From: a virus
Direction: 5' to 3' (one strand)
DNA: 21,520 bases
IMG/VR virus record: IMGVR_UViG_3300044634_002056
Location: 1-21,520 of that record
Shown here: positions 1 through 21,520 of the stretch, in pieces
Layout: every line of letters starts with the position of its first letter
Position numbering within the stretch: position 1 is the stretch's first letter
Notes under the pieces: model-generated
Database searches by the model: none
Told to the model about the DNA's origin: nothing
The model's input: only the letters and a program-made list of their open reading frames with translations
Position numbers and translations under genes: made by a program

Positions 1-1130
1 AACTTAAGCGCTCTATTTAGATATTCAGCTTCATTTGCTGCTCTCTCAAGCATCTTAGTACTGGATAATCTATCTAATCTAGTATCTAATCTTTCTAGAA
101 CCATCCTTCTTTCTTCATTACCTTCAGATAATAATGAATCATAATCCATAGTTCTTTCAGCATCTGGTGGACCTACAATGCCTCCGAATTTACCTCTTGT
201 TCTACCTAATGCTCTTTTTGCTTCAGATACGAATAATTGACGTATTAATGTTTTTGTTGGTTCGTTGAATTTAGAATAATCTAATTTAGCTAGCGGAACA
301 TCATTAGGTGTTAAAATAATATCTGGATTTAATCTTCTACATTCATCAACATCTGTTGGGTCAACATCATAATAATGGTACCATACTTGACAACCAGTTA
401 GGTTTATTCCACCACCAACACCTTGATTACCTATTGCACCACCAAAACTAAATTTAGAACCTGGTGTGCTTAGTAAATGTAATAATCTAGTATTATTTGG
501 ACCTTTTGTTATTTTATAAACTAATTCACTTCTAAGTATTCTGTTTTTTAAATTGAAATCGGATGCTGTTAATAATATGTCATATGCTGGTGCGATAAAA
601 TAACCACCCATACCAGCACCACCCATACCAGCACCCATAGCTCCACCTCCAGAACCCATTTGTGCAAATCCACCACCTAATCCATAATTAAGGCCACCAT
701 AGTTTGCAAATAATGCTCTATCTGTTGTTGGTGGTGTGACCCATAAAACCTCATTTATTTCTCTACCAGCTGGTATTTCATAAACTTGTCTACCAGCTTC
801 AACGTTAATATAATCTTTCTTTAATTCCCATGGACCTCTAGTTTGTAATCCAACCTGTTTTGAATATGCAAATGTATATGAGGTTGAGAAATCTAAACTT
901 CTAACACTTAATGCAAATGCCATATCAACAGTGTCAATGTTTTTACCTAACAAAGACATCCATTGATGCTCAATTAACCATTCTTGGGTGTATTGCGCAT
1001 AATCTTCAATTGATATTTCAAGTAATACGCAAAGTTGGTCATCATCCAATTCAACTTTACGATTGGGCCAACCCATTGATACTCTGAATTGTTCAAATAT
1101 TTTTTGTTTTTCTTCTTGACTAAAGTCCAT
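1..1130 (-). CDS. gp13-like neck (head-completion) protein, 3' end missing
   Basis: This is an open frame of 376 codons from the ATG at 1130 to the left edge, with no stop, so the C-terminus lies outside the window. It is probably a virion neck protein that closes the portal after DNA packaging. The assignment rests on remembered T4 gp13: residues about 16-45 (MGWP, VELDDDQL, then EDYAQY) match in order the LGAP/VELTPDQ/ELYGEY segment of gp13, and the C-terminal part (EAKRALGRTRGKFGG, then an acidic/basic helix with EERRMVLERL) resembles the gp13 C-terminus. Unlike T4 gp13 (about 309 residues), it is longer and carries a Gly/Met/Ala-rich low-complexity loop at about residues 142-177. The C-terminal region is predicted helical, possibly coiled coil. 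It lies downstream of the glutaredoxin gene on the same strand with 46 nt between them. The start has no Shine-Dalgarno sequence; a TATAAATA box ends 6 nt before the ATG. That it is a structural protein is likely; the gp13 identity is inference. Confidence 0.6.
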   Translation of the reverse strand, partial: MDFSQEEKQKIFEQFRVSMGWPNRKVELDDDQLCVLLEISIEDYAQYTQEWLIEHQWMSLLGKNIDTVDMAFALSVRSLDFSTSYTFAYSKQVGLQTRGPWELKKDYINVEAGRQVYEIPAGREINEVLWVTPPTTDRALFANYGGLNYGLGGGFAQMGSGGGAMGAGMGGAGMGGYFIAPAYDILLTASDFNLKNRILRSELVYKITKGPNNTRLLHLLSTPGSKFSFGGAIGNQGVGGGINLTGCQVWYHYYDVDPTDVDECRRLNPDIILTPNDVPLAKLDYSKFNEPTKTLIRQLFVSEAKRALGRTRGKFGGIVGPPDAERTMDYDSLLSEGNEERRMVLERLDTRLDRLSSTKMLERAANEAEYLNRALK

Positions 1131-1136
1131 GTGTCT

Positions 1137-1152
1137 TATTTATATATAAATA
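1137..1152. promoter_or_regulatory. Perfect 16-bp AT palindrome with TATAAATA on both strands
   Basis: The sequence TATTTATATATAAATA equals its own reverse complement. On each strand it contains TATAAATA, the consensus of T4 late promoters. On the minus strand the box occupies 1144 down to 1137 and ends 6 nt before the ATG of the gp13-like gene, so a transcript started at normal spacing would have almost no leader. A promoter role is inference. It could also be chance in AT-rich spacer DNA. Confidence 0.4.
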
Positions 1153-1176
1153 TTTGGTAATTCAGTAATATACAAA

Positions 1177-1434
1177 TTACTCATTTAAAAATTTAAGCGT
1201 TAAATCATATGCTTCTTCTATACTTTTAAATGATTTTTCTGGTGCTAATATTGTTTTTTTAACCAAAATAATTGGGACACTCTCTTCATTTGCTATTTTA
1301 AATACTTTTTCAGTTTCAGTATCATTTTCTTTTAATGTGACATCAACGAAGGTATAATCAATATTATTTTTATCATACATATCTTTTAATTCATCACAAT
1401 AAGGACAACCTTTAAACCCATACAGTCTAACCAT
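1177..1434 (-). CDS. Glutaredoxin-like thiol-disulfide oxidoreductase
   Basis: This is an 85-residue protein of normal glutaredoxin length, expected in the host cytoplasm. The redox motif C-P-Y-C is at residues 10-13, after a short first beta strand (VRLYGF). The cis-proline loop of the thioredoxin fold is seen as S-V-P at residues 52-54 before a hydrophobic strand (IILVKK). The family's usual Gly-Gly after the last strand is replaced by a PEKSF segment, so the glutathione site may be altered. Phage glutaredoxins usually supply reducing power to ribonucleotide reductase for DNA synthesis; that role is established for the family and inferred here, and no reductase gene is visible in the window. 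It starts 2 nt after the stop of the SNF2 ATPase gene, which implies co-transcription and probably translational coupling. It ends in TAA. Confidence 0.85.
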   Translation of the reverse strand: MVRLYGFKGCPYCDELKDMYDKNNIDYTFVDVTLKENDTETEKVFKIANEESVPIILVKKTILAPEKSFKSIEEAYDLTLKFLNE

Positions 1435-1436
1435 AA

Positions 1437-3287
1437 TTAATCATTTTTATCTTCTATTATATAATCTACAACATTTTCAATAACATCACTCATATTTTCA
1501 TTTGCTGACATTATTTGATTTATTATATCTTTTTTTCTTTTTAATGTGTGCCACATTTTTGTTACAACTGTATCACTAAACAAATTATAATATACTGTAA
1601 CACAATCTCTTTGCCCAATCCTGTGGCTCCTATCTTCGGCTTGTTCAGAATTACCAGGAACCCAATCAAACGAATTAAATACAACATATGATGATTTGGT
1701 TAATGTAATTGCAACACCAGCTGATATTATGTTACCAATAAATACCATCGGTCCACCATCTTGTTGAAATCTATCGACAGATTTTTGTTTATCTTTTTCA
1801 TTCATCTCACCAAAATGTGTTACACAATTCTTTCCATAATAATTTTCTAATTCACGTAATTCATCTGTAAAGCAAGTAAAAATAATTACTTTATGTCCTT
1901 GTTCAATTATTTCATCAACTAATTCAGTAGTTTGGGGTATTGTTTGCATTGCGATATATTTTCTTAATAATCCCAATTCAACTAAATCTCTTTGGATACC
2001 ACCTCTCTTTTTTTGTTTTTTTCTTTCAATTAAATAATCTTCCCAAAGTGATTCATATTCTGCCCATTGTTTGCTATTTAATTTATAATAGTTAGGTATT
2101 ACATTTTTTTCTGGCATATCTAAAGCTTCATCTTTCATTCGTCTAAGTAAAAGATTTCTAGTTTTAATTGATAATTCATCTAAATTAGATGCACCATTTG
2201 TTATCCATACTTTTTTAAGTTTACCATTTTTTAATCTTGTTGTGATTTGTTTACCTTCACAATATCTTTGGACATAGAATTTCCAATTATCAACTAATGG
2301 TGATTTAATTAATCTTAATAAGTTATAAAAATCCATTGGTCTGTTGGCAACTGGTGTTCCAGATAATAACCAAACTTTTTCAATACCATAATCAACACAC
2401 AATTCAGTCATAATTGCACCTCTTGTGCTATTTTTATTTCTTAGATTATGAGCTTCATCAACAATACATAAATCAAATTTAGAATTTACCAAATCCCTTA
2501 ATGGTTCCATACCATCATTATTATCATCTTTTAATGTGTGGAAATTTTTAAGTATATCAAAATTTATAATTGTGAATTTTGAACTTGACCATCTTGAACC
2601 ACTGACAATAGCTACACTATCTTCTTGAAAGAATTTTATTTCTCTTTCCCAATTTATTTTTGCTGAAGAAGGGCAAACAATTAGTATTTTTTTAGCACCA
2701 CACTCTAATGCAGCAATAATTGATTGGATTGTTTTACCAAGTCCCATTTGGTCAGCTAATATCGCACCATTTCTAGTTAATAAGAACTTTATACCTTTCT
2801 TTTGATGGTCAAGTACCTTTCTACCAATGCTACCATCCCAATTGGTGAATTGGTCTAATTTTTCATATTTTTCAAAATCCACATCAATGTCATAATCATG
2901 AAAATACGGGTCTTCAAGTACTTGTGTCTTTGGTAAGAAATACATTCCAGGTTTTTCTTGTTTCCTAGTTAACTTAGCATATACATGATATGTTTTATCA
3001 GTTTCTGCGAGCATATATAGTATTTGAATTCTTTCTGGTTTAAAATTTAATTTTTCACTTTCTTGTAGTGCTTCACCTAAAAATTCACTTATCGGTACAA
3101 TTTTATTTATTGGGATTGGTTCCTTATCGATATTATCGATTATATATTTGTTTTGGGCTTCAGTTAATGATAGTTTACCATCTTTTAGCAATCTCTTTTT
3201 AAGTTTTTTAATATATGGGTTTTTACCCTCATATTCTTTTAATTTAGATATTGCTGAATATCCACCTATGTCTTCTAAATTAATCAA
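1437..3287 (-). CDS. SWI2/SNF2-family DNA-dependent ATPase (superfamily 2)
   Basis: This 616-residue protein has both RecA-like lobes of a SNF2 ATPase. Lobe 1 shows a Q-motif-like LDHQKKGIKFLL (residues 159-170), motif I DQMGLGKT (179-186), motif II DEAH (277-280) and motif III LSGTP (308-312). Lobe 2 shows HFGEM near 491, motif V GVAITLT (about 524-530) and motif VI QAEDRSHRIGQ (549-559), a SNF2 signature. Residues 1-150 form an unrecognised N-terminal region. Such proteins translocate on double-stranded DNA; in phages a role in replication-fork or recombination repair is plausible but not shown here. The start is a problem: the frame opens at a TTG at 3287, with a TAA six codons upstream and no in-frame ATG in between. 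The first in-frame ATG is residue 92, which would remove conserved-looking sequence but not the motifs. TTG is the best visible start. It is expressed leftward with the glutaredoxin gene. Confidence 0.9.
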   Translation of the reverse strand: MINLEDIGGYSAISKLKEYEGKNPYIKKLKKRLLKDGKLSLTEAQNKYIIDNIDKEPIPINKIVPISEFLGEALQESEKLNFKPERIQILYMLAETDKTYHVYAKLTRKQEKPGMYFLPKTQVLEDPYFHDYDIDVDFEKYEKLDQFTNWDGSIGRKVLDHQKKGIKFLLTRNGAILADQMGLGKTIQSIIAALECGAKKILIVCPSSAKINWEREIKFFQEDSVAIVSGSRWSSSKFTIINFDILKNFHTLKDDNNDGMEPLRDLVNSKFDLCIVDEAHNLRNKNSTRGAIMTELCVDYGIEKVWLLSGTPVANRPMDFYNLLRLIKSPLVDNWKFYVQRYCEGKQITTRLKNGKLKKVWITNGASNLDELSIKTRNLLLRRMKDEALDMPEKNVIPNYYKLNSKQWAEYESLWEDYLIERKKQKKRGGIQRDLVELGLLRKYIAMQTIPQTTELVDEIIEQGHKVIIFTCFTDELRELENYYGKNCVTHFGEMNEKDKQKSVDRFQQDGGPMVFIGNIISAGVAITLTKSSYVVFNSFDWVPGNSEQAEDRSHRIGQRDCVTVYYNLFSDTVVTKMWHTLKRKKDIINQIMSANENMSDVIENVVDYIIEDKND

Positions 3288-3414
3288 AATTAATCCATTC
3301 GTTTATTTTTATCGTTATTGTAAATCAAAATACTATTAAATATATGTAAATTTAAATAAAAATCAATATTAAATGTGTCATTTATATTATTGTAAATATT
3401 TATCTAAAAAACTT
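3288..3414. promoter_or_regulatory. Divergent intergenic region between SNF2 ATPase and gp14-like genes
   Basis: These 127 nt are very AT-rich and must hold the promoters, if any, for the leftward SNF2-glutaredoxin genes and the rightward neck/fibre genes. The only element I can point to is TATTTATCTAAA at 3397-3408, matching the intergenic TATTTAT motif found before several fibre genes, with 6 nt to the ATG at 3415. I see no Shine-Dalgarno sequence for either gene and no convincing sigma-70 pair. An ATG at 3298 on the minus strand is out of frame with the SNF2 gene and meets a stop after two codons. Confidence 0.45.
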
Positions 3415-3939
3415 ATGTCAAGACCCAGAATAATACCAATAAATAGAAACAATAGATTCTTCAGTAGAGAAGATTTTGATTTGGAAATTTCATTTGGTAG
3501 GGAGGCTATTGAAGAGGATGGTAATTTCACTATAATTCTATATAGAGTCGATAGAACTTTAACATCTTCAGACAGTTTATATGGTGAATCAACAATTGAT
3601 GGTGTTAGATTTTTACCACCTGTTGAATTAAAGGTGATGCCTAATTTGTCAGCACCAGAAAATAAAACATATAATAGTGGTTCTGGTTCTTTGAGGTATT
3701 TGCAAGATGGTCAATTAACATTTTCAATATATGAAGCTCAATTAGCTGAATTGGATATTGAGTTAAGTTATGGTGATTATGTTGGTTATGCTGTAAATGA
3801 GAGTGAATTAAGATATTTTAGTGTGGTTAATGATGGTAAGAAAACTTACGATAATACACACACTATTTTAGGATATAAAGGTGCATTTAGGACAGTACTT
3901 TGTGCTGCAATAGATGCTAATGAATTTCGTGGGGTTTAA
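3415..3939 (+). CDS. gp14-like neck protein (putative)
   Basis: This 174-residue protein begins MSRPRIIPINRN. An upstream in-frame ATG at 3373 would add 14 residues (MCHLYYCKYLSKKL), but that stretch is translated from AT-rich spacer and overlaps the putative promoter motif, so I prefer 3415. The protein is mainly beta, soluble, with no signal peptide or membrane segment. It directly precedes the gp15-like tail terminator, 12 nt away, which is the place of gene 14 in T4. A weak remembered resemblance to T4 gp14 supports this: a segment where a loop (FLPPVELKV) is followed by LTFSIYEAQL, then GDYVGYAVNESELRYFSV, as in the gp14 stretch with GDLIYFPMDNSLFEINWV. It is shorter than T4 gp14 (about 256 residues). 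The structural role is likely; the gp14 name is tentative. Confidence 0.5.
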   Translation: MSRPRIIPINRNNRFFSREDFDLEISFGREAIEEDGNFTIILYRVDRTLTSSDSLYGESTIDGVRFLPPVELKVMPNLSAPENKTYNSGSGSLRYLQDGQLTFSIYEAQLAELDIELSYGDYVGYAVNESELRYFSVVNDGKKTYDNTHTILGYKGAFRTVLCAAIDANEFRGV

Positions 3940-3951
3940 ATAAATAATAAC

Positions 3952-5007
3952 ATGTGCGCAGTACCTAAGGGCTTTAAAAAAGATATAAGAATAACTAGAC
4001 AACCTGTTGGTTTTGAACAGAGACAAAACATATTGGATGATATTGCTTATAAAGGAACATTCTTACCTAGAGGTGTAATGTATGAAGATATTGATTCAAC
4101 ATTTATTGAATTTGTTGATAACGATTTATCTATCGCAATTGATGGTGAAAAGGTTCCAGTAATATTTTTAACATTACAAAGGTGGTCTGAGTTTAGTAAA
4201 TCTTGGCAATTTACTGATAAGTATAAAGACATTAAAATGCCATTTATCACAATTGTAAGACAACCTAACCCACAAGTTGGTAGAAACCAAGCTGGGTTAT
4301 TTAACATACCTGGTAGAAGAACATATACATATATGAAAGTACCAACCTTTGAGGGTGGTAGAAGAGGTGTTGATATGTATAAGGTTCCACAACCAACATC
4401 AGTTGATTTAACCTATGAAGTTAGATTATTCTGTAATAGAATGAAAGATTTAAATAAGTTAAATCAATTAGTTCAAAGAATATTTCAATCAAGGCAATAT
4501 TATGTTAGAGTAAATGGTCATCCAATGCCAATTCATTTGGAGAGTATTGGTGATGAAAGTAATATTGATGATTTCGAAAACAGAAGATTTTATGTTCAAC
4601 CATTTGAAATGGTTTTATATGGATATATATTAGATGAAGATGATTTTGAGGTTATACCTACAATAAATAGGTCTTTAGTTGTTACTGAGATTATGGAATA
4701 CACACCTAAGGTTAAACTTAAGATTTATCCAGGTACAACTCAAAATGCTGTAACCTATAATTTTGTATTTAGAAAGAATTCACCAACATCGTTTTCATTT
4801 AGGGCTGAATATGATTTAAAATTCATAACACTATTAAATGAAACCAATATTAGTAACATATTAATAAAGGCTAATAATGTAGTGGTATTTAATGGAATAA
4901 ATTTAACGACACCAATAGTTGTTAATGGTGAAGATTTGATATTTATTGAAATAACTAGAATTAATAACTCTGATAGTGATTTTACACTAATTGGTAATAT
5001 ACTTTAA
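3952..5007 (+). CDS. gp15-like tail terminator / sheath-stabilising protein
   Basis: This 351-residue protein probably caps the distal end of the tail tube and sheath and joins it to the neck. The T4 gp15 resemblance, from memory, covers an ordered series: a Y-x-x-P-x-P strand (YKVPQPTSVDLTYEVRLFCN, about residues 143-162), a helix with DLNKLNQLVQRIFQSRQ, then PIHLESIGDE, then a strand with RRFYVQPFEMVLYGYI. These correspond to YNPSPIKMIYELSIF, the FQIVEQILPYF helix, and RRRIEWSLTFEVNGWMY in gp15. T4 gp15 has 272 residues. The extra part is a C-terminal beta-rich extension from about residue 240 whose role is unknown. The start is the first ATG, 12 nt after the preceding stop, with leader ATAAATAATAAC and no Shine-Dalgarno sequence. 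The next gene begins 2 nt after its stop, so these genes probably form one operon. Confidence 0.6.
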   Translation: MCAVPKGFKKDIRITRQPVGFEQRQNILDDIAYKGTFLPRGVMYEDIDSTFIEFVDNDLSIAIDGEKVPVIFLTLQRWSEFSKSWQFTDKYKDIKMPFITIVRQPNPQVGRNQAGLFNIPGRRTYTYMKVPTFEGGRRGVDMYKVPQPTSVDLTYEVRLFCNRMKDLNKLNQLVQRIFQSRQYYVRVNGHPMPIHLESIGDESNIDDFENRRFYVQPFEMVLYGYILDEDDFEVIPTINRSLVVTEIMEYTPKVKLKIYPGTTQNAVTYNFVFRKNSPTSFSFRAEYDLKFITLLNETNISNILIKANNVVVFNGINLTTPIVVNGEDLIFIEITRINNSDSDFTLIGNIL

Positions 5008-5009
5008 TA

Positions 5010-5390
5010 ATGAGCTGTAACACTAATAATGGTAGTATAAATAAAACTTTCATAATTGAAGGTTTGCCGCAAAATGATAATTGTAGCGGATTTAGCACTA
5101 ACTTAATCATTAGTTGTAGTGGTGATACTAGTATTGCGTTATCTAATAATGATATAATATTTAGTGGCAATGTTATTCCAGTTATTACTGATACATATAA
5201 TGTTGGTACACCTATAAGAAGATTTAGGGATATTAATACAATTAGTGGTACATCAACGGTTTGGACATCAACGGTTCAAGTAATAACACCAAATCTAAAT
5301 TTAGGTTTAGATTCTTTAGGTAATAGTAGAATAATAACAGCGGATAATTCCATCTTACAACAAGATATTTTAAATGGTGGTAATTATTAA
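5010..5390 (+). CDS. Small fibre-like structural protein
   Basis: This 126-residue protein starts at the ATG 2 nt after the gp15-like stop, indicating tight coupling. It contains a common phage fibre motif: NVIPVITDTYNVGTPIRRFR (about residues 51-70), of the form in which a beta strand leads into a structure 'D-x-Y-x-[LV]-G-[ST]-x-x-x-R-[WF]-[KR]-D-[IL]' followed by another strand (here INTISGTSTVW). The N-terminal half is Ser/Asn-rich with three cysteines at about 3, 25 and 36. It ends in NGGNY, resembling the C-termini of the 1179- and 142-residue proteins. It is too short to be a complete long fibre; a connector or short fibre is possible. No specific function is recognised. Confidence 0.6.
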   Translation: MSCNTNNGSINKTFIIEGLPQNDNCSGFSTNLIISCSGDTSIALSNNDIIFSGNVIPVITDTYNVGTPIRRFRDINTISGTSTVWTSTVQVITPNLNLGLDSLGNSRIITADNSILQQDILNGGNY

Positions 5391-5408
5391 CTTTAAATAA
5401 TATAATGA

Positions 5409-5420
5409 TATTTATAAATT
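5409..5420 (+). promoter_or_regulatory. Candidate late promoter before the 1179-residue fibre gene
   Basis: TATTTATAAATT contains TATAAATT, a one-base variant of the T4 late-promoter box, at 5413-5420. It starts 20 nt before the ATG at 5433. A similar motif at the same spacing lies before the gene at 20339. The role is inference from recurrence and position. Confidence 0.4.
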
Positions 5421-5432
5421 AAAAAGTAAAAC

Positions 5433-8400
5433 ATGGCAACAAGACAGACCAGATTAGTAATTAAAAATAACACAGTACCAAGTGCTCCTTTTTCGGGGGC
5501 AACGTTACTTAAAGGTGAGGCAATTGTAAATACCGCTGATGGTATTTTAATGTTCTCTGGGGTAACTTCATCCTCAGCTAATTGGACACCAGCTGGTCCA
5601 GGTGGTAATGCTACATTTTTTGAGGTTGGTTCTAATCTTTATGATTTAAAAATTAGAAATCAAATAACAGCCTATAGTGGTGTAACTAACTTATCTGGTA
5701 AATTCTTATCTGGTACAACAAATGGTTTCGTACTTGCTGATATATCAGATATTGCTGGTGTTGATTCATATACAACTGGTGCAACTTGGAATCCAAATGT
5801 TTTAACACTTAAATTAAACAACGGTAAGCCAAATGTATCGGTTAATATTAATGCATTTACAGCTTTAACTGTTGGTAATTTAACAGTTACTGGTACAACA
5901 GCTTTAAGTGGTTCTGCTTATTATTATGGTACAGTTAGTGGTACAAATCCAAATGAATTAATCAATCTTGATTATTTAACTGGATTCAGTCAAACAAATG
6001 ATGTTTATGTAACTGGTAGTACATTAACACCAGCTACTAATAATACGGATTCACAAACATCAACATTATTATACCATGGCGTTCCTCTTGGTGGTGGTTA
6101 CACAATTGTAACTGATAACACATTTACAACTGGTGGTACATATGATAATAATACAGCATTAATTACGTTTGATAAAAACGATGGTTCAAGTTATACCGTT
6201 AGTTTAAGTGGTATTGACGTTAACGATACTTATGTTACTGGTGGTACTGTAACAAGTGGTGGTACTTTAAATTTAGTTAGAAATGATAGTGTAACGGTAT
6301 CAATACCAAAAGTTACATATTGGACATCTGGTTCAACTGGTAGTTTTGCAATTAAAGCAATTAACAATAGTGGTCTTGATTCTACAGGTGATAGAGCTGT
6401 TGCTTGGGGTAATGGGACATTAGCATCTGGTGATGATTCAACTGCTTGGGGAATTCAAACATCGGCAACAACTTCTGGTAGCACTGCTAGTGGTTTTCAA
6501 ACATTAGCAAGTGGTTTATATTCACATGCTGAAGGTGGTGAAACAACTGCTATTGGTAATTATTCACATGCTGAAGGTCAACAAACAACTGCTCGTGGTA
6601 ATTTTTCACATTCTGAAGGGTATCAAACAATTGCTAGTGGTGCTACTTCACATTCTGAAGGTTATTTAACAAGTGCTATCGGTACATCTTCACATGCTGA
6701 AGGTGATTTTACAACAGCATTAGGTGATTTTTCGCATGCTGAAGGTAATCAAACAATAGCGAGTGGTAGTTCATCACATGCTGAGGGTGTGTTAACAAAA
6801 GCATTGGGTAATTATTCACATGCTGAAGGTTATTTTACAACTGCAATTGGTGATTATTCACATGCTGAGGGTCAGTTTACAATAGCTAGTGGTATTTCAT
6901 CACATGCTGAAGGTGCTAATACAATAGCAAGTGGTCAATTTTCACATTCAGAAGGATTCCAAACAACTGCTAGTGGTGATTATTCACATGCTGAGGGTCA
7001 GTTTACAATAGCTAGTGGTGACCGTTCTCACGCTGAAGGGTATGAAACAATTGCTATTGGTAATTTTTCACATTCTGAAGGTTATCAATCAACCTCAAAT
7101 GGTGAATCTTCACATGCTGAAGGTCAAGGTACAATAGCTAGCGGTGACCGTTCACATGCTGAGGGTGATGGTACAATAGCTATTTCTAATGGTGCACACA
7201 GTGAAGGTGGTAGTACAAGGGCTGGATATAAAGGATTCTCAGTTGATGGTGTGGTTAATGGTGTCATAACACTTAATTCTTCATATGGTGACGTTACTAG
7301 TGAGTTTTTTAGTGGGACTGTTTATTTAACTAATAGTCCTGATGATTTATATACCTTTACTACCGTCACATTTAGTTCTAGCACAAACACTGAAATTATT
7401 TTAAATGATATAAGTGTAAATCTTGGTGGTGTTGCTGTTGTTGACATTGGTAATTTAAATAGTGCTTTTGCGGATGGTGTTGATGGTAATAGTGCTCACG
7501 CTGAAGGTGTCTCTTCTAAAGCTTTAGGTTCAGCATCACATGCTGAAGGTGAGGGTAGTATCTCAGTTGGTACAGCATCACACGCTGAAGGTGGTGAAAC
7601 AACTGCTGGTGGTTATTCGTCACATGCTGAAGGTTATTTAACAACTGCTATTGGTGAATCATCACATTCTGAGGGTTTTTCAACTAGGTCATTTGGTGAC
7701 CGTTCACATACTGAGGGTGAATATACAAACGCTTATGGTGTAGCGGCGCACGCTGAAGGTAATCAAACAATAGCAAGTGGTGCATCATCACATGCTGAAG
7801 GTTTGGGCACAAGTGCGATTGGTAGTCAGTCACATTCTGAGGGTTATGGTACAAAAGCTATTGGTAGTCAGTCACATGCTGAAGGTTATTATACAACTGC
7901 TATAGGTATTGCTTCACATACTGAAGGTTCTCAAACAACCGCAAATGGTGATTATTCACATGCTGAGGGTTATGGTACAACGGCAATTGGATTGCTTTCA
8001 CATGCTGGTGGTGCAATTACAGTTGCATCTGGGATAACATCTTTTATACATTCATCTGGTTCAACGGTAACTGGTGATAGAAGTGTTGTATTAGGTGGTC
8101 AAGGAATCACAGGCACAACAAACGATACTGTATATGTACCTTATTTGAACTTAAATTATGTTCCAACACTTAATAATAGTAACACACAAATTTTAAGTAG
8201 AAATACAGCTACTGGTCAAGTAGAATATACAAACTTAAGTGCATTTACATCTTTAGATACTTATGTTACTGGATTTACTTATAACCCAGCAACTAACGTA
8301 TTCACAATTAAACAAAATCAAGGTCAACCAGATTTAACCGCACAAATAAATTCAGTTACTGGTTTAACAATATCTACTTTAGGTGCTAATAGAGTTGTTT

Positions 8401-8972
8401 ATACAACAGGTTCTGGAACATTAACAACTGAATCTGGATTTGAATATTCAGCATCAGCAAATACTTTAACAGTTGGTAACATTAATGTTCAGAATGCTTC
8501 TGGTACAACAGCTAATATTGGTCAAGGTGGTTTAGTTATTGGTTCTGGTGGTTCATTAGCATCTCCTGGTATTGGTGACTTAACAGTTCATGGCGATTTC
8601 ACCGTGTTTGGTACAACAACAACTGTTGCAACTAGTGAATTATATGTTGAAGACCCACAAATTACATTAAACTATTCAACTGGTTCAACAACTGTTACTT
8701 CAGTTTCTTCTGGACTTAGAATACAAGATGGTAATGGAGTTGTAAGTGGTGATGTTTATTTCACAATAGGTCAAATGCAAAACCTAACTGGTTTAACACC
8801 TACTGAAATACCATCAGTTGCTGAATATACTGGATTAACTGGTTACGCAAATAGAGGTTGGGTTTCTCAATTAAATGATATTGTAATAAGAAATACAAAC
8901 TTAAATGAAGGTTCACCAAATGGTGTCAGAGTATTGGCTGAATTTGACACGCTCGATGGGGGTCAATATTGA
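5433..8972 (+). CDS. Tail fibre with YadA/Hep_Hag-type SHAEG beta-roll repeats
   Basis: This is a 1179-residue fibre protein. Residues 1-60 form an attachment-like segment (VP, then LLKGEAIVNTADGIL) shared with the next gene. Residues about 60-310 are beta-rich linker with YVTG modules. From about 320 to 590 and again from about 686 to 870 run 14-residue repeats of the form SH[AS]EGxxTxAxGxx, 17 SHAEG-like units in the first block and 13 in the second. They resemble YadA-head/Hep_Hag repeats, which form trimeric left-handed beta-rolls, and the SHAEG repeats of some phage appendages. A non-repeat insert (about 594-685) separates the blocks. After about 870 come another YVTG module, an LPTLNN-type module, and a C-terminal region starting GDLTVHGDFTVFGTTTT (about 1047) that is typical of phage fibre proteins. 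It ends in DGGQY and is the only gene here ending in TGA. No Peptidase_G2 or S74 chaperone domain is seen. A trimeric adhesive fibre is likely; the receptor is unknown. Confidence 0.85.
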   Translation: MATRQTRLVIKNNTVPSAPFSGATLLKGEAIVNTADGILMFSGVTSSSANWTPAGPGGNATFFEVGSNLYDLKIRNQITAYSGVTNLSGKFLSGTTNGFVLADISDIAGVDSYTTGATWNPNVLTLKLNNGKPNVSVNINAFTALTVGNLTVTGTTALSGSAYYYGTVSGTNPNELINLDYLTGFSQTNDVYVTGSTLTPATNNTDSQTSTLLYHGVPLGGGYTIVTDNTFTTGGTYDNNTALITFDKNDGSSYTVSLSGIDVNDTYVTGGTVTSGGTLNLVRNDSVTVSIPKVTYWTSGSTGSFAIKAINNSGLDSTGDRAVAWGNGTLASGDDSTAWGIQTSATTSGSTASGFQTLASGLYSHAEGGETTAIGNYSHAEGQQTTARGNFSHSEGYQTIASGATSHSEGYLTSAIGTSSHAEGDFTTALGDFSHAEGNQTIASGSSSHAEGVLTKALGNYSHAEGYFTTAIGDYSHAEGQFTIASGISSHAEGANTIASGQFSHSEGFQTTASGDYSHAEGQFTIASGDRSHAEGYETIAIGNFSHSEGYQSTSNGESSHAEGQGTIASGDRSHAEGDGTIAISNGAHSEGGSTRAGYKGFSVDGVVNGVITLNSSYGDVTSEFFSGTVYLTNSPDDLYTFTTVTFSSSTNTEIILNDISVNLGGVAVVDIGNLNSAFADGVDGNSAHAEGVSSKALGSASHAEGEGSISVGTASHAEGGETTAGGYSSHAEGYLTTAIGESSHSEGFSTRSFGDRSHTEGEYTNAYGVAAHAEGNQTIASGASSHAEGLGTSAIGSQSHSEGYGTKAIGSQSHAEGYYTTAIGIASHTEGSQTTANGDYSHAEGYGTTAIGLLSHAGGAITVASGITSFIHSSGSTVTGDRSVVLGGQGITGTTNDTVYVPYLNLNYVPTLNNSNTQILSRNTATGQVEYTNLSAFTSLDTYVTGFTYNPATNVFTIKQNQGQPDLTAQINSVTGLTISTLGANRVVYTTGSGTLTTESGFEYSASANTLTVGNINVQNASGTTANIGQGGLVIGSGGSLASPGIGDLTVHGDFTVFGTTTTVATSELYVEDPQITLNYSTGSTTVTSVSSGLRIQDGNGVVSGDVYFTIGQMQNLTGLTPTEIPSVAEYTGLTGYANRGWVSQLNDIVIRNTNLNEGSPNGVRVLAEFDTLDGGQY
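6518..7215 (+). repeat. SHAEG repeat block 1, 42-nt period
   Basis: About 17 tandem degenerate units of 42 nt, each encoding 14 residues on the pattern SH[AS]EGxxTxAxGxx. Some copies are exact at the DNA level: a 45-nt stretch starting at 6849 recurs at 6975, an offset of 126 nt (three units). This suggests recent unequal exchange within the array. Confidence 0.9.
7490..8015 (+). repeat. SHAEG repeat block 2, 42-nt period
   Basis: About 13 further 42-nt units in the same frame of the 1179-residue fibre gene, beginning at AHAEGV and degenerating at SHAGG near 7996. It is separated from block 1 by about 275 nt of non-repeat sequence. Confidence 0.88.
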
Positions 8973-9004
8973 CGTTGTTCTATAAACATACTAAATTTAA
9001 AAAT

Positions 9005-9038
9005 AAAAAAGGGGGATTATGTCACCCTTTTTTATTTT
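9005..9038 (+). terminator. Rho-independent terminator after the 1179-residue fibre gene
   Basis: The left arm AAAAAAGGGGGA (9005-9016) pairs with TCACCCTTTTTT (9022-9033), with one G-A mismatch, around the loop TTATG. A T-rich tail (ATTTT) follows. It sits 32 nt after the stop at 8972 and should end the upstream operon; the A-run and T-run make it potentially bidirectional. Confidence 0.8.
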
Positions 9039-9043
9039 ATATC

Positions 9044-9056
9044 ATATTTATAATTA
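9044..9056 (+). promoter_or_regulatory. Candidate late promoter before the 2236-residue fibre gene
   Basis: ATATTTATAATTA is another copy of the intergenic TATTTATAA motif, just after the terminator and 69 nt before the ATG at 9126. A new promoter is expected here because the terminator separates the gene from those upstream. The hairpin at 9056-9073 would lie in its transcript. Confidence 0.4.
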
Positions 9057-9080
9057 AGGGTTATATAACCTTTACTTTTT
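9056..9080 (+). terminator. Low-GC hairpin with T-tract (possible second terminator or leader hairpin)
   Basis: AAGGGTT (9056-9062) can pair with AACCTTT (9067-9073, one G-T pair) around ATAT; its core GGTTATATAACC (9059-9070) is a perfect palindrome. ACTTTTTT follows. The form is that of a weak terminator, but it follows a candidate promoter, so it could be an attenuator or a protein site. Confidence 0.4.
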
Positions 9081-9089
9081 TAATAATAC

Positions 9090-9103
9090 CTCTTAAATAA
9101 GAG
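9090..9103. repeat. Inverted repeat CTCTTA-AA-TAAGAG
   Basis: A perfect 6-bp inverted repeat with a 2-nt centre lies 22 nt before the ATG of the 2236-residue fibre gene. It is too tight to form a good RNA hairpin and fits a small dimeric protein-binding site better. No function is established. Confidence 0.35.
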
Positions 9104-9125
9104 TAGACATAATAACGTCATAAAT

Positions 9126-12100
9126 ATGGCCAATAGACAAAATACATTCCTTTTAAAAAGGTCAAATGTACCTGGAAAAGTACCGACACCTGGTGACTTA
9201 AAATTAGGTGAATTAGCAATAAATACTGCTGATGTTATTTTATATGCTTCTGGTACAACCTCAAATTCAATATTACCAATTGGTTGGGATAGAGTCAGTA
9301 GAACTGGTGATACAGTAACTGGTAATTTTGTAATTAATGGTGGTCTAACGGCTAATACAATATCAGCAACAACTTATTTAAATTTACCAGTATTATCTGG
9401 TGAATACTTACCATTAAGTGGTGGAACGGTAAGTGGAGGTACAATATTTCAAAGTGGTCTAACGGCTAATACAATATATACTGATTATATTGATTTTAAT
9501 ACAACTCCAACCGTACCATCACCAACTGGTGGTACATTATATTTTGACTCTAACGAAAATGCATTATCATATAAACCAATAACAAATCAAAATGATGTTA
9601 CAGTTAACTTGGGTCAAGAATCATTGATAAGGATATATAATGATTTACCAACAACAATACTTAACGGACAGGTTTTACATATAACTGGTGCAACTAGTGG
9701 GGTACCTACGGTTGCATTAGCAAACGCATCAAAATTGGGGACAACTTTTTTACAAGGTTTAGCTCAGAGTTCTGGTGTTGCAACTCATGACATACCAAGT
9801 GGTGAATATGGTTTTATGACCAATTTTGGTATTGTTAGAGATTTAAATACAACTGCATTTACTGTAGGTCAAGAAGTATTCTTATCTGATACTATTGATG
9901 GTGCTTTAACAAATGACCCAAACAATATAGCATACACATCAAGAATCTCAACAGTAGGTTTTTGTTTAGAATCAAATGCGACAACTGGTAAGATTTTAGT
10001 AAGTATTACAAATGAAAACCAAGTACAAAGTTTAACTCAACAAGAAGTTAACGTATTACTGGGTAACACGATATCAACTGGTGCTTATTTTTATACTGGT
10101 GCAACAACCGCATCCACAACAACCATAAATGTATCACCAATGAGGGGTTGGATTGTTTATAATACAGGTCCAACATATGCAACAAACCCATTGGTTTTAA
10201 ATATCTATTATAGTGGTGGTACAAATTTACCTGTTTCAGGTTTAACTAGTTCATTTGATACTTATTTATTAGTTAATAGTGGTGGTACACTATATCAAAC
10301 AAATACATACCCAACACCACAAGAAAGAAGACAAAACATATTTTTAGGTAGGGTTGTTCACCCAAATAAAACAACAATACTTAATGTTGAACAAAGTGTT
10401 GATTATGACGTTTCACCGTTATCATCACTTCGTGATTTATGGGTCCCTATAAAAATTATTAATGAAGGTGTGGTACCAAGTCCTAATGGTGCTAATTTAA
10501 CATTTAAAACATCATCAGGTACTTTTTGGGGTAATGGTATAGGTTTTCCAACGGATGAATTAAATCCTAATGCAATTACAGTTCCAGGATATCTTCCAGC
10601 TTCTTTTTATTATACAACACAAACTGGTGGAACATTTACAGTGACAACCACAACTGTTGATACAACAAAATATGATGTTAATGGTGTTGCTGTAAATGTG
10701 CCTGGTTCTGGGAATTACACAACACAAAGGATTTATATGTCTCAAAGTGGTGTTATTAGGTTACAATATGGTCAAAGTTTTTATTCAACATTGGCAAAGG
10801 CAATTGCTGCAATACCAAGTGAAACTTTTGTTGTTAATCCAGATAACTCAATTGATTGTACATTGATTGGTTTATTAACTGTAAAAGATGGTACTGGTGA
10901 TTTAAGTGATACTGATGATGCGGTATTTACCCTTGTTTCAAAATTTGGTGAGGTATTAGGTGGTACTGCTGGTATATCAACAACAACATTACAACAAGCT
11001 TATAATAATTCAGTAAACCCAGAAATTGTTACTAATTCTACATTAAACGGTGTACAATTTAAAGGTGGTACTGGTAATGATAATGATAAAAATATCATAA
11101 TAGAAACTAATAGTGGGACAGAAACTGCTTGGATTACTGCTTCTGGGGATTCTAGATTCCATTCAGTTTCTTCTAATACAATTTCTGATGTAACTAGATT
11201 GTCATTTAATAATTCACATACTGGTACAACAGCTGTTGGACAATTAACGTTTAATACATCTGAGGGTACTTTAAATCTCGGTATGTTGGGTGGTAATGTT
11301 ACACAACAAATAGGTTTAGAAAGTTATTATCAAGTTATAAACACAACAACTGTAACTGGATTAACAAATGGTAGTGTGATTGCTTCAGCTGGTGTGGATA
11401 TTTCAACTGGAAAAATAGTTGGTAGTTATATGATTGCTGATGGTTCATTACCTTACTATGTTACTTTAGGTATTGCAACTGAAAATATAGCAAGTGGGGG
11501 TACTGGCTACGTTAATCAATTTGGTATTGTTAGGGATATTGATACTACTGGTGCACCTTATGGTGAAACTTGGTTACAGGGTGATATATTATATGTATCA
11601 CCAACAATACCTGGTGGATTAACAAATGTTGAACCTAATGTACCTAATTTAAAAATACAAATAGCTATTGTATTAAAATTAGACGCTATAAATGGTAGTA
11701 TATTTGTTAAGGAGTCTTTGGGTTATAATTTATCAAATTTACATGATGTTGAAAACTCTGGTGGTGAAGCTAATGGTGATTTGTTATTTTATAGTGCCTC
11801 AACAAATTCTTGGGTTTATGGTAAAGAATTAACTGGTAATTATCAAATTAATGGTTCTTTAACTGCAACAACATATTATGGTAATGGTAGTAATTTAACG
11901 GGTATACCAGATTATTATGTTACTGGTGGTACTTTTTCACCTAATACATTAACTTTAAATAGACAAAATGGTTCTGTAACTATAACTGGATTTACTAGTG
12001 AAATATATGTTACTGGATTCACTTATGATAATGCAAATACATTAACAATAGAACAGACTGGTAATCAACCAGATTTAAATGTTACAATAAATACAGTCAC

Positions 12101-15100
12101 AGGTTTAACTGTTAATGGTTCAGTTTCAGCAACAACATATTATGGTGATGGCAGTAATTTAACTGGAATTTCTTTAGTTGATACTTATGTTACTGGATTT
12201 ACTTATGATAATGCAAATACAATAACATTATCCCAAAATGCTGGTCAACCAGATTTAAATGTTACAATAAATAACATGACTGGTTTAACCATTAATGGTG
12301 TATTAAGTGCTACAACTATCAATAGTAATTCTATAGATTCTATTAGTGTTACTAGTGATACTTATACTATTACAACTCAAACTCAAGATGATACATTAAA
12401 TAACTTTATTGTTGTAGATGCAAATGGTGATTTTTATATTAGAAACTATAATAGTATTAATAACATACCTAATGTTGTTACAGTTTCTTTAACTGGTGGT
12501 AGTGCTGATTTTACTTCAGTAAAAGATGCATGTGATAGTATCACAGCTGCAACATCGGCAAACACATATACCGTTAAAGTTTATGGTGGTGTTTATTATG
12601 AGAATCCATTTACCATACCTTCTTGGGTTGCAGTTGTTGGTGATAGTTCAATATCAACAATTATTGAGGCTATTGATTCATCCCAAACTTTAATATATTT
12701 AAGTGACCAATCTGCAATATTTGATTGTCAAGTACAAGGATGTACTGATACTGGAGTATCTGCTATTATTTATTCATCTTCCACTACTCCACAATCTGCT
12801 GCAATTTCATATGTTGAAAATGTTAGATTTGGGGCAAATTATACACATGCTAGAGTAGTTGGGTATGGTGGTGCAAATATCATCATGCAATGTTCAAATG
12901 TTAAATATGGTGGTTATCCATTTACTATAGGGTTTGAAGCAACTAGAAATGTTAGTGGTATTGGTAGGATGCAGTTAAGGAATGTAACTTCAACAAATGG
13001 TGGTATTACAACAACAACTGGTTTGATATTTGCTAAGGCAGTTCAACCAAATTGTGGTTTTATTGTTAATGGGTGTTTATTAACTAAATCGGTTGGTTTA
13101 GCTGCTGGTATTGGTTTTTATGTTGAAAATGGTGGATTCTTAAGATTAACTGGTGTTAATTTCCAAAGATGGGAAACAGGTATATATGTACCACAAGTTG
13201 GTTCAGCACCTAGTATTGATGCTATTGCATTAAATTTTGAAAACTGCACAACAGATGTAAATATCATACATTCTGGAACAACTGGTAAAATACAAGGTAC
13301 TGATAATTTCTTAAAGACTAAGATTAATATCAATGCACCGATATACGAAGTTGATACAGACCCTAGAGAAATTATTGTGGCTAAAAAAGATGGTGACTTT
13401 TCATCAATTAAATCGGCAGTTGATTACTTAATAGCAAGCGCTACAACTTCAGAAAATAGTAGATATATAATTAGTGTTGGTCCTGGTTTATTTGTTGAAA
13501 ATGAAATTGATTTAACCAGCACACCATATGTAAGTATTGTTGGTAGTAGTATACAGACAACTCAAATTGTACCAAGTACAAATACACAACACATAATTAA
13601 ATTAGGTATAAATAACGAAGTTTCATTCTTATCTTTAAGTGGTGCTGGTTTAGGATATGCTGGAATATATTGTTATGATATCGGAGACTTTGGTCAAGCA
13701 CATAAAGTATCTTTTTATAATTGTGACACAAATATTTGGATTGAGTCAGATACACAAGATACGATGTTTTATGGTGAATATTTAGATTTTAATGGTGAAT
13801 ATACATATGGTACAAAGGTTATAGGTAATAATGGTTATTTAGCACTTGCCAATATGGAAAACTACTTTAACTTCCCATTGGGTACTGGTATCACATATTG
13901 TAATTATGCAACTGGTAGTGGTGCCACTTTAAATATATTTGTTGGTGATAATGCAAGTAATGGTGTATCTGGAAGTACAGCATTCTATATACAAGATGCT
14001 GCTGAGTTAAATGCATCAACAATAACAGTTGATGGATTCACTTATGGTATTAGAAACCCTAATATTGGTGACCCTGTTAGATTTGATGTTGATAATGCTA
14101 GTATTGTAAATGGTGAGTGGGATTTATATGTTGAAAGAGTTGGAACTTTTGGTACTTTTGGTGGTAGCTCTAGTCACGAAAAAATATTTACAAATAGTAC
14201 AGATATATATTGGTCATTCCTAGATATAGATGATGGTGAATTAGATATTACACGAAAAGCATCAGTTACATTTGAGGATGGAACACATACAGACTTTACA
14301 ACATTATTGTTTGAAGGTTCTACTATGGGTCTTATGGAAGGTGGTGAAATTACAACTGTTAGTGCTTTTACTATTAGCACTGCGACTGGGTTTGGTTATT
14401 TAGCAAAAACTTTAACACCTAACGTTATTTCTAGAATTGATTGGGTTAATTCTCAAATTACTTTAGCAGCAAATGAAAACAAATACATTTATATAAATGA
14501 AAATGCTATTTTATCTAGTTCTGGTTCAAGACCAGATTCGGTTAATAATATTATATTAGGTAGGGTTGTTACAAATTCAACAACTGTAGCATTTATTGAT
14601 TTAAGTCCAGCACATTCAGACCACACTTCAAATAGATTTGGTGATTTATTTAGAAACGCATTGGGTCCAATATATTCAACAGGTTCTATTGTTACTGAAA
14701 ATGCAACACCATTTAGATTAGATGTAACATCTGGTGAATACTATTATTCAACTAGTGACTACATGCCTAGTGGTGGTACTGCTGTTAATTTCACACAATA
14801 TTATAGAAATGGTTTAGGTGGATGGGTTACCTCCGCAACAACCGTTGTAAATAATACATCATATGATGGTAATGGTTCATTATCCGCTTTAACTGCTGGT
14901 TATTATACTAAACATACATTGTTTGTTGTTGGTGAGGGTATATATGAGGAATATTTATTAGTTTTAGGTCAGAATGAATACTCTACATTAATTCAAGCGG
15001 AAGATGCGTTATTACCAACACCACCTAATTTCTTTAGTGATTCTGTTACTCAAATAGCAAGTATTTATATCAGACAAGGTGCAAGTGGTATTACTGAAGT

Positions 15101-15836
15101 TGAGGATATTAGACCTGTAATTGGATTTAAAGCTGGTGGTGTTAATGCATCGTCCGTTCATGGAAACTTATTAGGATTAGCGGCTGATGACCACACACAA
15201 TATTTGTTGGTAAATGGTTCAAGAGCTATGTCTGGTAATTTGGACATGGGTAATAATGATATTGTAAGTGCTGGAACAATAAATGGTGTTACAATAGAAA
15301 CTCATGCAACAAGACATCAATTTGGTGGTGCTGACCCAGTTGGCTCAACAACACCTTCAGCAAATGCAATACCATATGCTGATGTAAGTGGTAGACTTGA
15401 TAGTTGGGTATCAACTGGTAGTACTACCACATTAGGTAAGGTTAAATTAAGTGCTGCACCAACATTGGCATCAAACCCAATTGCTGTAGGTACTAATGAT
15501 GTTGGTTATCTAAATTCATATACGGGTGTAACTTATTCAGCAAATACTTTATCATTAAAAAGTGTAAATAATACAACAGATTCAGTAACTGTTGGATTAA
15601 AGACAAAGGCTGGTACTGTTGCTGGTGCATCATTTGCTGGTAACCCTAAAAAATATACAGTTGTATTTACAACTGCATACCCAAATACTAATTATTCGAT
15701 ACAGATAACTGGTGGTGTAAACAGAACTTTTACATATGAATCTAAAACAACTACTGGGTTTGTTATTAATTCTAACGCCAATACCGCTTTTATTAATAAT
15801 GTGGATTGGATAACAATTGGGATTGGTGAATCTTAA
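9126..15836 (+). CDS. Giant mosaic tail fibre with two beta-helix modules
   Basis: This 2236-residue protein starts at an ATG with an A/T-rich leader. Order of parts: an attachment-like segment (1-60) shared with the upstream fibre; stalk with SATTYLNLP (about 80); a fibre domain with GQVLHITGA, FGIVRDLNTTAFTVGQEVFL (164-300), repeated in variant form at 732-863 (FGIVRDIDTT, QGDILYVSP); a domain with NIFLGRVV and YSTLAKAIAAIP (325-600), repeated at about 1691-1990 (NIILGRVV, YSTLIQAEDALL); three YVTG modules (about 917-1060); two consecutive pectin-lyase-like right-handed beta-helix modules (about 1113-1402 and 1413-1685, each opening with DF[TS]S[VI]K); ADDHTQYL (about 2018) and HATRHQFGGADPV (about 2059), both common in phage fibres; and a tip domain (about 2171-2236, NTNYSIQITGG, then NSNANTAF). 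The beta-helices may bind or cleave surface glycans, but no catalytic residues are assigned. A long receptor-binding fibre is very likely. Confidence 0.85.
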   Translation: MANRQNTFLLKRSNVPGKVPTPGDLKLGELAINTADVILYASGTTSNSILPIGWDRVSRTGDTVTGNFVINGGLTANTISATTYLNLPVLSGEYLPLSGGTVSGGTIFQSGLTANTIYTDYIDFNTTPTVPSPTGGTLYFDSNENALSYKPITNQNDVTVNLGQESLIRIYNDLPTTILNGQVLHITGATSGVPTVALANASKLGTTFLQGLAQSSGVATHDIPSGEYGFMTNFGIVRDLNTTAFTVGQEVFLSDTIDGALTNDPNNIAYTSRISTVGFCLESNATTGKILVSITNENQVQSLTQQEVNVLLGNTISTGAYFYTGATTASTTTINVSPMRGWIVYNTGPTYATNPLVLNIYYSGGTNLPVSGLTSSFDTYLLVNSGGTLYQTNTYPTPQERRQNIFLGRVVHPNKTTILNVEQSVDYDVSPLSSLRDLWVPIKIINEGVVPSPNGANLTFKTSSGTFWGNGIGFPTDELNPNAITVPGYLPASFYYTTQTGGTFTVTTTTVDTTKYDVNGVAVNVPGSGNYTTQRIYMSQSGVIRLQYGQSFYSTLAKAIAAIPSETFVVNPDNSIDCTLIGLLTVKDGTGDLSDTDDAVFTLVSKFGEVLGGTAGISTTTLQQAYNNSVNPEIVTNSTLNGVQFKGGTGNDNDKNIIIETNSGTETAWITASGDSRFHSVSSNTISDVTRLSFNNSHTGTTAVGQLTFNTSEGTLNLGMLGGNVTQQIGLESYYQVINTTTVTGLTNGSVIASAGVDISTGKIVGSYMIADGSLPYYVTLGIATENIASGGTGYVNQFGIVRDIDTTGAPYGETWLQGDILYVSPTIPGGLTNVEPNVPNLKIQIAIVLKLDAINGSIFVKESLGYNLSNLHDVENSGGEANGDLLFYSASTNSWVYGKELTGNYQINGSLTATTYYGNGSNLTGIPDYYVTGGTFSPNTLTLNRQNGSVTITGFTSEIYVTGFTYDNANTLTIEQTGNQPDLNVTINTVTGLTVNGSVSATTYYGDGSNLTGISLVDTYVTGFTYDNANTITLSQNAGQPDLNVTINNMTGLTINGVLSATTINSNSIDSISVTSDTYTITTQTQDDTLNNFIVVDANGDFYIRNYNSINNIPNVVTVSLTGGSADFTSVKDACDSITAATSANTYTVKVYGGVYYENPFTIPSWVAVVGDSSISTIIEAIDSSQTLIYLSDQSAIFDCQVQGCTDTGVSAIIYSSSTTPQSAAISYVENVRFGANYTHARVVGYGGANIIMQCSNVKYGGYPFTIGFEATRNVSGIGRMQLRNVTSTNGGITTTTGLIFAKAVQPNCGFIVNGCLLTKSVGLAAGIGFYVENGGFLRLTGVNFQRWETGIYVPQVGSAPSIDAIALNFENCTTDVNIIHSGTTGKIQGTDNFLKTKININAPIYEVDTDPREIIVAKKDGDFSSIKSAVDYLIASATTSENSRYIISVGPGLFVENEIDLTSTPYVSIVGSSIQTTQIVPSTNTQHIIKLGINNEVSFLSLSGAGLGYAGIYCYDIGDFGQAHKVSFYNCDTNIWIESDTQDTMFYGEYLDFNGEYTYGTKVIGNNGYLALANMENYFNFPLGTGITYCNYATGSGATLNIFVGDNASNGVSGSTAFYIQDAAELNASTITVDGFTYGIRNPNIGDPVRFDVDNASIVNGEWDLYVERVGTFGTFGGSSSHEKIFTNSTDIYWSFLDIDDGELDITRKASVTFEDGTHTDFTTLLFEGSTMGLMEGGEITTVSAFTISTATGFGYLAKTLTPNVISRIDWVNSQITLAANENKYIYINENAILSSSGSRPDSVNNIILGRVVTNSTTVAFIDLSPAHSDHTSNRFGDLFRNALGPIYSTGSIVTENATPFRLDVTSGEYYYSTSDYMPSGGTAVNFTQYYRNGLGGWVTSATTVVNNTSYDGNGSLSALTAGYYTKHTLFVVGEGIYEEYLLVLGQNEYSTLIQAEDALLPTPPNFFSDSVTQIASIYIRQGASGITEVEDIRPVIGFKAGGVNASSVHGNLLGLAADDHTQYLLVNGSRAMSGNLDMGNNDIVSAGTINGVTIETHATRHQFGGADPVGSTTPSANAIPYADVSGRLDSWVSTGSTTTLGKVKLSAAPTLASNPIAVGTNDVGYLNSYTGVTYSANTLSLKSVNNTTDSVTVGLKTKAGTVAGASFAGNPKKYTVVFTTAYPNTNYSIQITGGVNRTFTYESKTTTGFVINSNANTAFINNVDWITIGIGES
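11860..12300 (+). repeat. 180-bp internal tandem duplication of a YVTG module
   Basis: The segment around 12006-12041 recurs at 12186-12221 with almost no change, exactly 180 nt (60 residues) later. It encodes YVTGFTYDNANT followed by a QPDLNVTIN strand. An ATTYYGxGSNLTGI segment precedes two copies (near 11866 and 12129). Confidence 0.85.
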
Positions 15837-15848
15837 TATTTATAATAT
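15837..15848 (+). promoter_or_regulatory. TATTTATAATAT motif directly before the 395-residue fibre gene
   Basis: The whole 12-nt spacer between the stop at 15836 and the ATG at 15849 is this motif, another copy of the recurrent TATTTATAA element. If it is a promoter box the transcript would be nearly leaderless. It could instead be only an A/T-rich translation leader. Confidence 0.3.
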
Positions 15849-17036
15849 ATGAGTTTAATAATTAACGATATAATAATTGAGGGTACTCTTAGTAGTAATA
15901 CCTTATCTGTTAGTTCTGCAACTATAACTAATTTAGTTGTTACTAATATAACTGGTGTATCAACAACTGACTACTACGTTACAGGTGGAACATACTCTAG
16001 TGGTACCTTAACACTAGAAAGAAATGGTCTTAGTGATGTTACAATCACAGGATTTTCAGATGGTACTTTAACTGGTTCTGGTGTTACTAATAAAGTTGCA
16101 TTTTGGTCTGGTGCTAGCGGATTAACCTTTGATAATACTTTTCATTGGGATAATACAAATAAAAGGTTAGGTGTTGGTACATCTTCACCATCACAGAAAT
16201 TACAAATATCTGGTAATACTAGAGTTGATGGTAGTGTTTTTGCAAATAATTTAATTGTTACTGCTGTTACTGGGACTAATATATTTAGTGGTAATACATC
16301 CTCAGATTTAGTTAGAATTACACAAACAGGTAGTGGTAATGCATTTGTTGTTGAGGATTCTGTAAATACGGATTCATCACCATTTGTTATTAATTCTTTA
16401 GGTAATGTTGCAATTGGTACAACAACATTTGATGGTACAAATCCAGAAAAATTAGTGGTTGCACCAGCAAATCAAAATGCGATAGTTGCAAAAGGTCCTA
16501 TATCTGGGTTTATGCAATTAAATATACAAAACACCAGTAATGCTGTAACCGCTTCTTCTGATGTTGTTGCAACCAATGATACTGGTAATGATACCAACAA
16601 TTATATTAATATGGGTATTAATAGTTCAACTTATACTGCTGGTAATATTGGTGTTGCAAATGATGCATATCTTTACAATATTGGTCGTGAGTTGTATATT
16701 GGTAATGCAACAGTTGGTGCTAATGGTAATATTAAATTCTTTGCTGGTAATTTAGCCACAGCAACAACGATGACAATTACAAGTGCAAAGAGGGTTGGTA
16801 TTGGAATTAATAGCCCAACTCAAAAATTACATGTATCTGGTAATTCAATAACAACAGGGACAATTAGTGGGTCTTCTTTAAATGTAACAACATTACCAAC
16901 ACTTAATAACGCTAATTCAGATTTCTTAACAAGGAATTCAGCAACAGGTCAAATAGAAAGGTCAACACCAGGTAATGCAGTATTTTATGCATATGGTATT
17001 GCTTTTGCTCAATCTATAGGGAACTATTTAACTTAA
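15849..17036 (+). CDS. Tail fibre with S74-type stalk motifs but no chaperone domain
   Basis: This 395-residue protein follows the giant fibre by 12 nt. It opens with strands of Ser/Thr/Val (MSLIINDIIIEGTL) and a YVTGG module (about 42-65). NKVAFWSG, then WDNTNKRLGVGTSSPSQKL (about 101-119) and KRVGIGINSPTQKLHVSG (near 320) are of the 'LGIGTxxPxxKLxVxG' type common in phage fibre stalks and in proteins ending in an S74 intramolecular chaperone. Here the protein stops soon afterwards (AQSIGNYLT) with no room for an S74 domain. Its segment LPTLNNANSDFLTRNSATGQ is shared with the 1179-residue fibre. It is probably a trimeric fibre or a fibre segment; the receptor role is unknown. Confidence 0.75.
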   Translation: MSLIINDIIIEGTLSSNTLSVSSATITNLVVTNITGVSTTDYYVTGGTYSSGTLTLERNGLSDVTITGFSDGTLTGSGVTNKVAFWSGASGLTFDNTFHWDNTNKRLGVGTSSPSQKLQISGNTRVDGSVFANNLIVTAVTGTNIFSGNTSSDLVRITQTGSGNAFVVEDSVNTDSSPFVINSLGNVAIGTTTFDGTNPEKLVVAPANQNAIVAKGPISGFMQLNIQNTSNAVTASSDVVATNDTGNDTNNYINMGINSSTYTAGNIGVANDAYLYNIGRELYIGNATVGANGNIKFFAGNLATATTMTITSAKRVGIGINSPTQKLHVSGNSITTGTISGSSLNVTTLPTLNNANSDFLTRNSATGQIERSTPGNAVFYAYGIAFAQSIGNYLT

Positions 17037-17046
17037 AAATAAAATA

Positions 17047-17067
17047 ATTAAATTTAATAAAAAAAAA
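17047..17067 (+). promoter_or_regulatory. Palindrome and A-tract before the 142-residue gene
   Basis: ATTAAATTTAAT (17047-17058) is a perfect 12-bp palindrome, followed by a run of nine A. With one T it leads directly into the ATG at 17069. There is no Shine-Dalgarno sequence; the A-rich leader fits a Bacteroidota-type start. No specific function is shown. Confidence 0.3.
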
Positions 17068-17068
17068 T

Positions 17069-17497
17069 ATGGCATCAAATACATTTCCAATTTACACAAG
17101 AACAGGTGATGTTCAATGGACAACTAACATGACCGCAGTTAATGCGACAACAGATTTAACTTCTGGTACAATTTATTTGGCATTTACCGCTGATGCAACA
17201 GAAGGTGGTTATGTTCAAAGAATTAGATTTAAACCAAATAATGCAGCTGGTACTAACAATGCTGCAACAGTTGCTAGAGTTTGGTTAAATAACGGTAGTA
17301 CAACAGCAACTGCTGCAAATAATGTATTTATCGATGAAATTTCATTACCAGCAACAACTGGTTCTGGTACAGCTGCAATACCAGTTTATGAATTACCTTT
17401 AAATTTCGCAATGCCTCCAGGTTATACGATATATGTAACACTTGGTACTGCTGTTGTTGGTGGATACCGTGCAACAGTTATTGGTGGTAAATATTAA
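17069..17497 (+). CDS. Small conserved phage structural protein, fibre-associated
   Basis: This 142-residue, mostly beta protein opens MASNTFPIYTRTGDVQW. Its pattern is one I recall from many phage and prophage hypothetical proteins: N-terminal P-x-x-x-R-x-G-D-V-x-W, then GTIYLAFTADATEGGYVQRI (about 31-50), RVWLNNGSTTATAANNVFID, then lipid-like strand PLNFAMPPGYTIYVTLG, ending in a Gly-Gly-x-Tyr. A jelly-roll-like decoration or fibre-tip role would fit, but the function is not known. It is 32 nt from the preceding gene and 6 nt from the first glycine-rich adhesin, so it probably belongs with them. The C-terminus IGGKY resembles that of two other fibre proteins here. Confidence 0.6.
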   Translation: MASNTFPIYTRTGDVQWTTNMTAVNATTDLTSGTIYLAFTADATEGGYVQRIRFKPNNAAGTNNAATVARVWLNNGSTTATAANNVFIDEISLPATTGSGTAAIPVYELPLNFAMPPGYTIYVTLGTAVVGGYRATVIGGKY

Positions 17498-17503
17498 TAC
17501 TAT

Positions 17504-18433
17504 ATGTTAGATGTTTTAAATATCCCTAGACCAGAATTAAATAACTGGGTTTTTTACACTACTGCATTTGATGCAACATCAACAACACATTGGCAAATTT
17601 GGCAAAAACCAAAATATGCTAAATTTATTTGTTTTTATGTTGTTGGTGGTGGAGCTGGTGGTGGGGGTGGTCAACTTACCGCTGGTTTGGCTAGAAGAGG
17701 TGGTGGAGGTGGTGGTTCATCTGCTATCACAAAGGGAATATTCCCATCTGATTTATTACCAGATACTTTATACATACTAGTTGGTAAAGGTGGTGTAGGT
17801 GGTGCTGGTGGGGTTAATGGAAACTCTGGTGGTTTATCATACGTATCAACTGTGGCTAATACACAAACACCAAATGTTATTTTGGCAAGTGGCGCAATAG
17901 CACCAGTTGGGGGTCTTCAAAATGGTGGTGCTGGGGCGGCTGGGACAGTTTTTGCTCAAACAGCTGGATTTCAGTCTTACTTAGGTATCATTAATACAAC
18001 TGCTGGTCAGGTTGGTGCTACTGGTGGGGCTAATACTGGTGGTGCTGGTAACTCAGTTACGATAGCATCAATTAATAATAGTGGTGGTGCTGGTGGTGGG
18101 GGTTCATCTACAGCCGCAGTTAATGGCGCTGGTGGTTCTATAGTTGCCACAACCGTTACGCAAGTCATAACTGGTGGTGCTGCGGGTGGTACAAATGCTG
18201 GTCAAATAGGTATTGCATCATTTATTCCATCTTTAAATTCATCAAACCTAACTGTACCATTTTTAACTACGGGTGGTGCTGGTGGTGGTGCAAATGGGGC
18301 AGCTGGACAAACTGGTGGTGCTGGTGGTAATGGTTCCTTCGGTTCTGGTGGTGGGGGTGGTGGTGCTGGAGCTACTAATGGTGGTGCTGGTGGTAACGGT
18401 GGTGATGGTATTGTAATAATAACTGTTTTATAA
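17504..18433 (+). CDS. Glycine-rich adhesin-like protein, copy 1 of 3
   Basis: This 309-residue protein opens with a short non-repetitive part (NNWVFYTTAFD, then HWQIWQKPKYAKF at about residues 26-38), then becomes glycine-rich with Gly runs around 49-55 and 66-71. A conserved ILPD-type segment (SSAITKGIFPSDLLPDTLYI, about 72-91) leads to strand SGGLSYVSTV and repeated GGAGG tracts to the end (GGDGIVIITVL). Glycine-rich tracts of this kind form polyglycine-II helix sandwiches in the gp38 adhesin of phage S16, a receptor-binding tip; a similar role is inferred here. It has two close paralogues immediately downstream. No signal peptide or enzyme motif is seen. It starts 6 nt after the previous stop with no Shine-Dalgarno sequence. 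Confidence 0.7.
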   Translation: MLDVLNIPRPELNNWVFYTTAFDATSTTHWQIWQKPKYAKFICFYVVGGGAGGGGGQLTAGLARRGGGGGGSSAITKGIFPSDLLPDTLYILVGKGGVGGAGGVNGNSGGLSYVSTVANTQTPNVILASGAIAPVGGLQNGGAGAAGTVFAQTAGFQSYLGIINTTAGQVGATGGANTGGAGNSVTIASINNSGGAGGGGSSTAAVNGAGGSIVATTVTQVITGGAAGGTNAGQIGIASFIPSLNSSNLTVPFLTTGGAGGGANGAAGQTGGAGGNGSFGSGGGGGGAGATNGGAGGNGGDGIVIITVL

Positions 18434-18443
18434 CAAATAAAAT

Positions 18444-19346
18444 ATGGATGTCTTTCATTTTCCAGATTCAAATAAAATACAATGGGTATTTAACACTAAC
18501 GGTGGTGTAAACTCTTGGCAAATTTGGCAAAAACCACCTAATTGTAAATTTGTAAACTTCATGCTAATTGGTGGTGGAGGTGGTGGTGCTGGTGGTGGTA
18601 CTGGGGGTGCTGGTACAAACAGAATTGGTGGTGGGGGCGGTGGTTCTTCTGCTATATCTAAAGGATTTTTTAATGCGAATGTTCTACCAGATATTTTATA
18701 TATTCAAGTTGGTCCAGGTGGTCTAGGTGGTGCTACTGGTGTAAATGGTACAGCTGGTTCATTATCTTACGTGTCTTTTGAACCAAATACTACTGCGGTA
18801 AATGTGTTATTTAGAAGTGGTAATGGTGGTGCTGGTGGTGGTACGGCCGCTGGTGTTGGTGGTGGTGCTGGTACTTTATTTACACAAACTAATGGGTTAC
18901 TTGGTAATTTAGGTTTTTTTCAAGGTACAATAGGTACTGCTGGAGCATCTGGAGTTTCAGCCGCTAATGGTAACTCAATTACAATATCATTTATAACAAC
19001 TGGTGGCGCTGCGGGTGGTGGTGCTTCTGGTGCTGCAAGTTTTAATGGTGGGAATATTACGGGTTTAGGTAATATACCAACTATTACTGGCGGTGTTGGC
19101 GGTGCTACAAATGATGGTGGTTCTGGATTTCAACCAATTAGACCATCTTTTAATTCATCTAATTTATCACCATTATTTTTTACAGGTGGTGCTGGTGGTG
19201 GTGGTTTTAGAACTGGTGGTATTGCTGGTGCTGGTGGTAATGGTGCTTACGGATGTGGTGGGGGCGGTGGTGGTGCTGGTACTAATGGTAATGGTGGTGC
19301 TGGAGGTCGTGGTGGAGATGGAATTGTAATAATAACTACTTGGTAA
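18444..19346 (+). CDS. Glycine-rich adhesin-like protein, copy 2 of 3
   Basis: This 300-residue paralogue of the preceding protein starts 10 nt after its stop. It shares the opening SWQIWQKPPNCKFVNFMLIG (about residues 24-43), the block SSAISKGFFNANVLPDILYI, the SLSYVSFEPNTT strand, a non-glycine insertion near FQPIRPSFNSSN, and the terminal GGRGGDGIVIITTW. The variable parts are the loops between glycine tracts. The FQPI-xx-xFNS-x-N segment is shared with copy 3 and a shorter version (IPSLNSSN) with copy 1. The role is inferred as for copy 1: a tip or accessory adhesin. Confidence 0.7.
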   Translation: MDVFHFPDSNKIQWVFNTNGGVNSWQIWQKPPNCKFVNFMLIGGGGGGAGGGTGGAGTNRIGGGGGGSSAISKGFFNANVLPDILYIQVGPGGLGGATGVNGTAGSLSYVSFEPNTTAVNVLFRSGNGGAGGGTAAGVGGGAGTLFTQTNGLLGNLGFFQGTIGTAGASGVSAANGNSITISFITTGGAAGGGASGAASFNGGNITGLGNIPTITGGVGGATNDGGSGFQPIRPSFNSSNLSPLFFTGGAGGGGFRTGGIAGAGGNGAYGCGGGGGGAGTNGNGGAGGRGGDGIVIITTW

Positions 19347-19358
19347 TCTTTATATAAT

Positions 19359-20291
19359 ATGGATGTATTTGGTTTAATAGATGGTAATATTTTAAAACAG
19401 GTTTTTTTGACAAACGGGACAACTAACTCTTGGCAAGTTTGGGAAAAACCTAAAAACTGTAAATTTGTTAATATCTTAATTATCGGTGGTGGTGGTGGAG
19501 GTGGTGCTGGTTTCGGTGCTTTCATTAATACTGCAACTGGTGGTGGAGGAGGTGGTTCTTCTGCTGTAACAAAAGGTTTTTTTCAAGCAAATTTATTACC
19601 CGATAGACTATATATACAAGTAGGTCCTGGTGGTGATGGTGGTACGAACAACCCAATTGTTGCTGCAACCGCTGGTTCAGTTTCATACGTCTCAATACAA
19701 CCAAATACTACTGCTGGTAACGTAATACTTGCGAGTGGTCAATTAGGTGGTGGTGCTGGTGGTCCAGGTACAGGTGGTGCTGGTGGTACCGCAGGGTCCG
19801 CTGGTATTGTTTTTGTACAAACTAATTTTTATTTATCAACATTAGGAATAGTACAAACAATAGGTGGTCAAAGTGGTGGTGCTGGTGGTGCTAACACACC
19901 GATACCTGTAACAATAGCGTTCACCACATCGGGTGGTGCTGGTGGTGGGGGTGTTACTGCTGGTGGCACTGGTTCTAATGGTGCTAACATAACAGGTACG
20001 GGTTTTGTACCAACTACTGTTGGTGGTAGTGGATTGGTTGTATTAAATGGTGGTAGTGGTGATTCTGGATTTCAACCGATTCTTCCAAATTTTAATTCTT
20101 TTAATAGATATCCATTATTCACAACTGGTGGTGCTGGTGGTGGTGCTTCTATCTTAGCAATTGGTGGTACTGGTGGTAATGGTGGTTATGGCTCTGGTGG
20201 TGGAGGTGGTGGGGGTTCATATGTTTCTACAACATCTGGTGGTGCTGGAGGTAGAGGTGGAGATGGTATTGTAATAATAAATTCGTTTTAA
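19359..20291 (+). CDS. Glycine-rich adhesin-like protein, copy 3 of 3
   Basis: This 310-residue third paralogue starts 12 nt after copy 2. It has SWQVWEKPKNCKFVNILIIG (about 24-43), SSAVTKGFFQANLLPDRLYI, the strand SVSYVSIQPNTT, and ends GGRGGDGIVIINSF. It is closer to copy 2 than to copy 1 in its opening and in the FQPILPNFNSFN segment. Its last codons are followed by an AT-rich 47-nt spacer and the next SHAEG fibre gene, with no visible terminator. Confidence 0.7.
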   Translation: MDVFGLIDGNILKQVFLTNGTTNSWQVWEKPKNCKFVNILIIGGGGGGGAGFGAFINTATGGGGGGSSAVTKGFFQANLLPDRLYIQVGPGGDGGTNNPIVAATAGSVSYVSIQPNTTAGNVILASGQLGGGAGGPGTGGAGGTAGSAGIVFVQTNFYLSTLGIVQTIGGQSGGAGGANTPIPVTIAFTTSGGAGGGGVTAGGTGSNGANITGTGFVPTTVGGSGLVVLNGGSGDSGFQPILPNFNSFNRYPLFTTGGAGGGASILAIGGTGGNGGYGSGGGGGGGSYVSTTSGGAGGRGGDGIVIINSF

Positions 20292-20314
20292 TATTACTTT
20301 ATAAGTTAGTATAA

Positions 20315-20326
20315 TATTTATTATTA
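20315..20326 (+). promoter_or_regulatory. Candidate late promoter before the right-edge SHAEG fibre gene
   Basis: TATTTATTATTA lies in the 47-nt spacer, with its second half starting 20 nt before the ATG at 20339, the same spacing as the similar motif before the fibre gene at 5433. The role is inference. Confidence 0.35.
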
Positions 20327-20338
20327 AAACTAACCATT

Positions 20339-21520
20339 ATGCCTATTTCTTATATTATAAACAACAACGACTCAACTTTATCTGGTCAAACAATACTTGG
20401 TGATTTAAACATTGTTGGAACAATGTCAGCAACCACGTATTTAAATTTACCAATGTCTGGACCAACTGTTTGGACATCAGGTTCAACTGGTGCGTATTCT
20501 ATTAAAGTAGTAAATGATACATCAACAGATGCAACTGGTAATTATTCTGTTGCTGAAGGTCGAAATACAACAGCTAGTGGTCAACATTCACATGCTGAGG
20601 GTAATAATACAACAGCTAGTGGTAATCAATCCCATGCTGAGGGTAATGCAACAATAGCTAGTGGTTTGTCATCTCATTCTGAAGGTACTAATACAACCGC
20701 AAGTGGTGATTTTTCACATGCTGAAGGTAATCAAACAATTGCATCTGGTAATTCATCACATGCTGAAGGTGAACAAACAACTGCAAGTGGTGATTACTCA
20801 CATGCTGAGGGTAATGCAACAATAGCTAGTGGTTTGTCATCTCATTCTGAAGGTCAAGGTACAATTGCAAGTGGTAATAACGGAGCGCACGCTGAGGGTA
20901 GAAATACAATAGCCAGTGGTACATCGTCACATGCTGAAGGTTGGGGTACTGGTGCTATTGGTGATTTTTCACATGCTGAATCTAGAAATACAAGGGCAAG
21001 TGGTAATGCTTCACATGCTGAAGGTTCTGGAACAACCGCATCAAGCACAGCTGCACATGCTGAAGGTGTTAATACAACAGCTAGTGGTCAATTTTCACAT
21101 GCTGAGGGTAATGCAACAATTGCTAGTGGTTTCGCATCACATGCTGAAGGTCGAACTACAAGGGCTGTTGGTCCCGAATCACATGCTGAAGGTAGAGGTA
21201 CAACAGCTAGTGGTTTAATTTCGCATGCTGAAGGTAGAAATGCAAGAGCATTAGGTGATATTTCACATGCTGAAGGTGATACTACAACAGCATTAGGTAC
21301 AACATCACATGCTGAGGGTAATGCAACAACAGCTAATGGTCAATATTCACATGCTGAAGGTAATTCAACAATTGCTAGTGGTACATCTTCACACGCTGAA
21401 GGTGTTAGTACAACCACAATTGGTGATTTTTCACATGCTGAAGGTCAAAATACAACAACTATAGGTACAGCATCACATTCTGAAGGTTATTATACCACAT
21501 CAAACGGACAGTATGGTGCA
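20339..21520 (+). CDS. SHAEG-repeat tail fibre, 3' end missing
   Basis: This open frame of 394 codons runs from the ATG at 20339 to the right edge without a stop. Residues 1-42 are a short beta leader (MPISYIINNNDSTLSGQTIL, then SATTYLNLP, shared with the giant fibre). Residues about 43-60 (TVWTSGSTGAYSIKVVND) match the segment just before the repeat block of the 1179-residue fibre (YWTSGSTGSFAIKAINN). From about residue 70, 23 units of the 14-residue repeat SHAEGxxTxAxGxx run to the edge, with minor variants such as SVAEG, AHAEG, SHSEG and SHAES. The repeats are expected to form a trimeric YadA-head-like beta-roll. The C-terminus, and whether it carries a chaperone or autoprotease domain, lies outside the window. 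Confidence 0.85.
   Translation, partial: MPISYIINNNDSTLSGQTILGDLNIVGTMSATTYLNLPMSGPTVWTSGSTGAYSIKVVNDTSTDATGNYSVAEGRNTTASGQHSHAEGNNTTASGNQSHAEGNATIASGLSSHSEGTNTTASGDFSHAEGNQTIASGNSSHAEGEQTTASGDYSHAEGNATIASGLSSHSEGQGTIASGNNGAHAEGRNTIASGTSSHAEGWGTGAIGDFSHAESRNTRASGNASHAEGSGTTASSTAAHAEGVNTTASGQFSHAEGNATIASGFASHAEGRTTRAVGPESHAEGRGTTASGLISHAEGRNARALGDISHAEGDTTTALGTTSHAEGNATTANGQYSHAEGNSTIASGTSSHAEGVSTTTIGDFSHAEGQNTTTIGTASHSEGYYTTSNGQYGA
20545..21505 (+). repeat. SHAEG repeat array, 42-nt period, reaching the right edge
   Basis: 23 tandem units of 42 nt encode the 14-residue SHAEG repeat. A stretch of more than 45 nt beginning with GGGTAATGCAACAATAGC at 20641 is repeated exactly at 20809, an offset of 168 nt (four units), showing recent duplication inside the array. 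Confidence 0.9.

Follow-up and report, generated by a model that had tools for sequence, protein, structure and literature searches.

The window, a 21.5-kb viral DNA fragment (21,520 nucleotides) analysed as a whole, encodes a SNF2-type helicase and a long fibre gene with many YadA-head repeats. The part of interest here comprises a shorter fibre gene, a small partner gene that we call g142, and three tandem glycine-rich genes, all on one strand:

15849..17036, + strand: 395-aa fibre protein, proposed tip carrier, with the C-terminal tag at its end
16992..17033, + strand: putative docking tag YGIAFAQSIGNYLT at the C-terminus of the 395-aa fibre, located by the tag profile and its positions
17069..17497, + strand: g142, 142-aa partner, proposed fibre-tip adaptor (or chaperone), found ahead of the glycine-rich array in almost all contigs
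17504..18433, + strand: GLY1, putative position-1 glycine-rich TNF-like tip protein, 309 aa (ORF; PF21722; B1 orthologous clade, support 96/91)
18444..19346, + strand: GLY2, putative position-2 glycine-rich TNF-like tip protein, 300 aa (ORF; PF21722; AlphaFold2 model, pLDDT 92.8; B2 clade, 99/96)
19359..20291, + strand: GLY3, putative position-3 glycine-rich TNF-like tip protein, 310 aa (ORF; PF21722; B3 clade, 90/83)

The ORF positions confirmed that the last three genes are consecutive and have the lengths given in the preliminary description, with spacers of 10 nt and then 12 nt. The alignment likewise bore out their shared opening, block and ending: WQ[IV]W[QE]KP, LPDxLYI and GGDGIVII show little or no variation across GLY1, GLY2 and GLY3. 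GLY1 and GLY3 are 54% and 59% identical to the middle copy, GLY2. All three match Pfam PF21722 (Gly_rich_2) at 38.9, 34.1 and 37.0 bits, respectively, against a gathering cut-off of 24.3, and they have a common domain layout and full length, with no added docking domains. By their sequences, they are Gly_rich_2 paralogues. The same tandem set is present in dozens of further viral contigs, which places it far above chance; in one contig, the GLY2 counterpart is 78% identical.

On either side of this region lies a fibre gene in which YadA-head-like SHAEG repeats form long runs (5433-8972 and 20339-21520); the second of these genes continues beyond the contig end. Between positions 17030 and 20350, the gene leaders are A/T-rich and show no clear Shine-Dalgarno sequence (AAAATATG and TAATATG are two examples), and the GC content is 34%; both features may indicate a Bacteroidota-type host.

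Relatives were collected from viral contigs through pattern and profile scans. Single-protein scans, and those with patterns dominated by glycine, retrieved few or no relatives. When the glycine-rich proteins were compared with cultured phages by tblastn, there was no match, probably owing to low-complexity filtering, whereas the g142 query did find relatives. A search with the neck protein returned no cultured relative, only the record of an uncultured 484-kb phage. The g142 protein of the window had no Pfam, PHROG or PDB match, and no family was assigned to it. Among the loci with upstream sequence, nearly all carry the 142-aa gene directly upstream of the array. The tagged fibre, g142 and the glycine-rich genes, in this order, constitute a conserved cassette. 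It is apparently undescribed: in searches of the open literature, neither the triplet nor the tag nor g142 was found to be described.

We then counted the glycine-rich genes in arrays anchored on g142, using the best 80 of 320 viral-contig matches together with genome and cultured-phage loci, a sample weighted towards the window's relatives and containing near-copies. Three genes were found in 54 of 84 complete arrays, two in 18, one in 8, none in 4 and more than three in 0; when identical g142 tails were dropped, the corresponding counts were 39 (three), 12 (two), 8 (one) and 4 (none). At no fetched locus were more than three seen. In 12 larger contigs (104-318 kb), glycine-rich copies were confined to the cassette, with three copies in 10/12 and two in 2/12, although the metagenomic contigs behind these copy counts may be incomplete. 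In the same 12 contigs, g142 was single-copy apart from one divergent second homologue, located far from the cassette in the 318-kb contig of locus L006 (G001:C1:194148-194582).

Several loci depart from the usual arrangement. L119 keeps all three glycine-rich copies despite inserted genes: a GIY-YIG endonuclease-like gene (PF01541) lies between the first and second copies, and a 342-aa gene with an HEMFH motif, of unknown family, between the second and third (10722-11624 and 8757-9785, respectively). At L222 (4995-6301) and L157 (1360-2909), g142 is followed by a gene without a Pfam match (295 and 372 aa, respectively) in place of the glycine-rich array; by gene order, g142 may therefore carry other kinds of tip too. 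L020 (7248-7991), L081, L103 and L120 encode g142 homologues of ~250 aa with an inserted stretch, mostly next to one glycine-rich gene of greater length; at L020 there are three.

The gene preceding g142 is highly variable between phages, while its C-terminal motif, approximately YGLxxAxxxGN[FY]LT, varies little. In leave-one-cluster-out scoring, 36/48 clusters exceeded the 99th percentile of 720 background tails and 26/48 exceeded the 99.9th. A regular expression for the tag matched 80 genes, 78 of which adjoin g142 on its upstream side; the other 2 are separated from g142 by a small ORF. At L209 and L223, a small DNA-binding-like ORF (...TDQGTISRYIKK...) sits between the tagged fibre and g142. 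Because the tag of the window is on the 395-aa gene, the tip is likely carried by this fibre and not by the larger ones. Only one fibre gene bearing the C-terminal tag precedes each cassette. This finding, together with the lack of other glycine-rich copies in the 104-318 kb contigs, speaks against the suggestion in the preliminary description that the three proteins cap different fibres encoded nearby. At L222, the gene before g142 ends in a tag-like tail although no glycine-rich gene follows g142, a weak indication that the partner of the tag is g142.

In a tree of three lineages, A, B and C, all position-by-lineage groups were monophyletic (9/9, support 90/83 to 100/100), indicating that the positions are stable orthologues and are not freely exchanged. 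Copies within lineage B cluster together, as do those within lineage C, both apart from lineage A. A single origin per position over A, B and C was rejected (p-AU 0.028, 0.0007 and 0.0017 for positions 1, 2 and 3, respectively), and between B and C alone a shared origin was rejected for position 2 only (p-AU 0.01); these p-AU values are somewhat optimistic, as the groups were named after a first tree had been inspected. The triplet therefore either formed more than once, or was homogenised by gene conversion and then fixed anew. In a wider tree, the L020 copies fall away from the other triplets.

We further examined where the positions differ. Residues conserved in a position-specific manner in lineage A comprised 10/90 in the N-arm and core, 3/156 in the loops and 0/54 in the glycine tracts (base versus loops, Fisher p 0.005), a comparison that is supportive only, being biased by loops too variable to count as conserved. 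C-terminal residues beside the N-arms are also among them. The exchangeable kit proposed earlier does not agree with these results, since the positions are stable orthologous groups whose specific residues lie mainly in the N-arm and core. The proposal that the loops between glycine tracts vary held up: indels among relatives concentrate there, and the paralogues diverge most in the loops. Estimates of dN/dS were 0.19-0.51 for loops, 0.16-0.38 for the core and 0.07-0.22 for glycine tracts, with the largest loop excess at position 3 of lineage B (0.51 versus 0.25). These ratios indicate purifying selection throughout, with modestly faster loops and no positive selection in them. The loops outpace the scaffold only slightly, and the comparison leans towards the case that the preliminary description itself named as counting against it, loops as conserved as the scaffold.

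To obtain a structural view, we modelled the middle protein with AlphaFold2. The model built on a 108-sequence alignment reached a mean pLDDT of 92.8 and a pTM of 0.90, superseding one built on a 3-sequence alignment (pLDDT 53.7). Foldseek matched it in the PDB to the Bxb1 tail-tip, the Pam3 fibre gp24 and the glycine-rich domains of ALK/LTK, and the predicted fold is of the TNF-like plus glycine-rich class. Among predicted viral proteins, the top structural matches were proteins of uncultured Caudovirales, many of them named glycine-rich domain-containing. The glycine-rich receptor-tip architecture suggested earlier is thus supported by a confident model and by its matches to Pam3 gp24 and the Bxb1 tail-tip. 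The model begins at the beta-sandwich and lacks a long N-terminal helix; without this helical shaft, GLY2 is related to the tip part and not to a whole Pam3-type fibre.

Taken together, GLY1, GLY2 and GLY3 probably make up the tip with which one tail fibre grips the host. We propose that each protein would form a TNF-like beta-sandwich from which glycine-rich strands extend as a lattice, with the variable loops at the turns. The fibre gene lies two genes upstream of GLY1, and the C-terminal tag of its product would recruit g142 as an adaptor; g142 would seat the glycine-rich head on the fibre, and the head would contact the receptor through its loops. The head of C1q is built from three TNF-like chains, one gene each, and by a similar logic the phage head would contain three different chains (1:1:1) on a homotrimeric fibre. 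Relatives with only one copy would then assemble a homotrimer, and those with two a 2:1 head. The 1:1:1 head is favoured because three copies are both the usual number and the maximum, because each cassette has one g142 and one tagged fibre, and because the position lineages are stable and differ mainly at the base. We hold this reading, a 1:1:1 head joined through g142 to a homotrimeric fibre as its receptor-binding tip, to be just short of evenly balanced. Multivalency, as raised in the preliminary description, is possible inside one such tip. Since a single origin of each position was rejected, the three-gene state was arrived at, or re-established, on more than one occasion, though gene conversion in the tandem array could mimic re-formation. 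Against a universal need for three chains stand the two-copy cassettes (18/84) and the existence of single-copy ones, and docking to different partners would also yield position-specific bases.

The main rival to a heterotrimer is a mixture of homotrimers, in which each protein would make a separate tip and the virion would combine otherwise identical fibres with different tips, gaining a broader host range. This arrangement fits the homotrimeric state of Pam3 gp24 (PMC9608196) and the greatest differences among paralogues being in the loops, and the single-copy Rhodobacter phages imply that the fold can work alone. However, a mixture has no reason to stop at three, whereas copies never exceed that number; the lack of exchange between positions, the distinct conserved residues mostly at the base and the low loop dN/dS also weigh against it, and we regard it as rather unlikely. 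One fibre tip might instead bear the three proteins at different levels, for example one at the tip and the other two forming a collar or lateral heads, with no ring of three. Position-specific N-arms and C-terminal residues would suit different docking sites, and the single tagged fibre and single g142 of each cassette are in keeping with it, but the identical domain layout and full length, with no extra docking domains, make this improbable.

Silent or alternative adhesins serving different fibres, that is, an exchangeable reserve or a kit of the S16-type gp38 sort, would also account for tandem paralogues with variable loops and for the several fibre-like genes within the window. We consider this very unlikely given the stable orthology, the absence of copies elsewhere in large contigs, the placement of the array behind a single tagged fibre and the lack of GP38 homology. 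S16/T2-type gp38 adhesin (6F45, PF05268) is alike in placing variable loops on a polyglycine scaffold at the fibre end, according to the literature. In searches of the same library, S16 gp38 matched PF05268 and PF21721 (GP38 and Gp38_N), and the window proteins matched neither at E up to 1; hhalign of the window glycine-rich proteins against S16 gp38 gave a probability of 2%, and 6F45 was absent among the 50 PDB matches listed for the GLY2 model. By these comparisons, the assignment to gp38 fails at the level of family. The window proteins may nonetheless work in a gp38-like way, because the Pam3 authors see a structural resemblance between gp24 and S16 gp38 (PMC9608196). What stands of the earlier interpretation is therefore the tip architecture and the indels between glycine tracts, and its gp38 membership, exchangeable kit and several capped fibres are not sustained. 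A further alternative, compatible with the other readings, concerns g142, which might be a fibre-tip chaperone like Pam3 gp25 rather than a structural adaptor, with the glycine-rich proteins binding the tag themselves. The Pam3 fibre, which is TNF-like and glycine-rich, depends on a chaperone of its own that is about as large as g142 (162 aa; PMC9608196). On the other hand, g142 precedes the tip genes and does not follow them, and the tag-like tail before g142 at L222 is a weak hint of pairing between g142 and the tag; we think the chaperone role somewhat unlikely.

In its broader form, our proposal is that a heterotrimeric TNF-like polyglycine head on a homotrimeric fibre would be widespread in uncultured phages and would have arisen repeatedly from a single-gene ancestor, with the dedicated g142 adaptor reading a portable tag at the C-terminus of fibres that are otherwise unrelated; we advance it tentatively, as falling somewhat short of an even balance. 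If a fixed orthologous triplet makes one head, the tip gains three different faces, which bears on how receptor choice and its evolution are read from sequence. With the tag and adaptor, the fibre that bears the tip could also be picked out in metagenomic phages by a simple rule.

Among cultured phages, the cassette was found only in phages of Rhodobacter capsulatus that belong to cluster RcC (RcOceanus and kin). RcOceanus genes 21-23 encode a DUF2793 fibre with a tag-like tail, a g142 homologue (about 50% identity) and a glycine-rich tip (hhalign 99.95%); they differ from the window in having a single glycine-rich gene, and are annotated as hypothetical proteins. These phages provide a laboratory entry point. 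Further single-copy cassettes occur in Cypionkella and Pseudorhodobacter genomes and in Zavarzinella formosa; the locus in this planctomycete genome (L152), with g142 and one glycine-rich gene, is presumably a prophage or phage remnant.

Among solved structures, the top PDB match of the GLY2 model is the tail tip of mycobacteriophage Bxb1 (chains Qa/Qb of 9D93; E 6e-10, TM 0.63 by target length), which is a siphophage tail tip; the window proteins have no sequence match in the PDB. In mycobacteriophage Mysterious, gp35, gp36 and gp37, from three consecutively numbered genes, form a heterotrimer of beta-sandwich proteins, but they are baseplate accessory proteins for which a glycine-rich or fibre-tip nature is not shown (PMC13252515). 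The tail fibre gp24 of cyanophage Pam3 (7YPX; Foldseek 7ypx_A E 3e-5, 7yfw_a E 1e-4) resembles the GLY2 model in having a TNF-like domain followed by a distal glycine-rich lattice, and it is a trimer with its glycine-rich domain at the receptor-binding end (PMC9608196). Pam3 gp24 is, however, the product of a single gene, with an N-terminal helical shaft, a homotrimeric assembly and the chaperone gp25 (PMC9608196), whereas the window encodes three shaftless paralogues and g142 behind a separate fibre.
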